Both the position numbers and the translations under genes were made by a program. Shown here piece after piece: positions 1 to 64,000 of a stretch of DNA of 64,000 bases. This stretch comes from Planctomycetaceae bacterium (GTDB taxonomy: Bacteria > Planctomycetota > Phycisphaerae > Phycisphaerales > UBA1924), in contig JAIYDA010000105.1 in NCBI GenBank assembly GCA_027487735.1, positions 16,385 through 80,384 on the forward strand, read 5' to 3'. Every line of letters starts with the position of its first letter. Positions within the stretch are counted from its first letter, which is position 1. The notes beneath the pieces are model-generated. The model did not search any database. It worked only from the letters and a program-made list of their open reading frames with translations, and was not told where the DNA came from.

Positions 1-1663
1 CCCAGTCGGTGCCGTCCCAGCGGAAGCTCGCGGCGAAGGTGCGCATCCGCCGCCCGAGCACAAACAGGTCGCCTCCAAACTCCTGCAATCGGTTGATGCC
101 CTCATCCAGCGGGTTGTTCACCAGGGGTGAGCCAAACTCCTGCCATTGCGAGCCGTCCCAGCTCTGCATGGGCACCGTTGCCGCGATGATGCGCAGGCCT
201 TCGCTGCTCTGCCAGCTCTCGATGTCTGCGGGCACCGTCGTGAGGCCTTGCCCCAGCGCGGACCACGCGTTGGTCAGCGGGTTCACGCGGGCGATGCGAT
301 TGGCAGAGATGCCGCCCACGCGGGTGAACCTGCCAGAGACGAGCAAGGTGCCATCGGCGTCCACCTCGAGCGTGCCGAGCGGGCCGTTGCTGCCGCCGCT
401 GGGCGTGGCTTGCCAGGCGGTGCCGTTGAAGGCGGCGATGTTGGCGACTTGCAGGGGCCCTGCTTCGAGGAACTCGCCGCCCACAAACAGGAGCGGGCCT
501 GAGCTTGCGATGGCCTGCACTTGACTGTTTGCGCCAAAGCCCGGGCGCTCCTCGGATAGTGTGTTTGGGCCCACGGGTTGCCAGTCGCCATCGGCGAAGC
601 GCGCGATGCCGCGCGTGCTGCCGCCCGCGGTTTCGAAGATGTTGCCTGCTGCATAGAGGCTGCCCTGGTGGAGTGCGAGCTGGCGCGCAGAGCCCTCCAT
701 TGCGGAGCCAACGTCGACAAACTCGCCGTTCTCCCACTTGCGCACGATGGTGAGCTGGCTGCCAAGCTGCGCGACGAACGCGACGAAGAGATCGCCGTTT
801 GCATCGACGAGCGCATCGACGGGCTCGAGGCCCGTGGAAGGCGGAGTAAGGGCTTCCCACCCCAGGCCCGTGAAACGCTCGACGGGGGTGTCTTCGTTCA
901 GTGCACTGCCCGGGCGGCGGATGCGGAGGATGTCGCTCCCAAACGGCAGAATCTCGGTGGCGAAGAGATTGTCGATGGATATGTTGAGACGCTGCCACGT
1001 GCCGCTCTCGAGCGAGCCCGACAGCACATAGAGCCCGTCGGTGCACGAGGCGACGATGGTTGAGCCAGTGCCTCCGGCAGCCTGCACGCCAAAGGGGAGG
1101 CCGCGGCTGACGTCGGGCGCGCCCGTGCCCACGGCCCGCCACTGCGTGCCCGTCCAATAGGCGATGTTCAGTTCGTCGGTGGTGATGTTGGGCTGGCGAC
1201 CGACCTGGAAGAGGCCCGCAGCGACGAGCGTGTTGTTGATGGTGAAGAGGCTCGATATGCTGGAGAAGCAGAGCTCGCCCGGCACGCACGTGAGGGCGGT
1301 GTTGTCGCCCGAGCCTGCGGGCTGGAGGCTTTGCCACGACGAGGTTTGCGCATCCCACCATGCCACGCCTGCGAGGGGCGTGGTGCCGCCCAGCGAGATG
1401 TTGCCCGCAGCGACAACCCGGGGCAAGATGGGCCCGGATCCATCGGGGTCCCAGGTCGTGAGCTTCGCAACACGCTGGGTGAGGCCTGCGACGCTCACGT
1501 CGCCCACGGGCGACCAGCCGCACTGGGCGTGCAGGGTGCCGGCGGCACTTGCGAGCGCTGCGCACGCGAGGGCAGCGCGCAGAGCGATCGAAAATCCAGC
1601 GTTTGACGCAGTGGTTGCACCACAGCGAGAGGGTTGGGGCCGGGCGGGTTGGGATGTGGGCAT
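1..1663 (-). CDS. Secreted repeat/propeller-like protein, C-terminus beyond window edge; paralog of the next gene
   Basis: Open minus-strand frame from ATG at 1663 to the window edge (MPTSQPARPNPSRCGATT...HAQCGWSPVGDVSVAGLTQ...); signal peptide; SD AAGGAG upstream; closely similar to the 1947-4370 product. Not in the ORF track because no stop lies in the window. Confidence 0.85.
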   Translation of the reverse strand, partial: MPTSQPARPQPSRCGATTASNAGFSIALRAALACAALASAAGTLHAQCGWSPVGDVSVAGLTQRVAKLTTWDPDGSGPILPRVVAAGNISLGGTTPLAGVAWWDAQTSSWQSLQPAGSGDNTALTCVPGELCFSSISSLFTINNTLVAAGLFQVGRQPNITTDELNIAYWTGTQWRAVGTGAPDVSRGLPFGVQAAGGTGSTIVASCTDGLYVLSGSLESGTWQRLNISIDNLFATEILPFGSDILRIRRPGSALNEDTPVERFTGLGWEALTPPSTGLEPVDALVDANGDLFVAFVAQLGSQLTIVRKWENGEFVDVGSAMEGSARQLALHQGSLYAAGNIFETAGGSTRGIARFADGDWQPVGPNTLSEERPGFGANSQVQAIASSGPLLFVGGEFLEAGPLQVANIAAFNGTAWQATPSGGSNGPLGTLEVDADGTLLVSGRFTRVGGISANRIARVNPLTNAWSALGQGLTTVPADIESWQSSEGLRIIAATVPMQSWDGSQWQEFGSPLVNNPLDEGINRLQEFGGDLFVLGRRMRTFAASFRWDGTDW

Positions 1664-1861
1664 CGCAGTCTCCTTGCGCATCGACCGGATCGGCAGACGC
1701 GGAACGCAGCCTCGGGCCACAGAAGAGCGGCGACGCGGCAGGACCGATGCAGGTTCGTCTCGCATCTGAGATTCGTTGCAAGGATTCGGAGAGCTGTTAC
1801 ATGATTTCCTTGGGGTGAGGGCCAAACCCACTCCCAAGCGTGCATTCGGACCAAACGAAGA

Positions 1862-1889
1862 GCACCCCGGTCCGCAAGGACCGGGGTGC
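1862..1889 (-). terminator. Perfect 12-bp GC-rich hairpin downstream of the 1947-4370 gene
   Basis: GCACCCCGGTCC-gcaa-GGACCGGGGTGC. Confidence 0.65.
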
Positions 1890-1946
1890 CGAGAACGAAC
1901 CAAGCAAGCCCCACGCCCCCCCCCTTCGGAGCGCGGGGCAAGCGGA

Positions 1947-2153
1947 CTATTGGACGCACTCGCCGCCAGCGAGGATGCTGAGCAGGCTCAGCAGGTCGTT
2001 GTCCTCGGGGAAGAGGCCGTTGTTGTTGAAGTCGATGTCGTTGCAGAGGGGGTCGTTGCTGCAGGTGCCGCCTGCGAGCACGGTGAGGAAGTCGATCAGA
2101 TCTTGGTCACTCGGAAAGAGGCCATCGGCGTTAAAGTCGATGCTGTCGCACGA
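1947..2153 (-). repeat. Twin GC-type dockerin module (also at 4843-5050, 7245-7444, 9734-9930, 13490-13688)
   Basis: Repeated at protein level and strongly conserved at DNA level (e.g. gccgcctgcgagcac..tgaggaagtcga...gaagaggccgt..ttgaagtcgatgctgtcgca). Confidence 0.88.
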
Positions 2154-4370
2154 AGAAGTCGCACAATCTGTCCATCGCACGATGCCGAAGCCCAGCGTGG
2201 GGTCGGCAAAGGTTCCTGCGACATAGAGGGAGTCACCTTGCACGACAAGGGCAGCGATGCCGTCGATCGAACTGCCGACGAAGGCGTTGCGCAGCTCGAT
2301 TGGGAAAGCGCTCCAGCTTGTGCCATTCCAGCGGGCAAGATTTTTCGCGGGCACGTTGCCCGCTCGCGAAAAAATCCCGCCGATGATGAGGTCGCCTCGG
2401 TAGACGACGGCTGTCTGCACGGGTCCGTCGGTGCCCCCGCCAAGCCTTGACCACGCGGTTCCGTCCCAGGACTCGATGTTGGTGAAACCTGCGCGGGCGA
2501 TGGAGCCGACGGCGACGAGGGTGTTGTTGAATGGAATGAGCTGGTTGATGAGGAAAGGCGGGACCTCTTCGACGAAGTCGGTCCATTCGTTGTCGGAGCT
2601 CAGCTGATTGACACCCGCATTGAAGAAGAAGTTGTCGTCTGGGAAGCTGCCACCTGCGATGACTTTGTCGCCAAATCGCGCGATCGAGTAGACCGAGTCG
2701 AAGGGACCGTTCCCGACGTACGGGCTCCAGTCAAAGCCATCCCAACGAAGCGTGCCGAACTGCAAGCGCATGCTTCGACCCAGGAGCAGCAAGTCGCCGT
2801 CGAACTGCTGGATGCGATTGATGCCCTCAAAGAGCGGGTTGGTCACGACGGACGTCCCAAACTCTTGCCATTGCGTGCCATCCCAGCTTCGCACGGGGGT
2901 TGTGCCCGCGATGATGCGTTCGCCCTCGGGGCTGATCCAGCTCTCGATGTCTGGCGGGGCATCGGGCAGGCCTGGGCCGAGCGGAGACCAGCTGTTGGTT
3001 TGCGGATTGAACCTTGCGATGTTGTTTGCGCTGATGCCGCCTATGCGAGAAAAGAACCCCGCGGCGAGCAAGTTGCCACTCGCATCGAGCTTGAGCACGG
3101 AGGGTGCGCCGTTGTTGCCTCCGCTTGGCGTGGCGAGCCAGTTCGAGCCGTCGAACGCGGCGATGTTGGCAACCTGCGTTGAGCCCGCTTCGATGAAGGT
3201 GCCTCCGACAAACAGCAGGTTGCCCGCGCCCGCGGCAGCTCGCACCTGGCTGCGAGCGCCAAATCCGGGGCGATCTTCCGAGAGCGTGTTCGTGCCTGCG
3301 GGCTCCCAATCCTCGCCCACGAAGCGTGCGATGCCGCGGGTGCTTCCGCCGGCGGTTTCGGAGATGCTGCCCACGGCGAAGAGCACTCCCTGGCGCATCG
3401 CGAGCTGGCTCACGGTGCCGATCATGGGGGAGCCCACGTCGACGAAGGTGTTGCCTTGCAGCTTGCGGACGAGGGTGAGTTCGCTGCCTCCTTGAGACAG
3501 GAAGGCAACGTACAGAGTCCCACTGGGATCGATGAAGGCGTCGGTCGGGGTGAATGCCGCGGTGTTGCCTCCGAAGGGCAACCAGCTTCCGGCGCTAAAC
3601 CTCTCCACGCTGTTCGCGTCGGGTACGCCGTCGGTGCGACGGAAGCGGACGACGTTGCTTCCGACTTGCAACATCTCGAGAGTGAAAGCGTTCTCGAAGT
3701 CGGGGTTTTCGCGCTGCCATGTGCCGGTCTCGAGGGAGCCCGTGAGGACCCAAAGACCATCGACGCACGCGGCGAGGAGGCGAGAGCCGTTTCCGCCTGC
3801 TGCTTGCACGATAGAGGCAAGCCCGCGATCGGAGAAGGGGACGCCAGTGCCCACACCACGCCAGCGTGAGCCAGTCCAATAGGCGATTCCAAACTCCCCG
3901 AAGACAGTGTTCTCGTCGTTTCCGATGAAGAGGTTTCCGGCAATCACGAGCGTGTTGTTGATGGTGAACAGGCTGTTGATGACCGAGAAGCAGGCCTCGC
4001 CCGGGGCGCAGCTGAAACGATCGCTGTCTCCTGCGCCCGGGGGTTGGAGGCTTTGCCAGGAACTGGTTTGGGTGTCCCACCAGGCGATGCCCGCGAGCGG
4101 GGTTGTGCCTCCGAGCGTCACGCCGCCCGCGATGACAACGCGCGGGGCGATAGGCCCGGAACCGTCGGGGTCCCAGGTTGTCATCTTCTCGACGCTCTGG
4201 TTGATTCCTGCGATGCTCTGATCGCCCACGGTTGACCAGCCGCACTGCGCGTGCGAGCTATTGGCGCCGCAGACAAACAGCGCGAGCGCGGCAACGCCTC
4301 GGCCTCTGCGCGCAACACGGGCGCACCGCGGCCCAAGGCACGACGTGACGACTTCTCGCAAGCCTCTCAT
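1947..4370 (-). CDS. Secreted repeat/propeller-like protein with C-terminal GC-type dockerin
   Basis: Frame of ORF 1947..4718 trimmed to MRGLREVV...SSHAQCGWSTVGDQ; SD AAGGAG; ends CDSIDFNADGLFPSDQDLIDFLTVLAGGTCSNDPLCNDIDFNNNGLFPEDNDLLSLLSILAGGECVQ. Confidence 0.9.
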   Translation of the reverse strand: MRGLREVVTSCLGPRCARVARRGRGVAALALFVCGANSSHAQCGWSTVGDQSIAGINQSVEKMTTWDPDGSGPIAPRVVIAGGVTLGGTTPLAGIAWWDTQTSSWQSLQPPGAGDSDRFSCAPGEACFSVINSLFTINNTLVIAGNLFIGNDENTVFGEFGIAYWTGSRWRGVGTGVPFSDRGLASIVQAAGGNGSRLLAACVDGLWVLTGSLETGTWQRENPDFENAFTLEMLQVGSNVVRFRRTDGVPDANSVERFSAGSWLPFGGNTAAFTPTDAFIDPSGTLYVAFLSQGGSELTLVRKLQGNTFVDVGSPMIGTVSQLAMRQGVLFAVGSISETAGGSTRGIARFVGEDWEPAGTNTLSEDRPGFGARSQVRAAAGAGNLLFVGGTFIEAGSTQVANIAAFDGSNWLATPSGGNNGAPSVLKLDASGNLLAAGFFSRIGGISANNIARFNPQTNSWSPLGPGLPDAPPDIESWISPEGERIIAGTTPVRSWDGTQWQEFGTSVVTNPLFEGINRIQQFDGDLLLLGRSMRLQFGTLRWDGFDWSPYVGNGPFDSVYSIARFGDKVIAGGSFPDDNFFFNAGVNQLSSDNEWTDFVEEVPPFLINQLIPFNNTLVAVGSIARAGFTNIESWDGTAWSRLGGGTDGPVQTAVVYRGDLIIGGIFSRAGNVPAKNLARWNGTSWSAFPIELRNAFVGSSIDGIAALVVQGDSLYVAGTFADPTLGFGIVRWTDCATSSCDSIDFNADGLFPSDQDLIDFLTVLAGGTCSNDPLCNDIDFNNNGLFPEDNDLLSLLSILAGGECVQ

Positions 4371-4749
4371 GTCAGACTCCTTCCGCAGCACATGCACGCT
4401 GCGCGAACAAAGGGACACCATCGCGGGCAACGCGAAGTGTGCGTCGCAGGCAAGCATTGGGCGACGTGCCGCGTGCGCGAGGGATGCCCCCATGCGCGGT
4501 CGTTTCCTGTGCGCCAGCGTGTTGCTGGGCCTGCGCCGACAGAGCTTTGAACTTGCCCACGTGACACAGCCCCTTTGTGCCGACGGATTCGGCGCGGCGA
4601 ACGCCGCGACGCCCGGCAGGCGTGCCGACAGCCTCTCCGCAGGGCATCTCGGGCGTGTTGCGTGCTGGTTGAGATTTTTTGAAGCGAACGCGGGAAAGCG
4701 GCCGCGGCAGAAGAGCACCAGGTAGTTGTGGCATGCTCGAGAAAAGAAA

Positions 4750-4775
4750 CACCCCGAGCGCGAACGCTCGGGGTG
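4750..4775 (-). terminator. Intrinsic terminator of the 4843-6990 gene
   Basis: CACCCCGAGCG-cgaa-CGCTCGGGGTG; followed on the minus strand by GTTTCTTTTC. Confidence 0.8.
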
Positions 4776-4842
4776 GGAAGCACAGGGGAGATTGGCACGC
4801 TCAGGTCAACTCCGCGAGAGTCTCGCGGGGGTGATGCTTGCG

Positions 4843-6990
4843 TTAGTCGATGCACTCGCCGCCAGCGAGGATGCTGAGCAGGCTCATGAGGTCGTTGTCC
4901 TCGGGGTAGAGGCCATTGTTGTTGAAGTCGAGGTCGTTGCAGAAGGGGTCGTTGCTGCAGGTGCCGCCTGCGAGCACGTTGAGGAAGTCGACGAGGTCGG
5001 CGTCGTCGGGGAAGAGGCCGTCGTTGTTGAAGTCGATGCTGTCGCACGAGACGGGGAGCGGGCAGTCGGGGCATTCACGCCCGACGGTGACGCAGATCAC
5101 CTGCTCGCAGCACTCGCGCAGGTCGGGGGTGTGGATGAAGACGCGCACGCACATCTGCTCGCCCACGCCCACGCCCGAGAAGGGAATGTTGATCTTTTGC
5201 TGACCAAACTGCGGGATGGCGATGGGGTAGTAGGTGGGGTTCACGCCCAGCGTTGCGGGCGAGACGGGCCAGATGAAGACGTGGCCCACCGGGAAGTCCA
5301 GGGGCTGGATGGTGAGGCTGAGGCTGCAACCCGCGGTGGTGCAGATGGCGCGGGGCCTGACGGGGGTGTTGAAGCAGTCGGGAATCTCGACATCGCCCTC
5401 GAGGCGGCAGCATTCCTCGTTGTTCGTGTTCATGAGCACGATGGGGAAGCTGAAGGGGCCGGGCTGCACGTTGCAGATCGTGACGGTGATGTTCGCGCTC
5501 GTGGCGTTGTTCGCGAGAGCGGGGATGAAGGGGATGACGTTGGGGGACACGTTCGCGTCGGGGATGAGCATGAACTGCACGGGCTGCCCGCTGGTGTTGG
5601 TGATGGTGAAGGTGTAGGTCCAGCAGCCGGTTGCGGCGCCGGTTGCGTCGATCTGCGGCACGAGGCCCACGGGGTTCACGCGGCCGCAGGGCTGCTCGCA
5701 GGCACCGCGATGGTGCCAGAGGGTGCCGATCTGGGTTTTGTCTTGCGTGTCGGTGGGTTGCTGGTCGCTATCGATGCAGATGCTGTTGGTCCAGGAGGGC
5801 GTGTCGGCCGCGTTGCCTCCATTGGGGATGCGCATGAGCCCGTAGGAAACCTGCGGGCCAAAGATGACGCCATCGCCCGCGGTCCAGACGTTGCCCTGGC
5901 AATCGCTCATGCCGCCGCCGCCGCAGCTTGCATCGCTGACGCCGACCTTGTACTTGTTCGTGGGCTGCGCGACCCAGGCGCCGGTTGCGCCCGTGAACTC
6001 GAGCAGACGCGACTGGTGGGCACCGCTCGCGGTGCGCTCGCCCACGAGGAGCGAGTTAGTGTTGGAAAAGCTCAGGCCCGCTGCGGGGTTGCTGAAGCTG
6101 GGCTGCAGCGCAGGGTGCGCAAACTCGCGGTTCGCGGTCGCGGCGATGGGGTTGCCCGAGGCGTCGAGGGCGACGGACCAGACTTCGTTGTCCTCGGTCG
6201 GGTTTGCGCCGACGCTGCTGCCCTCCCACCAGACGCCGTAGTAGAGGCGGTTTTCTGTCGGATGGACGGCAACGCCCCAGACGCGCCGGCCCAGCTGCGT
6301 CGGGCCCGTTTGCCCGCTATCGGCGATTGCCGTGAGGCCCTCGGCGGGACGGCCTTGCAGGCCGTGGTCGTAGGTGGGCAGCGGCACGCCCTGCGGCAGC
6401 GGACATGCGCCGACGGGGACGCGGTAGATGAGCCCGTCTGCGAAGTTCGTGACGTAGAGGCTGTTGTGCTGGGGCGAGAAGGTGATGTTGCCCAGGCCCG
6501 AGTCGGCATCGCTGGGCAGAGCCACGAGCGGGCAGATCGCGCCGGTCGTGCCATCGAGGCGATAGATGCCGCCCGGCCCGAGCGGACCGAACACCGCCTC
6601 AAAGGGCAGCGAGTTGGGATAGATAATGCGCGTGACCGCAGACGTGACGTAGATGTTCGGGTTGGCGGCACCGTCGATGGTGACGCCGTAGACCTGGCCC
6701 AGGTTGTCGGCGGTCCACTCGTTGGCGCCCGCGCCTTGATTCCAGAAGATGGGGGCAAGGAAGTTGGTGCCCGGGACGGCGCCGGTGAGGCCCGTGGGGG
6801 TGGTGTCCACGAGTGTGACAACGGTTCGGCCCAGGTCGTTGCTTGCCTGGAAGGTGTGGACGGTCTCGCCCACGTTCACGGGCAACGAGGCCTGCCCAAG
6901 AGCCGTTGCGCTGGCAAGAAACACAGCCGCTGCGCTGGCGAGTGCGCGCACCTTTCCACCCGCGCCGTGATGACGCATCAATCGATTCAT
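4843..6990 (-). CDS. Secreted protein with C-terminal GC-type dockerin
   Basis: MNRLMRHHGAGGKVRALASAAAVFLASATALGQ signal peptide; C-terminal CDSIDFNNDGLFPDDADLVDFLNVLAGGTCSNDPFCNDLDFNNNGLYPEDNDLMSLLSILAGGECID; GGAGG upstream of ATG. Confidence 0.88.
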   Translation of the reverse strand: MNRLMRHHGAGGKVRALASAAAVFLASATALGQASLPVNVGETVHTFQASNDLGRTVVTLVDTTPTGLTGAVPGTNFLAPIFWNQGAGANEWTADNLGQVYGVTIDGAANPNIYVTSAVTRIIYPNSLPFEAVFGPLGPGGIYRLDGTTGAICPLVALPSDADSGLGNITFSPQHNSLYVTNFADGLIYRVPVGACPLPQGVPLPTYDHGLQGRPAEGLTAIADSGQTGPTQLGRRVWGVAVHPTENRLYYGVWWEGSSVGANPTEDNEVWSVALDASGNPIAATANREFAHPALQPSFSNPAAGLSFSNTNSLLVGERTASGAHQSRLLEFTGATGAWVAQPTNKYKVGVSDASCGGGGMSDCQGNVWTAGDGVIFGPQVSYGLMRIPNGGNAADTPSWTNSICIDSDQQPTDTQDKTQIGTLWHHRGACEQPCGRVNPVGLVPQIDATGAATGCWTYTFTITNTSGQPVQFMLIPDANVSPNVIPFIPALANNATSANITVTICNVQPGPFSFPIVLMNTNNEECCRLEGDVEIPDCFNTPVRPRAICTTAGCSLSLTIQPLDFPVGHVFIWPVSPATLGVNPTYYPIAIPQFGQQKINIPFSGVGVGEQMCVRVFIHTPDLRECCEQVICVTVGRECPDCPLPVSCDSIDFNNDGLFPDDADLVDFLNVLAGGTCSNDPFCNDLDFNNNGLYPEDNDLMSLLSILAGGECID

Positions 6991-7162
6991 AGGAAAACCT
7001 CCCGCATGTTGCCGACGCAGCACCGTCACGCGCGAGGCTGGTCACAAACCTGCGTCGCGCCCCAAGAGGCTCTGCGGAGCTTCACACGAGCAGTCTACCA
7101 GAAAGCAGCCGATATGCAGAGAGGAAAGACCCGTAGTTTTCCTGTGCTTTGTAGCACTGGCT

Positions 7163-7200
7163 AATAAAAAAGCCTCCTGAATGAATCAGGAGGCGTTTTT
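7163..7200 (-). terminator. Intrinsic terminator (bidirectional-looking) downstream of the 7245-9215 gene
   Basis: AATAAAAAA-GCCTCCTGA-atgaa-TCAGGAGGC-GTTTTT. Confidence 0.85.
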
Positions 7201-7244
7201 GCCATGAATAGGGGCATTTCAGATACGGCGAGTGAATCCCGGGC

Positions 7245-9215
7245 TTAGCAGTTGCCACCCGCGAGCACGCGCAAGTACGCGATCAGGTCATCGTCGCTGG
7301 GGAAGAGGCCGTCGTTGTTGAAGTCGATGTCGTTGCAGTCGCCCAGCGTCGCGCCACAGGAGCCGCCCGCGAGCACGGTGAGGAAGGAGACGAGGTCGTC
7401 ATCGCTGGGGAAGAGCCCGTCGTTGTTGAAGTCGATGCTATCGCAGCCTTCGGTGGGGAGGACGACGCGGAGCAGGCCCGGGTCGCCCGTGAGGAGGGTG
7501 CCGCTGATAGCAACGCGGAGGCCATCGGGCGAGACGACGAAGGTGGGGACACTGCCAACTTCGAGGGGCGGTGCGCCGGCGGGCTGCAGGTCGACGTAGC
7601 CAGCGCGGGGGCTCCAGTAGAAGGGGCGGTCGCCCGCTGGCTGGCCGTTCTCAAACTTGGTGTAGTAGCCGAAGACGCCTCCGCGGTCGGTGACGATGAG
7701 CGGATAGGTGCGCGAGCGGCCGTCGGGCGCGGTCTCGAAGGAGAGCTTGGTGATCTCGCCCGTGTCGAGGTTGGCGATGAAGCCGTCGTACCAGAAGTCT
7801 TCGTCGGCCACGCCCGTGAAGAGGCGGCTGATGCCAATGACGCGACCGTCCTTCGCGTCGATGGTGTAGCTGAGGCGCTCGCCCTCGGGGCCCACGTATT
7901 GCGAACCTTGGAGCGCGAGGGGCACGGTGCCCAAAGCCGCGCGGCTGGGGTCATAGGCCCAGGACGTGAGCTGCTTGAGGGCCTGGCCTTCGGTGCTCAC
8001 GGCGGTGGTCGCGGCAAAGCCGAGCACGGTGCCATCGCTGGTTTGCGTGAAGGGTGCGTTGTATTCCCAGCCTGTTGGGCTCACGAACGCGCCGGTGCTG
8101 AGGCCGATCTTCTCGGTTGCGCCGTTGCGGACGACGAACATCGACTGGCCTGGCGTGCCGCCGATGGTCTCGTCGGACCCGACGTGGTAGGCAACGCCCA
8201 CGGCGACGCCCTGGCTGCTGAGCGTGAAGAGCGACTGGCTGCCCGCGCCGCCCGGGCCAAAGTAGAGCGGGCCACGCAGGCCCACCTCGGTGGTGGTGGT
8301 GCCATCATCGACCCACACGCCCGTGCCCTCGCCCTCGACGCGCGGCAGCGTGCCGCCGATGGTGATGCCGTTCTCGCTGATCGCGACTGCTGAGCTGCGC
8401 GTGAAGATGCCCTGGGCGGGGTCTTCGTAGGGTGCGCCGGTGAGGCCCACCTCGCGGTAGGTGCCGTCTTGGTTGCGGATGAATGCGACGTTGGGGAAGC
8501 CCTCGACCCACTTCAGCTCGCTGCCCACGATGGTGCCGCTTTCGTTCAGCGCGTAGGCCTGGACGGTGGGCGCGTTGGAGCTAGGGTTGATGAAGCCCTC
8601 GCCCGGGGGCACGAGCAGGGAGAACTCGCCCGCGTCGTTGATCACCCAGCTCGTGCTGAAGTGGGCACCGTCGCCACGATACACAAAGCTCGAGCCCAGG
8701 ACGACGCCCTGGCTGTTGATCTTGGTGGCGGAGTTGGCAAGGGCGAAGGCGGTCTCGGGCGTTTGGCTCAGCTGTGCGAGGGTGGGGCCGATGCGGCGGG
8801 TGGCTTGGCCATCAAACAGCCAGGCGTCGGCCCCGAGGCCCAGCTCGCTGCCCACGACGCTCGAGGCGCCGATGGTGCGGCCCGCGACGCTTGCCTGCGC
8901 CGCGTCGTAGCGGATGCCATCGGGGAAGTTGTAGTCGGTGCCGTTGAGGCCCAGGCGGGTGGCGGGCTGGCCTGGCTCGACGAGCCAGGAGTAGATCGCG
9001 ACGCGCCCGTCGGTCGTGCGGACGGTGGAGAGGCCGGTGACGACGCCCGCGTCGGTGACGGAGAGCGGGAAGTCGGTGCGATCTCCCGGCGCGAAGTTGA
9101 TCGCGGAGAGGTCGAGGGCTGCGGAGCCCGTGAAGGGACCCGTCTGCGCGTGGGCTGCGCCTGCGAGGACGAGCAGTGCGAGCGAGGCGGAGGCGACCGG
9201 GGCGATGCGAGTCAT
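7245..9215 (-). CDS. Secreted protein with C-terminal GC-type dockerin
   Basis: MTRIAPVASASLALLVLAGAAHAQ signal peptide; tail CDSIDFNNDGLFPSDDDLVSFLTVLAGGSCGATLGDCNDIDFNNDGLFPSDDDLIAYLRVLAGGNC. Confidence 0.88.
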   Translation of the reverse strand: MTRIAPVASASLALLVLAGAAHAQTGPFTGSAALDLSAINFAPGDRTDFPLSVTDAGVVTGLSTVRTTDGRVAIYSWLVEPGQPATRLGLNGTDYNFPDGIRYDAAQASVAGRTIGASSVVGSELGLGADAWLFDGQATRRIGPTLAQLSQTPETAFALANSATKINSQGVVLGSSFVYRGDGAHFSTSWVINDAGEFSLLVPPGEGFINPSSNAPTVQAYALNESGTIVGSELKWVEGFPNVAFIRNQDGTYREVGLTGAPYEDPAQGIFTRSSAVAISENGITIGGTLPRVEGEGTGVWVDDGTTTTEVGLRGPLYFGPGGAGSQSLFTLSSQGVAVGVAYHVGSDETIGGTPGQSMFVVRNGATEKIGLSTGAFVSPTGWEYNAPFTQTSDGTVLGFAATTAVSTEGQALKQLTSWAYDPSRAALGTVPLALQGSQYVGPEGERLSYTIDAKDGRVIGISRLFTGVADEDFWYDGFIANLDTGEITKLSFETAPDGRSRTYPLIVTDRGGVFGYYTKFENGQPAGDRPFYWSPRAGYVDLQPAGAPPLEVGSVPTFVVSPDGLRVAISGTLLTGDPGLLRVVLPTEGCDSIDFNNDGLFPSDDDLVSFLTVLAGGSCGATLGDCNDIDFNNDGLFPSDDDLIAYLRVLAGGNC

Positions 9216-9670
9216 GGGTGGGTTCCTGAGCGGGGTGTTCGCCACGAGCGGGCGAGCCGAGAGAGGAGAGAGGAGAGAGGAGAGAGGATCATGCACGGAC
9301 GTGTGCATGGGGCTGGCCGGCGGGCGGGTGAAACAGTCCATCAGCAACCTGCGAGAACGTCCGGGCACAACATCTGAAGGTGCCGAGGAAGGTGCCGAAG
9401 AAGATACCCAAGAAGGCCCGGGTCTCGCGCGACAGAAGAGCGAAGGGCAGGAGGCGGAGACAGGAAAGGAAGCGGCTTGAAGAGGACGCTCAAGGCTGTT
9501 GATGGTCTTGCGATAGTGATACGTTTTCGCAAGACCTTTGTTTCACTGCCGACTCTCTCCGCAGTGTTGTAGCGTGCTGATGCAGCGCGTTGTGTAACAA
9601 CTTGCCACAATCGCAAAAGGTGGTGAGCGGAGCGAAGCCTCCCGAATCATCAGGCCCTCGCGGTATGCAA

Positions 9671-9701
9671 ACACGCCACAGGGTGATGCCCTGTGGCGTG
9701 T
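9671..9701 (-). terminator. Perfect 13-bp hairpin downstream of the 9734-11017 gene
   Basis: ACACGCCACAGGG-tgatg-CCCTGTGGCGTGT. Confidence 0.7.
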
Positions 9702-9733
9702 CGAGAAGCTCAGGTGATGGTGGTGCAAAGCGT

Positions 9734-11017
9734 TTAGCAGTCGCCGCCCGCGAGCACCGTGAGGAAGGCGATGAGGTCGGTGTCGTCGGGGAAGAGGGTG
9801 TCGCCATTGAAGTCGATGCTGTTGCAGTTGCCCGTGCTGCACTCGCCACCCGCGAGCACGCTGAGGAAGTCGAGCAGGTCGGCATCATCGGGGAAGAGCC
9901 CGTCGCGGTTGAAGTCGATGCTGTCACAGGGGGGCAGCTCGACGATGTAGCCATTGAGCAGCGTCGAAGCGGGCAGGTCGTTCCACGTGCTCGCCGCGGG
10001 GACGGGGCCAACCGAGAAGTAGTGCACGCGATCTTCGTTCACGCCGCCCGCGAAGACGTTGTTGGGCTCGCCCACCGCCCAGTTGGTGTACGAGAAGGGC
10101 TCGCCCGGCACCACCCAGCTCCAACCCGCAGCGGGCTCCGCGCTCCCGGAGAGCTGGAAGCCGCCAATCCACGGGCCCCAGATGGCGTTCGCGATGCCGT
10201 TGCGCCAGAAGGCCTGGTTGCCGCCCAGGCGGCTGTAGACGAATGCATTCTCGGCTGCGCTGTTGATGGTGGCAAGCCAGCCGCCCTGCTGCGTCGCCTC
10301 GGTGCTTGCCTGCTCCCACGAGATGCCTTGCGGGCGCTGCACCCAGACGTAGCGGTTGTTGTTGCCGCCCTGGCTCGCGCTCCAGCGGGCGGGTGCGGGC
10401 TGGTCGATCTCGAGCGCGATGCCCGAGACGAAGACGCGCTGGAAGTTCTGGTTGCCGTTGTCGATGATGCGGATGGCGCGGAGCTCCTGGCCCACGATGT
10501 CGAGGGGCATCGTCCACACCTGCTTGTCGAGGCGAGTGGAGCCGACGGCTTGCGCGACGACGGCGTTGGTCGCGGTGAGGGAGTTGGTCCAGACGAACTG
10601 GTTCCAGTCGCGGATGTTCACGTTGCCAACGAGCTCTTCGCTCACGACGGTGCCATCGGCCCCGACGAACTGGATGGTGGCGTAGCTCGCGGGGCCAGCC
10701 TGGCCCCAGTCGGTGTTGATGAGCGTGTGGACCTTCTTCACGCCCTCGAGGTTGACGATGACCTCGAGCGTGCGCGTGCCGCTGCCACCGGGCACGGCGG
10801 CAGACCAGATGTTGTTGCCCTGGTTCTCGATGCGGAAGGGAACGCCCGCGAGGACGAGGCTGCCCGTGGCAAACGTGGAGCGCCCGAGGCTCTGGTTGGC
10901 GTAGGGGAGCATGTTGACCGTGACGAAGTAGCTGTCCATCGCCAGCGACTGGGTGGCTGCGGCAGCGCCCAGCACAAGCCCCACCACCGAGCACTTCATC
11001 GAGTTGATCGCGAGCAT
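9734..11017 (-). CDS. Secreted C-type-lectin-like protein with C-terminal GC-type dockerin
   Basis: Lectin-like segment ...SWEQASTEATQQGGWLATINSAAENAFV...GPWIGGFQ...WAVGEPNN...W; tail CDSIDFNRDGLFPDDADLLDFLSVLAGGECSTGNCNSIDFNGDTLFPDDTDLIAFLTVLAGGDC. Start could be 11017 or 11029. Confidence 0.88.
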   Translation of the reverse strand: MLAINSMKCSVVGLVLGAAAATQSLAMDSYFVTVNMLPYANQSLGRSTFATGSLVLAGVPFRIENQGNNIWSAAVPGGSGTRTLEVIVNLEGVKKVHTLINTDWGQAGPASYATIQFVGADGTVVSEELVGNVNIRDWNQFVWTNSLTATNAVVAQAVGSTRLDKQVWTMPLDIVGQELRAIRIIDNGNQNFQRVFVSGIALEIDQPAPARWSASQGGNNNRYVWVQRPQGISWEQASTEATQQGGWLATINSAAENAFVYSRLGGNQAFWRNGIANAIWGPWIGGFQLSGSAEPAAGWSWVVPGEPFSYTNWAVGEPNNVFAGGVNEDRVHYFSVGPVPAASTWNDLPASTLLNGYIVELPPCDSIDFNRDGLFPDDADLLDFLSVLAGGECSTGNCNSIDFNGDTLFPDDTDLIAFLTVLAGGDC

Positions 11018-11128
11018 CGTTTTCTCCATTTCTCTGCACAACACATGCCACCGGCCCAGCGACGCACGCCGCGGGCCAAGGACGAGTCTAGAGGAAACGG
11101 ACGAACCTGTCGAGAGCGCGAGGCAAAA

Positions 11129-11146
11129 CCCGGTGAATATACCGGG
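11129..11146 (-). terminator. Intrinsic terminator of the GH13 gene
   Basis: CCCGGT-gaatat-ACCGGG with TTTTGCC following on the minus strand. Confidence 0.65.
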
Positions 11147-11224
11147 CTTGTCTTGCGATGCTCCGAGAAAACTGCCTGTCGGGAGGCCAGCGGGGAGGCC
11201 GGAAGGGCGAGCATCGACACTGCG

Positions 11225-13462
11225 CTATTGCACGCGCTTGCCCGCGTGCCACACACCGGCAGACACCCCGGGCAGCTTTGCCCGCGCATCGCCCGTGAGC
11301 GCGCTTGCGTCAAACGTCTCGCGCCCGCGATTCACGACGATCACGACGCGCACGCCATTGAGCTCGCGCGCGAACGCGAAGACGTCGGCGTCGTTCGTGC
11401 TGAGGTGCTCGGCGCCGCCCAGGCGCAGGGCTGGGCCGATGGTCGCGTGCCGGCGGAGCGCGAGCCACGACGCGTAGGCCTCACGCACCCAGGGCATGGG
11501 TGCTTCGTCGGCGCTTGCGGGCGTGCCGCGGACGATCGCGGGGGCATCGGGCCAGGGGTAGGGCTTGCGGCACGTTGGGTCGTCGGCGCCCCACATGCCG
11601 ATCTCATCGCCGTAGTAGACCATGGGGCTGCCCAGGTATGTTGCTTGGATGGCAAGGCCCAGGATCGAGAGGTCGTAGATCTCCTTGGGCGGCTTGCCTG
11701 CCTTGTATGGCACATAGGCAGCGTCGTTGGGCCTGGGGTTGCTTGCGCCTTCCTGCACGGCGCAGTCGCGGTCATAATGCCTGCCCGGGTTCCAGAGCAT
11801 GTTCACGTAGCGATCGGTGTCGTGGCTCGCGAACAGGTTCTGGTGCAGCAGGTTGGCGTGCGGCGCGTCGGCAAAGGCCTTGGTCAGGCTCGCGGCGAGC
11901 TGCTCGCTGCTCATGGGCTCGCGGCTGGGGTTCAAGTCGCGCAGCCAGTCGAGCACGGGGAACGCAAACGGGTAGTGCATCTGCGTGTCGAAGCTGCCGC
12001 CCTCGATCCAGTCTGTCGCGTCGCTCCAGATCTCGGCGATGGTGATGGCTTGCGGGTTGATGCGCTTGACCTCTGCGCGCCAATCTCGCCAGAACTCCTG
12101 GCCCACCTCGCCCGCGACGTCGAGGCGCCAGCCGTCGATGCCGTCGCTGGGGTCGCCGTCGTTGTTGGGGTCCATCCAGCGGCGTGTGACGTCGAAGACG
12201 TGCTGCTTGATGCCCGCGTTCAGGTCGCCCTTGTCGACGGTGACGTCGCGATCGCGCGTGAGCCCGCCCTTGACCTGCCGAAACTCGGGCAGCCAGCCGT
12301 TCTTGCCGTCCCAGCCACTCCAGCCCACGAGCTTGCCCTCATCGTCAAACTCGCAGATGTACCAGTCGGCGTAGGGGCTTTTTTTGCCGTTGCGGACGAT
12401 GTCCTGGAATGCCCAGAACTCTCTGCCTGTGTGGTTCCACACGCCATCGAGGATCACGCGGATGCCGGCGCGCTTGCAGGCGGGCAGAAACTCGTCGATG
12501 AACCAGCGGTCGGCTGGGGTCCATGCCCAGGTCTTGGGGTCCATGGTTTGGGGCGAGCCGCTGGGACCGGGTATGGGCACGTACGTGCCATCTTGCGTGG
12601 GCGTGGGCACGCCTGTGGGGTTGGCGAGTCGCTGGTCGATGTGGCGAAAGTCGCTCGCGTCATACTTGTGCAGGCTTTGGGCCTCGAAGATGGGGTTGAA
12701 GTAGAGCGCGTCGATGCCCAGGGCCTTCAGCTCGCTCAGCTTCTCCTGCACGCCTTGCAAGTCGCCTCCGTAGCGACGATCCCAGATCACGTTGTAGAGC
12801 GGGCCCTCGCGGTGGGGCTTGTAGGTCGCTGGGTCGATGCGACGCCGACGCTGCCACGCCTCCAGCTCGCCCGGCTGCACGCTGTACCAATCGCTGCGCC
12901 ACTCGGCAAGGAAGACGGCGGGGCCCTGCGGGTCGTTGCTGGTGACGGCGTTGCGGAAGCGCTCGGGAAAGATCTGATACCAGGTGGTGCCAAGGGCCCA
13001 GGTGGGCACGATTGCGGCGGTGGCGCGACCGCGCGAGATCTCTCGCACGGCGCGGACGCGGGGCTGCCCGCCAGCGCGACTCACGCGGATGCTGAGGTCG
13101 GTCGCGTCTCTCCCCGCGTGCAGGCGCACGGTGCGGGCGATGGCGGCGGGCTCGCCGCTCGATGCGATCGTGCGTCCCTGGGCATCGCGGAGCGCCGCGA
13201 CGTCGCCCGGCTCGATGGCGACGTCGACAAGGCCTAGGCGAAGGTCGATGAGGGTGCAGGCGGCGTCGTCGAGGGGGAGGGCGGGCTTTTCGTCGGGTTG
13301 GGCGTCGGGTTGGCGAAGCGCGATGGACGGATCGGACGAGGCGTGAGGAGTCATCGCGCTGCTTTCTGCTCGCGGTGCGTGCTCGGTGCCGCACGCGAGC
13401 AGCAGGGTGCTGGCCATCAGGCTGAGAACGAATGAGACATGCGCGCGCTGTTGCATCCGCAA
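11225..13462 (-). CDS. Alpha-amylase/neopullulanase-like GH13 glycosidase, predicted lipoprotein
   Basis: Lipobox MRMQQRAHVSFVLSLMASTLLLAC; GH13 motifs DGVWNHTG, GWRLDVAGEV, AEIWSDATDWIEGGSFD, ASHDTDR. Confidence 0.92.
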   Translation of the reverse strand: MRMQQRAHVSFVLSLMASTLLLACGTEHAPRAESSAMTPHASSDPSIALRQPDAQPDEKPALPLDDAACTLIDLRLGLVDVAIEPGDVAALRDAQGRTIASSGEPAAIARTVRLHAGRDATDLSIRVSRAGGQPRVRAVREISRGRATAAIVPTWALGTTWYQIFPERFRNAVTSNDPQGPAVFLAEWRSDWYSVQPGELEAWQRRRRIDPATYKPHREGPLYNVIWDRRYGGDLQGVQEKLSELKALGIDALYFNPIFEAQSLHKYDASDFRHIDQRLANPTGVPTPTQDGTYVPIPGPSGSPQTMDPKTWAWTPADRWFIDEFLPACKRAGIRVILDGVWNHTGREFWAFQDIVRNGKKSPYADWYICEFDDEGKLVGWSGWDGKNGWLPEFRQVKGGLTRDRDVTVDKGDLNAGIKQHVFDVTRRWMDPNNDGDPSDGIDGWRLDVAGEVGQEFWRDWRAEVKRINPQAITIAEIWSDATDWIEGGSFDTQMHYPFAFPVLDWLRDLNPSREPMSSEQLAASLTKAFADAPHANLLHQNLFASHDTDRYVNMLWNPGRHYDRDCAVQEGASNPRPNDAAYVPYKAGKPPKEIYDLSILGLAIQATYLGSPMVYYGDEIGMWGADDPTCRKPYPWPDAPAIVRGTPASADEAPMPWVREAYASWLALRRHATIGPALRLGGAEHLSTNDADVFAFARELNGVRVVIVVNRGRETFDASALTGDARAKLPGVSAGVWHAGKRVQ

Positions 13463-13489
13463 AGGTAGGTAGCGGGCCCTGAAGGCTTC

Positions 13490-15778
13490 TCAGCAGCTTC
13501 CGCCCGCGAGCACCCGCAGGAACGCGATGAGGTCCGCATCGTCGGGGAAGAGCCCATCGCGATTGAAGTCGAGCTCATCGCATGCTTGCGTGCTGCACGC
13601 TCCGCCCGCGAGCACCACGAGATAATCCACCAGATCCTGATCCGACGGGAACAAGCCATCGCCATTGAAGTCGATGGTGCCGCACGCGGGCAGCAGCCCA
13701 AAGGCAGCGCTGACGTTGAAGAAGATGTTGCCCACAGGACGCACCAGCACCCGCACGCCGCTCGTGACGCTCGGCACACTGCTGGGCACCGTCACCGTCG
13801 CGCTCCCCGGCGCGAGCGGCACATTCGTTGCAAGCGTGATCCACGAGAGGCCTTCGTCCACGCTCAGCAGCACCTCAGCCTGCGACACGCCGACCGAGCT
13901 TGCGAAGGTGCCGGGCGTCCACGCCACCTGCATGCTCGCGCTGCCATCGCTGGCGCGCCGCACGATCTCTCCTGGCGCAGGTCGCGTCACGCGGAAGGGC
14001 GCGTCGTTGCCCGCGCTCACCACCACGATGTTCGATGAGACGCTTCCGCTCCCGCCGGGCACATTGTCTCGCACCGCAAGGCGGAACCTGCGTGAGCTGA
14101 CGAGTCGCATGTACCGCTCGCCCCGATTGTCGGTGCCCGCAAAGATCGACGCCCAGTTGGGGAAGGCGCGGGTTGCGCTCGCGATGGGAGGCAGCGAACG
14201 GAATAGCGGGCTGTTCCCGTTGTCAAGGCTCGCGGGCCCTTCGATGGTCTGCTGAGGTCCGTTGTCCATCTGGTCCCACGTAAACGTCTGGCCCGCGTTT
14301 GCGTCGGTGATGGTCGCGGTCAGCGTGAAAGGCGTTTCGCGCGGAATCACCCGGGACCCCGGACCAGCTGAGGTGATCACAGGCAGCGTGTTGCTGGTGT
14401 CGATGATCTGCGCACAAGGGGTGCCCGTCGCAACGAAGTTCCGCATCTCAAGCAGTGGGCCCGTGTGGAAGTAGGGGTCGTTGTAGACGACGAGATTGTC
14501 GCCCGTCAGCCCACCCCCCACCGGGCATGCGCCGGGATAGCTCATCTGCGTGCTGCCCCCGCCCGGCTCGCGCGCGGTGCTGCCCGCCCAATTGGGTCCG
14601 CAGCGACCGAGCAAGCCGTTGTAGCTGTGGTTTGCGCCAAACTGGTGCCCGAGCTCGTGGATGACGACGAGCGCCGACACGGGCTCGTTCTCGCCGCCGC
14701 GCGGAATGCCAGAAACACCGCGTGCTTTCGAGGTCGCAGAACACACGCTCCGAAGGTTCGCCACGCCCCCCGGCAGCCTCGTGAGCACGTGCCCGACGTC
14801 ATACGCAGCGTTGCCCACGATGCCATCGACGATGTCCTGATTCACGTCGTAGAGCGTGAACGAGCAATCCGACGAGGGCGTGTCGCACGAGGCCGGGGGG
14901 TAGGGGTCGGTCGCTGCGTTGAAGAACGCGAGCTGGTCGTTGGTAGCGATGAGCACGAATCGCACGCCCATGTCGGGCTCGAAGGTGGCGTTCGAACGAT
15001 TGACCACCGTCACGATCGCGCTCATCGCATCGGCTGCGTTCGGGGCGTTGCCCAGCACTTGGCTCTGGTATGCGCCGTACTCGCCCGTGCAGGCCATTGC
15101 GATGCGAAACTGCCGCAGCGTGTGCGAGCCGCGCGTGGAGAACGGGGCCTCATCGTCGGGGATGCTGCCCGCGACGTCGGTGCCGCTGTGGGCAGTTGCG
15201 CAGTGCCAGTCCCACGCTTTGGTCGAGGCATCGCTCAGCCAGTAGGCCATCACGTGCTCGCGCGAGCCCGCTCGCACGGGGTCGATGTATGCAAAACCCT
15301 CATCATGCCCACGGATCGCACCCCGCAAGCCGTGATTCGTCAGCTCGAACCATGCCGTGATGTTGGGCTCATCTTCGCACACGCCCGCGAACGCGAGCAA
15401 CTGCGGAAACCTCGCGGCCAGCGCAGGCTCCATGATCGGGTTGCGAGCGACGGCAAACCAGCGTGCCGTGCCGTCGGGCAGGGGGAGTTGCACGCGGGCC
15501 CAGGTGTCGCGCGGGGCCGACACATCGGGCGCAACAGCGAGGGCCGCTTCGAGGGCCGCGCGATCGACGATGGCATGCTGCGCCCGCCTGGGCTGGACAA
15601 ACCACTCGTCCTGCGCCACGCCCCGGGCTGCCTCCCACGCCAGGCCCTCGCGCTCGGTCACGAGCGAGACCATCGCGCGTGAGCTCTCCGCCTGCTGCGC
15701 GAGCACTGGCGAAGACAAGCACGCAAGCGCGAAAAGGCTGGCTGCGAAACAAAGCCCACGATGATGCTGCACGCCCAT
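13490..15778 (-). CDS. Reprolysin-like zinc metalloprotease with C-terminal GC-type dockerin
   Basis: Metzincin motif HELGHQFGANHS; signal peptide MGVQHHRGLCFAASLFALACLSSPVLAQ; AAAGGAG SD; tail CGTIDFNGDGLFPSDQDLVDYLVVLAGGACSTQACDELDFNRDGLFPDDADLIAFLRVLAGGSC. Confidence 0.9.
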   Translation of the reverse strand: MGVQHHRGLCFAASLFALACLSSPVLAQQAESSRAMVSLVTEREGLAWEAARGVAQDEWFVQPRRAQHAIVDRAALEAALAVAPDVSAPRDTWARVQLPLPDGTARWFAVARNPIMEPALAARFPQLLAFAGVCEDEPNITAWFELTNHGLRGAIRGHDEGFAYIDPVRAGSREHVMAYWLSDASTKAWDWHCATAHSGTDVAGSIPDDEAPFSTRGSHTLRQFRIAMACTGEYGAYQSQVLGNAPNAADAMSAIVTVVNRSNATFEPDMGVRFVLIATNDQLAFFNAATDPYPPASCDTPSSDCSFTLYDVNQDIVDGIVGNAAYDVGHVLTRLPGGVANLRSVCSATSKARGVSGIPRGGENEPVSALVVIHELGHQFGANHSYNGLLGRCGPNWAGSTAREPGGGSTQMSYPGACPVGGGLTGDNLVVYNDPYFHTGPLLEMRNFVATGTPCAQIIDTSNTLPVITSAGPGSRVIPRETPFTLTATITDANAGQTFTWDQMDNGPQQTIEGPASLDNGNSPLFRSLPPIASATRAFPNWASIFAGTDNRGERYMRLVSSRRFRLAVRDNVPGGSGSVSSNIVVVSAGNDAPFRVTRPAPGEIVRRASDGSASMQVAWTPGTFASSVGVSQAEVLLSVDEGLSWITLATNVPLAPGSATVTVPSSVPSVTSGVRVLVRPVGNIFFNVSAAFGLLPACGTIDFNGDGLFPSDQDLVDYLVVLAGGACSTQACDELDFNRDGLFPDDADLIAFLRVLAGGSC

Positions 15779-15914
15779 GAACCGCTCCTTTGGCATCGGG
15801 CGGGCAGGCGCTCGCCTCAATCGCACCAGTCTATCGCCAATCGGCGATTTCGCAAGCCTGTTTGGGGCAGGCACTTCGCGCCGCACGGGCGGCGCATCCT
15901 GCGAACAATGCCCC

Positions 15915-17462
15915 GTGCTCGCAACGCACGCCGCCAACCCCGCTCTGGAGGGCCCGCCCCACCAATCGAAGCGCAGCCCACAGCGCGCGTGGTCGCTCGC
16001 GATCGCGGCGAGCCTGCTGCTGCACCTGGGGGTTGCGAGCAGCGTGCGGGAGGGGTGGCTGGCGTTTGGTGGGGGGCTGGGTTCTGGGCTGGGTGCTGGG
16101 TTGGCTGCGCGGGCTGGGGGTGCCGGCACGGGCAGCGAAGGCGACTTCTTGATTCCGCTTGATCTTGCGAGCATGCCGGGCGGGGCGGAAGCAAATGCCG
16201 AGGGCAGCGCTGGGCGCGAGGCACCTGCCGACGCGCCGCGGGCTGCGGCGAGTGTGCCGCCAGCGATCCCGCCTGAGTTTTTGCGCAGCGACCCGGTGGC
16301 ACGCGTCGAGCCTGTGATGGAGCCCTTGAGCGAGCCCGTCCCCGAGCCGTTGCTCGTTCCGCCCCCGCAGCTGGTGCTGGGCATCGATGATGGCGATGAG
16401 TCCTCTCCCAACTGGCTCGGTGGCCCGCAAGAGACGCCGCACACAGGTTTGCCTAGCAGCGTGAATCAACCCGCGTGGTCGCTCAACCCGGGCCCGCCCG
16501 GGGCGAGTGGCACGGGCGGGAGTGGTGGTGGGAGTGGTGGTGGAACGAGCACGGACAGCGCGGGTGTTGGCGCGCCGACGGGAGCTGAGGCGGGAGCGTT
16601 GTCGCCTGCGGGGCCCCAAAGCCCGCCTGCGGTACAGCCCGCACCACTGCTCGCACCGCGCCCAGCGCAGGCTGGGCCTGCTGCGGACACCACAACGCAA
16701 GTGCCAGCGCAAGCTGCACCGATCAGGCAACGGGCCGAAGAGCCAGCGCCGCCCAAAGGCCCGGATGATGCGCTCGGCACGCCGATCAAGCCCGAGCCCG
16801 AAGCGACGCCCGCGCTCACGCCCACGCCGGCACCAACCGCGCCCGACCCGCTCGCCCTGCAGCCCATCACGCCCACGCTGCCCGCAGCGCCCGTCGACGC
16901 GAGCGTGGTGCCGGAGAGCACCATCGCATCCCCAGCGAGCATTGCACCAACCCCGGTCGCCAACTCTGCCAGCAGCACGACGCCCAACTCTGCCGCCAAC
17001 CCTGCCGAGCGCAACCCCAGCACGACGAACGCAAGCGGCGCAGCAGCGTCATCGCCCGGTGCCGCAGGCGGCGCAGCGGGTGGCAGCGACCTGCAAGGCT
17101 CGCCCAGCGACGCCGAGAGCCAAGCGGCGGCGGTGGTGCCCAACGTGAGCTTTCGCCCGGGCACGCCCCTTGCCGCGAAGGGCGTGCGCATCATCACGCG
17201 TGCCCCGCGCTTCAGCATCACCGCCCGCGTCGCGAGCAGCCCGCGCAACCCAACGCTCGAGCTCACCTTCAACCGCGAGGGCAAGGTGGTGTCGGGCAAG
17301 TTTGTCGAGGGGCAAGCCAGCGGCTACGACGATATCGACGGCCCAATCCTCGACGCTGCGATGCGCTGGACGGCAACGGGCAAAAAGCTCGCCGAGGTGT
17401 TGGGGGATGATCCGAAAGCAACCTTCACGGTGCGCATCACCTATCTGCTGAACGCACAGTGA
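15915..17462 (+). CDS. TonB-like protein with long Pro/Ala-rich linker
   Basis: N-terminal TM SLAIAASLLLHLGVASSV, very Pro-rich middle, C-terminal TARVASSPRNPTLELTFNREGKVVSGKF...ITYLLNAQ. Start uncertain (ORF opens at 15777; GTG at 15915 avoids overlap with the divergent gene). Confidence 0.65.
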   Translation: MLATHAANPALEGPPHQSKRSPQRAWSLAIAASLLLHLGVASSVREGWLAFGGGLGSGLGAGLAARAGGAGTGSEGDFLIPLDLASMPGGAEANAEGSAGREAPADAPRAAASVPPAIPPEFLRSDPVARVEPVMEPLSEPVPEPLLVPPPQLVLGIDDGDESSPNWLGGPQETPHTGLPSSVNQPAWSLNPGPPGASGTGGSGGGSGGGTSTDSAGVGAPTGAEAGALSPAGPQSPPAVQPAPLLAPRPAQAGPAADTTTQVPAQAAPIRQRAEEPAPPKGPDDALGTPIKPEPEATPALTPTPAPTAPDPLALQPITPTLPAAPVDASVVPESTIASPASIAPTPVANSASSTTPNSAANPAERNPSTTNASGAAASSPGAAGGAAGGSDLQGSPSDAESQAAAVVPNVSFRPGTPLAAKGVRIITRAPRFSITARVASSPRNPTLELTFNREGKVVSGKFVEGQASGYDDIDGPILDAAMRWTATGKKLAEVLGDDPKATFTVRITYLLNAQ

Positions 17463-18244
17463 ACAGGCCGATGAACACCGCACACGATTCTCGATCCGCT
17501 TCTCACATGCCCAACGCAGCTGCAAATCCTGGTTTTGTCTCGACGCGAGCGCGAAGCAGCGCGGTGTGGGCCCTCGCCGCACTGCTGTTGCTGCCAGCGT
17601 GGGCAGGCAGCGCGCAGCAAGGTGGCGGCACCGCGGTGCTCACGCCTGTGGAAGCGGGCGAGGACATCAACCCACTGCGCGTGGGCCTGCGCCGCCAACG
17701 CGTGGACCTGCGCGGGCCCAGCGGGTTTGACCGCCTCTATCGCGTGGCGCCCGGCGCGGTCATCAGCGGCGTCACCATCAAGGACGGCGGCTACGCACGC
17801 ATCAGCGGCTCGACGGTCGTGGTCTATCCGCGCGGGGCATACAGCCAGGTTGCGCCGGGCGTGGTGCGTGCGGATGCACCCGCGGGCACGATGTATTTGC
17901 AGGTGAGCGACGTGAACGCGCTCATCGGCTCGCCCCAGCAGCGTGCGCAGCGATCGATGGATGGGGCGAAGAGCCAGCTGAGTGCGAATCAGGCGAGTGC
18001 GAATCAAGCAAGGACGACCCGGGCCACGCAGACGAGCGCGAGCAACACGCTGCCCCGCGCCCTGAACGCGCGACTGACGGGTGAGCCGCAAGCCGGCGGA
18101 TCGCAGCCCACCGACGCTCCACCCAGCGAGACCACCATCACCAGCACCTCGACCTCACCTCTTCCCAGCCTGTGGGACGACGAGAGCTATCGCCAGCGCC
18201 GCCTCGGCGCGATTATCGATGCGGCGGCGCGGGCAGTGCCGTAG
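17459..18244 (+). CDS. Hypothetical secreted protein, translationally coupled to the TonB-like gene
   Basis: GTGA overlap with preceding stop (alternative ATG 17471); hydrophobic segment WALAALLLLPAWAGSAQ. Confidence 0.65.
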   Translation: MNRPMNTAHDSRSASHMPNAAANPGFVSTRARSSAVWALAALLLLPAWAGSAQQGGGTAVLTPVEAGEDINPLRVGLRRQRVDLRGPSGFDRLYRVAPGAVISGVTIKDGGYARISGSTVVVYPRGAYSQVAPGVVRADAPAGTMYLQVSDVNALIGSPQQRAQRSMDGAKSQLSANQASANQARTTRATQTSASNTLPRALNARLTGEPQAGGSQPTDAPPSETTITSTSTSPLPSLWDDESYRQRRLGAIIDAAARAVP

Positions 18245-18284
18245 CCCTGCCTTCGTTCGGCGTCACCCGATTCGCTCCGCAGCG

Positions 18285-19715
18285 CTATCCCGCGAACGCC
18301 ATCACCACTGCCCGTGCCGCGGCCTCACCACTTCGCACTGCGCCCTCCATCGTTGCGGGCCAGCCTGTGTCGGTGTGATCGCCCGCGATGAGCAAGCCTG
18401 GGCTCGCCTCGTGCGCTGTGCGAGCGCGGTGCGCGTGCGAGCTGCAACTGGGCACGAACGTCGCGAACCGTTCCTTCACCGCTCGGCAACGCTCGAGCTT
18501 TGCAACTCGCGCCAGCGGAAAGCAAGCCCGCACATCTGCGAGGGCCCGCGCCTCAATCTCCGCGCCGCTCAGGTTCATCCATGCGTCGGCAGCGCTCACC
18601 ACGCCGTGCACCACGCAGCCCGCGTCGTCCTTGCGAAAGGCCCACTGCACGCCCGTACCCAGCATCACGGCGTGCGGCTCGTGCATCACGCGGCGATCAA
18701 ACCGCATGTGCAAACCCAGGATCGGGCTGTGCGACAACCCGCGCATCTGCTCCACTCGCGGGTCGCTCGCAAACGCTCCGCTCGCGAGCAGACCCGTGGC
18801 CTTTTCAAAGGGCGTTGCGACCACCACGCATCGCGCCCGCACCGCGGTGCTGCCCACACGCACGACAAGCCCGCAAGCCCCGCGATCGATCGCCGACACC
18901 GCAGCCCCCTCCACCACGGCCCCGCCCGCGCGGGAGATGATCTCACGCGCAGGGTCATAGAGCGCTCGCAGGGGCGTGGTGGGCAACCCGATGCGCGATG
19001 CGTGCGGGCCCGGCAGCACCGCACCTTGCACCACGTGCAGCGCGGAGGCTGCGCTCGTGGCTTCCAGCGTCGCGTTGCACGCGCTCACGATGAGGGGCGT
19101 CCAAAAGTGCTCTCGAACCAGCTCGCCCTGGTCGTGGGCATCGAGCCACTGCGCAAAGCTCTGCTGCTGCATCGCCTCACGCTCCACCACCGCCGCCGCA
19201 GCGCATGCGCGAGCAAGGTCGAGCTTGGCCTTGGGCGAAAGAAAGTGCGAAGCAAGCAGCGCGGGCAGCATGCTGGTGCGGGCGGGCAGCCACGAGCTTG
19301 GGCGCAGATGCGACAGCCTGCCCTCGCTGGTGCGCCACCACTGCTCGTCGGAAAATGCGAAGGTGTGCAGCACACCCAGCGTGCGCAGCAGCGCGAGATA
19401 GCGATCGCAGCACCCGAGCGTCACGTGCTGGCAGTTGTCGATCTCTTCGCCGCTCTGCCCATCCACCGCGCTGCTGGCCCGCCCGCCCAACCGCCGGCGA
19501 GCCTCGAGCACGAGCGCGGGCATGCCGCGTTCAGCGAGTCGCACGGCGCAGGCAAGGCCCGCGAGCCCACCCCCCACCACCACGACGCCTGGCTCGCCGC
19601 GCCGCGCCCGCGCCGCAAGTGCCCAGTGCAGCGCGCGCTGCGCAGCGGGGTGGCCCTCTGGGTTCTGGCCCTCTTGGCTTGGGCTCTCTGGGTTGTCGTT
19701 CGCTGGATGTTGCAT
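18285..19715 (-). CDS. hpnE: FAD-dependent amine-oxidase family protein, hydroxysqualene dehydroxylase (HpnE)-like
   Basis: VVVVGGGLAGLACAVRLAERGMPALVLEARRRLGGRASS...NCQHVTLGCCDRYLALLRTLGV; C-terminal GLLIAGDHTDTGWPATMEGAVRSGEAAARAV. Confidence 0.8.
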   Translation of the reverse strand: MQHPANDNPESPSQEGQNPEGHPAAQRALHWALAARARRGEPGVVVVGGGLAGLACAVRLAERGMPALVLEARRRLGGRASSAVDGQSGEEIDNCQHVTLGCCDRYLALLRTLGVLHTFAFSDEQWWRTSEGRLSHLRPSSWLPARTSMLPALLASHFLSPKAKLDLARACAAAAVVEREAMQQQSFAQWLDAHDQGELVREHFWTPLIVSACNATLEATSAASALHVVQGAVLPGPHASRIGLPTTPLRALYDPAREIISRAGGAVVEGAAVSAIDRGACGLVVRVGSTAVRARCVVVATPFEKATGLLASGAFASDPRVEQMRGLSHSPILGLHMRFDRRVMHEPHAVMLGTGVQWAFRKDDAGCVVHGVVSAADAWMNLSGAEIEARALADVRACFPLARVAKLERCRAVKERFATFVPSCSSHAHRARTAHEASPGLLIAGDHTDTGWPATMEGAVRSGEAAARAVVMAFAG

Positions 19716-19818
19716 GAATGCCGACGTCGTTTCGCTTGAGACCGCTCACAGGGTGCATAGCTCGCGGCATTGTTGCGTGCCCGGCACGCACGCGAGCAAC
19801 CCGCGCATATCTTCGCCC

Positions 19819-21837
19819 ATGTGCGGCATCGCGGGCATCTTGTGGCGTGTGCCGAAGGCTTGGAGAAGCCCGCTGCGCCGCGTGCCCGATGCCTGGACCG
19901 CCGCGATGCTCGGCGCAATCGAGCATCGCGGGCCCGATGGGCAGGGCGTGCTGCACCTGGAGTTTGAGCGCGAGCATGACAGGCTGCTCATCGCCCTGCT
20001 GCACCATCGCCTTGCGATCATCGACGCAACTGGCGGCGCACAACCCATGCAGAGCGCCTGCACCTCGCGCGCGATCGTCTTCAACGGATGCATCGACAAC
20101 CACCGCGACCTCCGCAGCACGCTGCTCGCGCGCGGCTATCGCTTTCGAAGCCACCATAGCGACACCGAGGCCCTGCTGCACGCGCACGCCGAGTGGCGAG
20201 AGCACGTCTGCGAGCACCTCATGGGGTCGTGGGCCTTCGCCGTCGCGTGCACGCGCACGCGCGATGTGCTGTTGAGCCAGGACTTTGGCCTCGAAAAGCC
20301 GCTGTGGTGGGGCCGCCTGCACACGAGCGAGGCCTCGCAGCGGGGCAACGCGCCCGATGTGCTCGCGTTCGCCAGCGTGCCCGCCGCGCTCGCGCGCGTG
20401 CAGCGCGAGGTCGAAGGACGCGTGCACGCCGCGCACGCGGCGGACCTGCTCGCCTGGGTGCGCCACGGCGCTGCGAGCACTCCCGTGCTTTCGTGTGCGC
20501 AGCCCTTGAAAGCCCGCGGCTGCGTGGTCTCGGGCCTTGCGCTCCTCGAGCATGGGCAGCGCGCGGTGCGTGCGGCGCACTTGCCCGCGCGCGGCGAGCA
20601 CGACCTCACGCCAGGCGAAGCCGAGCACGCCCTTCGCGCCGCGGTCGCCCTGCGCATGGAGGCCGATGTGCCCGTGGGGTGCTTTCTTTCGGGAGGCATC
20701 GACTCTTCGCTCATCGCGGCCTTTGCCAAGCCCCACGCGCCGCAACTCAGCACGTTCACGGTGCGCATGCCCGACGCACGCTACGACGAATCTCGCGAAG
20801 CCGCGGCGATTGCGCGATACCTCGGCACGCAGCACCACGAGCTGGCGTGCGAGGGCGACGCCGCGAGCGATCTGCAACGGCTCATCTCGCTGCTCGGTGC
20901 GCCCTTTGGCGATAGCTCGCTCTTGCCCACGCACTGGGTGGCCCGCGCCGCACGCCAGCACTGCAAGGTCTGCCTCACGGGCGATGGTGGCGACGAGCTG
21001 TTTGTGGGCTACGAGCGCCACATCGCTGCGCTGCACATGCCGCGCGTGCGCGATGCGCTGCTCGCGCTGCGCAGCATGGGCGCGGGCAGCCCGCGCCCCG
21101 GGATGCACCACCCCAAGGGCATGCGTGCCAAGCTGTCTCGCCTGCTGCGCATGGCAGCCGGAAGCTACGCCGACGCCTTCGCGCTCTTCTCGCGCGAGCA
21201 GCTGCGCGAGCTGTTTCCTGCACACGCCAGCGTCATCGGGGGCGACGACACCGCGATCGAACACCCCGACCTCGATTTCAGCGCGTGGACTGATCCAGCT
21301 CGGCATGACATCCTCCACGCCCTGCCCAACGACATGCTTCTGAAAGCCGACCACGCGGCGATGGCCGTCGCGCTCGAAACCCGCGCTCCGTTCCTCGCTC
21401 GCGGCGTACAAACCGCGGCGCTCAGCGCGTCGCTCGCATCCCTCGTCGCGAGCGGCGGCACGCCCAGCATGCTGCGCGAGCTGTTGCCCCGGCGCAAAGC
21501 CCTGCTCCGCACGCTCGCCTCGCAGCACCTGCCCACGTGGGTTGCGAAGCGACCCAAAATGGGCTTTGCGATTCCCCTCGGCACCATGCTGCGCACCGAC
21601 AGAGGCCTGCGCGAGCTGCTGGAGCAACTGCGCACCAACGGCATGAATGACCTTGCCCGCGTCGGGCTCTTCATCCACGCCCCCGCGCTGCACGCGATGA
21701 TCGATACGCATCTCTCCGGCGCGCAGCACCACGAGCAACGGCTCTACGCCCTCATCGTGATGCAACTCTGGGCGAGGGGGCTGAAGAGCGCGACAGCAGG
21801 CCGCGACGCGCACGCGCGTCCAGCAACGCTTGCGTGA
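19819..21837 (+). CDS. asnB: Asparagine synthase (glutamine-hydrolysing)
   Basis: MCGIAGILWR N-terminal Cys; IEHRGPDGQGV; VPVGCFLSGGIDSSLIAAFA; LTGDGGDELFVGYERH. Confidence 0.93.
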   Translation: MCGIAGILWRVPKAWRSPLRRVPDAWTAAMLGAIEHRGPDGQGVLHLEFEREHDRLLIALLHHRLAIIDATGGAQPMQSACTSRAIVFNGCIDNHRDLRSTLLARGYRFRSHHSDTEALLHAHAEWREHVCEHLMGSWAFAVACTRTRDVLLSQDFGLEKPLWWGRLHTSEASQRGNAPDVLAFASVPAALARVQREVEGRVHAAHAADLLAWVRHGAASTPVLSCAQPLKARGCVVSGLALLEHGQRAVRAAHLPARGEHDLTPGEAEHALRAAVALRMEADVPVGCFLSGGIDSSLIAAFAKPHAPQLSTFTVRMPDARYDESREAAAIARYLGTQHHELACEGDAASDLQRLISLLGAPFGDSSLLPTHWVARAARQHCKVCLTGDGGDELFVGYERHIAALHMPRVRDALLALRSMGAGSPRPGMHHPKGMRAKLSRLLRMAAGSYADAFALFSREQLRELFPAHASVIGGDDTAIEHPDLDFSAWTDPARHDILHALPNDMLLKADHAAMAVALETRAPFLARGVQTAALSASLASLVASGGTPSMLRELLPRRKALLRTLASQHLPTWVAKRPKMGFAIPLGTMLRTDRGLRELLEQLRTNGMNDLARVGLFIHAPALHAMIDTHLSGAQHHEQRLYALIVMQLWARGLKSATAGRDAHARPATLA

Positions 21838-21891
21838 CCACGCCAGCCACGCGCAGCGCGAGTCGCTTCACGGCTTCACGGCTTCAAGCCT

Positions 21892-24800
21892 TCACGCCAC
21901 CCCCACCGCCAGCGCATCGCGATCGCTCAGCACGCCCCCGTCGCTCCGCACGCGCACCGTCCCATCGCGCTTCCAGCTTCGCTCGCAGCGCGGGAACTTG
22001 TCGTCATCGCGCAGGTCCAGCACGCTGGGCTCGGTCGCGCTCGCGTCGGCACGCACGATGCTCACGCCCAGCAGGTCGGCAAGCTCGACGAGATCAAACC
22101 CATCGAGCACGCCGCCAGCGTTGGGCAGCACCACGCCCGCATCCAGCGGGTTCTCGATGCCGCTGGCCTTCGCCTTCTCCAGCTTGCCCTGCGCCGCATC
22201 CAGCAGCACAAACACCTTGCTCCAGCGCTCGTCGGGCTTCACGCCAAACGCGCTCGCCACCTCGTCGCCCGTGCCGCGAGCACCAAGGAACGTGCGCAGG
22301 TGCACGCACGTGGTCGTGTCCGTGGGCGGCACCTTGTGCAGCGCGCGGAAGGCCTCATCCGCCGTGTGAGGCAGGAACGGGGCGAGCAACCGGCAGAGCC
22401 CATCGAGCATGTCCCACAGCACCGTCTGGCTCGCGCGCCGGCGTGGCGCATCGGGCTTGTCGCAATACATCCGATCCTTGATCGCCGCGAGATAGGTCGC
22501 GCTGAGCGTGCTGTTGCAGAAGTCAAACAGGGCTTTGTGCGCCGTCTGAAAGTCGTACCGCGTGAGCGCGCCAACCACGGTGCGCTCCAGCGCGTTGTAC
22601 TCGCCCAGCACCCACGCATCCAGGCTCGTGGGCGAGAGCGACGCAAGGCTCACGCAGTGCCCGTCCTGAGCAACGCCGCGCTCTGCCTGGGGAGTGCTCG
22701 TGCTGGGCACGAAGTCAAACAGGTTGCTCAGCATGAACCGCAGCGTGTTGCGCACCTTGCGATAGCTCTCGCCCGCCGTCGCGAAGAACGTCAGGTCCAC
22801 CTTGATGTCGTTCTCATACACCAGGCTGCTCACCCACCACCGCATCACGTCCACGCCAAACTCGTTCGTCAGGCTGTCCACCTCATACCGCGCCGCGTCG
22901 GGCCTGCTTTTGCTCAGCTTGCGCCCGTCTTTATCAACCATGAAGCCGTGCGTGAGCAGCGTGCGGAAGGGGGCTTGGCCCGTTGCGCCCAGCGCGGGCA
23001 GCAAGCTGAGCTGAAACCACCCGCGGTGCTGGTCGCTGCCTTCCAAATACAAATCCGCCGGATACCCCAGCCCACGAGCCCGCAGCACGCTGTTCCAGCT
23101 GCTGCCACTCTCAAACCACACGTCCAGAATGTCGCGCGTCTTCTTCAGGCTTGCATAGCCCCCCGCGAGCGCGTGCCTCATCTCGGGCGAGAGCTGCGGG
23201 TCCTTGCTCGCGTCGTAGCTCGCGAGCAACTGCTCGGGCGGCATCGCAAACCACGCATCGCTTCCCTTGCTGCGCAGCACCTCGCACACCGCGCGCACGC
23301 TCGCGCTCGTCAGCAGCACCGCGGGCTCCTCATCCGGATGAGCGTTCGCCGCGAGAGGCAGCACGAACGCCGGGATGGGCAACCCCCACGCACGCTGACG
23401 GCTGATGCACCAATCGGGCCTGCTCTCGAGCATGCCGCGCATGCGATTGCGCCCCCACTCGGGCACGAACTTCACCGGTGGCACGTCGCCACCACCAGTG
23501 CCCTCGCGCACCGCATGCAACGCCAGCTGCTGCATGCTCGCAGGCCTGCCCTGCCAATCGCGCAGGCTCTCGTCCGTGACGCTCACAAACCACTGCTGCG
23601 TGCACCGGAAGATGACGGGCGTCTTGCTGCGCCAGTCGTGCGGATAGCTGTGCATGAACTTCTGATCAAAGAACAGATGCCCGCTGTCGCGCAGGTGCTT
23701 CACCACCGCGTCGTTGGCCTTCCAGATGTTCACGCCCCGCAGCCACTCGGGCACGGTGCTGTCGTATGTGCCATCACCCTTCACCGGGCAATACACGGGC
23801 AGCGCGTGCTTCAGGCCTGTCTGATAGTCCTCGGTGCCGTGGCCCGGCGCGGTGTGCACCAGCCCCGTGCCATCCTCGGTCGTGACATAATCGGCAGGCA
23901 CGACACTCCAGATCTTTTCCAGGCTGCACGCGCGCTGCAACGCACACTTGGGCGTGCTCGTCACAAACGGATGCCTGTATCGCAGCCCCACGAGCTTGTC
24001 GCCCGTGGTCGTGGCGATCACGCTCACCTCTTCGCTCCGCGCCAGCTGCGTCACCTTCTCGATGAGCTTGCTTGCGAGCACCGTCACGTTCCCATCGATC
24101 CACACCAGCGCATACTCCACCTCCGGGTGCACCGCCACCGCGACGTTCGCGGGCAGCGTCCAGGGCGTGGTCGTCCAGATCATAAAGCACGGCTTCTGAT
24201 GAGGCCTCACGCCCGCGGGCAGCGCACGGCTCTTCTTCGCGTATGGGTCGGCTGGCTTCGCATCAGGCGCCGAAGCTTCGGTGCTTTCGTCGCCGCTTTC
24301 GTCATCCGCTTCGTCCTCGGCGCTCTGCTTCAGGCCAAACGCGTCATACACCGCGTCGGCGTCGAGTGCTTCAAAGTCGACGAATACGCTCGTGTCCTCA
24401 CGATCCTCATACTCCAGTTCGGCTTCCGCGAGCGCGGTCTCGTTCGCGATGCTCCAGTGCACGGGCTTCACAGCGCGATACACCAGCCCAGCCTTCAGCA
24501 GGTCCGCCAGCACTTCCAGCGTGCTCGCCTCATACTGCGGAGCCATCGTGAGGTAGGGGTTGTCATAGTCCGCGAGCGTGAGCAGCCGCTGCATCTGCCC
24601 CGCCTGCAGCTTGATGTACTTCTCCGCGTGCTGCTGGCACTCGCGCCGCACGATCATGTCGCGCTGGCTCACCTCCATCGTCGCGAGCTTCGCGAAGCTC
24701 CCTTTCTCCTGCATCGCCTGCATCACCTTGTGCTCGATGGGCAGGCCGTGGCAATCCCAACCCGGCACGTACGGCACGTTCTTCCCCAGCATCGTCTGGC

Positions 24801-25125
24801 TGCGCACCACAAAGTCCTTCAGGCACTTGTTCATGAGGTGCCCGAGGTGGATGCTGCCGTTCGCATAAGGCGGTCCATCGTGAAAGTTGAACGTGGGCGA
24901 TGCCTTGCGCTCCTCCCGCAGCTTGGCATACAGCCCAAGCTGCTGCCAACGCTTCAGGCTCTGCGGCTCGCTTTGCAGCAGGTTGGCCTTCATGTCAAAC
25001 TTCGTCTGCGGCAGGTTCAGCGTTTTGCGATAGCGGTTCTTGTCGGGCTTCGCCGCAGTCTGGGGCTCGGTAGTGGTCTGAGTCGTGGTCTGAGTCGGGG
25101 GCTGAGTCGGGGGCTGAGTGGTCAT
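21892..25125 (-). CDS. ileS: Isoleucyl-tRNA synthetase
   Basis: FHDGPPYANGSIHLGHLMNKCLKD (HIGH), DGRKLSKS (KMSKS-like), PGWDCHGLPIEHK. Start trimmed to MTTQPPTQPPTQ. Confidence 0.96.
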   Translation of the reverse strand: MTTQPPTQPPTQTTTQTTTEPQTAAKPDKNRYRKTLNLPQTKFDMKANLLQSEPQSLKRWQQLGLYAKLREERKASPTFNFHDGPPYANGSIHLGHLMNKCLKDFVVRSQTMLGKNVPYVPGWDCHGLPIEHKVMQAMQEKGSFAKLATMEVSQRDMIVRRECQQHAEKYIKLQAGQMQRLLTLADYDNPYLTMAPQYEASTLEVLADLLKAGLVYRAVKPVHWSIANETALAEAELEYEDREDTSVFVDFEALDADAVYDAFGLKQSAEDEADDESGDESTEASAPDAKPADPYAKKSRALPAGVRPHQKPCFMIWTTTPWTLPANVAVAVHPEVEYALVWIDGNVTVLASKLIEKVTQLARSEEVSVIATTTGDKLVGLRYRHPFVTSTPKCALQRACSLEKIWSVVPADYVTTEDGTGLVHTAPGHGTEDYQTGLKHALPVYCPVKGDGTYDSTVPEWLRGVNIWKANDAVVKHLRDSGHLFFDQKFMHSYPHDWRSKTPVIFRCTQQWFVSVTDESLRDWQGRPASMQQLALHAVREGTGGGDVPPVKFVPEWGRNRMRGMLESRPDWCISRQRAWGLPIPAFVLPLAANAHPDEEPAVLLTSASVRAVCEVLRSKGSDAWFAMPPEQLLASYDASKDPQLSPEMRHALAGGYASLKKTRDILDVWFESGSSWNSVLRARGLGYPADLYLEGSDQHRGWFQLSLLPALGATGQAPFRTLLTHGFMVDKDGRKLSKSRPDAARYEVDSLTNEFGVDVMRWWVSSLVYENDIKVDLTFFATAGESYRKVRNTLRFMLSNLFDFVPSTSTPQAERGVAQDGHCVSLASLSPTSLDAWVLGEYNALERTVVGALTRYDFQTAHKALFDFCNSTLSATYLAAIKDRMYCDKPDAPRRRASQTVLWDMLDGLCRLLAPFLPHTADEAFRALHKVPPTDTTTCVHLRTFLGARGTGDEVASAFGVKPDERWSKVFVLLDAAQGKLEKAKASGIENPLDAGVVLPNAGGVLDGFDLVELADLLGVSIVRADASATEPSVLDLRDDDKFPRCERSWKRDGTVRVRSDGGVLSDRDALAVGVA
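25074..25122 (-). repeat. 12-bp in-frame tandem repeat encoding PPTQPPTQTTTQTTTEP at the IleS N-terminus
   Basis: ggtctgagtcgt/ggtctgagtcgg/gggctgagtcgg/gggctgagtggt. Confidence 0.8.
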
Positions 25126-25484
25126 GGCGGACAATCCTTCAGTTCCGCCCGCACGCCGCGCGCGGTGCCCATCGTGGCAAAGCGCGGCTGCGAGGCAAGG
25201 GGGAGAGCATATGGAATAGAACGCGGTTGGGTGAGTGCCACGCCGCAAGCCCGGGGCATGAGCCAGTGCCCGCCCTTGCCATCGCAAGGGCCAGCGACCG
25301 AGCCCAAAGAGCCCGCAAAGGCCCAACAGAACGCAGCGAAACACCCAGTGCAGCAATCGCCAGCAGCCAAAGGCTGCGGCAGACACGATTCGCCCCGCAA
25401 GACGCGGTCGCTCACCAATGGAGCGCCGTCAGCGGGGCCGTCGAATTCGTCCAACGTGATGGAACGAGATGCTGGGCATGAGGG

Positions 25485-26045
25485 ATGATACGCGGGAGGC
25501 GAGGGAAGTGAGGGATGGAGGGATGAAGGGAAGAAGGGATGGAGGGGTAGAGGGAAGAAGGGACGAAGCACCAAGCGACCGCATCCTCGCCTCGAAGGGG
25601 CGCGCGGGTGTAGCCATGGGCAAGCGCAGCGCTGCCCGTGGAAACGACGCAGCGAATCAAGTCCGCCCCAACGCGGCGGAGGCACCTTCGCAGTTGACGC
25701 GCGATGTGAGCCTTCTCCTCTGCCCCTCTGGGGCAGTTCTCGCAACCCACACTTCTCCACGCGTTCCGCTGCGCTGCACGCGTGGCTACAACCCGTTGCC
25801 CCTTCGGGGCATACGCACACGCCGACGGCACGCGCGGATGCAGCGACCGGCAAGCTCAGTGCCGCCCGCCGACGCCTGTGCGAATCTCCGCCTGCCCAAC
25901 AGCACGCCTCCGCCCCTTCCCCACAACTCCAATCGCGACGCCCACCGCCCCACCCCGCCGCCCTACCCGACACTTCCACTATCACTCTCCGTCTCTCCCT
26001 CGTTCCCTCGTTCCCTTTTTCCCTCCATCCCTTCCTCCTCCACCC
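25485..26045. repeat. Composite foldback element A: purine-rich and pyrimidine-rich outer arms with inverted hairpin units inside
   Basis: GAAGGGATGGAGGG at 25533-25546 is reverse-complementary to part of 26012-26034; inner units at 25589-25641 and 25757-25811 are inverted relatives. Confidence 0.7.
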
Positions 26046-26062
26046 CAACCCACCAAAAACGA

Positions 26063-26092
26063 CACCACCCCGCGAGGACAAGCGGGGTGGTG
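26063..26092 (-). terminator. Intrinsic terminator of the 26157-26906 gene
   Basis: CACCACCCCGC-gaggacaa-GCGGGGTGGTG followed on the minus strand by TCGTTTTTGG. Confidence 0.8.
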
Positions 26093-26156
26093 ATCGCTTT
26101 GCTATGCCAACTGCCTAAAGGAGCTCTACCCGCGAGTTACCCCGCAGTCGAGCGTG

Positions 26157-26906
26157 TTAGCGGCGACGGCGAGTCGCAACCAGACCGCCAAGGCCAACCA
26201 GCGCGAGGCTAGCGGGGCTGGGGATCACGGTGATCGCGACGCCACCGATTTCCTTCTTCTTGATGAACGCAACCGTGCCAGCTTCGCTCACGGCAACCAG
26301 CTGGTTGTCGATCGTGACGCGGACGCGGGTCGCCTGACCGCTGATGTTGTTCGCGGCGAGGTGGGCGCTCACGTCGATGTTCGCGCCACCCGTCCACAGA
26401 CCCAGGAAGGTCGGACCGGGGTTGACGAGGTTGAAGTCACCGCTCAGAGGAGCGAACACGCCGCTGCCGCTGAGGGTGGGCACCGTCACCGGTGCGCCGT
26501 TCACTTCGAGCACATCGACGAAGTAGGCAAGGCCAACCCACACGCGGGTGTTGGCGGTGCCACTGCCCAGCAGGGTGTAATCGCCCGACTCAGAGAACTG
26601 AATCGTGGGGATGAAGTTGCCAGAGCTCGACTGGATGGTCGTGGTCAGCGTGCCATCGGTGATGTCGGGCACGCCGTTCACCGAGTTGGCGCCAAAGCTC
26701 GTGGGGCTGAAGCGCAGCGAGTTGCCCGAGATCGTCGGTGCACCGAACAGCGGAATCTGCAGCGCGGGGTTCTCCGTGCTCTGGTCTTCCGTGATGCCGA
26801 GATAGCTCACGGTCGTCCCGGACAGGTTCCCGTAGGAAATCGGCGCAGCGCTCGCCACCGAACCGGCGACGGCCACAACGCCCACAACAGCGAAACGAGC
26901 CAGCAT
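26157..26906 (-). CDS. Secreted protein with PEP-CTERM-like C-terminus
   Basis: Signal peptide MLARFAVVGVVAVAGSVASAA; tail VIPSPASLALVGLGGLVATRRRR. Confidence 0.88.
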   Translation of the reverse strand: MLARFAVVGVVAVAGSVASAAPISYGNLSGTTVSYLGITEDQSTENPALQIPLFGAPTISGNSLRFSPTSFGANSVNGVPDITDGTLTTTIQSSSGNFIPTIQFSESGDYTLLGSGTANTRVWVGLAYFVDVLEVNGAPVTVPTLSGSGVFAPLSGDFNLVNPGPTFLGLWTGGANIDVSAHLAANNISGQATRVRVTIDNQLVAVSEAGTVAFIKKKEIGGVAITVIPSPASLALVGLGGLVATRRRR

Positions 26907-27234
26907 AGCGTGTCCTCTCTCTGCTCTCTGCGAATCGAACAGCAATGTGCATCACCAAGGCACTCTGCAAGCAGAGCATCTCGAAGCGCACCCAGCTATC
27001 CGAGGAACAGCCCGCCGCAAGCGCGTCGATGCTGCTCCAGTCATGTCTCCTTGCGCGAGCACTCGCACAAGCCGATGACAGCGACCCAAGGGCCGCCTTT
27101 CGGTAATGGACTGGTACGCGATTTCGCACGCACCATCCTGCATTCGTTTGCCCGTCCACCCACTGGCTTTGTGCCGTCCGAGGCACGCCAGCTAGGTCGA
27201 GCCCACTGAGTTAAGCCCACTGGGGCAAGATCGA

Positions 27235-27978
27235 TTAGCGACGACGGCGAGCCGCCAGCAAGCCGCCCAAGCCCGCGAGCGCGAACGCGCCAGGGGTGGG
27301 GACGGTGATGGTGATGCCATCGACATCCTTCTTCTTGATGAACGCGATCGTGCCAGGCACGCTCGAAGCGATCAGCTGGTTGTCCAGACCGACCTGAATC
27401 TTGGTCGCCTGACCAGAGATGCTGTTGGCGGCGAGCAGCGCGTCAACGTTGAAGTTCACCGTGCCCTGCCAGATGCCGAGGAACACCGAGCCGCTGCCCA
27501 GATTGCTGTTGTTGGCAGTCACGACCGCCGAGCCACCCACGGGGTTGATCGCGACGCCGTTCACTTCCAGCACGCTCACAAACACGCGGATGCCCGCGAG
27601 GGTGAAGGTGGCGGCGTTGGCGGGCGAGCCGATGAGGGTGTAGTCACCCTTCTCCGAGATGATGAAGTTGTTGATCACGTTGCCGGGGCGGGCGACGATG
27701 GTCGTCTGCAGCGTGCCGTCGGTGATGTCGATCGAGCCGGGGCCACCAGCCGAAACGCCGTTGCTGCTGCTCGCGCCGAACGACACGGGGCTGAACTTCA
27801 GCGTGTCGGCGACAACCGTCGGTGCACCAAAGAGTGCCCCCGGATCGGTGTTCGAGTCTTCAGAAACGTTCTGGAAAATGACGGTGGAACCGCCAAAGTT
27901 TCCGTAGTTGATCGGAGTGGCGAGCGCCGACCCCGCAATGATGCCCACAACGCCGATAGTGGCGACCTTCACGAGCAT
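27235..27978 (-). CDS. Secreted protein with PEP-CTERM-like C-terminus, paralog of 26157-26906
   Basis: MLVKVATIGVVGIIAGSALATPINYGNFGGSTV...; tail VPTPGAFALAGLGGLLAARRRR; GAGAGGG upstream of ATG. Confidence 0.88.
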   Translation of the reverse strand: MLVKVATIGVVGIIAGSALATPINYGNFGGSTVIFQNVSEDSNTDPGALFGAPTVVADTLKFSPVSFGASSSNGVSAGGPGSIDITDGTLQTTIVARPGNVINNFIISEKGDYTLIGSPANAATFTLAGIRVFVSVLEVNGVAINPVGGSAVVTANNSNLGSGSVFLGIWQGTVNFNVDALLAANSISGQATKIQVGLDNQLIASSVPGTIAFIKKKDVDGITITVPTPGAFALAGLGGLLAARRRR

Positions 27979-28045
27979 GATGACCCTCTCTCTCTTAGCC
28001 AAACGAGTGCAGCTTCGCGGTGTCTCCGTACCACGAAGCGTCCAT

Positions 28046-28073
28046 AGGATAACGTCTTCTAAGATACATGCAA
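28046..28073 (-). promoter_or_regulatory. Candidate sigma70-like promoter upstream of the 27235-27978 gene
   Basis: TTGCAT-16 nt-TATCCT on the minus strand, about 70 nt upstream of the start codon. Confidence 0.35.
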
Positions 28074-28180
28074 GCGCATGTGGAGCGCTTTTCGCGGGTT
28101 TTTGCGCGATCTTTATCCGACCTCCGGACCGCACGCACACCAGATAACCTTGAATCCCCGCTATTGCCCCAGAAACGCCA

Positions 28181-28198
28181 CTCCCCGAGGGCGGGGAG
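28181..28198 (-). terminator. Candidate terminator hairpin downstream of pheS
   Basis: CTCCCCG-aggg-CGGGGAG. Confidence 0.4.
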
Positions 28199-28341
28199 CC
28201 CGAAGAACCCACCCAAATAGGCTGAGCGGTTTCTTCTCCCCGTAACACACAGGGTGCGACCAACACGGTTATAGCCCCTTTGCGAGGTGGAGTTCGCGCA
28301 GTTTGTGCCCGTGCTCGGGCAACGCTCGCTCAATCGCGCCG

Positions 28342-29379
28342 CTAAATCGCCCCAAGGAATCGCAGGTCGTTCTCAAACAGCAAGCGGATGTCGGGGATGC
28401 CGTACTTGCCCATCGCAAGCCGCTCGATGCCGAAGCCAAACGCGAAGCCGCGCCACTGCTCGGGGTCGATGCCGCACGCCGTGAGCACCGCAGGATCGAC
28501 CATGCCGCAGCCGCCGATCTCCATCCATCGCGGCGGCTGATCGGGGCGAAGGCTTACGCGCAGATCGAGCTCGGCGCTGGGCTCGGTGAACGGAAAAAAG
28601 CTCGGGCGTAGGCGCAGCTCTGCGGCAGGCCCGAAGTACGCGCGAGCGAAGGCGAGCAGCGTGCTCTTGAGGTCCGCCATCGACAGATCGGTGTCGATCG
28701 CGAGGCCTTCGATCTGATGAAACATGAAGCTGTGCGTCGCATCGACGGTGTCGGGGCGATAGACGCGACCGGGCGAAACGATGCGAATTGGGCCGCGAAG
28801 CTGGCCTCCGCCGTCGCGCACCGCCTGCTCCATGGTGCGAATCTGCACCGTGCTCGTCTGGCTGCGCAGCATGCGGGGCTTGGTGCCTGGCGCGGGCACA
28901 TCGACATAGAAGTTGTCCAGCGGATCGCGAGCTGGGTGCTCGGGCGGAATGTTGAGCTTCACGAAGTTGTGGTCGTCGTCCTCGAGCTCTGGGCCCACCG
29001 CAACGCTGAAGCCCATGCGAGAAAAGACATCGCATAGCTCTTCGCGCACGCGCGTGAGCACGTGGCGGCGCCCGAGGCTCTCGCTCCGCAGCAGGCCCGG
29101 CTCGGTCGGGTCGATCAGGTCCTTCGGTGCTGCGGTTGCCTCGATGCGGGCCTTGACCTCAGCGAACGCGCCCTCGATCTCAGCCTTCAGCGCGTTCACC
29201 GCCCCGCCATAGGCCGCGCGCTGGTCCTTGGGGATGTCCTTCATCGCACCCAGCAGCGACTTGAGCGAGCCCGAAGAGCCCAGAAACTCGATGCGCCAGG
29301 CCTCCAACGCCGCGGGCGAAGCCACGGCGGCAAGCTTGGAGAGGGCGTCGGTGCGGAGGGTGTTGAGCGGGTCTTGCAT
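28342..29379 (-). CDS. pheS: Phenylalanyl-tRNA synthetase alpha subunit
   Basis: MQDPLNTLRTDALSKL...FLGSSGSLKSLL...HPARDPLDNFYVD...HQIEGLAID...MEIGGCGMVDP...FGFGIERLAM. Confidence 0.96.
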   Translation of the reverse strand: MQDPLNTLRTDALSKLAAVASPAALEAWRIEFLGSSGSLKSLLGAMKDIPKDQRAAYGGAVNALKAEIEGAFAEVKARIEATAAPKDLIDPTEPGLLRSESLGRRHVLTRVREELCDVFSRMGFSVAVGPELEDDDHNFVKLNIPPEHPARDPLDNFYVDVPAPGTKPRMLRSQTSTVQIRTMEQAVRDGGGQLRGPIRIVSPGRVYRPDTVDATHSFMFHQIEGLAIDTDLSMADLKSTLLAFARAYFGPAAELRLRPSFFPFTEPSAELDLRVSLRPDQPPRWMEIGGCGMVDPAVLTACGIDPEQWRGFAFGFGIERLAMGKYGIPDIRLLFENDLRFLGAI

Positions 29380-29575
29380 GCGGGCAGAGTTTACCACGCG
29401 CGCGGAGTGGTCGATGCCAGCGAAAGACGTGGCGAGCGGCGAAGCAAAGCCCAGCAACGCAAACGCCCGCCCGATGGACTCGGCCGGGCGCGGAAGGTCA
29501 GAACGTGATCGATCGACATTGGCCTGCAAAACGACAAGAAGAGCCGCAAAAAGGCCGCGAAAAGGCTCGGATCGC

Positions 29576-30046
29576 TTACTCCGCCTTCCCGCCCGAGTAG
29601 TCGTAGATCCAGCGGTCGCCCGCGCGCTCAAAGTTCAGCACTTCGCCCGCCTTGAAGAACAGGCCCAGCTCGCGCTCGGCAGCCTCGGGGCTGTCGGAGC
29701 CATGGATGAGGTTGAAGCTGTTGCTGACGCCAAAGTCGCCGCGGATGGTGCCCGGGTTGGCCTTGCTGCCAAAGGTCGCGCCCATCATGTTGCGGGCGAT
29801 GGTGATGGCGCCGTTGCCACGGATGGCGAGCACCAGCACGGGGCTGGAGGTCATGAACTTGACCAGGCCCGGGTAGAAGGGGCGCTCTTTGTGGGCGCTG
29901 TAGTGCGTGGCGGCGAGCTCTTGGCTGATTTGCATGAGCTTGCAGCCCACGACTTGCAGGCCTTTGTCCTCGAAACGGGCGAGGATGCGGCCCATGAGGC
30001 CACGCTGAACGGCGTCGGGCTTGAGGATGATGAGGGTGGTTTCCAT
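29576..30046 (-). CDS. ndk: Nucleoside-diphosphate kinase
   Basis: METTLIILKPDAVQRGLMGRIL...NMMGAT...PGTIRGDFGVSNSFNLIHGSDSPEAAERELGLFF. Confidence 0.97.
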   Translation of the reverse strand: METTLIILKPDAVQRGLMGRILARFEDKGLQVVGCKLMQISQELAATHYSAHKERPFYPGLVKFMTSSPVLVLAIRGNGAITIARNMMGATFGSKANPGTIRGDFGVSNSFNLIHGSDSPEAAERELGLFFKAGEVLNFERAGDRWIYDYSGGKAE

Positions 30047-30305
30047 CGGAATCGTCCTTGTTTTTGGGCAGGGAGCCCGCACGGAGCGAGCCTGCCAACT
30101 GGGTGAGAAAAATGGGGGCGGAGGATAGGCGAGCGGGTGGGCGGGGGTGCGCATGAAGCTCGCGCGGGGTCGTAGCACGCGCGAAGAACAGGGTCACCAT
30201 CGCAACGACGCCCAATAAAACAAGCATCACGGCAGGCCTGAACGGCCTTGTGTGAAAATGGGCAAAGGCCGCGCAAATTGTTCATGAAGCTGGGGGTGTT
30301 TGCGG

Positions 30306-30333
30306 TTGACAGCGTCTGGCGTTCTGCTATCTT
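30306..30333 (+). promoter_or_regulatory. Candidate sigma70 promoter upstream of the 30417-31082 gene
   Basis: TTGACA-16 nt-TATCTT with TGC preceding the -10 (extended -10-like). Confidence 0.5.
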
Positions 30334-30416
30334 CTTCGTTGTAGGCCCTTGTGAGAGGGGGCCTCAAACATCACCCGTTTGGTGCCGATATCTCGGCGCC
30401 AGCGAGAGGAGAGTTT

Positions 30417-31082
30417 ATGCGTATTTCTGCTTTGGCCCTTGCGGCCATTGCCGGTGTTGCAAGCACGAGCAACGCTTCGGTCACTTTCGATTTCACGATC
30501 ACCGCCGACAACCACTACGCGATTTATTCGCCGACTGGTGTGGGTACGAACGTGTCGTTCGTGGGCGAGAACGAAGCCACCTTCGATGGCAACCCTGGCC
30601 TGTACAACTGGTCGCTCCCCGAACAATGGTCGGCTGTCAGCCCCAACGGCGTGATGTACATCGCCGGTTGGTCGGATGACTTCCTGTTCCAGGGCGTTCT
30701 CGCGCAGGTGTTCGCCAACGGCTCACCCATCCACACGGGCGACGCCCGCTGGGAAGTGACCCCCACGAACCTCGATCTGGACGACCTCGACAGCTCGCCC
30801 AGCGTTGGCCAGATGGCCACGCTGATCGCGTCTGCCAACACCAACTCGACGTGGGAGCCCACGTTCGTTGGCGGCAACAACGGTGTTGCTCCCTGGGGCT
30901 TTATTCCTGGCATCACGCAGGAAGCCAAGTGGGTGTGGTGGGCTCGTCCGGGCAGCAGCGATCCGCTGACGGGCGACACCAACGCTGGTGAGTTCCTGAT
31001 CTTCCGCCTCACGATCCCGACGCCCGCTTCGGCGGCGCTGCTGGCTCTGGGTGGCTTGGTCATGGCTCGTCGCCGCCGCTAA
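30417..31082 (+). CDS. Secreted protein with PEP-CTERM-like C-terminus
   Basis: MRISALALAAIAGVASTSNAS signal peptide; GAGAGGAGAG upstream; tail IPTPASAALLALGGLVMARRRR. Confidence 0.88.
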   Translation: MRISALALAAIAGVASTSNASVTFDFTITADNHYAIYSPTGVGTNVSFVGENEATFDGNPGLYNWSLPEQWSAVSPNGVMYIAGWSDDFLFQGVLAQVFANGSPIHTGDARWEVTPTNLDLDDLDSSPSVGQMATLIASANTNSTWEPTFVGGNNGVAPWGFIPGITQEAKWVWWARPGSSDPLTGDTNAGEFLIFRLTIPTPASAALLALGGLVMARRRR

Positions 31083-31236
31083 GCAGCCGCGAGTTGTGCT
31101 TCGCACACTCGCCCTCCCTTGCTGAGGCCGCGAAGCAATCGCGGAAAGCAAGCCCCGCACGCCCACGAACAACCACCTCGTGAGCACCGCAGGGTTCATC
31201 GAAAAAAACGCTCCTTGTTGGAGCACCACAATCGTT

Positions 31237-31269
31237 CCCGAGCCCGGTGTTCTCACGCCCGGGCTCGGG
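31237..31269 (+). terminator. Intrinsic terminator after the 30417-31082 gene
   Basis: CCCGAGCCCGG-tgttctcacgc-CCGGGCTCGGG-TTGTTTTT. Confidence 0.8.
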
Positions 31270-31290
31270 TTGTTTTTGGGCGCATGCCTA

Positions 31291-31452
31291 GTGGCACTGG
31301 CGTCTCGCCAGTGCGCTCGGCGGGTGCGGCGTGAAGCAACCTGGCGTTGCGGCGGCGCGGTTGCGCCGCGTGGGCAGGGGATTGGTTGGCGGCTGCTGCG
31401 CCGTGGGCACAGGCGAGACGCCCTGTGCCACCGGGTGTGGGCGAGACGCTCT
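31291..31452. repeat. Dispersed hairpin family with GTCTC/GAGAC loop, inverted cluster
   Basis: GCACTGGC-gtctc-GCCAGTGC (31294-31314); GGCACAGGCgagacGCCCTGTGCC (31406-31429); degenerate third copy near 31433-31452. Confidence 0.75.
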
Positions 31453-31462
31453 CTGCCACCGG

Positions 31463-32479
31463 TTACGCGAGAATGCTTGCGAGCAGCGCGTTCTGCGCGT
31501 GCAAACGGTTCTCGGCTTGGTCGTAGACGATCGAGCCTGGGCTGTCGATGACGTCGTCGGTCACTTCCACGCCTCGGCGGGCGGGCAGGCAGTGCATGAA
31601 CTTGCTGGGGCCCCAGCTTGCAGGCAGGCCCATCGTGGCGCGGGCCATCAGCTCGTGATCGACCTGATAGTCGGCGAACACCTTCAGCCGCTTGCCCGCC
31701 TGATCGGCCTGACCCATGCTGATCCAGACGTCGGTGTATACCGCGTGGTGGGCCTCGACCGCGCTGAGCTTGCTCGCGAGCGTGAGGGTGCTGCCGCTCT
31801 CTTTCGCGAGTTGCTGGCACTGCGCCGCGATGTCGTCGGCGGGATCAAACCGCTTGGGCGTGACGACGGTGATGTCGACGCCCAGCGTACACGCGGCGTG
31901 CATGAGGCTGTGGCAGACGTTGTTGCCATCGCCTACGTAGGCAATGCGCAGACGCTTGCCCTCGACGGTGAGCGAGGGGGCACGCTCCCAGAGCGTAAAG
32001 AGATCAGCGAGGGCCTGGCAGGGGTGGAAGCGATCGCTCAGGGCGTTGATGACCGGGACGGAGCTGTGCTCGGCAAGCTCCTCGACGATTTGCTGGTCGT
32101 ACACGCGCGCGACGATGCAGTGCAGCCAACGCTCGAGGTTCTTCGCGTAGTCCTTCACGGCTTCGCGCTCGCCCAGGCGCTGCACGCTGTGGTCCATGTA
32201 GACGGCTCGCCCGCCCAGCATGCCCACGCCCAGCTCAAAGGTGAGGCGCGTGCGCAGGCTCGCTTTCTCGAAGATGAGGATGACGCTCTTGTTTGCGAGG
32301 GTGGTGCGCTGCTGGTGGCGCGTGCCCTTGAGCTCCTTTGCGAGCGCAAACAGCTCGAGCACGCAGGGCTTGGCGAGCTGCGTGAACGTGAGGAGGTCGC
32401 GGTTGCGCAGATCGGCGAGGGAGCGCGCGGGCGAGGGGAGATTGAGAGGAGCGGGCGAGGATGCGCCAGAAATCTGCAC
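31463..32479 (-). CDS. argF: Ornithine carbamoyltransferase
   Basis: FEKASLRTRLTFELGVGMLGG (carbamoyl-phosphate site), DRFHPCQALADLFT, FMHCLPARRGVEV. GTG start at 32479 with GGAG upstream is an inference. Confidence 0.94.
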   Translation of the reverse strand: MQISGASSPAPLNLPSPARSLADLRNRDLLTFTQLAKPCVLELFALAKELKGTRHQQRTTLANKSVILIFEKASLRTRLTFELGVGMLGGRAVYMDHSVQRLGEREAVKDYAKNLERWLHCIVARVYDQQIVEELAEHSSVPVINALSDRFHPCQALADLFTLWERAPSLTVEGKRLRIAYVGDGNNVCHSLMHAACTLGVDITVVTPKRFDPADDIAAQCQQLAKESGSTLTLASKLSAVEAHHAVYTDVWISMGQADQAGKRLKVFADYQVDHELMARATMGLPASWGPSKFMHCLPARRGVEVTDDVIDSPGSIVYDQAENRLHAQNALLASILA

Positions 32480-32545
32480 GGGCGAAACTCCGGAGTTGGT
32501 TGGGCGAAAGGGGGAATGATTGGCGCGGAAGGGGCTGGAAGAACA

Positions 32546-32585
32546 GAGTGGCAAAGTGGCGAAGTGGCGAAGTGGCAGAGTGGAG
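32546..32585. repeat. 8-bp short tandem repeat, 5 units (consensus AAGTGGCG)
   Basis: gagtggca/aagtggcg/aagtggcg/aagtggca/gagtggag. Confidence 0.9.
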
Positions 32586-32609
32586 GGCTGAACAGACCAC
32601 TAGGTGCCA

Positions 32610-34985
32610 CTAGGGGCGGTCGGTGAGGATGGTGGGCTGCATGGGGCCGCTGGGGCCCATGGGGAGGGCTTGCAGAAACAGCCGCCCGTAGCGTGCGGTC
32701 TGCACGCGGGGGTCGAGGATCGCGACGCGGCCCCGGTCGGTGCTGCTGCGGATGAGGCGCCCGAAGCCTTGCTTGAACTTGATGATCGCGCGCGGCACGC
32801 TCTCTTCCATGAAGGCGTTGCCGCCGCGCAGCTCGATGGCTTCGAGGCGGGCCTGCGTGAGCGGACGATCGGGCGGATCAAACGGGAGCTTGGTGATGAT
32901 GACGTTGCGCAGGCCCTGCCCGCGCACGTCGACGCCTTGCCAAAAACTCGCGGCACCAAAGAGCACGCTGCGGGCATCATCGCGGAATCGTTGCAGCAGC
33001 AGCGTGCGCGAGCCGTCGCGACCTTGGGCGAGCAAGGGCAGCCCCAGCTTCTCCAGCGGGCCCGAGAGCCTTTGGGCACATTGGAGCAACGACGAGAAGC
33101 TGGTGAACAGCACGAAGGCCCCGCCCCCGGTCGCGAAGACGTGGTCGAGAATGAGCGGTGCCAGGCGGTCGGCCTCGCTGCCTCGCTGGCTGCCGAAGCT
33201 GCCCGCGGGCGGGCGCGATGGCGTGCGGGGCGGGGCAGCGCCAAACGAGAACTGCTCGGGTAAGTCGGCGGCGAAGCTGGGGCCCGCGAAGGGATCGGCA
33301 TCGCTGCTTGCGCCTGGCTTTGGCTTGCCGGGTTGGGATTGGGGTTGGGGCTGGGGAGCCGAGCTGCGCAGATCGACAAACAGCTCGACCTGCGTGGCAT
33401 AATCGAAGGGGCTCGAAAGCTGCAGCGTGCCCGCACCATCGCACCCCAGGCGCTGGATGGCGTGCGTGAAGGCTGCCTCTTTGTGCTCGCCCGCTTCGTC
33501 CTCGCGCGCGGTGCGCGTCGCGATGGTGGCGCTGGTGAGGATGACGCTGTGCCCGCTGCGAAACAGGCGCTCGCGCAGCAGCTCGGCGACTTCGATGGGT
33601 GCGCACGCGAGCGTGACGCGGCGGTGGCCCTGACCATCGTCGGGCCCGCCTGCGCTCTCGATCCAGTAGGCGCAGGCGGGGAGAGCGTGGGTGATGAGCG
33701 TGTCGGCGTCGCTGCCGATCATTTCGGCACGCTGGGCGTAGCTGTTGAGCTCGAAGCGGTCGGGCTCAAACTTGCACTCGTCGCGCAGGGCCCGCAAGCG
33801 CACGATAAGCTCGCGGAAGATGGGCGTGAGCTGATTCTCGATGAACCCCGCCTTGCGAAGCCTCAGCACCTGGGGCTCGTTGCCCTTGGGCTGGTAGGCC
33901 CGCTGCGTCCAGCCCCGATGCTGCTGGTCTGCCTGAGGGCTTGCGGGCGAGGCCTCCTCGCGCCGCAGCAGCAGCTGCACGAGATCATCAAAGGTCGCGC
34001 GGCATGCGTCCTGGGCGCGCACCACGAGGTTGATCGCGCGTTCGATGCTCGATGTGTCGCTCGCGTCGCTGAGCGTGAGCTGGGGCAAGTAGCCCTTGCC
34101 CGTGCGGGGCTGATAGAGCGTGGTGAGCAGGTGCTGCACGCGGCCTTCGCCCAAGCTTGCGCCAAAGTGCTCGCCCGCGACCTCCTCGACGTTGTGGGCT
34201 TCGTCGAAGATCACGTGCTGATACGCGGGCAGAAAGCCCGCATCCTGCGAGCGCAGGGCAAGGTCACTAAAGAACAGCGCGTGGTTGCACACCAGCAGGT
34301 TCGCGCCCTCCATTTTGCGGCGGGCAGATTGATAAAAGCACGCGTCGTAGTTGGGGCACTTCTTGCCCATGCAGTTGCCGCTGTCGCTCTGCACCTTGTC
34401 CCATATGCCCATGCGCTCGATGGGCGGCAGCGAGCTGAGCGTGCCGTCGGTGGTGCTGTAGGCCCAGTCCTCGATCTGGTGCAGGCTGCGGCGCTGGGCA
34501 GGATCGGAGAAGAGTTTTTCCTGGCGCTCACTCGCCATGCGCAGGCGGCGGATACTGACGTAGTTGCCGCGGCCCTTCACGAGCACGGGGCGCAGCTCGT
34601 GCAGCGCACCATCGGGCGCGCTGCTCATGGTGTCGGCTAGGTCGCCGCTCTCGATGAGCAGCTCAAGCACACGCTGCACGAGGGGAATGTCCTTCGCGAC
34701 CAGCTGCTCCTGCAGGCTGATGGTGTGGGTGCTGATGACGACCGTCTCGCCAAAGAGCACGGCCCGCAGCGCTGCGGGCAGCAGATAAGCAAAGCTCTTG
34801 CCCGTGCCCGTGCCCGCTTCCACGAGCAGGTGGGCCCGTGCGTCGAAGGTTTCCATCGTGCGCAGGGCCATCGACCGCTGCTGGGGGCGAGCCTCGAACG
34901 CATCGCCCGTGGCGGCGTGCATCGCCCGCGCGACGGGACCGCCCGGCGCGAGCATGGCGTGGAGAATGTCCTGTGGGCTGGGCAT
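32610..34985 (-). CDS. dinG: DinG/XPD-like ATP-dependent DNA helicase
   Basis: VEAGTGTGKSFAYLLP Walker A; DEAHNVEE; Cys cluster CMGKKCPNYDACFYQ; C-terminal GFGRLIRSSTDRGRVAILDPR. Confidence 0.88.
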   Translation of the reverse strand: MPSPQDILHAMLAPGGPVARAMHAATGDAFEARPQQRSMALRTMETFDARAHLLVEAGTGTGKSFAYLLPAALRAVLFGETVVISTHTISLQEQLVAKDIPLVQRVLELLIESGDLADTMSSAPDGALHELRPVLVKGRGNYVSIRRLRMASERQEKLFSDPAQRRSLHQIEDWAYSTTDGTLSSLPPIERMGIWDKVQSDSGNCMGKKCPNYDACFYQSARRKMEGANLLVCNHALFFSDLALRSQDAGFLPAYQHVIFDEAHNVEEVAGEHFGASLGEGRVQHLLTTLYQPRTGKGYLPQLTLSDASDTSSIERAINLVVRAQDACRATFDDLVQLLLRREEASPASPQADQQHRGWTQRAYQPKGNEPQVLRLRKAGFIENQLTPIFRELIVRLRALRDECKFEPDRFELNSYAQRAEMIGSDADTLITHALPACAYWIESAGGPDDGQGHRRVTLACAPIEVAELLRERLFRSGHSVILTSATIATRTAREDEAGEHKEAAFTHAIQRLGCDGAGTLQLSSPFDYATQVELFVDLRSSAPQPQPQSQPGKPKPGASSDADPFAGPSFAADLPEQFSFGAAPPRTPSRPPAGSFGSQRGSEADRLAPLILDHVFATGGGAFVLFTSFSSLLQCAQRLSGPLEKLGLPLLAQGRDGSRTLLLQRFRDDARSVLFGAASFWQGVDVRGQGLRNVIITKLPFDPPDRPLTQARLEAIELRGGNAFMEESVPRAIIKFKQGFGRLIRSSTDRGRVAILDPRVQTARYGRLFLQALPMGPSGPMQPTILTDRP

Positions 34986-35101
34986 CCGTGCGAGGGAAGC
35001 GTAGGGCGATGAGTCGGAGTTTGTTTGGTGATGCGTGGAACACGCGCGGTGTGCATGTGGGCAGCACGAGACATGCCGCTACGCTCGCGCGAGTGTTCCC
35101 G

Positions 35102-35683
35102 ATGCGCACAACCTCGCGAGGCAGGCTTGGCACGCGCGAGCTCGTGCTGCGCCGGGCGGAGGTGCGCGATGCGCGCGAGCTTCGCGAACTGGTGGTGCAG
35201 GTGACGTTGGACGCGCCGCGCACGCAGGCGATCGTTGCGAGCGAGGTGCGCGACCTGGCACGCTATGAGGCACGCATCGCGGAGTCTCTCCAAGAGCCCG
35301 ATGGGTTGCTTCTGGTTGCGTGCGACGCAGCGCGCGACCGAGATCGCGGCGGCACAATCATCGGCGAGCTTTCGGCAAAGCCTGGCTCGCGCGTGCGGCT
35401 GCGGCACAGCGTGCACCTTGGGCTGTCGGTCGCGAGCGAGGCACGCGGGCAGGGCGTCGGGCGCGCGATGATGGAGGCAACGCTCGTGTGGGCGCGGAGC
35501 AAGCCGAGCCTTATGTTTGCCCGGCTTGCGTGCGTCGCGAGCAACGTCGCGGCTCGCAACCTCTACGACAGCCTTGGCTTCAAGGTCGATGGCGTGCAGC
35601 CGGGTTACTTCCTGTTTGAGGATGGCACGATGGAAGACGACGTGGTGATGAGCCTGCGGCTGCGAGAGGGTGGATCGGCGTGA
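35102..35683 (+). CDS. GNAT-family N-acetyltransferase
   Basis: HLGLSVASEARGQGVGRAMMEATLVWA...VASNVAARNLYDSLGFKVDG. Confidence 0.88.
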   Translation: MRTTSRGRLGTRELVLRRAEVRDARELRELVVQVTLDAPRTQAIVASEVRDLARYEARIAESLQEPDGLLLVACDAARDRDRGGTIIGELSAKPGSRVRLRHSVHLGLSVASEARGQGVGRAMMEATLVWARSKPSLMFARLACVASNVAARNLYDSLGFKVDGVQPGYFLFEDGTMEDDVVMSLRLREGGSA

Positions 35684-35762
35684 GGGGTGGCGAGACACGC
35701 CTCGCTCCTTGGGCGATGAGCGGCAGCAGCTGAACTGCCCGCATGCAATCGCGTGCCGCGCC

Positions 35763-37037
35763 TCACTTCCACTGCAGCGTCGCTTGCTCTTCACTCAGCG
35801 CGGGCAGCCACGCGGGGTCGCGCAGCACGTTTGGTGCGGCCTGAGGAAGCGAGCCAGCTTGTTGGGCGTTCTGCCACGTCGCCTCGGGACTTGCGGGGGG
35901 AGTTTGCATGCCCTTGAGCGCGCCCTCGCTCCACGCGAGCAAGAACGCGAGAGTGCTTGCGCGGGTGGTCGCTGCGACCATGCCCACGTCCACCGCAGGG
36001 TCTTCGCGCAGCAGGTTTGTGAGGTCTTTGCCTTGATAGCTGCCGTGCGTCGCGCCGACGATCCAGACGAGGCCCACGGGCGGGCCGCCCGCTGCCTCAC
36101 CGCGAGACTTCTCGAACGGATGGCGGCGGCTCTCGGGCGTCTCGTTGCCCACGCCCGCGACATCTTCGCTGCCCGCGAGCACGAGCATGGGCACGCGCAG
36201 CTCGTTCCAGCTCTCTTCGCCCAGCATGCGGTTGGTGGTGCCCTGACCGCTGATGACAACGCCCGCCTTGAAGACCTCGTTGCCGCGCTCGGTGCGGGCG
36301 AGCATGTCGCGCGCTCGCGCCCCGGGCTCGCGCATGCGTGCCTTCACGTTGATGGCAAGCTGCGTGGTGAGCGCGCCGGCGGAGTGCCCGGCGATGGCGA
36401 TGCGATTGATGTCGATCGCGAGCGTGGACGCCTGTGCGACTTTGCCCGCGCCCGTCTCGTCCTTCGCGATCAGGTCGAGCAGCAACTGCGGGCTCTGGGC
36501 AAGGAACACGACGTCGGCCACGCGATCAGCCGGGTCGACATTGCGGACATCGCGCATGCTCTCGCGCGTCAGCTTCTCGCCCTGCTCGCGTCGCAGCTTG
36601 ATCGAATCGCTGTGCGTGGCGTGCACCACGATGAACCCGTGGCTCGCCCAGTGCTCGCTGAGCTTAGTGAAGGCCTCGCGGTCGCCCCCCATGCCGTGGC
36701 TGAATACCACGAGCGGGCGCGGGCCGAGCTTTGTGTTCGCGTCGGTGCTCGTGGGCCAGCGCAGCGTGATTTGCAGGTCCTTGCCGCGGGCTTCGTCGCG
36801 CAGGGTGTCGCGCAGCGTGTGGGCAACGAAGGGCCCGGGCTGGGCGAAGGGGGATTGCTCCCAGGGCGAGGAAGGTTGGGCCTGGGCTTGAGCTGGCACC
36901 TGCTGCACTGCTGGCTTCACGGGCGGTGCTGACGGTGCAGTCGTGCCCTGCGCACGCGCCAAGGAGGCAAGGCAAGCCAGGCTGAGGGCAGAGCCAAGCA
37001 GCATGCGAACGGAAGTAGTCGCCAATGGGGTAGCCAT
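35763..37037 (-). CDS. Secreted alpha/beta-hydrolase family protein
   Basis: PRPLVVFSHGMGGDREAF...RIAIAGHSAGALTTQLA nucleophile elbow; signal peptide. Confidence 0.85.
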   Translation of the reverse strand: MATPLATTSVRMLLGSALSLACLASLARAQGTTAPSAPPVKPAVQQVPAQAQAQPSSPWEQSPFAQPGPFVAHTLRDTLRDEARGKDLQITLRWPTSTDANTKLGPRPLVVFSHGMGGDREAFTKLSEHWASHGFIVVHATHSDSIKLRREQGEKLTRESMRDVRNVDPADRVADVVFLAQSPQLLLDLIAKDETGAGKVAQASTLAIDINRIAIAGHSAGALTTQLAINVKARMREPGARARDMLARTERGNEVFKAGVVISGQGTTNRMLGEESWNELRVPMLVLAGSEDVAGVGNETPESRRHPFEKSRGEAAGGPPVGLVWIVGATHGSYQGKDLTNLLREDPAVDVGMVAATTRASTLAFLLAWSEGALKGMQTPPASPEATWQNAQQAGSLPQAAPNVLRDPAWLPALSEEQATLQWK

Positions 37038-37151
37038 GCCCAGCCCAACGCGGCAGGTGCGGACAGATTGCAGGCGTGCGATGCTCGTGTGCATGCGGCT
37101 TCTATCGGCCTTTGGCGCATGCAGATTGCACCCGCGTATGCTGCCCGCACC

Positions 37152-38288
37152 ATGCAGGTGCACCCCACAGTTCAGGCGTTGTTTACTCCGGTGAAGCTCG
37201 GGCGATACGTGCTCCCGCACCGCATCGCGATGGCGCCGATGACTCGTTGCCGCAGCGACGATCGCAGCTGCGTCACGCCCCTCATGGCCCGCTACTACGC
37301 GCAGCGTGCAAACCCCGCGACCGGCGCGAGCCTCATCATCAGCGAGGGCACGCAGATCAGCGGCGAGGGCGTGGGCTATGTGCGCACGCCCGGGTGCTAC
37401 CTCAAAGAGCATGGGGCTGCGTGGGCGCGGGCGGTGCAGGCAGCCCACGAGCAGGGCGGCATCATCTTCGCGCAGCTCTGGCATGTTGGGTGCATCAGCC
37501 ACCCAAGCTGGCACGACGGTCAGCTGCCTGTGAGTGCCAGCGCCATCGCGCCACCCAGGCCCGTGTGGACGCGCGAGGGCGTTAAGGCACCCGCGGTGGC
37601 ACCGAGGGCCCTGGAGCTCGACGAGATTCCGAGGCTGATTGCCGACTATGTGCACGCGGCCCGCGTCGCGATGGACGCGGGGTTTGATGGCATCGAGCTG
37701 CACGCGGCGAACAGCTATCTCATCGATCAGTTTCTGCGAGATGGCAGCAACCAGCGCAGCGACGCGTATGGCGGAACAATCGAGCACCGCACCCGCCTGC
37801 TGCAAGAAGTGAGCGAAGCGCTCGCGAAGGCCATCGGCCCCGACAAGGTGGGCGTGCGCCTCTCGCCCAGCAACGACGGCGCGACGATGATCGACAGCGA
37901 CCCGCTTGCGTTGTTCGTGCGCGCCGCAGAGAAGCTCGCGCCCATAGGCCTTGCCTACTTGCACGTGCTCGAGGGGCTGCAGGGCTCGCTGCTCGAAGCG
38001 AGCGACGGCCCCGGCGCGAGGCGTGCTCGCATCGCCCTCTCCATGCGGCGCGCGTTCAAGGGGTGCTTCATGCTCAACGAGGGGCTCACGCCCGCGACCG
38101 CAACAGCCGTCGTCGCGGCGGGCGAAGCTGATGTCGTCGCCTTTGGCATTCCGTTCATCAGCAATCCCGACCTCGCCTCGCGCATCCGCCGCTTTGGCGT
38201 CGATGCGCCGCTGGCAGAGGCCGACCGCGCGACGTTTTACACGGACGGCGCGAAGGGATATGTGGATTATCCGGTGCTGGCGCAGTGA
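37152..38288 (+). CDS. Old-yellow-enzyme family NADH:flavin oxidoreductase
   Basis: LFTPVKLGRYVLPHRIAMAPMTRCRS...GFDGIELHAANSYLIDQFLRDGSNQRSDAYGGTIEHRTRLLQEV. Confidence 0.93.
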   Translation: MQVHPTVQALFTPVKLGRYVLPHRIAMAPMTRCRSDDRSCVTPLMARYYAQRANPATGASLIISEGTQISGEGVGYVRTPGCYLKEHGAAWARAVQAAHEQGGIIFAQLWHVGCISHPSWHDGQLPVSASAIAPPRPVWTREGVKAPAVAPRALELDEIPRLIADYVHAARVAMDAGFDGIELHAANSYLIDQFLRDGSNQRSDAYGGTIEHRTRLLQEVSEALAKAIGPDKVGVRLSPSNDGATMIDSDPLALFVRAAEKLAPIGLAYLHVLEGLQGSLLEASDGPGARRARIALSMRRAFKGCFMLNEGLTPATATAVVAAGEADVVAFGIPFISNPDLASRIRRFGVDAPLAEADRATFYTDGAKGYVDYPVLAQ

Positions 38289-38300
38289 GCCCTTGCAGTT

Positions 38301-38389
38301 GGTGGCCCAGGCGTCTTGCCTGGTGCTTCCGCGAGCATGCTCTGCGCAGATTCCGGCACGGGGGACACGGGCGAGACGCCTCTGCCACC
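38301..38389. repeat. Second locus of the GTCTC/GAGAC-loop hairpin family, inverted pair
   Basis: ggtggCCCAGGCgtcttGCCTGGTgc ... acgggcgagacgcctctgccacc, between convergent genes. Confidence 0.7.
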
Positions 38390-38403
38390 AGACCACACAC
38401 TTC

Positions 38404-39393
38404 CTACCGCGGCTGATTGTCCGACGTATCCACCGCCCCAATCAGGCTCGCAATCGAGCTTGCTCGCTGCGACGCAACCCACTTTTCCAAGCCTCGCTGA
38501 ATCTTCAGCGGGCAGCGCGGGTCGACGAACAGCCCCGTGCCCACTTGCACCGCCGTTGCGCCGGCGAGGATGAACTCCGCCGCGTGCTCCCACCGCAGCA
38601 CGCCGCCGATACCGATGATGGGCGTGCTCGTGGCCTTGGCGACCGCACGGTGAACATCGAACACGAGCTTGACTGCCATGGGATGCACCGCAGGCCCGCT
38701 GAGCCCGCCCGTGATGCGCCCGAGCTTGGGGCGACGCGTCACGACGTCGATCGCCATCGCGGGCGTGGTGTTGGCGATGCAGAGCGCATCGGCACCGGGG
38801 CGGCTGTTGGGGCCCGTGGGGTTGCTGCGCGGCACGTCGATCGCGGCGCGGGCGATGTCGCTCATCGTGACCTTGCCCGTGGGGATGGGGCTGAGCTTGA
38901 CAAACAAGCGCGTGCGCGGCAGCACCGCGCGCACCTCGCGCAGCAGCTCTTGCAGCAGCTCGGGGTCTGCCGCAAACTCGCACCCCTTGTGCACGTTCGG
39001 GCAACTCACATTCAGCTCGACGGCCCCGAAGCAGTTGCAGGCATCGAGCGCGCTCGCCACGCGCACGTAGTCGTCAACGCTGAACCCCGCGATGCTGCCA
39101 ATCACCGCGCACCCCACGCTGGGCACGCGCGGGGCGTAGTCCTTCACAAACGCCTCGATGCCAGGGTTCGCAAGCCCGATCGCGTTCAGCATGCCCGCCT
39201 CGAGCGGCACCACGCGCCAGGGCTGGTTGCCATCACGCGGCTCGGGCGTGATGCTCTTGGTGACGAGCCCGCCAATGCGCGCGAGGTCGAGCGCGTCGGC
39301 AAGTTCGTCGAGCGTTCCGGCTGTGCCGGCTGCGAGCAACACGGGAGAGCGGAGCGCAAGGCCCGCGAGGTTGGTGGAAAGCGTGGACGACAC
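38404..39393 (-). CDS. pyrD: Dihydroorotate dehydrogenase
   Basis: LNAIGLANPGIEAFVKDY...VELNVSCPNVHKGCEF...LFVKLSPIP...IANTTPAMAID...GGLSGPAVHPMAVKLV...IGIGGVLRWEHA...GATAVQVGTGLF. GTG start. Confidence 0.93.
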   Translation of the reverse strand: MSSTLSTNLAGLALRSPVLLAAGTAGTLDELADALDLARIGGLVTKSITPEPRDGNQPWRVVPLEAGMLNAIGLANPGIEAFVKDYAPRVPSVGCAVIGSIAGFSVDDYVRVASALDACNCFGAVELNVSCPNVHKGCEFAADPELLQELLREVRAVLPRTRLFVKLSPIPTGKVTMSDIARAAIDVPRSNPTGPNSRPGADALCIANTTPAMAIDVVTRRPKLGRITGGLSGPAVHPMAVKLVFDVHRAVAKATSTPIIGIGGVLRWEHAAEFILAGATAVQVGTGLFVDPRCPLKIQRGLEKWVASQRASSIASLIGAVDTSDNQPR

Positions 39394-39414
39394 GCGCGAG
39401 CATAAGCGCGGAAA

Positions 39415-39542
39415 GAGGTGTCGAGGTGACAAGGTGTCAAGGTGTCGAGGGAAGAAAACAGCGCAACGTCGCCCCCACTTCTTCCCTGGACACCTTGACA
39501 CCTTGACACCTCGACACCTTGACACCTTGACACCTTGACACC
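39415..39542. repeat. Foldback element C made of inverted 8-bp repeats (AAGGTGTC)n / (GACACCTT)n
   Basis: Left arm gaggtgtcgaggtgacaaggtgtcaaggtgtcgagggaagaa; right arm ttcttccctggacacc(ttgacacc)n; 22-nt spacer. Confidence 0.88.
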
Positions 39543-39564
39543 GCTTCTTCCCCTACCCTGCCCC

Positions 39565-40218
39565 ATGGACATCGACGCCATCAACCGCCGCATCGCCCAG
39601 TTTGAGACCATGGTGCGGCCCGAGGCCGACCCGACGAACGACATGGCATGGTTCAGCCTGGGCGGTGCCTATGCCCAAGCCGGGCGTTTCGCCGAGTCCG
39701 CGGGTGCCTACCAGCGATGCATCGAGCTCAACCCCGCGATGACCAAGGCCTTCGCGCTGGGCGGGCAGTCGCTCGTCGATGCGGGCAAGACAAGCGAAGC
39801 GATCGCCCTGCTGAACAAGGGCTATGTCGAGGCGAGCCAGCGGGGCGACCGCATGCCCATGAAGAGCATGGGCGAACTGCTCGAGAAGCTCGGGCAGCCC
39901 CTGCCCCAGGTGCAGAGCAAGCAGGTGCATGTCGAGCTCGGCACCGACATGATGATGGACCGCAAGACGGGCAAGCCCGGTCGCAAGCTGCCCCGCCCGC
40001 CAATGCGCGGCCCCCTGGGCCTCTGGATCTACAACAACGTCAGCGCCGAGACCTGGGACGCCTGGATTCGCCAGGGCACCAAGGTCATCAACGAGTTGCG
40101 GCTCGACCTCTCGCGCGAGGCCGACAACGACACCTACGACAAGCACATGTTCGAGTATCTGGGCATGGACGAAGACCTCCTCGCCGAGCTGCGAAGCCCC
40201 GCGAGCAAGCCCGACTGA
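39565..40218 (+). CDS. TPR protein with C-terminal YggX/Fe(2+)-trafficking-like domain
   Basis: N-terminal TPR (MAWFSLGGAYAQAGRFAESAGAYQRCIELNPAMTKAFALGGQSLVDAGKTSEAIALLNKGY); C-terminal GPLGLWIYNNVSAETWDAWIRQGTKVINELRLDLSREADNDTYDKHMFEYLG resembles YggX. Confidence 0.75.
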   Translation: MDIDAINRRIAQFETMVRPEADPTNDMAWFSLGGAYAQAGRFAESAGAYQRCIELNPAMTKAFALGGQSLVDAGKTSEAIALLNKGYVEASQRGDRMPMKSMGELLEKLGQPLPQVQSKQVHVELGTDMMMDRKTGKPGRKLPRPPMRGPLGLWIYNNVSAETWDAWIRQGTKVINELRLDLSREADNDTYDKHMFEYLGMDEDLLAELRSPASKPD

Positions 40219-40355
40219 GCACGACTGGGGGGACGAACAATGCACCGCGGGCCCGCCCCCCCCGCTTCTCGCGACTCCGCTCTCCAGCCCCCAGCGCTCG
40301 CAGCCTGTTCGGCTGTGCGTAACGCCCATGCTCGGGCGTCGTATCGTTCGTTCCT

Positions 40356-43292
40356 ATGGAAAACACCTCGGGTCGTCGGTCTCTTGTTCGCATCGCTCCC
40401 CTTGCCCTCGTGGCGGTTGCTGGCCTCGCCAGCGCTCTCGCCTCGCCCGCATTGGCAGACGACAAAGCCCCAGTCAAAGTCGCCGCGGCAGCGACGAGCA
40501 CCCTCTCGGGCGCCCTCCCCACCGACCCGCGCCTGCAAACGGGCGAGCTTGCCAACGGCCTGCGCTACATCGTGCTCCGCCACAGCAACCCGCCCGGCCG
40601 CGTCAACATCTGGCTCAACATCAGCAGCGGCAGCATGAACGAGACCGACCCGCAGCGCGGCATCGCCCACTATCTCGAGCACATGGCCTTCAACGGCAGC
40701 ACGAACTTTCCGCCCGGCACCGTCGTGCCGCTGTTCGAGAGCCTGGGGCTGACCTTCGGCCGCCACCAGAACGCGTTCACGAGCTTTGACCAAACGACCT
40801 ACCAGCTCAGCCTGCCCGACACGAGCGACGAGAAGGTCGACAAAGCCCTCACGTTCATGAGCGACGTCGCCTTCAACCTGCTGCTCACGGAAGCAGAGAT
40901 CGAAGAAGAGCGCGGCATCATCATGGAAGAAAAGCGCACGCGCCTGGGCGCCCGCCAGCGCGTGCAAGAGGAGTTCCTCAAGGTGCTCGCACCGGGCAGC
41001 AAGGTGGGCGATCGCCTGCCCATCGGCACCGACGAGACGATCATGGGCGTGCAGCGTCCCGACTTTGTCGACTACTACTCCACGTGGTACAAGCCCAGCA
41101 ACATGACGCTCATCATCGTCGCCGATGCCGACCCGCAGGCGATGATCGCCAAGATTCCCACCTACTTCAGCAAGGGCGAGAAGACCCCCAAGCCCACCGA
41201 CCTCGATGCCAACGTCTCGCCCAGCGTGGGCCTGCGCGGCTCGGTCATCACCGACGCCGAACTCACCGACGCATCGATCGCCTTCGTGCGCATCGCCCCG
41301 CCCGACGCCCCCACCACCACCTACGAAATCGCGCGGGCACGCCTCGTCGATGGCCTCGCAACCGCCGCCTTCAACCGCCGCGTTGACGCGAAGGTGAACG
41401 ACGGCATCATCAAGAGCCTGGGCGGCGGAGCCTTCAGTGGCACGCAGTTTGGCGCGATGCGCATCAGCCAGGTGAGCTGGCAGGTAAAGCCAGAGGCCTG
41501 GCAAGATGGCATGCGCGAGATGGGCACCGAAGTCCGCCGCGCCGCGCTGCACGGCTTCTCGCAGAAGGAGCTCGACGCCGTGAAGGCCGAGGTGCTCGCC
41601 GATGCCAAGCGTGCCGCAAGCCAAGAGAGCTCGCTCCCCGCGCGAGCAGTCATCGCGGGCATGAACAACGCCGTCGCGCAGGGTGACACCATCACCAGCG
41701 CCGCGCAAGACCTTGCGATGCTCGAGGCCTTCCTCCCTGGCATCTCGGCCGCTGAAGTAAACGCGAGCTTCGCAGCTTCGTTCGCGAGCGACGCCGGGCT
41801 GTTCAGCCTGCAAGGGCCCGCAAGCATGCAGACGCCCAGCAACGACGAGCTCGCCAGCATGGGCGAGCAGGCCTTCCGCGTCTCGCCCGAAGCAGACGCC
41901 GAGACCGCCTCCGCAACCTCCTTCGCTGCGCCCGCCTCGCCCGCCGCGAGCATCGAGCAGGCCAGCACCCACCAGGCCTCGCAGGTGGGCAGCGCCTGGC
42001 TGAGCAACGGCGTGCGCGTGCACCACCGCTTCATGGACATCCGCAAGGACCAGGTCAGCGTCAGCATCAACCTCGCCCGCGGCACCATCAACACGCTGGA
42101 CGCAAACGAGCGTGCCATCGCCGAAGCCGCGGGCCTCGCCTGGCAGCAGCCCGCCACCAGCACCCTCAGCAGCACAAACGTCCGCGACATCATGACGGGC
42201 AAGAACGTGAGCGTGGGCGGAGGCGTGGGCGCCGACACCATGAGCCTCACCATCAGCGGCACACCCGCCGACCTCGAAGAAGGTCTCAAGCTCGCCCACC
42301 TGCTGCTGACCGACCCCAAGATCGAAGCGAGCGCCCTCGACCAGTGGAAGACTCGCCAGCTCGAGGCCATCGCGATGCGCGAGAAAGACCCCCGCGCCGC
42401 GTTCTCCATCGCCGTTGCCCAGACCGCGCTCCCAAGCGACCCCCGCGTGCAGCCCATCACTAAGGAAGCTGTCGAGGCCGTGACGATCGAAGCCGCCCAG
42501 GCCTGGCTCCGCAGCGCAATCGCCAAAGCCGAGATCGAGATGGCAGTCGTGGGCGACATCTCCGAGGCACGCGCCATGCAGCTCGCCGCAACCTACATCG
42601 GCACCACGGGCGAGCGCATGCGCATCAGCAGCAGCACGCTGGATGAACTGCGCACCCTCACCCGCCCCGTCGGCCCCATGCGCGTCGACCGCACCCTCGC
42701 CACGCAGACCAAGCAGGCACTCGTGCTGGGCGGCTTCTACACCGCCGACGCCGACAACGTCTTCGAGAACCGCGCCATGCAGCTCGCGAGCCAGAGCATC
42801 GACAGCCGCATGACCAAAATCATCCGCGAGCGTGACCAGCTCGTCTACAGCATCAGCCCGCGCAACGCGGGCGGCACGACCTGGCCCGGCATGGGCACCT
42901 TCGCCGCCGTCGCGCCCACCGAGCCCAGCAAGGTGCCCGCCCTGGCAGATCGCATCGAAGAGATCTACACCGAGTTCGCGAAGACGGGCCCCACCGCCGA
43001 GGAAATGGCGGTCGGTCAGAAGCAGATCGCCAACACCCTCGACGAGAGCATGCGCGACCCGAGCTTCTGGCTCGCTCGCCTGGGCACGCTGGAGTATCGC
43101 AACACCAAGCTCGACGACGTGATGAACGCCGCCGAGGCCTACACCGCCATCACGCCCGAGATGGTGCGCGAGGTCTTTGTGAAGTACTACAAGCCAGAGA
43201 ACTTCATGATCGTCACGCTCACGCCCGCCGCGAGCGATGCGCCGGTCGCAACCCCCGTTGCCGCACCTGCGGGCGTGCCCGCCTCGCAGTGA
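40356..43292 (+). CDS. M16-family zinc metallopeptidase
   Basis: HxxEH motif GIAHYLEHMAFNGSTNFP; long M16-type two-half architecture; signal peptide. Confidence 0.93.
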   Translation: MENTSGRRSLVRIAPLALVAVAGLASALASPALADDKAPVKVAAAATSTLSGALPTDPRLQTGELANGLRYIVLRHSNPPGRVNIWLNISSGSMNETDPQRGIAHYLEHMAFNGSTNFPPGTVVPLFESLGLTFGRHQNAFTSFDQTTYQLSLPDTSDEKVDKALTFMSDVAFNLLLTEAEIEEERGIIMEEKRTRLGARQRVQEEFLKVLAPGSKVGDRLPIGTDETIMGVQRPDFVDYYSTWYKPSNMTLIIVADADPQAMIAKIPTYFSKGEKTPKPTDLDANVSPSVGLRGSVITDAELTDASIAFVRIAPPDAPTTTYEIARARLVDGLATAAFNRRVDAKVNDGIIKSLGGGAFSGTQFGAMRISQVSWQVKPEAWQDGMREMGTEVRRAALHGFSQKELDAVKAEVLADAKRAASQESSLPARAVIAGMNNAVAQGDTITSAAQDLAMLEAFLPGISAAEVNASFAASFASDAGLFSLQGPASMQTPSNDELASMGEQAFRVSPEADAETASATSFAAPASPAASIEQASTHQASQVGSAWLSNGVRVHHRFMDIRKDQVSVSINLARGTINTLDANERAIAEAAGLAWQQPATSTLSSTNVRDIMTGKNVSVGGGVGADTMSLTISGTPADLEEGLKLAHLLLTDPKIEASALDQWKTRQLEAIAMREKDPRAAFSIAVAQTALPSDPRVQPITKEAVEAVTIEAAQAWLRSAIAKAEIEMAVVGDISEARAMQLAATYIGTTGERMRISSSTLDELRTLTRPVGPMRVDRTLATQTKQALVLGGFYTADADNVFENRAMQLASQSIDSRMTKIIRERDQLVYSISPRNAGGTTWPGMGTFAAVAPTEPSKVPALADRIEEIYTEFAKTGPTAEEMAVGQKQIANTLDESMRDPSFWLARLGTLEYRNTKLDDVMNAAEAYTAITPEMVREVFVKYYKPENFMIVTLTPAASDAPVATPVAAPAGVPASQ

Positions 43293-43456
43293 GCCGCAAC
43301 GCCTGAGCCAAAGCTGGCTCAGCGAGCTCCCATCTTCAACGAACTCGCGAGGGATGCACGCATCGTGCATCCCTCGTTGCATTCCTGCGCCGCGAGCCGA
43401 GGCACGGGCGGCGTCATCCTTGCGTGGTCCGCGCGTCCCCTATGCTTGCTCCAACC

Positions 43457-44269
43457 ATGGCGAAGAAAGCGACGAAAAAAGCAGGGGCAAAGCCCACCAC
43501 CAAGAAACTTGCCGCAAAGCCCGCGAAGGCGAGCGCCCCCGCGAAGAAGAAGGTCGCCGCTGCCGCCGCGCGCCCAGCAGCCAAACTGTCAGCCAAACTG
43601 TCGGCGAAGCCCGCGGCGAAAAAGCCGGCCCCCAAGAAGTCCGCAAGCAAGCAAGCCACGCCAAAGCTGGCAGCAGCACCCGCGAGCAAGGCACGAACCA
43701 AGGCGGCAACGAAGCCAACGACCAAGCCCGCGACAAAGGCCGCAAGCAAGCCCGAGTTCCTTGAGCACGACACCCCAACGCTGCCAGCAATCCACCCCTC
43801 TGATCAAGCGGCGAATCAGCCCGCATCAAGCAAGGGCCGCCAAGCCAAACTCGAATCCAGCTCTGCCGCCAACGACGCACTCCCCGCCGACGCAAAGCTC
43901 GCCTTCGCCATCGAGGCCGCACGCCTCGTGCGCGACGACAACTGCGACGACGTGGTGGTGCTCGATGTGCGCGCCACCAGCCACGTCTCCGACTACATCG
44001 TCGTCGCCACGGGCACGAGCGACCGCCAGATGCGCAGCGTGCTCGACCACGTCGAGAACCTCGGCGCCCAGCGTGGCTTCCGCGCCTTCCGCACCAGCCG
44101 CGACGATCGCGCCACCTGGCTCCTCGCCGACTTTGTCGACGTCGTCGTGCACCTCTTCGAGCCCACCACCCGCTCGCACTACGACCTCGAGATGCTCTGG
44201 GGCGACGCCCCACGCATCGAGTGGCAACGCGCCGACCAGCAACCCCGCGACCGCGCAGGCCTGGGCTAA
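43457..44269 (+). CDS. rsfS: Ribosomal silencing factor RsfS-like protein with Lys/Ala/Pro-rich N-terminal tail
   Basis: C-terminal ARLVRDDNCDDVVVLDVRATSHVSDYIVVATGTSDRQMRSVLDHVE...WLLADFVDVVVHLFEPTTRSHYDLEMLWGDAP; N-terminal ~110 aa of AKK/AAKP repeats. Confidence 0.85.
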   Translation: MAKKATKKAGAKPTTKKLAAKPAKASAPAKKKVAAAAARPAAKLSAKLSAKPAAKKPAPKKSASKQATPKLAAAPASKARTKAATKPTTKPATKAASKPEFLEHDTPTLPAIHPSDQAANQPASSKGRQAKLESSSAANDALPADAKLAFAIEAARLVRDDNCDDVVVLDVRATSHVSDYIVVATGTSDRQMRSVLDHVENLGAQRGFRAFRTSRDDRATWLLADFVDVVVHLFEPTTRSHYDLEMLWGDAPRIEWQRADQQPRDRAGLG

Positions 44270-44326
44270 GCCAGCCTCGCTGGTGCACATGTCCGCCGCG
44301 CGATACTCGGCCAGAAGAAAAGGGCC

Positions 44327-44538
44327 AAGCACAGAGACTCAGAGACGCAGAGGAAGAGGAGAAGTTGAAGGGATAGAGGGAAAAAGGGATGCAGTGAAGC
44401 CGCGCGACGCGGGCACTCCGCGGAGTCGCACCTCGCCACCGCGAGCACAGCTCGCCCTTCTTCCCTTCTTCCCTTCTTCCCTTCTTCCCTTCTTCCCTTC
44501 TTCCCCCATCTTGCTCCTCACCGCTGCGTCTCTGTGCT
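44327..44538. repeat. Foldback element B with terminal inverted repeats and six 8-bp CCCTTCTT units
   Basis: AGCACAGAGAC...GCAGaGGaaGAGGAG left and (reverse complement) AGCACAGAGACGCAGcGGtGAGGAG right; (CCCTTCTT)6 at 44455-44502; perfect palindrome ACTCCGCGGAGT inside. Confidence 0.85.
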
Positions 44539-44580
44539 GAAATCGAACCACCCCGCGCCCTCCCTCCGCACTATCCCCGC

Positions 44581-45804
44581 ATGCCCACCCTCACCATCCA
44601 GCTTCATCGTGAGCGAGCCTACCCCGTGCACGTGGGCCAGGGCTTGCTCGCGCAAGTCGCCTCCCTCTCCGCCCGCGCTGGGCTATCGCCGCGCCGCGTG
44701 CTGCTCGTCGCCGACAGCAACGTCCCCGCCAAGCACGCGCGGGCCCTCGCTGCGAGCTTCACCGCCAAGGGCGTGCACGTTGCCACCCTCACGCTCGTCG
44801 CGAGCGAGCCGCACAAATCGCTCGACACCCTCGCCCGCATCTGGCACGCCGCGAGCGACCTGAGGCTCGATCGCGACGACTGCATCCTCGCCCTCACGGG
44901 CGGCTGCCTCGGAGACGTCGTGGGCCTTGCCGCGAGCACCTATCGCCGCGGCATCGCCGGGGTGCAGTGCCCCACCACGCTGCTCGCATGCGTCGATGCC
45001 AGCGTGGGCGGCAAGACCGCCATCAACCTGCTCCCGAGCGCAGGCGCACCGCTCATCAAAAACCTCATCGGCACCTTCCACCAACCCGCGCTCGTCGTGT
45101 CCGACGTTGCTTGCCTCGCCTCGCTCCCCAAAGCCTTGCTCAGCGATGGCCTCGCCGAGTGCGTCAAGCACGCCTGCCTCACGAGCAACGCACGCTCCCC
45201 AAGCCTCTGGCTCCGCACGCAGCGCCTCATCCCGCTCGTGCTCCGCCGCGATGCCAAGGCGCTCGCCACGCTCATCGCGAGCAACGTCGCCATCAAGGCC
45301 TCCATCGCATCGCCCGACCCGCGCGAGCTCGCGCCCGACGCCGCGGGCGGCCGCGCTCTGCTCAACTTCGGACACACCTTCGGGCACGTGCTCGAAGGGC
45401 TGCCCCTGCGCAAAGGCCAGCCCCCACTCTCCCACGGCTGCGCCGTCGCCCTGGGCATGGTCGCTGCCTCGCACGCGGGCCTTGCGATGGGCCTCTGCAC
45501 GCCGCGCGTCGTCGAAGACGTGATGGACATGCTCGCCCTCGCGGGCCTGCCCACGCAGTTCGAGGCCGACCTCGCGAAGCACTTCGACCTCGCGCCGCTC
45601 CTCTCACCCCCGAGCGCAGGCCTCGACTACTCGCTCGCCCTGCCCGCCGCCCTCTCCCAGCGCATGCTCGCCACCGACAAAAAAGTGCGCGGGGGCAAGC
45701 TCCGCATCATCGTCCCCACAGGCCCCAAGCCCGGCACATGCCGCGTTGTCAGCAACCCCCCCGAGCACGCCCTGCACGCCGCGTGGCAATCGGTGCTGCC
45801 GTAA
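44581..45804 (+). CDS. aroB: 3-dehydroquinate synthase
   Basis: ALTGGCLGDVVGLAASTYRRGIAGVQCPTTLLACVDASVGGKTAINL...LLNFGHTFGHVLEG...SHGCAVALGM. Confidence 0.95.
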   Translation: MPTLTIQLHRERAYPVHVGQGLLAQVASLSARAGLSPRRVLLVADSNVPAKHARALAASFTAKGVHVATLTLVASEPHKSLDTLARIWHAASDLRLDRDDCILALTGGCLGDVVGLAASTYRRGIAGVQCPTTLLACVDASVGGKTAINLLPSAGAPLIKNLIGTFHQPALVVSDVACLASLPKALLSDGLAECVKHACLTSNARSPSLWLRTQRLIPLVLRRDAKALATLIASNVAIKASIASPDPRELAPDAAGGRALLNFGHTFGHVLEGLPLRKGQPPLSHGCAVALGMVAASHAGLAMGLCTPRVVEDVMDMLALAGLPTQFEADLAKHFDLAPLLSPPSAGLDYSLALPAALSQRMLATDKKVRGGKLRIIVPTGPKPGTCRVVSNPPEHALHAAWQSVLP

Positions 45805-45847
45805 ACAAGTCCGAGCTTTGAGAACACGCCGAGTTTGGCATCATCAA

Positions 45848-45892
45848 CATGATCGGCATGATCGGCAAGTTCGGCAAGATCGATAAGATCGG
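45848..45892. repeat. 9-bp short tandem repeat, 5 units
   Basis: atgatcggc/atgatcggc/aagttcggc/aagatcgat/aagatcggc. Confidence 0.85.
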
Positions 45893-45933
45893 CAGCTTGC
45901 TGATCGCCAACGCCCACGCTTGTCTGCGAAGAC

Positions 45934-47274
45934 CTACCCCTTCGGCTCCGCCCACGCGTTCGCCCGCTCCGTGCCGCGCTCCATGCCGCGCTCAGCACCC
46001 GCCATCTGCTCCCCCACGCTCCGCACCACAACGCCCCGGGCCCGCATCCGCGCACTCGCCTCCCACAGTTGCTCCGCGTGCGCGTGCGAGGCCAGCAGCA
46101 CGATCGCATCCGCAGGCACCTCCGCAGGCTCCAGCACGGCGATGCTCTCGCCAGCATCGCCCTCGCTAACCATCTCCGCCAGCAGCCTCCGCACGCGCTC
46201 GGGCGAGTCGTCGACCACGCCCGCCACCACGCCCCGCAGCCCCTCCTCGCGCAGCGCTCGCCTCGCGATGCGCCCACCCGGGAAGAGATACACAGGTCGC
46301 TGGGCCTCCGCTGCCAGTGTGCGCGCCAGCACCCCAAGCTGGCGCACGAACGCATCATCACCATCCACGCCCGCGCCCGCGATGTCCGCGTGCGCCCCCA
46401 TCGACAGCTGCATCCACGCCATCATCCCCTCGCGTGTGGGCCCGCGCTCGCGCAGCATCGCCTCAATCGCGCGCAGCCCGCTCTCGCGCCCAAGCTCCCC
46501 CGCCTGCACGCGAGCCAGCACCTCGCACAGCTCCTCCCCGTCGTCAAACGGCAGCCTCGCCCACGCCCGCACCCGCGCCCGCGCCGCAAACCGCGCCTGC
46601 TCCAGCACGCCCGCGCCCCGCGTCGCGTCCTTCGCGCGATGGCGATACAACACCTGCCCCACGCCGCCAATCGCACCGTGCCGCACGCACAGCCGCAGCC
46701 ACAGGTCATAGTCCTGGGCCTTGTCCATCGATTCGTCGTAGCCCCCAACCTCAAGAATCGCCCGCGTCCGCAGCAGCATCGCGCCATGCGCATACGGGTT
46801 CTCCAGCAGCACGCGCCACCGCCCCTCCTGCGCATCCGTCGGCACGCGCACCACGCGCTCCAGCCGCTGCAGGCTGCTGTCCCACACCTCCCAGTCGCTC
46901 GCGAGCGCCGCAACGCGTGACTGCGCAATCGCCCCCACCTGCACATCCAGCCTGTGGGACATGCTCCAGTCGTCCGCGTCCATCCGCGCGCACAGCTCGA
47001 TGCCCAACTCGCTCGCGCGCCGCAGCCCGGCGTTCAGCGCTTTTGCGAGGCCCGCCTCGCGCAGCATCACCATCTCCGCCCGGGGCTCGCTCGCTGCCAG
47101 CGCATGCGCCAGCCGCTGCGTGGCCTCATCCGCCCCGTTCACGAGCAGCAGGCACCGCCAGTCGCGCAATGTTTGCGCCTGAGTACTCGAGAACGCACCC
47201 GCCAGCGTTGCCGCATCGCGATGCACAGGCAAAAGCACGCAGACCCGGCTGGTTGTTGGCCTTGCCTCTGGCAT
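45934..47274 (-). CDS. Family 2-like glycosyltransferase
   Basis: VCVLLPVHRDAATLAGAFSSTQAQTLRDWRCLLLVNGADE...ARMDADDWSMSHRL...YDESMDKAQDYDLWLRL. Start uncertain. Confidence 0.85.
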   Translation of the reverse strand: MPEARPTTSRVCVLLPVHRDAATLAGAFSSTQAQTLRDWRCLLLVNGADEATQRLAHALAASEPRAEMVMLREAGLAKALNAGLRRASELGIELCARMDADDWSMSHRLDVQVGAIAQSRVAALASDWEVWDSSLQRLERVVRVPTDAQEGRWRVLLENPYAHGAMLLRTRAILEVGGYDESMDKAQDYDLWLRLCVRHGAIGGVGQVLYRHRAKDATRGAGVLEQARFAARARVRAWARLPFDDGEELCEVLARVQAGELGRESGLRAIEAMLRERGPTREGMMAWMQLSMGAHADIAGAGVDGDDAFVRQLGVLARTLAAEAQRPVYLFPGGRIARRALREEGLRGVVAGVVDDSPERVRRLLAEMVSEGDAGESIAVLEPAEVPADAIVLLASHAHAEQLWEASARMRARGVVVRSVGEQMAGAERGMERGTERANAWAEPKG

Positions 47275-47371
47275 CACTCCTTGCCATCGGCTTGCGACAC
47301 GTGCAAAGTCCAAACGTCTGGTACGAGGTTTTGCTTGGGTGAGCCCCCGCGCTCGCCGATACAGAGGGGGT

Positions 47372-48583
47372 ATGGCGAAACCGCCCGAGCAACCCGATGC
47401 GATCGTCCTGTGCATGACATGGGGCATGTCGCTGCGCGAGTGGGAACGCACGGGCATGCTCGAGCGCGAGTGGGCCCTCTACGACGCACTCCTCGCCCAC
47501 GTGCGCACGCTCGTGGTCGTTTCCTATGGCGACGCAACCGATCGCGACGTGCTCGCACGCATCGCTGGCACCCACGCCTCGCAGGTGCACGTCATCACGA
47601 ACGATCAGGCACTCCCGGGTGCTGAGTATGTCGCAAGCCTCCCCAAGCGCATTGCGCCGCTGCTCGCTGGCTCGCGCAACATCGTCTGCAAGAGCAACCA
47701 GCTCGCGGGCGGAGACGTTGCCCTGCGCACCGCACAAAGCCTGCGCACCATGCTGCCCGGCTGCACCATCGCAGCGATCGCCCGCGGGGGCTACCTCTGG
47801 AGCCGCTTCCTCGCCCACGAGCACGGCCCAGACAGCGAGCCCGCGAAGCAAGCCGAACAGCGCGAGCGCACGCTCTGCCAGCAAGCCGACCTCGTCGTGG
47901 GCACCACGCAGGACATGGTCCGCGACCTCACCTGGCGCTACACCCTCGAATCCTCGAAGACGCTGGTCATCCCCAACTACGTGATGCAGACCGCAAGCGA
48001 AGGCACCGAGCGCGAGACGGGCGTGGTGCTCTACGCCGGTCAGCTCGTGCCCCGCAAGCGTGTCGACCTGCTCATTCGCGCCTGCGAAGTCGCGATGCAG
48101 AGCGCCCCAAACCTCTCCCTGCGCATCGTGGGCGAAGGCCCCGCTCAGGCAGAGCTTGAGGCCCTCGCCCAGCAGTGCAACGTGCCGACCACCTTCCTGC
48201 CCCGCATGCCCCACAGCCAGTTGCTCGCCCAGATGGACCGCTGCGCGGTCTATGCCCAGGCCAGCGAGCTGGAGGGGCACCCCAAGACCGTGATCGAAGC
48301 CATGAGCCGCGGCGCACCCGTGGTCGTGACCGACTCTCCGGGCCTGAGCGATGTCGTGCAGCACGGCGTCTCGGGCCTTCGCAGCCCCGCAAGCCCTGAG
48401 GCGATGGGCCAAGCCATCGCAGGATTGCTCATGGACAGCGACTGGGCCAACGTGCTGGGCCAAAGCGCCCGCGACTGCACCATCGCCGCCCTGGGCCTGC
48501 CCGCCATCCTGCCGCGCGAGCTCAGTGCCTACCGCGTCGCCCTCGCCCGCGCCAGCGGCCAAGCCCTCCGCGCCGCCGTCTGA
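47372..48583 (+). CDS. Family 4-like glycosyltransferase
   Basis: VVLYAGQLVPRKRVDLLIRACEVAM...LRIVGEGPAQAELEALA...ELEGHPKTVIEAMSRGAPVVVTDSPGLSDVVQHGVSGL. Confidence 0.92.
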   Translation: MAKPPEQPDAIVLCMTWGMSLREWERTGMLEREWALYDALLAHVRTLVVVSYGDATDRDVLARIAGTHASQVHVITNDQALPGAEYVASLPKRIAPLLAGSRNIVCKSNQLAGGDVALRTAQSLRTMLPGCTIAAIARGGYLWSRFLAHEHGPDSEPAKQAEQRERTLCQQADLVVGTTQDMVRDLTWRYTLESSKTLVIPNYVMQTASEGTERETGVVLYAGQLVPRKRVDLLIRACEVAMQSAPNLSLRIVGEGPAQAELEALAQQCNVPTTFLPRMPHSQLLAQMDRCAVYAQASELEGHPKTVIEAMSRGAPVVVTDSPGLSDVVQHGVSGLRSPASPEAMGQAIAGLLMDSDWANVLGQSARDCTIAALGLPAILPRELSAYRVALARASGQALRAAV

Positions 48584-48655
48584 GCACGCCCAGTGCCCGT
48601 CCGAAGAACCGACACCCCATCCCGCCGCGCTGCCCCGCTTCCAACTGCCGCCCTG

Positions 48656-48753
48656 GCTGCCTGTTGCCTGTCGCCTGTCCCCTGTCTCCTGTCGCTTGGC
48701 GCCTGTCGCCCGTCGCCTCCTTCCCGTTCCCCGCTCCCGGTTGCCTGCTCCCC
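48656..48753. repeat. 7-bp short tandem repeat, about 14 degenerate units (consensus GTCGCCT)
   Basis: gctgcct/gttgcct/gtcgcct/gtcccct/gtctcct/gtcgctt/ggcgcct/gtcgccc/gtcgcct... Confidence 0.88.
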
Positions 48754-48766
48754 CCAAAACAACAGC

Positions 48767-48792
48767 GGCCCACGCTGTTTCCAGCGTGGGCC
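48767..48792 (-). terminator. Terminator hairpin downstream of the 48964-49695 gene
   Basis: GGCCCACGCTG-tttc-CAGCGTGGGCC. Confidence 0.75.
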
Positions 48793-48963
48793 TACACCGT
48801 TTGCGATCACATGCGGCCGAGTGAGACACAGTCACCTAGGAGCGAGCACGCATGCATGCGGATCTCGCCCAAAGGGGATGTTTCGGCTGTGCTCACTCGA
48901 TTGTTCCGCACCAGTTTCCCAGTGCGGAAAGTGTGAGTTGTGTCGTCAGAGAACGACCAGGTA

Positions 48964-49695
48964 TTAGGCCTGGGCGTTCATCTTGCGGCGACGGATGCGG
49001 CCGGCGATGCCGACCACAGCCAGGCCACCGATGCCGGCGAAGGCCGCCGGGGGCAGGGGCACGAGCACCAGGTTGGCGTTGTCGATCGCGGTGTTCGCGA
49101 TGATGACCTGCGCCACGCCACCCGCACCGTTCAGGAGGAACGTGTAGGTGGTGTTCATGCGGTAGACCAGGTCGGTGCCGACCTCGACGAACTGACCGTG
49201 GCTGGCGTCGAAGTTGATCGCGCCGACACCGGTCTTCACGCCCGTGTCGAGGTTCGGCAGAGCCGTCGACTCGTGCGTGCTGACCTTCGTCACGCGGGCC
49301 GACTGAGCGGCGCTGACGAAGCTGGTGTTGCCCTGGAACTGGTGCGAAGCGCGGGCGGTGAGCAGGGCGTCGCCGCTGACGGCGAAGTCCTGAACCAAGT
49401 TCACGCTGACGGTCACGGGGCCAGCCGCGTCGCTGCTGAACGTGAAGTTCGTCAGGCGGAGCGTCAGGCTCTGCGTCGTCTGCGACGTGTTGTTGGTGAA
49501 CTCAACCGTGCCGCTGACAAAGTTATTGCCGCTGCCCGAGTTGAAATCCATCGCGCCGCTGCCACCGATGGCGAGCGGGCCCGTGCTGCCCATGGGGCCA
49601 GCGTTGTGGGCGCCCGTGACGGTCACCAGCGCGGCATTCGCCGAACCAGCAGCCAGGGCGAGAGCGAACAAAGAGCAAGAAACAAAGCGATTCAC
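48964..49695 (-). CDS. Secreted protein with VPLPPA-type PEP-CTERM-like C-terminus
   Basis: MNRFVSCSLFALALAAGSANAA signal peptide; tail VPLPPAAFAGIGGLAVVGIAGRIRRRKMNAQA. Confidence 0.85.
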   Translation of the reverse strand: MNRFVSCSLFALALAAGSANAALVTVTGAHNAGPMGSTGPLAIGGSGAMDFNSGSGNNFVSGTVEFTNNTSQTTQSLTLRLTNFTFSSDAAGPVTVSVNLVQDFAVSGDALLTARASHQFQGNTSFVSAAQSARVTKVSTHESTALPNLDTGVKTGVGAINFDASHGQFVEVGTDLVYRMNTTYTFLLNGAGGVAQVIIANTAIDNANLVLVPLPPAAFAGIGGLAVVGIAGRIRRRKMNAQA

Positions 49696-49914
49696 TGAAA
49701 ACCTCCCTCATGTATGCAAAGCGGTGTGCCACCGATCCTCTTCGGCGGACACCACGAGTATACATGACGGCGGCGATTCGTCAAGCCGTTCCGCCTTAGA
49801 GTCTTGCAAAATCAAGACTTGTGAAACCGGACAATCGGCACGATCGCCCTCAGCTTCGCGCCATGGCCGATGTTATTGGCAACTATCATCATTGCGCGAT
49901 TCGACATGCCCTCC

Positions 49915-52900
49915 CTAGGGCAGCTTTCGACGCACCGTCGCCACCTTGTCTTGCAAGTTCCTGGGCACGGCGTTGCCTGCCCGATCCACATCATCCAGCA
50001 GCTTCTTGGCCGCCGCGACATCACCGGAGCTGGGATTTGTGAGCAAAGCCTCCGCCAGCCCGATCATCGCCGAGTACGCCTTGCCATCGCGCTCGATCGC
50101 GGTGCGGAAGGCCGCCATCGCTTCCTTCCGCTTGCCGCGCGCGAGCTCGATGTGACCCAGCGTGTCGAACGTGGCGGCACTGGGCATCTGCTGCGTTGCC
50201 TGCTCGGCCATCGAGAACGCGCGATCGAGGTCCAGCCCTGTCGCTCCATTGCGAAGGAGCGTGTACGCGTAGTTGTTCAGCACCATCGGGCCCGTAATGC
50301 CCGGGGGCAGCGCGGCACGTGGCAGCTTCAGCAACTCCTCAAAGCGGGGAATGCTGTCCTTGCTGCGGTCCGCGGCGTCCAGAGCCTCGATCGCTTGCAT
50401 CATCGCCAGCCCGTTGGAGGGCTGCATCGTCAGGATCGCATCAAACTGCACCACCGCGTCGCTCGCGGCCGACACCGCCCCAGCGACATCGCCCGCCGCC
50501 CGGGCCCGCCCCGACGCCAGCAGCAGCGCGGTGCCCAGCAGGCTCTTGCTCTCCACGTCGTTGGGCCCGCCCACCTCGACCGCCCTCTTTGCGAGCGTCA
50601 CGGCTTCGGGGCTGTTCTCCTGCATTGCCAGCTGCGCGAGACCTCGCAGGGCGAAGATCGCCCGCGGGTCCTTCTCCAGCGTTGAGCGATACGCGATCTG
50701 AGCGTCGGCTGGGTTGCCCTGCTGCTGCAACACCCACCCCATGCTCTCGAGCACGCGCGGGCTGCCCGGCGGGTTCGCCTGCACCAGGTTGTTCAGCACG
50801 TTGCGGGCCTCGCCCAGCATCGCGGAGCGCGACTCGGGGAAGCGCATCCCCACGCCCGCGTACGCATTCGCGAGCGCGATGACCTGCCCCTCATTCTTCA
50901 TGTCGATCATGGGCCGCACGCGCACGATCCAGGCCCGCGCACTCGCCTCAGGCGTCACGAGCTGCGCCGCCGCGGGCAGCCAGAAGCTCGTGATGAGGTC
51001 GGGCGCACGATCCAGCAGCGGGCCGATCTCTTGCAGCGCGTCGGGCACCTTGTTCATCGCGCACAGGCTCTGCCCCAGCAGCGTGTAGACGCGCACGCCA
51101 AAGGCATCACCCGGGTTGTCCTCCGCCCGCTTGACCAGGGGCTGCAGCTCCTCGATCGCGTTCGCATAGCGCTTGCCCAGCACCATCGACTCGACGACCG
51201 CGATCTCTGACTCGGGCGAGCGCACCAGGTCGCGCCATTGCCGCGCCGCACGCTCCATGTCCGAGAATGCTCCCACGCTGCGGAAGATGCGAACGCCCAG
51301 TGAGGCCATCTCGACCTCGCCCGGATGCTTCGCAAGCCCCGAGCGCAGCACGTCCGCCGCCAGGTCCGGGCGAGGCGTACTCAGGCTCTGCAGCAGCGTG
51401 CGTGCGAGCAGCTGCACCATCGCCGGGTCTGCGTCGAAGTTTGCCATCAGCTCGCGCACCACGTTGATGTCCGCAAGCCTGCCGCTCACGCGCTCCTTCT
51501 CCACACGCCGCACCGCGGCCTCGCGGTCCTTGAGCCCGGGCTGCTTGCTCAGCTCGTCGGCGATCGCCACGAGGTCGAGCTTGTCGGCGATGCCCGTGCC
51601 CATCGCCTCGATCTGCGATGCGATGAGGGGCAGTCGCTCCTGCGGCTTCGCGACCTTCAGCCCGCGGGCTGCGGCTTCCTTGGCGCGGGGCACGTCGTTG
51701 CGCTCCACGTGCAGCGAGGCGAGGGCGATCCAGAAGTTCTCGTTCGTCGGGGCGAGGGCGCACGCCTCCTCCAGCAGCGCAATCGCCTTCGCAGGGTCGC
51801 CGTTGCGGGCCTCATACTTCGAGAGCACCACCTGCTTCTCCCCGGGCTTGAGCTGCATCGCATCGAGCTTCGCGAGCGCCTCGGTCGCGCTCGCCTTGTC
51901 TTGCAGGCTCGCGAAGCCATCCGCAGCGATGAAGGCGTGGTCCGGATTGGTCAGGTTCGCACCCAGCAGCCTGCGCAGCGCTTGCTGCAACTGCCCGGGC
52001 GAGTTGAGCGAGCGATAGATGCTCGCGAGGCGCGCGTCCACCTCGGGCGTGCGCATCGTGGCGTCGTCGATCTGCAGCTGCTCGAGCGCGGTCTCCGCGG
52101 CTGCCATCTCGCGCTGCGTCATGAGCATGTCCGCGGCCTCAAGACGCAGCCTCGCATCCGCCGTGGGCAGGTTCGCGACGCGCTCGAGCTCTGCCTTCGC
52201 GCTCGCAAAGTCGCCCGACACGCGATACAGCCTCGCGAGCTGCACCGCGAGGGGCGCGGGGTCTGGCGCGTAGCTCACCAGCGCGCGAAGCTCCTTGATT
52301 GCCTCGGGCAGGTTGGGCTTGATGCTCGCCTCGGGCTTGTCCATCGCGTGCGCGCTCACCAGCAGCGTGCGCGGCTCGACCCAGTCGGCCTCGATCTTTG
52401 TCAGGCTCTGCAGAATGTCCACGGCGCTCGCGCGGCTCGAGGCCGTCACAGGGTCGGCAAGCAGCGACCGTGCCTGCGCAAGGCGGAGCTGGCTGGGCAA
52501 GGCCGTTGCATCGTACTTCCCAAGCTCGATTGCGCGCTTGATCAGGCGATCCACCAGCACCTTGTCGCGCAGCACGCTCGCGGACTCCAGCGCCGCGAGG
52601 GCCGCGGACAGGTCAGTGGGGTTGCCATCGCTGATGACGGCCCAGCGATCCTTCGCGCGGTCGTCCTGTGCCCCGTCGAGATAGCGCGCGATTGCGCGCT
52701 GCCATTGCAGCTTCTTGTCGGGCTCTGCGTCCAGCGCATGCTTCTCCAGCAGCGCGAGCCCCTCTTCCTTCTTGCCCGCATTGAGCAGCGTGACGGCGCG
52801 CGGGAAGACCGCGGTGATCGACACGCCCCCCGCCTTCTCCAGGCGAGCGAGAACCTGCTCGCTCTTGCCCAGCCCCTCGAAGGTGCTGATGTCCAGCAGG

Positions 52901-54621
52901 TTGCTCAGCGTCTCCTGGCCCAGCGCATCGCTGGACTTGAGGGCCTCGTTCAGCAGGCTCGTCGCCGTAGCCTTGTCCTTCACACGGCTGGTGAGCAGCA
53001 CGCGCCCGGGCAGCACGATCTCTCGGAACAGCTTCGCGTCGTTGCTCTGGTCGAGCGAGAGCTCGCTGTCCAGCCTGTCCACCTGCGCCAGCAGCTGCGC
53101 GGGCGTGATGCCGATGTTGAACCCGTCGCGCACCATCGCCACCTGCGTGCGGAAGAGGGCGATGTACGCCGCCATGCTGCGGGGCGAGTAGCGCATCGCC
53201 ACGTTCGCGCTCTGATATGCCGACTGCACGCGCCCTTCGTTCAGCAGCGCGTAGGTGCGGCGGAGCCAAGGCTGCATCCAGCCCGCGGACAGGCTGCTGC
53301 GCGTCGCGTCGTCCCAGTGGCGCCTTGCCTCGGCGTAGCGTCCCAGGGCCTCGAGCGTGTCGCCCAGAAAGACGCGGAGCACCGGGTCGAACCTGCTCTT
53401 CTCCACAGCGGTCTCGTACAGTTCCAACTTCTCCGGGTCGGTCAGCGGAGGCCTCGTGAGCAAGGCCTTGAGCGCCGGGCTCCAAGCAACCACGCGGAAG
53501 TCGCCCTTGCGTTCCTGCAGCGCGTCCGCGACCTTTTGCGCCTCCTCGACGTTGCCCGCATCGTGCAGCGCGAGGGCGCGATAGATGAGCACCTCGGTGT
53601 GGTCGCCCGCGGGCGAGAGATCGGGCGTAACGAACACCTTCGGAATGTCCGCCCCGCGCCCCATCATCCACAATCGGCGTGCGAGCGAGCGGTCGATCGT
53701 CTGATCACGGAACTGCCTGTGCCCGGCCTGCAGCACCGCAAGGCTGTGCCCGAAGGCATTCAGCGAGTCAAACAGCGTCGCGCTCCGCAGCACGTCGAGC
53801 GCGCTGGGTAAGGGCACGTCGCCCACGGGCCCCGCCGACACGGGGTCCAGCCCCGTGACCTCGCACAGAGCCTCGAAGGTCTCGGTCTGCCAGTCAAATC
53901 CGGGCTCGGCGCGCCGCGCGGTCGCCATGAGCAGGCGGGCCTGCCCCGAGCTGAGTTTCGCGTTCGTGTCCTTGGCCTTGTCCTCGGCAAACTTCATCGC
54001 CGAGCTGCGCCCAAGCTGCTGGCGGGCCCACTCGGTGTAGAGCACCATCGTGGGGAAGTCGGTGGGCTTGAGCTCGAGCATGCGGTTGAGCAGCTGCCCG
54101 TTGATCTCGTCCTTGGGCGCCAGCACGCTGCGGGCCGCGATCTCTCGCTGCAGCACGTCAAAGTGCTCCTTGCCCGCCGCGGAGATGGCGCTGGGGCGCA
54201 GCCGCAGTGCAAGGTCGCGTGCCTCGGTGTTCATGCCCACCGCGATGTACAGGTCCAGCAGCTTCAGCCCCGTCTTGGTGTCGCTCGTGTTCAGGCTCCA
54301 GGCCTTGCGATACCAGTCAATTGCCTGGCGGATGTGCGAGGCGTCTGGCTCCTCCACCATCTCGCGGCACTCGGCATAGGCGAGCATCGCGGGGATGTCG
54401 TTGGTCTCGTCGAGCCGCTTGAGATACGCGGCGAACTTGCCGAGCGCATCGAAGTATTCCTTCTTTTCGTGCAGCTGGAATGCCTGCGCGCGAAACTCGT
54501 TCGTCAGCCGCTGCATCTGCCAGCGCCGCACGCCAAAGACGCCGCCCGCCGCCGCCAGCAGCAGCGCCGCGCTCACGCCCACCAACAACAACCGCCGACC
54601 CGTCTTTGGCTTCATGCTCAT
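49915..54621 (-). CDS. Giant TPR-repeat protein with N-terminal membrane anchor, PrsT-like by context
   Basis: MSMKPKTGRRLLLVGVSAALLLAAAGGVFGVRRWQ anchor followed by about 1500 aa of TPR-like helices; end of the exosortase/EPS operon. Confidence 0.85.
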   Translation of the reverse strand: MSMKPKTGRRLLLVGVSAALLLAAAGGVFGVRRWQMQRLTNEFRAQAFQLHEKKEYFDALGKFAAYLKRLDETNDIPAMLAYAECREMVEEPDASHIRQAIDWYRKAWSLNTSDTKTGLKLLDLYIAVGMNTEARDLALRLRPSAISAAGKEHFDVLQREIAARSVLAPKDEINGQLLNRMLELKPTDFPTMVLYTEWARQQLGRSSAMKFAEDKAKDTNAKLSSGQARLLMATARRAEPGFDWQTETFEALCEVTGLDPVSAGPVGDVPLPSALDVLRSATLFDSLNAFGHSLAVLQAGHRQFRDQTIDRSLARRLWMMGRGADIPKVFVTPDLSPAGDHTEVLIYRALALHDAGNVEEAQKVADALQERKGDFRVVAWSPALKALLTRPPLTDPEKLELYETAVEKSRFDPVLRVFLGDTLEALGRYAEARRHWDDATRSSLSAGWMQPWLRRTYALLNEGRVQSAYQSANVAMRYSPRSMAAYIALFRTQVAMVRDGFNIGITPAQLLAQVDRLDSELSLDQSNDAKLFREIVLPGRVLLTSRVKDKATATSLLNEALKSSDALGQETLSNLLDISTFEGLGKSEQVLARLEKAGGVSITAVFPRAVTLLNAGKKEEGLALLEKHALDAEPDKKLQWQRAIARYLDGAQDDRAKDRWAVISDGNPTDLSAALAALESASVLRDKVLVDRLIKRAIELGKYDATALPSQLRLAQARSLLADPVTASSRASAVDILQSLTKIEADWVEPRTLLVSAHAMDKPEASIKPNLPEAIKELRALVSYAPDPAPLAVQLARLYRVSGDFASAKAELERVANLPTADARLRLEAADMLMTQREMAAAETALEQLQIDDATMRTPEVDARLASIYRSLNSPGQLQQALRRLLGANLTNPDHAFIAADGFASLQDKASATEALAKLDAMQLKPGEKQVVLSKYEARNGDPAKAIALLEEACALAPTNENFWIALASLHVERNDVPRAKEAAARGLKVAKPQERLPLIASQIEAMGTGIADKLDLVAIADELSKQPGLKDREAAVRRVEKERVSGRLADINVVRELMANFDADPAMVQLLARTLLQSLSTPRPDLAADVLRSGLAKHPGEVEMASLGVRIFRSVGAFSDMERAARQWRDLVRSPESEIAVVESMVLGKRYANAIEELQPLVKRAEDNPGDAFGVRVYTLLGQSLCAMNKVPDALQEIGPLLDRAPDLITSFWLPAAAQLVTPEASARAWIVRVRPMIDMKNEGQVIALANAYAGVGMRFPESRSAMLGEARNVLNNLVQANPPGSPRVLESMGWVLQQQGNPADAQIAYRSTLEKDPRAIFALRGLAQLAMQENSPEAVTLAKRAVEVGGPNDVESKSLLGTALLLASGRARAAGDVAGAVSAASDAVVQFDAILTMQPSNGLAMMQAIEALDAADRSKDSIPRFEELLKLPRAALPPGITGPMVLNNYAYTLLRNGATGLDLDRAFSMAEQATQQMPSAATFDTLGHIELARGKRKEAMAAFRTAIERDGKAYSAMIGLAEALLTNPSSGDVAAAKKLLDDVDRAGNAVPRNLQDKVATVRRKLP

Positions 54622-54678
54622 GTGTGCTCTCGTCTTCAGTTGTGCCTGGGATGCGACGGGGCAGGCCCCGCGCGGTCG

Positions 54679-56169
54679 TCAGCTCTTGGTTGCCCGTCTC
54701 ACCAGCAGCGCAAACGTCCGCCAGATGATCCACAGATCAAGGCGGAAGCTCTGGTTCTCCACATACTTGATGTCGTACTTGATCCACTCCTGAAAGTCGT
54801 TCCCCTCTTCGCGCGTCCGGCTCACCTGCCACAGCCCCGTCAGCCCGGGGCGCACGCTCAGCCGCGCCTCGCGCCATGCCGGAGAGAACTGGTTCTCCTT
54901 GAACGGGCTGGGGCGCGGGCCCACCATCGACATGTCCCCGCGCAGCACGTTCCAGAGCTGGGGCAGCTCGTCGATCTGATACTCGCGGATGAACCGGCCC
55001 ACCTTCGTGAGGCGCGGGTCGTCCTTGATGAAGAACTGCGGGCCATCCGCCTGGTTCTGCTGCATGAGGCGGGCCTTGATCTGCTCGCTGTCCTTGCGCA
55101 TGCTGCGGAACTTGAGGCACCCAAACTCCCGCCCGCCCAGCGTCTCGCGACGGTGCGCAAAGAAGAATGGGCGACCATCCTCAATCAATATCGCCAGGCA
55201 CACCACCGGATACACGGGCAGCGTCGCCAGCAGCCCCGCCCCCGCGCACGCGATGTCAAACACCCGCTTCAGCGGGCTCTGCGTCCTGCCGCGCTTGCCC
55301 TGCAAAAGCCGGGGCGGAGCCGGGCTGCTCAGGCTCTCCACGTCCTCCCATTCAATCTGCTCCGTCGCGGGCTTCTTCGCTGGCTCGTCCCACAGCACCG
55401 CAGGGCCCACCGCGCTCGTCTGCTCGTGCAGCGCGCGCCCAGCCCCGATCCACAAGGGCCCGCGCACGCCCGCCCCCACCTTCACGTCCGCGTCCTTGTC
55501 CGCCCACACGCCCTCCGCTACCTGCCGAATCCGCGAGATCGTCGCGTCGGGCCTTTGCCACCGGCTCACCAGCTCGTGCCCAAAGCGATGCACGTCATCC
55601 GCGCTGCTGCCATCAAACAGCCGCCCGCGCAGCTTGCTCGCGAAGCGGTCGGTCCGGCGCGTCATGCCGCGCAGCCGCTGCCACGCCGCACTCGGGTCTG
55701 CCGTCTCTTGCCAGATGCCCGCGAGGTCGCGGTCGTGCGTGAGCAGCACGCGCCCCGTCCGCAGGCGCTGGGCGTTGTACAGCCGCTGGAACTTCACGAA
55801 CTGCCCCTGCTCGTCGGTCACGATCTGTTCGGCATAGGGGTGCGGGCTCTTGTCCAGCACGCGGCAGATGATCAGGTCGGGGTTCATCCAACTCACCGCA
55901 TCGAGAATCGACGCGGGGCGAAACAGCGTGAGCGTCGTCTGATCCAGCAGCAGATACAGCTCCGCCGCGGGCACGAGCTGACTCTTCTCGCCACTGCGGA
56001 CGATCTGAATGCCCTTGCTTGCCCAGTAGCGCGTGTGCAGCCCAAACCAATCCAGCCCCCACACCGTGGGCATCGCAGGCAGCGACGGCGCTGCGCGCGG
56101 CGCATCCGCCGGCGCAGCCTGGCCTCGTCCGAGTGTGTCCTGGGCTATCGGTGCGGACATGGGCGACAT
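54679..56169 (-). CDS. Exopolysaccharide sugar transferase (polyprenyl glycosylphosphotransferase family)
   Basis: LKRVFDIACAGAGLLATLPVYPVVCLAILIEDGRPFFFAHRRETLGGREFGCLKFRSM...FIREYQIDELPQLWNVLRGDMSMVGPRP...RPGLTGLWQVS. Confidence 0.93.
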   Translation of the reverse strand: MSPMSAPIAQDTLGRGQAAPADAPRAAPSLPAMPTVWGLDWFGLHTRYWASKGIQIVRSGEKSQLVPAAELYLLLDQTTLTLFRPASILDAVSWMNPDLIICRVLDKSPHPYAEQIVTDEQGQFVKFQRLYNAQRLRTGRVLLTHDRDLAGIWQETADPSAAWQRLRGMTRRTDRFASKLRGRLFDGSSADDVHRFGHELVSRWQRPDATISRIRQVAEGVWADKDADVKVGAGVRGPLWIGAGRALHEQTSAVGPAVLWDEPAKKPATEQIEWEDVESLSSPAPPRLLQGKRGRTQSPLKRVFDIACAGAGLLATLPVYPVVCLAILIEDGRPFFFAHRRETLGGREFGCLKFRSMRKDSEQIKARLMQQNQADGPQFFIKDDPRLTKVGRFIREYQIDELPQLWNVLRGDMSMVGPRPSPFKENQFSPAWREARLSVRPGLTGLWQVSRTREEGNDFQEWIKYDIKYVENQSFRLDLWIIWRTFALLVRRATKS

Positions 56170-56280
56170 CGCTTGCTTTATCGGTCAGTTCGACGCGCAA
56201 ACTGAGGAAGACTTCCCGCGTTCCCGCGAGGTTTCGCTCGCCACGCGGGCCGGCGCGAGCGAAGCACCCGCGAAACGCCC

Positions 56281-58560
56281 TTACCGCTTGGTGTCCAACG
56301 CCACCACGCGCGGCAGGGGCTCAAACTCCGCAAACTCGTCGCTCGCAGGGCGGGCGATGGGTCGGTCGTCATCAGGCCGCACGCTGCGGAAGCTCTGGCT
56401 CGCGGCGCTGGTCTTGAAGTCCTTGGGCTGCGCGAGGTTGAAGACCAGGCCCAGCAAGCGTGCTCCCACGCGATTGAGCTGGTCCACAGCTGCCTTCACC
56501 TGCCCGCGGGCCCGCCCAGCGCCCACCACGAGGATCACGCCATCCGCCTGTGCACACACCAGGTGCGCCTCGATGCTGCCCAGCACCGGGCCCGTATCGA
56601 TCAGCACGATGTCAAAGTCGTTGCGCACGCTCTCGATCAAGCGCACGATCTGCCCCTCGCTCAGCCGGTTCGCGGCCCGGTGGTCGTCCTCCAGGCCCGT
56701 GGGCAAGAGGCTCAGGCGGTCGATGTGGGTGGCGCGGATGCGCGACTTGAAGCTGCCGTCGAGGATGCTCTGATACAGCCCCGTCTGCTCGCGCATGCGC
56801 AGCGAGCGCGAAAGCCCCTGCCCGATCATGTCCAGGTCCACGATCAGCGTCTTGCTGCCGCTGCCCGCAAAGCTCAGCGCGAGGCTGAGGGCCATGCTCG
56901 TCTTGCCGTCGCCCGGGTTGCTGCTCGTGCAGGCATACACCCGGTTGTTGCTCTTGCCGAGCTGAATGAGCGTGCGAATCTGGTGCACGCAGTGGGCAGC
57001 GGCGCTCGCCTGCTCCTGGTCGCGCAGGTCGTTGGGCAGGCGGGGCAGAATGCCCAGCAGCGTCGTGTTGCCCGGGCCCTCCTGCAGGGCCTCGTCGCTA
57101 TAGCGATACCGCCGGTCCACAAGCCCCCACACGCCCACGCCCAGCACGGGCAGCATGCTGCCCAGCATGAACAGGATCGCGCTCCAGCGCTTGCGGGTGT
57201 CCTCCGCGGGCACCTTGGGCGGCGCATCGGGCGGGAAGACCTGAATCTGCCCCATCTGCTGCTCGACGCCCTGCTGCAAGCGCAGGTCATCCAATCTTCG
57301 GATGATGTTGTTCAGGTTCAGGCGGTTCTGTTCGATCGACGTGCGCTTGTTCTCCATCTCCTGCGCCTTGCCAGTCAGCTGGCGCTGCTGCTCTTGCAGC
57401 TTCACGAACTGGTCCTTCAGGTCGCGCAGGCGACGCATCGTGCTGTCCATCCCGCCGCCACCCGCCTCGGCAGGAATGTTCCCAAGGAAGATCTGCCGCT
57501 GCTGCTCCATCCGCCCTTGCAGGCTCTCGGCCTGGGCGCGCAGCTTGCGCATCTCGGGGTGGTTGTCGCCAAGGCCGCGCCGCTTCATCGCGTCCATGTT
57601 CATGAGCGCGTCGTTGCGGTCGCGGATGAGCGCGCCCATCTCCATGTCCGTCGACGCGATCTGCTCGTACGTCAGTTGCGAAGGGTCGGCAACTTCCGCT
57701 GGGTCTTGCTGCTTGTTGTTGGCCAGCGCCCCCGTGCCCGCAAGCCGGCTCTCGATCTCGTGGATTTGCACCTCGATGTCCTGGCGACGCAAGGACAAGA
57801 ACTCGATCTCGCGGTCGGGCTGGGGCGTGCCCAGCTCGCCAGCGATCGCCGTGAGCTGCGCCTGCGTGTCCTTGATGTCCTGCTCGAGCTTGTTCTTCTC
57901 GGTCTGCAGCAGGTTCTGCTGCATGGTGAGCAGCTGCTTCTGCTGCGTCTCGACGAAGATCTTCTCGTACGCCGTCACGATCTCCCGCACCGCGATGAAC
58001 GCCGCCTGCGGGTCCGGGTCGTTGTACGTCACGCCGATGATGCTGGGGCTGGCGCGATCGACAAACACGCGCAGGCCGCTCTTGAAGACCTTCTCGCTCT
58101 CGGGCGTGATCGGTCGCTGCAGGCCCAGCCAGTCGGCACTGTTCATCGCCGCGTTCACCACGCGGGGCTGCTGCAAAAAGTTCACTTGCTCCTGCACAAA
58201 CGTCGGGAACCAGCTCATCACGTCGGTGCCGCCGTCGAGCACGTTGATGCGCTGCACCTGCACGCGCACCGTCGCCATCGATTGATACCCGGGCTTGTTC
58301 GCCAGCCACGCCAGCGACGCGAAGATCACGCCGCACACCACCGCGAGCACCGCCGTCAGCAGCAGCCGCCCGCGATAGAGCTGGTGCAGCACCTTGAACA
58401 GATTCACCTGCTGCTGCGGCGCGCCGCCAAAGTCCCCCGGGAGCGCGAGCCCTGTGTTCTGACCGCCGTACTGACCAGTGCTCTGACCAGCCGGCAACGC
58501 CTGCACGGGCTGGGCCGCGATAGGCAAACGCTCGGGAGATTCAAACTGCTGCTGGCTCAT
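56281..58560 (-). CDS. Wzz/GumC-type polysaccharide co-polymerase fused to a BY-kinase-like ATPase
   Basis: N-terminal Wzz-like TM and coiled coil; C-terminal Walker A SSNPGDGKTSMALSLALSFA, Walker A' TLIVDLDMIG, Walker B FDIVLIDTGPVLG. Confidence 0.9.
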   Translation of the reverse strand: MSQQQFESPERLPIAAQPVQALPAGQSTGQYGGQNTGLALPGDFGGAPQQQVNLFKVLHQLYRGRLLLTAVLAVVCGVIFASLAWLANKPGYQSMATVRVQVQRINVLDGGTDVMSWFPTFVQEQVNFLQQPRVVNAAMNSADWLGLQRPITPESEKVFKSGLRVFVDRASPSIIGVTYNDPDPQAAFIAVREIVTAYEKIFVETQQKQLLTMQQNLLQTEKNKLEQDIKDTQAQLTAIAGELGTPQPDREIEFLSLRRQDIEVQIHEIESRLAGTGALANNKQQDPAEVADPSQLTYEQIASTDMEMGALIRDRNDALMNMDAMKRRGLGDNHPEMRKLRAQAESLQGRMEQQRQIFLGNIPAEAGGGGMDSTMRRLRDLKDQFVKLQEQQRQLTGKAQEMENKRTSIEQNRLNLNNIIRRLDDLRLQQGVEQQMGQIQVFPPDAPPKVPAEDTRKRWSAILFMLGSMLPVLGVGVWGLVDRRYRYSDEALQEGPGNTTLLGILPRLPNDLRDQEQASAAAHCVHQIRTLIQLGKSNNRVYACTSSNPGDGKTSMALSLALSFAGSGSKTLIVDLDMIGQGLSRSLRMREQTGLYQSILDGSFKSRIRATHIDRLSLLPTGLEDDHRAANRLSEGQIVRLIESVRNDFDIVLIDTGPVLGSIEAHLVCAQADGVILVVGAGRARGQVKAAVDQLNRVGARLLGLVFNLAQPKDFKTSAASQSFRSVRPDDDRPIARPASDEFAEFEPLPRVVALDTKR

Positions 58561-59318
58561 GGCTGTCCTCGTTGCGGCGCGCCCTGCACCGGCATGTCAC
58601 TCGATTGATCACTCGTTTGGCCTGCTGCGGCCCGATCGTCGGTCCCCGTCGGGTCCTTCTTGAGCTGCTCGATCAGCATGCCCACCGACCCAAGCACGTC
58701 CCGCGCAGCCTCCGCCGCCTGCTCGCGCGGCACCTGCGCATCAAACACCAGTTGCACCTGCGCCGCTCCGAACGGTCGCATGCGGTAGTTCTCGGCCGCG
58801 GCATCCACCGCGGGCTTATCACTCACGAACCCCGTCCCCGGGAGAATGAAGAAGTTGTAGATCCGGATGTTGCGATCACCCTCGAACGAGAACTGCCGAA
58901 ACTCATATTCCTCGACCGGAATCGTCCACGAGTTCACGCGAAGCGTCCGAATCGCCCCTTCCACAGGGGTCCGCGTCCACCCGTGCGCGGGGTAGCAGTT
59001 GGGCGGGTAGTGCCCTGCCATGTCCCGCGCGTCCCGGCATTGCACCACGATGAACGTCATCCCCATCCCGTCGCTCTCGCGGCGCAGCCTTCGCGTGATG
59101 ATCGCGTTCGGGCGCAAAAGCTGCTGCGCCGCGGGCGGGGGCTGGGGCTTGTCGATCACGAGCCAGTCGCCCAGCTTGTCGGGCAAGAGCGTCGCCTGCG
59201 TCGCGATCGCCTCGTGAAAGGGGGTGGCCTTCGCTGCGTCGGGATAATCGCGCGTGCTGAAATAGCACAGGACGATCGCCGCCAGCGTGAGCATCGCCGA
59301 GATGTAGCGCAAAGTCAC
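58557..59318 (-). CDS. Exosortase-associated EpsI-family protein
   Basis: VVQCRDARDMAGHYPPNCYPAHGW motif; 4-nt overlap with the Wzz/kinase gene; next to the exosortase. Start uncertain (GTG 59318 or ATG 59294). Confidence 0.82.
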   Translation of the reverse strand: MTLRYISAMLTLAAIVLCYFSTRDYPDAAKATPFHEAIATQATLLPDKLGDWLVIDKPQPPPAAQQLLRPNAIITRRLRRESDGMGMTFIVVQCRDARDMAGHYPPNCYPAHGWTRTPVEGAIRTLRVNSWTIPVEEYEFRQFSFEGDRNIRIYNFFILPGTGFVSDKPAVDAAAENYRMRPFGAAQVQLVFDAQVPREQAAEAARDVLGSVGMLIEQLKKDPTGTDDRAAAGQTSDQSSDMPVQGAPQRGQP

Positions 59319-59347
59319 CTCCGCCTTTCCGTTGAGAGTTCGATTTC

Positions 59348-60220
59348 TTAGTGATAAGCCAAGTTGTACCGCATCACGGGCAGCAGGGCCCACTTCAAGA
59401 TGCGCAGCACGCCCATGAGCAAGAAGAACGCGATGGGCAGCATGAGCCACCCCGACCAATCGTGGAACCAGTCCCCCCACTCTGTGCCGCTATACCCATA
59501 CAGCAGCACCGTGGGCACCAGCCGCACCACGTTGCAGAACAGCGCAGCGATCGGGCTAAACACCAAGATCAACGCCCGCGTGCTGCCGCGCAGGGGCATG
59601 CTGAACGCAAACGCATACGCCACCAGCACGAGCCCAAACACCATCCGCATCCCGTTGCACGCCTCCGCCACCGCCACGTCCTGGCCATTGATCCGCAGCA
59701 GGTTCTGGCTGCGCTCCAGGGGCACACCAAAGGTCTCAAGCAGCACCTGCGTCACATACGCCGTCGCCGTCTGCAAAGGCACCGAGACCTCCGAGCGGAT
59801 GAACCCGGGGATGGGCACCAAGAACACCAGCACCGCAAACGCCGGCAAGAACTGGAACAGCACGTTCTTGCCCAGCGCGGTGATGATGCTGCCCGCCAAC
59901 ATCGCAACCGCGCCCGCATGCCAGATGCTCTGCATGTTCTGCTCAAAGCCCCACAGGCTCATGAGCACCCCAAGCCCCGCGATGATGGGCCCGACGAACG
60001 TGCCGCTGGGCGGGCAGCTTCGCAGCCGAATCCGCCGCGCCCACACCATCCACGCCGCCACGATGGGCACGAGGAAGATGTGGCTCTGCTCGGGGTCGGC
60101 ATCCGCAATCGTGTAGATGTCCTTCCACGCGTTCCACGTGACGGCAACGCTGAGCCCGCTGAGCAGCAGCGCGCAGACCCAGTGCCAAGGCTCCCAGCGA
60201 GCATGCGTGATCGTCTTCAT
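59348..60220 (-). CDS. Exosortase/archaeosortase-family transpeptidase
   Basis: Multi-TM; catalytic-type motifs VAEACNGMRM (Cys), NVVRLVPTVLLYGY (Arg), WFHDWSGW (His). Confidence 0.92.
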   Translation of the reverse strand: MKTITHARWEPWHWVCALLLSGLSVAVTWNAWKDIYTIADADPEQSHIFLVPIVAAWMVWARRIRLRSCPPSGTFVGPIIAGLGVLMSLWGFEQNMQSIWHAGAVAMLAGSIITALGKNVLFQFLPAFAVLVFLVPIPGFIRSEVSVPLQTATAYVTQVLLETFGVPLERSQNLLRINGQDVAVAEACNGMRMVFGLVLVAYAFAFSMPLRGSTRALILVFSPIAALFCNVVRLVPTVLLYGYSGTEWGDWFHDWSGWLMLPIAFFLLMGVLRILKWALLPVMRYNLAYH

Positions 60221-61143
60221 GCCTCTTTGCTCCTGCCGCTGGGGCTCAGCACCGCGTCAAACACCCGCTCGCCAGCGCCCACACGGGCCCCGCCGCCCAC
60301 GATCGATCGCACCACCACGCCCCCACTCTGCACCTGCGCACCGGGCAGCACCACCGAGTCGTGGATAATCGCATCCGTCGCCACCGTCGCGCCCTTGTCC
60401 ACCAGCGCAAACGTCCGCGTCCACTCTTCCTCCGCCCAGGGGTGTGCGCTCGCCAGCCGCGCCGCGGCAGCCGCCGCGCCGGGGCTTGCCCGCTCGGTCA
60501 GCAAGCGCAGCGTTGCGATGTATTGATCCAGCGTGCGGATGGGCTGCAGCAAGTTCGTGCGGGCTCGCGCCACGCGCACGCGATGCGTCTTCGCGATCGC
60601 GGGCAGGGCCTGCTCCTTGAAGTCGATAAAGCCCTTGTCGCGAATGCCCTCGAGCGCCCCCGCGCGAATCGCGTGCACGCCCGCAGCCGTGCCATCGGGC
60701 TCTGCCATCAGCGTCACCGACGCGTTCTCGCTCGACAGCAAGCTCCAAATCTCGGTCAAGGGCACGAGCGGCACCTGGTTGCCATGCAGCACCAGCAGCA
60801 GGTCGTCGCTCGAAAAGTCCGCCGCGAGGTCGCGCAGCAGGCCCCCGGTGCCCCGAAAATCCAGCTTGTCATACTCCACCGTCACGGGCACCAGCGTCCC
60901 CGACTCCACGATCTGCGGCAGCGCGCTGGGCTTGCTCACCAGCGTCCGCAGCGGAATCGTCGCGCCCCCCAGCGCCTTCGCGAGTGCCTGCACCTCGTCG
61001 CGCCACATCTGCAGAATGCTCCGCCCGTCGGGCAATGGCAGGTCGACGACGGGCCTCCCCAGCGCAGCCGACATCGCACTCTGGCGGACGCCACCAGCAA
61101 GAGCGATAACAACTTTGGGGGCTTGCATCAACATCGGCATCAC
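60217..61143 (-). CDS. Nucleotide-sugar pyrophosphorylase-like protein with left-handed-helix-type C-terminus
   Basis: VVIALAGGVRQSAMSAALGRPVVDLPLPDGRSILQMWRDEV; C-terminal GATVATDAIIHDSVVLPGAQVQSGGVVVRSIVGGGARVGAGERV; 4-nt overlap with exosortase gene. Confidence 0.75.
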   Translation of the reverse strand: MMPMLMQAPKVVIALAGGVRQSAMSAALGRPVVDLPLPDGRSILQMWRDEVQALAKALGGATIPLRTLVSKPSALPQIVESGTLVPVTVEYDKLDFRGTGGLLRDLAADFSSDDLLLVLHGNQVPLVPLTEIWSLLSSENASVTLMAEPDGTAAGVHAIRAGALEGIRDKGFIDFKEQALPAIAKTHRVRVARARTNLLQPIRTLDQYIATLRLLTERASPGAAAAAARLASAHPWAEEEWTRTFALVDKGATVATDAIIHDSVVLPGAQVQSGGVVVRSIVGGGARVGAGERVFDAVLSPSGRSKEA

Positions 61144-61348
61144 AATCTGCGGGCAAAACCACGGGCCTTGGGGGAATACGTGCTATCGACGCTTTCGCCG
61201 GGCCATCTCAACCCGGGCGACACGCCGATCTCACGCGGAAAGGGTACCACCTCCACCCCCTGCAAAGGCGATGCCGCCGCAACCTGAATGCCTGTACGCC
61301 CGAACGCGGTGTCGCGTTCGCCTTCGCTATTGCTTGCGTTGCAACAGG

Positions 61349-62221
61349 TTACGCCTGACTTGCCGCAAGCACCGCCGCCGCCTCGCACAACCCGCGGGGC
61401 GGACAGCGCAAAACCTGCCGCGCGAGGTCCGGGCACATCGACGTATCGGGCGGACGCGTGAGGCCCGACCCCTTCGCGTCGTGCGTTGCGGGCACGCACA
61501 TCCCGGCATCGAGCCCGAACGCGCTGGCGATGGCTCGACCCATGTCCAGGCGATTGACCCGCTCCGGACCACCTAAGTGCATGATGCGAATCGACTTATG
61601 CTCAAAAAGCTCAACGAGAGCACCCGCGCAATCGTCTACCAAAATCGGGGATCGATACTCCTCGACAAACATCGGCGCCTGCTTCCCACTTCGCAGCTGC
61701 CCGCAGACAAACTCATTCGGGCTGCGATTGCGCTCCCGCGTATACCCAAGCGTGAGTGCCACGCGAGCGACCGTGCCCGTCCGCCAGGCGTGCCGCAGCA
61801 CGGCGTCCTCTCCCAAGACCTTCCCGCGTCCGTACTCATTGATGGGGTGGACGCTGTCGCCCTCGCGATACCACCCCTGCCCGCCATCGAACACCTGGTC
61901 GGTGCTCGTAAAGATCAGTCTCGCGTCGCGCCCACCCGCCCATCGCGCAATCGCCTCGGTGCTCAGCACGTTCACGCGGTGCGCAAGCTGCGGGTCGCGC
62001 TCGCACGCGGCAAGGTCGCGCACGGCGGCGGTGTGGATGATCGCCTCGGGCGATGCCTCGTCGAGCACGCTGGGCACGCTCTCTGGCTGCGCAAGGTCGA
62101 GCGCGACCGCGCCCGGTGCCTCTTTGCGCGCCGTGCGCAACACCTCGTGCCCCGCGCGGGCAAGCACGGAGCAGACCTTCTCCCCAATAAACCCCGACGA
62201 GCCTGTGACGAGGACGCGCAT
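61349..62221 (-). CDS. NAD-dependent epimerase / dTDP-4-dehydrorhamnose reductase-like protein
   Basis: MRVLVTGSSGFIGEKVCSVLARAGHEV...AIIHTAAVRDLAACERDP...STDQVFDGGQGWYREGDSVHPINEYGRGKVLGE. Confidence 0.9.
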   Translation of the reverse strand: MRVLVTGSSGFIGEKVCSVLARAGHEVLRTARKEAPGAVALDLAQPESVPSVLDEASPEAIIHTAAVRDLAACERDPQLAHRVNVLSTEAIARWAGGRDARLIFTSTDQVFDGGQGWYREGDSVHPINEYGRGKVLGEDAVLRHAWRTGTVARVALTLGYTRERNRSPNEFVCGQLRSGKQAPMFVEEYRSPILVDDCAGALVELFEHKSIRIMHLGGPERVNRLDMGRAIASAFGLDAGMCVPATHDAKGSGLTRPPDTSMCPDLARQVLRCPPRGLCEAAAVLAASQA

Positions 62222-62294
62222 GCGGGCGAAGGTTAGCGGAGGTTTCGCGCCCGCGAAAACCACACCAAAACCAAGCCGGAGTATGCTCTCTGCC

Positions 62295-62963
62295 ATGAAC
62301 ACTGCCGTTGTGCTTGCCGGGTGCGGAAGGGGAGATGGGACCGAGATCACCGAAGCGGTGAGCGTGCTCGTGCACTGCGCCCGCCTGGGCATGCGTGCCC
62401 GCTGCTTTGCGCCAAACCAGCCCAGCGTCGACACGATTGACCACGCGACGGGCAAGGCAGATCAGGGCACGCGCAATCTGATGGTCGAGGCGGCACGCAT
62501 CGCGCGGGGCGACATCGCGCCGCTCGAGACGCTGCACGCGCACGACTTTGACGCGCTGCTCTTCCCAGGAGGCTTCGGCGCCGCGAAGAACCTGTGCGAC
62601 TTTGCGAGCAAGGGCCCGCAGTGCGACGTGCACCCGCAGGTGCGGCGCGTCGTCGGCGCGTTTGCCGCTGCTTCCAAGCCCATGGGCTTTATCTGCATCG
62701 CTCCGGTCATCGCGGCCCGGCTGCTACCGGGGTGCGAGCTGACCATCGGCACCGACGCTGCCACGGCGAGTGCTTTGCACGCGATGGGCGCGACGCACGT
62801 GCCCAAGGGCGTGACCGAGTGCCACGTCGATGAGCGGGCGCTCGTGGTGAGCACGCCCGCCTACATGCACGACGCGAACCCTTGGGAAGTGTTTACGGGG
62901 ATTGGGAAGCTCGTGGAAGAGGTTGCTCGCCTGGGGCGGATGCGGGGCCCGAGCGGAACTTGA
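62295..62963 (+). CDS. elbB: ElbB-like DJ-1/PfpI family protein
   Basis: VVLAGCGRGDGTEITEAVSVLVHCARLG...NLMVEAARIARGDIAPL...DFDALLFPGGFGAAKNLCDFASKG...PMGFICIAPVIAARLL. Confidence 0.92.
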   Translation: MNTAVVLAGCGRGDGTEITEAVSVLVHCARLGMRARCFAPNQPSVDTIDHATGKADQGTRNLMVEAARIARGDIAPLETLHAHDFDALLFPGGFGAAKNLCDFASKGPQCDVHPQVRRVVGAFAAASKPMGFICIAPVIAARLLPGCELTIGTDAATASALHAMGATHVPKGVTECHVDERALVVSTPAYMHDANPWEVFTGIGKLVEEVARLGRMRGPSGT

Positions 62964-63825
62964 GCGCGTCGCGATAGAAGTCGATCGTGCCCTGCTTGCT
63001 CTGGTCAAACTCCATGACGCCGTTGTGGTCGGCGTTTGGCACCAGCAGCGTCGCAGCGCGTTGCTGCGCCTGCGCGAGCACGCCCGCGTGGGCGACAGGA
63101 ATGATCTCGTCACTCTGCCCATGCATGATGAGCCAGGGTGCCACCACGCGGTGCGCGCTCTTGCGAGCGGGCAGCCCATCACCCACCAGCATCCCGCCCA
63201 GCAGCGGCACCTTGTCGTTCGCGATGTCGGCAAAGCTGCTGAACGCACTCACGGTGCACAACGCCCGCACCTGCTCACCGCGCTCGACTGCGAGCTGCAC
63301 CGCGAACGCCCCGCCCAGGCTCACGCCAAACACGCCCGTGCGCGAGGCATCGACATCGGGCCTCGCGCGCATCGCATCCCACGCGGCGCGGGTGTCCTCC
63401 ATCAGCGCGTCGCGCCGCAAGAACCGCGAGGGCGAGCTCTTGCCATAGCCGCGATAGTCAAACAGCAGCACGTGAAAGCCCGCGTCCGCGAGGTGCTGGC
63501 TGAATGCAAGGTGGTCGCGCACCGTGCCCGCGTTGCCGTGCACGTGCAGAATCGCGGGGCGAACCTCGCCCTTGCCCGAGTCGGTCGCGGGGATGAACCA
63601 CGCGTGCAGCGACTGATTGCCCGCGACCGGGATCGAGACATCTTCGATGCCCAGCGGCGCATCGCCCGTTTCCTTGCCCGGCACATAGAACGCAAAGCCC
63701 TCGACCGCACCCGTGAGCCGCAGCACCACGACCGCGACCAAGGCAATGCCTAGGCGAATGCCCGCGAAGCGCGCCCAGCGCTGCAAGGGCGGACGTTGCG
63801 CAGCAGAAGATGCTTGCATTGGCAT
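62893..63825 (-). CDS. Membrane-anchored alpha/beta hydrolase
   Basis: AILHVHGNAGTVRDHLAFSQHLADAGFHVLLFDYRGYGKSSPS...TGVFGVSLGGAFAVQLA. Confidence 0.9.
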   Translation of the reverse strand: MPMQASSAAQRPPLQRWARFAGIRLGIALVAVVVLRLTGAVEGFAFYVPGKETGDAPLGIEDVSIPVAGNQSLHAWFIPATDSGKGEVRPAILHVHGNAGTVRDHLAFSQHLADAGFHVLLFDYRGYGKSSPSRFLRRDALMEDTRAAWDAMRARPDVDASRTGVFGVSLGGAFAVQLAVERGEQVRALCTVSAFSSFADIANDKVPLLGGMLVGDGLPARKSAHRVVAPWLIMHGQSDEIIPVAHAGVLAQAQQRAATLLVPNADHNGVMEFDQSKQGTIDFYRDALKFRSGPASAPGEQPLPRASQSP

Positions 63826-63875
63826 GCGGCAAGCGTACGTGCCCCGCATGCCGCGATGGACTAAACTCCGGCGCT

Positions 63876-64000
63876 ATGAACGCTGCACTCTTCAATATCG
63901 CTGCCCGCCTCAACATGGCCGCGCTGGGCAACTCGCGCGTGCTCTCTGCCTCGCCCCTCGCCCACCTTGCCATGCTGCCCCGCGCGATGCGCGCAACCCT
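63876..64000 (+). CDS. Hypothetical protein, 3' end beyond the window
   Basis: ATG then open frame to the window edge (MNAALFNIAARLNMAALGNSRVLSASPLAHLAMLPRAMRAT...). Confidence 0.4.
   Translation, partial: MNAALFNIAARLNMAALGNSRVLSASPLAHLAMLPRAMRAT

Follow-up and report, generated by a model that had tools for sequence, protein, structure and literature searches.

An inverted, gene-less element of probable REPIN type in a Phycisphaerales genome and its association with a Y1 transposase of subclass 1.2

Anatomy and position of the element

The element described here lies in an intergenic gap of ~1 kb. On one side of the gap is an ileS-like gene and on the other a gene encoding an exported protein with a PEP-CTERM-like tail; judging from the ORF list, the element is downstream of the latter. 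Both genes belong to a 64-kb stretch of a Planctomycetaceae genome, called the window below (Table 1). An earlier note on this DNA had described two inverted copies of a structured unit, each with a small hairpin, a GTAG-containing spacer and a second hairpin. Both copies are present in opposite orientation, and their parts correspond to hairpin A, GTAG and hairpin B of the two arms of the element. From the outside inward, each arm consists of hairpin A (of the CGCCCC-gaa-GGGGCG type), 6-8 nt, GTAG, hairpin B, ~18-35 nt and a third hairpin, C. Stem B starts directly after GTAG, and the left stem B of the window copy contains one T.G mismatch. A further small hairpin in the same note, TGCCCC-tct-GGGGCA at 25721-25735, is real too and represents hairpin C, the inner one, of the right arm; its degenerate counterpart in the left arm (25663-25679) had been overlooked. 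In a comparison of the five inverted pairs of this genome, similarity ends 1-3 nt beyond hairpin A.

Table 1. Coordinates of the element, its parts and the neighbouring genes (positions in the window)
Feature	Position	Strand	Structure or remark	Basis
Whole element	25587..25813	.	~227 bp, inverted arms A-B-C...C'-B'-A', gene-less	Comparison of five pairs of the same genome and covariance-model matches
Left hairpin A	25588..25602	+	CGCCT-CGAAG-GGGCG	Pairs covary in the family
Left GTAG guide tetranucleotide	25610..25613	+	5' foot of hairpin B	GTAG in 73 of 99 aligned arms
Left hairpin B	25614..25641	+	Stem CCATGGGCA / TGCCCGTGG, loop AGCGCAGCGC	Folding and family covariation
Left hairpin C, degenerate	25663..25679	+	CCGCCCC-AACGC-GGCGG	Aligned to intact CCGCCCC..GGGGCGG in other copies
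Right hairpin C'	25720..25736	-	CTGCCCC-AGA-GGGGCAG	
Right hairpin B'	25757..25785	-	Stem CCACGCGT / ACGCGTGG, loop GCAGCGCAGCGGA	
Right GTAG guide	25786..25789	-		
Right hairpin A'	25797..25811	-	TGCCCC-GAA-GGGGCA	
Putative isoleucyl-tRNA synthetase gene (ileS-like)	21892..25125	-	ATG start at 25125; outside the element	Identity judged from sequence alone
Putative gene for exported protein with PEP-CTERM-like tail	26157..26906	-	Outside the element	As for the ileS-like gene

Hairpins A and C were also considered as members of a separate genome-wide palindrome family. This was rejected, since the 64-kb window has an intact palindrome of this type only within the element (2 found, 1.25 expected) and none elsewhere. 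Outside the element, two purine-rich stretches of 45 nt, at 25511-25555 and 25988-26032, form an imperfect inverted repeat with 80% complementarity, ~30 nt to the left and ~175 nt to the right of it.

Folding and covariation of the arms

Folded as single-stranded DNA, the whole element reaches z = -4.8, and its two arms z = -1.6 and -3.8. The earlier note had also pointed out that the loop is kept while the stem varies on both sides; two window copies are too few by themselves to establish covariation, which needs a family alignment. Across 99 aligned arms, 97% of cells pair and 18 of the 21 pairs have changed on both sides, so that what was seen in two copies holds for the family. None of 500 shuffles reaches any of the five measures used, and pairing falls to 36-51% when the partner is slid in the alignment. 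Fitting the alignment to the model gives the structure an advantage, but the effect is large and the scans of paralogues reported below are independent of it. At the foot of stem B, the guide is GTAG in 73 of the 99 arms, GTCG in seven, GTTG in five and GTGG in one, and no motif comparable to GTAG was found on the 3' side of stem B in these arms.

Copies in the same genome and in relatives

The genome that contains the window (3.67 Mb in 162 contigs) has further copies of the element. With a 241-bp query, BLAST returned nine places, the best two of which lie on other contigs (E values of 6e-43 and 1e-36); the best-matching copies of this genome are just 77-78% identical to the window copy. A covariance model (R1) built from 14 units finds 15 strong units, including five inverted pairs, with 26-42 nt between the arms, and several single units. 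These copies, like the folding, show that the pattern in the window is not due to chance. Among the relatives, the named ones of which are Phycisphaerales MAGs, arms were detected in 32 of the 61 genomes searched, with a maximum of 44 per genome. Such a search for further copies had been proposed in the earlier note, which had read the pattern as a sign of selection or copying at the level of structure; the copies, together with the stem covariation, support that reading.

Two relatives are informative as to how the copies are dispersed. In one of them (G019), near-identical copies have unrelated flanks, and the divergence of the flanks starts exactly at hairpin A. These dispersed copies are the best evidence of movement and suggest that the element is mobile. 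In another (G014), 15 inverted pairs are present, with an inner gap of mostly ~70 nt. Most of these pairs (L189-L202) lie within a larger repeat that is a composite of two miniature elements and has terminal inverted repeats similar to GGTGTAGTCCAAGATTGTGGCACTTGCGATG.

A clean empty site was sought in same-genus genomes at the ileS locus and at a second locus, on contig C94. The element is absent there and no site is clean: synteny is broken on one side, so no insertion junction can be read. Adjoining the C94 element, a 290-nt stretch (L013, 2840-3134) shares 80-83% identity with its counterparts in three genomes of the genus, whereas its immediate surroundings are not conserved; it has no Rfam match.

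The candidate parent locus and the association of transposase and arms

A search of the same genome for the Y1 transposase family gave two places, on contigs C8 and C76. The first holds an intact ORF of 150 aa (PF01797 at 6.8e-27), single-copy in this genome and flanked on both sides by inward-facing arms, 28 and 10 nt away; tnpB was not seen among the listed ORFs of this locus. Since the C8 gene, hereafter tnpA, carries the same inverted arms, the window element looks like the C8 element minus its gene, and C8 is its likely parent. With one copy of the gene, this genome gives no sign that the gene-carrying element itself moves. The second place (C76:5747-5974; L010, L017) encodes a fragmentary Y1-type protein with an NHVH motif, and the covariance-model search found no arms of this family near it.

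The association of TnpA and arms extends beyond this genome. TnpA is present in 40 of 201 genomes of the order, and inward-facing arms occur on both sides at 26 of the 30 best close TnpA loci. Of the four exceptions, two (L056 and L063) are cut off by the start of their contig and show the one arm that could be visible there; at L049 just the left arm is present, and L052 has a rearranged set. Among 46 genomes searched for both partners, arms were detected in all 17 with TnpA vs. seven of the 29 without a detected TnpA (p = 2e-7); these seven possibly reflect loss of TnpA or the incompleteness of MAGs. Close TnpA copies with arms were also observed in MAGs labelled Rhizobiales/Hyphomicrobiales and in one labelled Vicinamibacteraceae (L128, L132, L141, L116), the contig of the latter being as long as contig C101 of G014; either horizontal transfer or mislabelled bins would account for them.

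Class of the enzyme

TnpA-Y1 subclass 1.2 is recognised by a set of motifs that the C8 TnpA has as DHVH, WQ and Y---Q--HH; a length of 148-150 aa, the motif form DH[IV]H and a low copy number are further points in common between that subclass and the group studied here (PMC6006769). The protein passes the NCBIfam IS200 equivalog (NF033573; 78.2 bits, cut-off 55) and fails the REP_Tyr_transpos model (19.3 bits, cut-off 80). A canonical RAYT of class 2, with the motif Y-NP, was rejected on this score and on the presence of Y---Q--HH instead. In a phylogenetic tree that includes long branches, the C8 TnpA groups with all its relatives and with two motif-bearing Bacteroidota proteins (support 90/93), and four class 1.1 proteins and the E. 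coli RayT fall apart from this group. By motif and tree, the C8 enzyme belongs to TnpA-Y1 subclass 1.2. An AlphaFold model of TnpA (pLDDT 88) matches the ISDra2 and IS608 TnpA-DNA complexes with E values of ~1e-8, and the RAYT structure 4er8 with 6e-6. Subclass 1.2 has been described as having no REPs and generally no terminal structures, and as occurring mainly in Cyanobacteria and Bacteroidetes (Quentin 2018, PMC6006769); in contrast, the genes found here are flanked by arms.

Nature of the element

Taken together, these data indicate that the window element is very probably a non-autonomous single-strand DNA mobile element of the REPIN/MITE type, the ends of which are the inverted recognition arms of the C8 Y1 (HUH) transposase. 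According to this model, the element would become single-stranded during replication, and a TnpA dimer would bind hairpin B and the 5' GTAG guide in each arm. The guide would pick the cleavage dinucleotide, the TnpA tyrosine would cut both ends, and the DNA would be rejoined elsewhere. With inverted arms, each strand of the element would carry one arm, and hairpins A and C would frame the recognition hairpin B, A as the outer limit of the arm and C as the inner one. Hairpin binding on single-stranded DNA, guide-chosen cleavage and rejoining of the ends should be expected if TnpA behaves like its counterparts in IS608 and ISDra2 and like the E. coli TnpA_REP (PMC8266576). What the data show directly is the anatomy of the arms, their covariation, the parent locus, the association of transposase and arms across genomes, and the dispersed near-identical copies of one relative; that TnpA binds, cleaves and excises this DNA, what hairpins A and C do, and any activity of the system in this genome today are inferred.

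A rather improbable alternative, though the strongest of those considered, is that the system is an ordinary IS200/IS605 insertion sequence with its internal-deletion derivatives, and that no REP system is involved. The IS200 equivalog match would agree with this, as would the ISDra2 and IS608 TnpA proteins being the nearest solved structures and the existence of ORF-less copies with the same ends as the ORF-carrying locus. However, the arms are mutually inverted, whereas in IS200/IS605 recognition of the ends is confined to one strand; one TnpA gene stands against many arm copies, several of them single; and both the subclass 1.2 motif and the tree set the enzyme apart from class 1.1. The choice between an IS200/IS605 element and a REP element may be partly a question of naming, with the present element between both kinds.

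It is very unlikely that the arms are a structured RNA, such as a small RNA, an mRNA 3'-end stabiliser or a bidirectional terminator, with selection acting on the transcript. An intergenic site downstream of a gene and strong folding would suit such a role, and a secondary action on transcripts has been proposed for REPs of other genomes (PMC3733652). However, copies stand at many unrelated sites with variable inner spacers, and inverted arms tied to a transposase gene are not predicted by an RNA role. No Rfam family matches the window above threshold; the only candidate, a 14.9-bit match to a human lncRNA model at a relaxed threshold, is a chance match. The earlier note had left the agent unnamed. 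Since the arms flank the gene of a Y1 single-strand transposase, the structure in all likelihood serves a mobile element as its recognition site on single-stranded DNA, and a functional RNA is the less likely reading.

Least probable of all is that the C8 gene is a bystander to a canonical REPIN whose class-2 RAYT (Y-NP) is absent from the assembly, a scenario to which the textbook REPIN layout of inverted GTAG-foot hairpin pairs and the second Y1 protein on C76 would lend themselves, but which is opposed by the arms around the C8 gene itself and its homologues, by the scores of the C8 protein with the two family models, and by the lack of detected arms near C76.

Relation to known systems

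A close parallel to the element of REPIN type proposed here is provided by REPINs or BIMEs and their REPtrons, in which the RAYT is also called TnpA_REP (PMC3116915, PMC6006769). In both, a stem-loop has GTAG at its 5' foot, the units form inverted pairs whose GTAG faces outward, copies are dispersed, and arms flank a single-copy Y1 transposase gene. Unlike in REPINs, the arms here have two extra small hairpins, A outside and C inside, and the enzyme is not of class 2. The sequence features of REPs and REPINs are nevertheless present, with a GT[AG]G foot, inverted pairs forming a larger hairpin, and many dispersed copies. The system works like a REPIN/REPtron, but its enzyme is no canonical RAYT.

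With IS200/IS605 elements such as IS608 and ISDra2, the system shares the Y1 HUH fold, the catalytic residues and a guide tetranucleotide 5' of a subterminal hairpin; its ends, in contrast, are inverted and not direct, and there are many ORF-less copies per TnpA gene. A third likeness is to the GTAG-23 repeats of Thermomicrobium roseum, GTAG hairpins within small CCGSSCC(n3,4)GGSSCGG palindromes (PMC3733652), which may correspond to hairpins A and C. However, GTAG-23 has been described as an insertion into pre-existing palindromes, and the comparison made here is one of the repeats. GTAG repeats have also been noted in the PVC superphylum (Di Nocera 2013, PMC3733652), and that report may be a partial earlier sighting of the present system.

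A compact enzyme of 150 aa with well-defined arms, in ORF-carrying and ORF-less forms in many genomes, would constitute a second, independent test system for REPs, in which REP recognition and guide-directed cleavage could be tested. Few repeats are commoner than REPs in bacterial genomes, yet their mode of spread is not established. The present reading also suggests which DNA might be the substrate of a transposase subclass that had none on record, and it proposes a form that stands between insertion sequences and domesticated REP enzymes. In addition, it accounts for a class of structured repeats between genes of Phycisphaerales, which might otherwise pass for RNA genes.

Arms beside divergent transposases in several phyla

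A set of 40 divergent TnpA paralogues (38-57% identity), selected on the protein only, was scanned for arms in two ways. In a strict scan, which asks for TAG followed directly by a perfect 8-bp stem, 11 of the 40 have inward-facing arms on both sides, all 11 with a hairpin A; neither shuffles nor outward-facing matches on both sides gave any case. When any guide is allowed, arms are found on both sides in 18 of 40 and on at least one side in 33, vs. one and nine, respectively, of 291 in the pooled shuffled control. Outward-facing matches also occur in this second scan (both sides 3/40, any side 12/40), which makes single-sided matches weaker evidence. No inward-facing arms were found by it at four class 1.1 control loci.

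Arms of this layout flank divergent subclass 1.2 genes in Planctomycetota, Verrucomicrobiota, Acidobacteriota and on one Bacteroidota plasmid, with TAG, TTG or GAG as the guide. Of the two Bacteroidota proteins examined, both from plasmids, the TnpA of Persicobacter is flanked by arms, and the arm occurs at nine places on that plasmid; no arms were found for the TnpA of Bernardetia. On balance, it appears probable that the subclass 1.2 Y1 transposases of several phyla are a REP-mobilising lineage in their own right. Each enzyme would be matched by inverted arms of its own with three hairpins, and both guide and stem would vary in step with the enzyme lineage. If this is true, a transposase group previously thought to be without a DNA partner would have one. 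No prior report linking subclass 1.2 to REPs was found in a literature search whose reach mostly excluded subscription journals.

The two arms of a locus usually agree in their guide (24 TAG/TAG and 4 TTG/TTG), and guide types cluster moderately on the enzyme tree, with 18 label changes, a number as low as this being reached in one of 200 shuffles. In a minority TnpA lineage (L250, L252), the hairpins look direct rather than inverted and the guides are of AG type.
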